Source: Minisyncoccota bacterium (GTDB lineage Bacteria; Patescibacteria; Paceibacteria; UBA9973). From it: a stretch of 5,864 bases of DNA. The notes beneath the pieces are model-generated. The model did no database searches. It had not been told where the DNA came from and saw only the letters and a list, made by a program, of their open reading frames with translations. Location of the stretch: the NCBI GenBank assembly GCA_028696935.1, contig JAQVGE010000066.1, positions 1-5,864 on the forward strand, given 5' to 3'. Of this stretch, positions 1 to 5,864 are shown piece after piece. A program made the translations under genes and the position numbers. Numbering within the stretch: the first letter of the stretch is position 1; each line of letters opens with the position of its first letter.

Positions 1-26
1 TACAGAGTGATCTGTAAGTTTTTTTG
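1..26 (+). terminator. Possible intrinsic terminator for a plus-strand gene left of the window
   Basis: A 6-bp inverted repeat (TACAGA, loop GTGA, TCTGTA; 1-16) is followed on the plus strand by AAG and a run of seven T at 20-26. The bases AAG and the T-run could pair with sequence just beyond the left edge, so the stem may be longer than is visible. It would end a plus-strand transcript arriving from the left and may also serve the minus-strand operon that stops at base 49. The visible stem is short and has little GC, so the call is tentative. Confidence 0.4.
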
Positions 27-48
27 TTGTTACCATCCACAATATTAA

Positions 49-744
49 CTAAGATTTAACTTCTTCATCTATCTCCTCTTCTTCCTCTTCAACTGATAGC
101 TTCAGAATTTCTGGGGCAATACTTTCTATTTCTTCAATTGTCTTAAAACCAGTGACTTTCTTTTCATTAACAATAATTGCTGGTAGTTTAGTGTCTTCTA
201 TCTTATAAATCTTCAAAAGAGCCTTAAGGGCTGAAAGTTCTAAACTATAATCAAAAGAGTAAACTCTTAGATTAGGATATTTTTGTCTTAATTCAGTTAA
301 GACATAGCCTTGTTTAGTACATTCTGTACAATTATTTGCGGTTGTATAGAAATACAGTAAGGGAATAAGATTGCCTTCACATTTTTGATTTATCTTTTTA
401 GTCAAAAGATAATCTTTAATTTGAAGTAAAGAATAATATCTCTTTAGTTCAACCAATTCTTCGCGACCTTTTAAATTATTTTCACTAAAAGTTATTTTGT
501 CAGCTAATTCGTTCAACTCGGTAGACAAATTACCAGTACCATCATCTTGCTCACAAGAAAGCTCTGAGAGTAAAGAAAACTGAGTCTCTGAAGATAGAAT
601 ATCCGTCGCTAATTTATTTTGAATTGACCGAATATTTTCTAATTTTTTGTCAGCAAAAAAATTACTTAAACCACCAGCAACGGCAAATAAAGCTGCGGTA
701 ATAACAAAAACAATAATATACTTTTTCCAGTCGTTTTTAACCAT
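49..744 (-). CDS. Membrane-anchored thioredoxin-fold protein with CTEC motif
   Basis: Predicted 231-residue protein. Residues 1-8 are basic and 9-29 form one membrane segment, which suggests a signal anchor with the bulk outside the cytoplasm. Residues 32-120 are charged and probably helical (coiled-coil-like stalk), with C64 and C122. The thioredoxin-like core spans about 126-212: a hydrophobic strand, then C139-T-E-C142 as the CxxC site, a helix, a second strand near 159-165, and L187-P188 in the place of the cis-proline before the strand AIIVN. Residues 219-229 form an almost purely acidic tail. In the thioredoxin superfamily CxxC plus cis-Pro supports thiol-disulfide exchange, but the TE dipeptide is not that of a classical thioredoxin (GP) or DsbA (PH/PY), so reductase, oxidase or isomerase direction cannot be told. 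It starts with ATG 4 nt after the glycosyltransferase stop, so it is probably co-transcribed from the same promoter; no Shine-Dalgarno is obvious. Confidence 0.8.
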   Translation of the reverse strand: MVKNDWKKYIIVFVITAALFAVAGGLSNFFADKKLENIRSIQNKLATDILSSETQFSLLSELSCEQDDGTGNLSTELNELADKITFSENNLKGREELVELKRYYSLLQIKDYLLTKKINQKCEGNLIPLLYFYTTANNCTECTKQGYVLTELRQKYPNLRVYSFDYSLELSALKALLKIYKIEDTKLPAIIVNEKKVTGFKTIEEIESIAPEILKLSVEEEEEEIDEEVKS

Positions 745-748
745 ATTT

Positions 749-2026
749 CTATAATTTTACTTCTTCTAATGAATAATCTCTCTCTCCTACCCAACTTGAT
801 TCATGGGAACGAAAAGCATTAAAGACGGCTTTCGTTAGCCAAATCGGAGCCAAAATTGCATAAATACCAATAAACAAAGGAATATCCCAGGAAAGCATCT
901 TTCTGCCATAAATCATTCGGCGTCCGTTGAGTAAAGCTATAACAACAAGAACGTATAGGATAATTGAGATAAACAAAAATGTCTGAGTGTTTAAGAAAAA
1001 CAAATCAAAAGAAATATTTGTTCCAAATAAAGAAGCAAATCCTGCAGCTCTAGCTTGAATAACTTTATCAGCTATAAAATTAAAAAATCTAAACAAAAAG
1101 AACATTAACAAAAACATTGTGCCCGTTATTGAAATAAAACCAGACGGTAAAGTAAAAAGACCGACTGTTCCATACTTAGGCTTAAAGAAAAATTCCTTGT
1201 AATCAAGAGCATTTTTTATAAAACCATAAATCCAACGAACTCTTTGTTTGTAAAGTTTTGGAATAGTATTAGGACTTCCAGCATAAACATAAGCATCTGG
1301 GCAATGGTCAATTAGTAATCCATGTTTATGCATCCGCAAGGCAATTTCTTGATCTTCTGTGTTATGAGCCTTACGATAAGGACCAATCTTTTCAAAAACT
1401 TCTCTTCTAAAGATAGAAAATGGCCCAGGAGTAACATGAATTCCTTTTAGAAAAGCTAACATTTTCTTATTGTAATGAGCCATATCAAATTCAGCCCTTT
1501 GAGCATATTCAATAATATTTTTAGGATTACGAACTACAATAGAAGGAGCTACGGCCATTACTTTTTCATTATCAAAGAAAGTAATTATTCTTTTTAGAGC
1601 CTCTGGGTGAACAGAAGAATCAGAATCTAGACAACCAACAAAATCACTAGTTGAATGTTTGATTCCTAAATTTAAAGCGGTATGCTTACCGCCATTCTCT
1701 TTTTGTAAAAGTTTAATCCTTTTATTTGAGATATATTTTTGTAAAACTGACCAAGTGTTATCTTTCGAACCATCATCAACTACAATTATTTCCAACTTAC
1801 CTTTTGGATAATTTAAATTAAGCAAAGAATCAACAGTTAAGGAAACAGCTTTTTCTTCGTTGTAACAAGGAACAATAATGGTTACTGTAGGATAATTTTT
1901 GAGAATTAGTTTATCTTTTCTAATATTAATCCCTTTCTTATTTTCAAAAAATGTCACCAAGAAAAATATCTGGACATAGACAGCTAAGAAAGAAAGTATA
2001 TAAAATATAATTATGAGTAAATCCAT
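749..2026 (-). CDS. Membrane glycosyltransferase family 2 (processive polysaccharide synthase type)
   Basis: With the ATG at 2026 the protein has 425 residues. Residues 1-27 form a membrane segment. The cytoplasmic GT-A domain begins near 46 (TVTIIVPCYNEE), with VDDGS at 83-87 for nucleotide-sugar binding, the metal-binding DSD at 134-136, TED at 223-225 supplying the likely catalytic base (D225), and QRVRW (QxxRW) at 261-265. Several membrane segments follow (about 293-317, 340-366, 384-404). This motif set is typical of processive enzymes such as cellulose, hyaluronan and poly-N-acetylglucosamine synthases, which polymerise a sugar nucleotide and export the chain. The actual substrate cannot be read from the sequence. 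The frame stays open back to a TTG at 2065, but that TTG is part of the -35 hexamer TTGAAA of a well-formed promoter and would not be transcribed, so the ATG start is preferred. It is the first gene of a two-gene operon with the thioredoxin-fold protein. Confidence 0.9.
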   Translation of the reverse strand: MDLLIIIFYILSFLAVYVQIFFLVTFFENKKGINIRKDKLILKNYPTVTIIVPCYNEEKAVSLTVDSLLNLNYPKGKLEIIVVDDGSKDNTWSVLQKYISNKRIKLLQKENGGKHTALNLGIKHSTSDFVGCLDSDSSVHPEALKRIITFFDNEKVMAVAPSIVVRNPKNIIEYAQRAEFDMAHYNKKMLAFLKGIHVTPGPFSIFRREVFEKIGPYRKAHNTEDQEIALRMHKHGLLIDHCPDAYVYAGSPNTIPKLYKQRVRWIYGFIKNALDYKEFFFKPKYGTVGLFTLPSGFISITGTMFLLMFFLFRFFNFIADKVIQARAAGFASLFGTNISFDLFFLNTQTFLFISIILYVLVVIALLNGRRMIYGRKMLSWDIPLFIGIYAILAPIWLTKAVFNAFRSHESSWVGERDYSLEEVKL

Positions 2027-2036
2027 AACTTTGGCT

Positions 2037-2065
2037 ACTATACCACAAGGACTATAAATTTTCAA
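2037..2065 (-). promoter_or_regulatory. Sigma-70 promoter of the glycosyltransferase operon
   Basis: Read on the minus strand: -35 TTGAAA (2065-2060, 5 of 6 consensus bases), 17-bp spacer, extended -10 TGG followed by TATAGT (2042-2037, 5 of 6). Transcription would begin near 2030, only about 4 nt before the ATG at 2026, giving an almost leaderless mRNA. The promoter lies inside the longest possible ORF, which argues for the shorter gene start. Confidence 0.75.
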
Positions 2066-2112
2066 GATAAGCCTTATTCTATAAGAATCAAATCAGAAAT
2101 TGTCTATACATT

Positions 2113-2140
2113 TAGGCAAAAAATAAAACTATGATATAAT
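2113..2140 (+). promoter_or_regulatory. Extended -10 promoter of the DsbA-like gene; leaderless start
   Basis: A perfect TATAAT at 2135-2140 is preceded by TGA (extended -10, TGN). The -35 region is weak (TAGGCA at 2113-2118, 4 of 6, 16-bp spacer), as is usual for extended -10 promoters. Only 6 nt separate the -10 box from the ATG, so the expected start point, 7 nt downstream, is the A of the ATG at 2147. The mRNA should therefore be leaderless, and no Shine-Dalgarno is needed or present. It faces away from the glycosyltransferase promoter. Confidence 0.75.
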
Positions 2141-2146
2141 CTACGA

Positions 2147-2851
2147 ATGGAAAATAATAAAAAACAATCGATATCAGTTCCTGCAGCTATTATAGTTGCT
2201 GGATTATTAATAATGATGGGTATCTTATTAACTAATAATAAAAACAATTCTCAAACAGAAGAACCTAAGACATTATCAGAACAGATAGATGTCTCAAAAG
2301 ACGAACTGCTTACTTGTTTAGAATCTAAAGATTACGAGGTTTTAGGTAATGAAATTATCGCCAGTGTAGACAGTGCAATGAAAGCTATACCTGAAAATGA
2401 GCGAGGAACTCCTTATGCCGTTGTCTTAAAAAACAATTCTCCGGTTACAGATCTTCGTGGAGCTTATCCTTATGAAAGCGTTAAGACACTAGTTGATGAA
2501 CTTGTTAATGAAGAAATAGAAGCTAATTATGAAGGAGAAGTTCCTCTCCCTAATGAAAAAGACCATGTCTACGGAAACCCTAATGCCCCAATAACGGTTA
2601 TCGAATATTCTGATTATGAGTGTCCTTATTGTAAAAATTTCCACGAAACCATGAAAAAGGTAGTTGATGAATCTAACGGTCAAGTTAATTGGATTTATCG
2701 TCATTTTCCTATTAAACAAAATTCTTTCGAGAAATCAGCCGCAGCTGAATGTGTAGCAGAAATAAAAGGAAATGATGCTTTCTGGCAATATTCCGACTTA
2801 CTTTTTGGTCTTTTAGAACCAGCTCAAAAATCAGTTTCCGAACAACTATAA
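2147..2851 (+). CDS. Membrane-anchored DsbA-like thiol-disulfide oxidoreductase, apparently circularly permuted
   Basis: Predicted 234-residue protein with one N-terminal membrane anchor (about 11-29) after a short polar tail; the domain should face outward. Residues 151-221 are the first half of a DsbA/Thioredoxin_4 fold: strand VIEYSDYE, catalytic C159-P-Y-C162, helix, the YRHFP strand (184-188), then AAECVAE and FWQYSDLLF. The second half normally follows with a TCL.S..Y helix, a GTP cis-proline loop and a final PYE..K helix. Here it is absent after 221, where the protein stops within 13 residues. Instead it lies before the CPYC half: SEQIDVSKDELLTCLESKDY (44-63), G87-T88-P89, then GAYPYE (105-110) and the helix to about 120. 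All parts of the fold are thus present in swapped order, joined by a linker at 121-140. C57 and C202 match the second, probably structural, cysteine pair of the family. A terminator follows directly. Its likely job is forming or rearranging disulfides in exported proteins. If the permutation is wrong, it is a truncated DsbA with an unusual N-terminal extension. Confidence 0.85.
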   Translation: MENNKKQSISVPAAIIVAGLLIMMGILLTNNKNNSQTEEPKTLSEQIDVSKDELLTCLESKDYEVLGNEIIASVDSAMKAIPENERGTPYAVVLKNNSPVTDLRGAYPYESVKTLVDELVNEEIEANYEGEVPLPNEKDHVYGNPNAPITVIEYSDYECPYCKNFHETMKKVVDESNGQVNWIYRHFPIKQNSFEKSAAAECVAEIKGNDAFWQYSDLLFGLLEPAQKSVSEQL

Positions 2852-2859
2852 AGCAAAAG

Positions 2860-2886
2860 AAAACCCCGCTTAATTGCGGGGTTTTT
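2860..2886. terminator. Strong bidirectional intrinsic terminator
   Basis: A perfect 10-bp inverted repeat (AAAACCCCGC, loop TTAATT, GCGGGGTTTT; 2860-2885) ends in a T-run on the plus strand and has the matching A-run upstream, which serves as a T-run on the minus strand. It begins 9 nt after the stop of the DsbA-like gene and lies between two convergent genes, so it should stop transcription in both directions. Confidence 0.92.
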
Positions 2887-2903
2887 GATAACTTTTGTTA
2901 TCA
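2886..2903. repeat. Second small hairpin beside the convergent terminator
   Basis: TGATAAC, loop TTTT, GTTATCA forms a perfect 7-bp stem immediately next to the GC-rich terminator. On the minus strand it is the first structure after the lipoprotein stop codon, before the main terminator stem, so the lipoprotein mRNA would end with two hairpins in tandem. It may protect the 3' end or assist termination. Confidence 0.6.
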
Positions 2904-2907
2904 GAGT

Positions 2908-4017
2908 TTAATTAGTTTTTTCAGTGTCTTTGACCGGTTCATTTTTTGTTTCAAAAACTGACTTAATTACAACACTACCATCAGGACTCTTGGTGTACTC
3001 CATTGTTACCCGGTGAGCTCTCTGAGTTTTCAGAAACTCATCCGCCACAGTGGCGTGATCATTACTGATCATAACTTCATCAGAAGAAGTTACTGCAGCT
3101 GAATCAGATTTCTCTTTGGGAACCTTAGTAACTGATTCTCTAACTTCATCTTGGGCAACACTATCGCTTGGAATTGGGCTTTCTGTTCCATCCTGGTTAA
3201 TTAAAACCTCAGGAACAAAAGTTAAACCTGTTCCAGAAAAGTAATCACCTCGACGAGCATCATTGCCACATCCTTGTAAAAAATAAATGGTCTGTTCGTT
3301 ACCGTTTACCATGATTTCTCCTGCATAAGCAGGAACTTTACGAAGGTGGATTCTTTTAGGCTTTTCCTGTCCTTGATAGAACACGATGGCCCGACCGGAT
3401 AAAGTTCCTCTCCTGATGTTTCTAACATCAAGAATAGAACCAGGAAAACGATTCTCGGCAACTTCTCTCATACGATCATGAGCGCCAGCATCGTTCACTC
3501 CTCCTTCTACCTGAGGTTTTCCAGCAGCAACTGGATCAATATTCCGGAACCTCATTGAGTAAATCAAATAAGCTAATAACAGTAAACCGATAAATACAAA
3601 TAACCAGACCAACCAAGATACATCTGTAGTAGATTCTTCTACTGGTAAAACCGGTTTAGAAACAATCGTGTCTTCAAATACCGGATTGACTTGTGCTTTG
3701 CCGATGTTTAAAACTTCTCCAGGAAGAATCAAACAATACCAAATACCAGTAGTTTCGTCTTTCCAAACGCGACCAGGCTCCTGCAAAAATTCATTCTCTT
3801 TAACAATTTGTCTCCACTCGAAACCATTGTTGTAAAAAACTTTCGCGCGATCCCATGTGTTATGTCCACTTTTTACGGTATCTTTAACAACATAGAAAAA
3901 TTCAGGCTGGACGATTCTGGTCTCATAAGAATCCATACTTACCGTATCCTGATTAGTTTTGCAAGACAAAACAATCAAAGAAACAATCAACACTGAAAAT
4001 AAAAAAACTTTTTTCAT
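2908..4017 (-). CDS. Predicted lipoprotein with LysM-like domain, internal membrane segment and unrecognised C-terminal region
   Basis: Predicted 369-residue protein starting with ATG. Residues 1-18 are a lipoprotein signal peptide with the lipobox LVLSC-like end VLSC and acyl-acceptor C19. Residues 41-106 resemble LysM, a peptidoglycan-binding module: YVVKDTVKSGHNTWDRAK at the start, an IVKEN segment in the middle and LPGEVLNIG at the end, with a longer WKDETTGIWY insertion than usual. Residues 134-154 form a membrane segment followed by basic residues (RFR), which by the positive-inside rule puts the rest in the cytoplasm. Residues about 177-270 look like a small folded domain (basic, with GDYFSGTG near 257-264) that I do not recognise. 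Residues 271-369 are charged, Ser/Thr-rich and probably disordered. A lipid anchor plus a transmembrane helix would tie the LysM part between wall and membrane. The gene is noticeably richer in GC (about half in several 60-base stretches) than its neighbours, which hints at separate ancestry. It is a single-gene unit with its own promoter and a structured leader; no Shine-Dalgarno is visible. Confidence 0.75.
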   Translation of the reverse strand: MKKVFLFSVLIVSLIVLSCKTNQDTVSMDSYETRIVQPEFFYVVKDTVKSGHNTWDRAKVFYNNGFEWRQIVKENEFLQEPGRVWKDETTGIWYCLILPGEVLNIGKAQVNPVFEDTIVSKPVLPVEESTTDVSWLVWLFVFIGLLLLAYLIYSMRFRNIDPVAAGKPQVEGGVNDAGAHDRMREVAENRFPGSILDVRNIRRGTLSGRAIVFYQGQEKPKRIHLRKVPAYAGEIMVNGNEQTIYFLQGCGNDARRGDYFSGTGLTFVPEVLINQDGTESPIPSDSVAQDEVRESVTKVPKEKSDSAAVTSSDEVMISNDHATVADEFLKTQRAHRVTMEYTKSPDGSVVIKSVFETKNEPVKDTEKTN

Positions 4018-4045
4018 AACAAAAAATTTTAAAATAACGTGATTT

Positions 4046-4111
4046 GAGTCGAGGGTTAGCTATCCGATTGGCTCCCGTAGGACCAAAACCTAGATACTAA
4101 CTTGCTCACTC
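4046..4111 (-). ncRNA. Candidate structured 5' leader RNA (three bulged helices, UNCG-type loop)
   Basis: The first ~70 nt of the predicted lipoprotein mRNA can fold into one long hairpin, read on the minus strand. Helix 1 pairs GAGU-GAG (4111-4105) with CUC-G-ACUC (4053-4046). Helix 2 pairs GUUAG-UAUC (4101-4093) with GAUA-G-CUAAC (4064-4055). Helix 3 pairs UUGG-UCC (4086-4080) with GGA-G-CCAA (4075-4068). The loop is UACG (4079-4076) closed by C-G, the exceptionally stable cUNCGg tetraloop; this tetraloop exists only in the minus-strand RNA. Each helix has one unpaired G on its 3' strand. Internal loops are 3/1 nt and 6/3 nt. The structure begins about 6 nt after the predicted transcription start. 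It does not match a riboswitch or RNA family that I recognise; it could be a cis-regulatory element, a protein-binding site or a stability element. Confidence 0.6.
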
Positions 4112-4123
4112 TCATTCATATAT

Positions 4124-4153
4124 ATTATAGCATATTTATATACTATTTGTCAA
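4124..4153 (-). promoter_or_regulatory. Near-perfect sigma-70 promoter of the lipoprotein gene
   Basis: On the minus strand: TTGACA (4153-4148, perfect), 18-bp spacer, TATAAT (4129-4124, perfect), with TGC immediately before the -10 (extended -10). The predicted start is near 4117, so the 5' leader is about 100 nt. The first base of the -35 hexamer coincides with the outermost base of the adjacent terminator inverted repeat, so termination of rpoD and initiation of this gene share the boundary. Confidence 0.88.
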
Positions 4154-4202
4154 GAGATATATCAAAAAAACCTTTATCATAAAGGTTTTTTGATATATCT
4201 CT
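4153..4202. terminator. Long inverted repeat, bidirectional terminator downstream of rpoD
   Basis: Two arms of 24 paired bases (4153-4177 and 4179-4202, one bulged A in the A-run) surround a single central C; in RNA the loop would be about 3 nt. Inside the arms an ACCTTTAT/ATAAAGGT core is flanked by A7 and T6, so on the minus strand the stem TAAAGG is followed by seven T (4170-4164), and on the plus strand by six T. This is the expected form of a bidirectional intrinsic terminator. Its position after rpoD on the minus strand makes it the likely end of the dnaG-rpoD transcript. Confidence 0.85.
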
Positions 4203-4220
4203 ATAAATATTAACCTTTTC

Positions 4221-4239
4221 CCCTATCCCCGGGATAGGG
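4221..4239. repeat. GC-rich palindrome immediately after rpoD
   Basis: CCCTATCCC, one central C, GGGATAGGG: a perfect 9-bp inverted repeat that begins 2 nt after the rpoD stop codon on the minus strand. It is not followed by a T-run on either strand (GAAAAGG on the minus side, ATTTAATC on the plus side), so it is not a textbook terminator by itself. It may protect the mRNA 3' end or act together with the larger inverted repeat at 4153-4202. Confidence 0.65.
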
Positions 4240-4241
4240 AT

Positions 4242-5573
4242 TTAATCAAAATAATTCTTAAGGCGAGCTATTTTTTCATTATTACGAAGCTTTTCATGGA
4301 CTTTTGCTTCAATCTGACGAATACGTTCACGTGTCACTCCAAACTCAGCTCCTACTTCTTCTAAAGTGTGCTGAATACCATCATTTAAGCCGTATCGAAG
4401 CTCTAATATTTTACGTTCTTTTTCAGAAAGAGTATCAAGCACTTCTTTAATCTGATCCGATAAAATACGACGAGAAGAATCTTGGTCTGGGCGAAGAATT
4501 TTATCATCTGGAATAAACTCCCCTCTTGTAGACTTCTCATCATCATCTCCAATTGGTTGTTCCAAAGAAACAGTTTCTTGATTAATCTGTTCAATTACGT
4601 GAATTTTTTCTACTTCTAGCCCCATCTCTGAGGCAACTTCTTCAACTAAAGGATCACGTCCTAAATCTTGAGACAACCTACGAACGACTTGTTTATATTT
4701 AGAGATTGTTTCAACCATATGAACAGGTATACGAATTGTCCTTGATTGATCAGCTAAGGCTCTTGTAATTGATTGTCTAATCCACCAAGTTGCATAAGTA
4801 GAGAATTTATATCCTTTTGTCCAATCGAATTTTTCAACAGCTTTAAATAAACCTAAATTACCTTCTTGAATTAAATCAAGTAAAGTTAAATCAGAACTTC
4901 TACCAACATATTTTTTAGCAATTGAAACAACCAATCTCAAGTTTGCTCGAGCAAGTAGATTTTTAGCCTCTAAATCTCCTTTTTCAATTCGACGAGCTAG
5001 TTCTCTTTCCTCGCTTGCAACAATTAATGGATATTGCCCTATTTCTTTTAAGTACATCTGAATTGAATCGTAAGTTTGAGCGTCTTTACTATATTTTAGG
5101 ATAAGTTTTTCGGTCTCATTATCCATATCAAGTAAATTACCACCTTCTAGAACATCAATTCCAGCCGTTGCGAATTTTTCATAAAGTTCATCAAGAAAAA
5201 GTATGTTACCTTCGATATCAGGAAAAACTTTAATAATTTCATCGTAAGTAATAAAGCCCCTCTTCTTCCCTTTTTCAATCATCTCATTTGATTTATTTTC
5301 TAAATCAAGAGCTTTCTCTATTTTAGATTTTGAACTTTTAATCTTCTTACTCTTTTTAGCAACAGCTTTCTTTTTTGTTGTCTTTGGTTTAGCAATTTTC
5401 TTTTTGTCTGTCTTTTTAACTGTTTTCTTCTTTGGGACCTTAGTTGCTGGTTTCTTTTTTATGATTTTTTTAGTAGTTTTTTTAACTACCTTCTTTTTCT
5501 TTGGAGCTAAAATCTTCTTTTTGTTTTTAGTTTTTTCTTTTGATTTTATTTTTTTTGATTTTACTTTAGACAT
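4242..5573 (-). CDS. rpoD: RNA polymerase primary sigma factor (sigma-70) with lysine-rich N-terminus
   Basis: Predicted 443-residue protein that directs core RNA polymerase to housekeeping promoters. Residues 1-87 are a low-complexity basic tail, about half lysine with many KKK and PKK repeats, resembling histone H1-like tails. Residues about 104-142 resemble region 1.1. Region 1.2 spans about 167-199. Region 2 spans about 202-287, including [20 protein letters not shown] (231-250) for core binding and the [17 protein letters not shown] stretch (256-272) for -10 melting and recognition. Region 3 spans about 288-365. Region 4 spans about 376-440, with the helix-turn-helix near 402-430 (recognition helix [10 protein letters not shown]) for the -35 box. 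All core motifs look intact. The ATG lies 4 nt after the stop of the upstream partial gene, consistent with the dnaG-rpoD operon order; no Shine-Dalgarno is evident. The promoters seen in this window match the -35/-10 consensus expected of this factor. Confidence 0.97.
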
Positions 5574-5577
5574 AAAT

Positions 5578-5864
5578 TTATTGGGCTCGATAATTTTTAA
5601 TGTTTTCTATTCTCTCTACTACTTTTTGATAACTTTCTAAAAGTAGCTTTGATTTAGGTGGGTCTGTTTTGTTTTCTTTTTTATTTATTTCAGTTAGAAG
5701 ATAAACACTCTTTTCTTTTAATATTTCTTCTTCTAAGTTCAAAACTAGTTCTTTGCAATCAGACAAAACATCTGATTTGGTTTTGTCACCATACCACATT
5801 TCTGCTTCAAAAGCGAGAGTTCCTCTGTTTGACTTATGTTTTTCGTAGATTTGATTAAAAATAT
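5578..5864 (-). CDS. dnaG: C-terminal end of a probable DNA primase (partial)
   Basis: An open frame runs from the right edge of the window to a TAA at 5580-5578; 94 residues are visible and the 5' part lies outside. An internal ATG at 5799 is not the start, because the frame continues upstream without a stop to the window edge. The visible part is entirely charged and probably helical, with an [20 protein letters not shown] segment followed by a [18 protein letters not shown] helix. This pattern resembles the helical C-terminal tail of bacterial primases, which contacts the DnaB helicase. No catalytic (zinc or Toprim) region can be seen, so the assignment rests on the tail pattern and on the position directly before rpoD with a 4-nt gap, the conserved macromolecular-synthesis operon order. 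Another helical protein cannot be excluded. Confidence 0.7.

What the first reader, a model, noticed from the sequence alone, without database searches (positions are those of the whole stretch)
2147..2851. DsbA-like oxidoreductase whose domain halves are in swapped order (circular permutation)
In ordinary DsbA/Thioredoxin_4 proteins the CPxC strand-helix comes first, then YRHFP, FW.Y.D.LF, a TCL.S..Y helix, a GTP cis-proline loop and a final PYE..K helix. Here the last three elements (residues 44-120) precede the CPYC half (151-221), and nothing follows FWQYSDLLF except 13 residues and a stop. The C-terminal EPAQKSVSEQL resembles the N-terminal EEPKTLSEQI, the segment expected at the cut point, so it is present at both ends of the permuted domain. 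That is the footprint expected from tandem duplication followed by loss of the outer halves. Both cysteine pairs (C159/C162, C57/C202) and the cis-Pro (P89) are retained, so the fold could be complete and active.
Basis: partly seen in the sequence, partly recalled or inferred. Interest (0 to 1): 0.85.

Follow-up and report, generated by a model that had tools for sequence, protein, structure and literature searches.

The report
Naturally circularly permuted DsbA-like oxidoreductase
This gene from a tiny uncultured bacterium encodes a likely disulfide-bond-forming enzyme whose two halves are in swapped order, a natural counterpart of a rearranged DsbA once engineered in the laboratory, and relatives suggest that bacteria of this group made the same kind of rearrangement several times.

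The parts
2147..2851 (+). Permuted DsbA-like oxidoreductase gene, 234 aa
   Evidence: conserved family
2113..2140 (+). Sigma-70-like promoter with TATAAT ending six bases before the ATG (possibly leaderless mRNA)
   Evidence: consensus match only (7 sites found in the stretch, 3.0 expected)
2177..2233 (+). Residues 11-29, N-terminal membrane anchor helix
   Evidence: hydrophobic by eye; helix H11-29 in the model (low confidence there); anchor inferred
2267..2287 (+). Residues 41-47 KTLSEQI, N-terminal copy of the terminal repeat
2270..2506 (+). Residues 42-120: cis-Pro half (second half of a canonical DsbA), with C57 and G87-T88-P89
2315..2317 (+). C57, second cysteine pair
   Evidence: C in 52 of 52 permuted rows
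2405..2413 (+). G87-T88-P89, cis-Pro loop
   Evidence: invariant in the 135 rows of A2
2507..2563 (+). Residues 121-139: linker that joins the former C-terminus to the former N-terminus
   Evidence: no regular structure between H109-120 and E140-143 in the model; best rotation starts at 125-128
2564..2809 (+). Residues 140-221: CPxC half (first half of a canonical DsbA)
   Evidence: Thioredoxin_4 positions 2-87 at residues 136-219
2621..2632 (+). C159-P-Y-C162 active-site motif
2750..2752 (+). C202, second cysteine pair
   Evidence: aligns with a cysteine of Wolbachia alpha-DsbA1
2810..2848 (+). Residues 222-234: new C-terminal tail; residues 228-234 KSVSEQL repeat 41-47; last residue Leu in 120 of 120 family rows
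2859..2886 (+). Intrinsic terminator-like hairpin after the stop (a site is also called on the minus strand)
49..744 (-). Membrane-anchored thioredoxin-like protein with CxxC (CTEC), syntenic neighbour of the permuted gene

Best explanation
The gene encodes a membrane-anchored, extracytoplasmic DsbA-like thiol-disulfide oxidoreductase whose catalytic domain is a true circular permutant: anchor, then part of the helical subdomain plus the cis-Pro strand-strand-helix, then a linker across the old termini, then the CPxC strand-helix-strand and the rest of the helical subdomain, ending in the inter-helix hinge. The likely mechanism is that of a canonical DsbA: C159 exchanges disulfides with substrates beside the cis-Pro loop, and DsbB (in this clade) or VKOR (in others) reoxidises it. 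The second pair C57-C202 probably forms a disulfide that ties the helices on either side of the cut, so that cutting the hinge costs little stability. The permuted form arose by gene rearrangement from canonical DsbA genes of the same phylum, more than once. Shown: order, homology, conservation, recurrence on the trees. Modelled: fold. Inferred: membrane anchoring, oxidase activity, partner, the C57-C202 disulfide, duplication-deletion as the route.
Against: The cis-Pro half of the window protein is diverged: no Pfam hit alone, 21-36% identity in the 14 HSPs. No coordinates were available, so C159-P89 and C57-C202 distances were not measured. The ends of the two halves do not covary over 52 rows (rho 0.08, p 0.55); complementary ends are seen only in single cases (L062, L103, L130). 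No duplicated intermediate was found. 13 of 44 genomes gave neither VKOR nor DsbB, completeness is not told, and no set of genomes without permuted genes was searched for comparison. The window's own genome is not held.
Confidence: 0.92

Rival explanations
1. One ancient permutation in the phylum, with canonical and permuted copies later mixed by gene conversion, transfer or tree error, rather than repeated permutation.
For: Each half has 90 columns or fewer in the trees and many forks are open. The bootstrap of the careful tree had not settled. Both forms coexist in one genome (G131; G004 and G005 by match order), so conversion is possible in principle. Order changes count losses as well as gains.
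Against: AU test rejects one permuted clade (log-likelihood 249 lower, p 1.4e-90). 0% of 200 bootstrap trees have one clade; at least 9 changes forced by starred branches. Each half alone gives 18-19 changes, at least 4 forced. Cut points differ between lineages. The pair in G131 is only 52% identical.
Confidence: 0.2
2. Fusion or extension: a thioredoxin half-domain acquired an unrelated N-terminal domain that merely resembles the cis-Pro half, or the enzyme works only as a swapped dimer or with another chain.
For: Residues 1-125 of the window protein alone give no Pfam hit.
Against: Rotation gains 37-75 bits in 136 of 136; L037 and L076 hit DSBA 125-190 and 124-190 with their N parts; a confident monomer model matches 1UN2 over both halves. 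A swapped dimer is not excluded by a monomer model.
Confidence: 0.04
3. Same permutant, but working mainly as a reductase or isomerase fed by another membrane thioredoxin such as the syntenic CxxC protein, not as an oxidase.
For: Syntenic membrane thioredoxin-like gene in six relatives and the window by cluster membership (five relatives aligned). 13 of 44 genomes gave neither VKOR nor DsbB.
Against: DsbB in 8 of 8 window-clade genomes; VKOR close to the permuted gene in six loci of other clades.
Confidence: 0.25
4. Assembly or gene-calling artefact.
For: The window is a short contig with no genome held.
Against: 496 proteins at E<=1e-3 including the query, the best 120 over 92-100% of the query, from several sources; same gene neighbourhood in relatives.
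Confidence: 0.005

Closest known systems
1UN2, engineered circularly permuted E. coli DsbA (Q100/T99)
   Same: Same half order and nearly the same cut: the model aligns 42..226 with chain 11..189 of a chain of 197 residues (PMC2395249, passages seen).
   Different: Man-made; ours is natural, probably membrane-anchored, has a second cysteine pair, and belongs to a set that evolved in several lineages.
Canonical DsbA-like proteins of Patescibacteria and Pseudomonadota (Pfam Thioredoxin_4 PF13462, DSBA PF01323)
   Same: CPxC, cis-Pro site, and in 79 of 87 rows the second cysteine pair.
   Different: Halves in the opposite order.
Wolbachia alpha-DsbA1 (3F4R, 3F4T)
   Same: Homologous CPxC half; its cysteines align with C202 and C57 (the second alignment piece scores only 4.7 bits).
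   Different: Canonical order.
UGGT TRXL1 domain
   Different: There the helical subdomain is moved as a block; here it is cut in two and the cis-Pro half leads. Eukaryotic multidomain sensor.
DsbB versus VKOR
   Same: These membrane partners of DsbA are held to be circular permutants of each other (PMC4555120, abstract and passages seen).
   Different: Four-helix membrane proteins, not thioredoxin folds.

Membership tests
DsbA-like / Thioredoxin_4 oxidoreductases | Match to the Thioredoxin_4 profile above Pfam's cut-off | tested here: met
   74.3 bits, cut-off 23.2, but over positions 2-87 of 165 only
DsbA-like / Thioredoxin_4 oxidoreductases | CPxC active site | tested here: met
   C159-PY-C162; both cysteines in 139 of 139 tree rows
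DsbA-like / Thioredoxin_4 oxidoreductases | cis-Pro loop | tested here: met
   G87-T88-P89 invariant in 135 rows; cis geometry not measured
DsbA-like / Thioredoxin_4 oxidoreductases | Helical subdomain inserted in a thioredoxin fold | tested here: met
   model helices 51-60, 63-77, 193-207, 209-221 and match to 1UN2; model only
DsbA-like / Thioredoxin_4 oxidoreductases | Canonical linear order: CPxC half, then cis-Pro half | tested here: not met
   reversed; hence filed as a permuted variant, not a canonical member
DsbA-like / Thioredoxin_4 oxidoreductases | DsbB or VKOR partner in the genome | tested here: inconclusive
   window genome not held; in relatives 31 of 44, window clade DsbB 8 of 8
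DsbA-like / Thioredoxin_4 oxidoreductases | Thiol oxidase activity | not testable with these tools
   needs protein
Natural circular permutants | Rotation restores a full-length match to the unpermuted profile | tested here: met
Natural circular permutants | Same fold as the unpermuted relative | tested here: met
   in predicted models only
Natural circular permutants | Descent from unpermuted relatives | tested here: met
   permuted rows nested among canonical ones
Natural circular permutants | Duplication or fusion intermediate | tested here: inconclusive
   none among ORFs of 142 loci nor of 15 further loci; terminal repeat present
UGGT TRXL1-type rearrangement | Whole helical subdomain before an unbroken thioredoxin part | tested here: not met
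   helices 51-77 precede and 193-221 follow the CPxC strand-helix; cis-Pro half leads

The most novel reading that the evidence does not exclude
DsbA in Patescibacteria is a natural permutation hot spot: the same domain was circularly permuted many times independently (at least nine order changes forced by supported branches, 17 on the careful tree), each time by cutting one hinge of the helical subdomain, because an older disulfide across that hinge (C57-C202) already ties the two halves together. Nature has thus repeatedly found the cut that protein engineers chose for cpDsbA Q100/T99.
Probability: 0.5. Interest if true: 0.9.

Novelty: new variant of a known kind. Interest (0 to 1): 0.8.

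Why it matters
Circular permutation is usually thought of as a rare event in a protein family (recalled view). Here one redox fold shows it repeatedly in one bacterial phylum, with canonical sisters close by: a natural series for asking what makes a protein permutable, how such genes arise, and whether order affects folding, secretion or partner choice. It also links laboratory permutation of DsbA (Hennecke 1999, seen only as a reference) to natural evolution, and warns that order-dependent annotation sees only one half of such domains.

Tried and rejected
Chimera or gene-calling error: rejected by conservation and neighbourhood. First rotation test left the TM segment inside the rotated chain, gave gains of only 0.3-6.4 bits (its shuffled control reached 14.5) and was badly designed; it was replaced, which starts 44 residues before GTP. 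Covariation of the two breakpoints as proof of reciprocal cuts: no support (rho 0.08, p 0.55, n 52). Fusion intermediates: none. Permuted order outside the phylum: of 299 Pseudomonadota genomes 262 matched; no listed row without internal stops covers both halves in permuted order, two such rows have internal stops (G685, G683); the list is cut. Order by regular expression (18 permuted, 60 canonical, 2 other) was superseded by half-profiles. Rfam matches in the window are all below gathering scores. A structured-RNA idea for 4010-4130 (-): z -1.2, no support. Partner genes: no genomes without permuted genes were searched, so enrichment of DsbB or VKOR is not claimed. The script stopped with an error; gene lists were printed for the window, L001-L005 and L007, not for L008 and L097, which appear only in the clusters. 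Sampling is biased: loci were found with permuted queries. Dropped before counts: identical proteins (154 to 139 rows; 55 permuted ORFs are 45 distinct sequences, 92 canonical are 87); 12 permuted and 29 canonical rows, as near copies, a long branch, or to thin the set, before the careful tree; one ORF with the CPxC half only. Literature: in the titles and abstracts listed by ten searches (lists cut in 17, 38, 48, 77) I saw no paper on a natural circularly permuted DsbA or on permutation in Patescibacteria; the library lacks most subscription journals. The E. coli origin of 1DSB and the dnaG name in the full report are recalled.

Full report
What is there. The window carries an ORF at 2147-2851 (+) of 234 residues, starting with a hydrophobic helix (11-29 in the model), preceded by a promoter-like site and followed by a terminator-like hairpin. 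Pfam sees only the second part: Thioredoxin_4 positions 2-87 of 165 at residues 136-219. A protein search found 496 proteins at E<=1e-3, the query included; the 120 listed have 231-254 residues and, apart from the query, cover 92-100% of it at 52-62% identity; a few are named as Paceibacterota or Nomurabacteria. C57, G87-T88-P89, C159, C162 and C202 are invariant in a 135-row alignment of those 120 and 15 proteins from loci.

Is the order really swapped? Against 80 loci from genome contigs tblastn gave the direct picture: 14 loci (L012, L013, L014, L018, L019, L020, L025, L027, L028, L030, L032, L070, L074, L080) contain first a match to the query's second half and then, just downstream, a match to its first half (E 4e-7 to 0.009 for the latter in a search of these loci only), while others such as L001-L011 match in the query's own order. 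Rotating the window protein in steps of three residues against an HMM of 59 canonical relatives raises the score from 149 bits (profile 5-105) to 190.5 bits (5-187 of 188) when the chain starts at residue 125, and it falls again beyond. The same holds in 136 of 136 permuted proteins (gain 37.3-75.5 bits); shuffling the moved half removes the gain (680 controls, mean 2.7, max 17.3). In two relatives no rotation is needed: L037 and L076 hit DSBA 125-190 or 124-190 first and Thioredoxin_4 3-75 or 3-87 afterwards. A profile search of solved structures prints the same inversion, e.g. 4N30 matches query 136-221 and then 48-116, though the second piece scores only 4.1 bits. Against: residues 1-125 of the window protein alone hit no Pfam family.

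Distribution. Half-profiles for the CPxC half (A) and the cis-Pro half (B) were run on ORFs of 142 loci: 92 ORFs in order A-B, 55 in B-A (45 distinct sequences), one with A only, none A-B-A or B-A-B. Named sources of permuted genes include Paceibacterota, Nomurabacteria, Colwellbacteria, Komeilibacteria, Kaiserbacteria, Peribacteria, Kerfeldbacteria, Woesebacteria and WWE3. Of 379 genomes from the phylum of G002 (itself a carrier, counted), 311 have some match and 30 have a gene verified as B-A; the match list is cut, so 30 is a lower bound. In 299 Pseudomonadota genomes no clean case was listed (list also cut). Some genomes hold both forms (G131: L104 and L136; G004 and G005 by match order).

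Recurrence. A tree of 139 rows on re-ordered columns needs 18 changes between orders, at least 5 forced by starred branches; a careful tree of 98 rows needs 17 (bootstrap 16-19), at least 9 forced, and 0% of 200 bootstrap trees unite the permuted rows (its bootstrap had not fully settled). Trees from each half alone need 19 and 18, at least 4 forced each. Holding the permuted rows together costs 249 log-likelihood units (AU p 1.4e-90). Mixed groups with high support: L011 with canonical L042 (100/95), L049 with L120 (100/96), L104 with L136 (99/89), L031 with L044 and L023 (100/98), and L037 plus L107 with five canonical rows, some named Peregrinibacteria or Peribacteria (99/92). Changes count gains and losses, so the number of gains is not fixed; canonical order is the form shared with the Pseudomonadota rows. 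Profile positions at the ends range from 95 to 120 for the C-terminal half and start at 90-123 for the N-terminal half: many proteins stop soon after FW..D.LF, while L062 (ends 120, starts 119), L103 (118, 122) and L130 (118, 123) have complementary ends further along; L129 ends at 120 but starts at 109. Over all 52 rows the two ends do not covary.

Why this hinge? The cut falls between two conserved cysteines outside the active site, C202 and C57. Both are present in 52 of 52 permuted rows and 79 of 87 canonical ones; the 8 rows that lack them form one canonical clade. They align with cysteines of Wolbachia alpha-DsbA1 (second piece 4.7 bits), for which a C97A/C146A structure exists (3F4T title). 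I infer a disulfide that staples the helices flanking the cut and would keep the halves covalently closed after permutation. This hypothesis rests on one clade's contrast.

How it arose. The C-terminal KSVSEQL resembles KTLSEQI at 41-47; in 45 of 120 family rows this is the best of all 7-mer matches, median rank 2 where the motif was found. Neighbouring canonical genes do occur (L156, L157), as possible raw material.

Function. In the window's clade the gene lies between rpoD and a GT2 glycosyltransferase plus a membrane CxxC thioredoxin-like gene: printed orders show this for the window, L002, L003, L004, L005 and L007, with a dnaG-like gene (name recalled) beyond rpoD in the relatives; L008 is in the same clusters (CxxC in 6 of 6 aligned proteins, window included). 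DsbB is found in 13 of 44 genomes with permuted genes, including 8 of 8 of the window's clade; VKOR in 24 of 44, 23 over the cut-off; 31 of 44 together. A VKOR gene lies next to, or one gene from, the permuted gene in L010, L101, L108, L110, L111 and L117. I therefore take it for a thiol oxidase of the outer face of the membrane, reoxidised by DsbB or VKOR. Activity is not shown, and no comparison set of genomes was searched.

Known or new. The permutation of DsbA was made in the laboratory (1UN2; PMC2395249 passages; the structure paper seen only as a reference in PMC2213659). DsbB and VKOR are described as circular permutants of each other (PMC4555120). The ten literature searches listed no natural permuted DsbA (several lists cut). 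I file it as a new variant of a known kind: DsbA-like by homology, motif and modelled fold, but failing the canonical order.

Noticed in passing
window 49-744 (-): Membrane-anchored thioredoxin-like protein with CxxC and an L-P-A cis-Pro-like site, syntenic with the permuted gene in relatives; possible redox partner.
   Followed up: partly
window 2113-2147: The -10-like TATAAT ends six bases before the ATG, so the mRNA may be leaderless.
   Followed up: no
window 2843-2848 and homologues: The last residue is Leu in 120 of 120 family rows (QL in 90), although the model gives the tail low confidence; the reason for this conserved C-terminus is unknown.
   Followed up: partly
window 2908-4017 (-): 369-aa protein with a lipoprotein-like start and one hydrophobic stretch, no Pfam match, and no relative among the ORFs of the other permuted-gene loci compared.
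   Followed up: no
window 4153-4202: Long AT-rich hairpin between genes; Rfam matches there are below gathering scores.
   Followed up: no
window 4242-5573 (-): RpoD with a long lysine-rich N-terminal extension.
   Followed up: no
L010 1185-3196, L101 290-2268: Gene cluster of a permuted DsbA, a diverged canonical DsbA without the second cysteine pair, and VKOR.
   Followed up: partly
L143 and L146 (G006, G391): VKOR matches lie in open frames of 522 and 544 residues, suggesting fusions.
   Followed up: no
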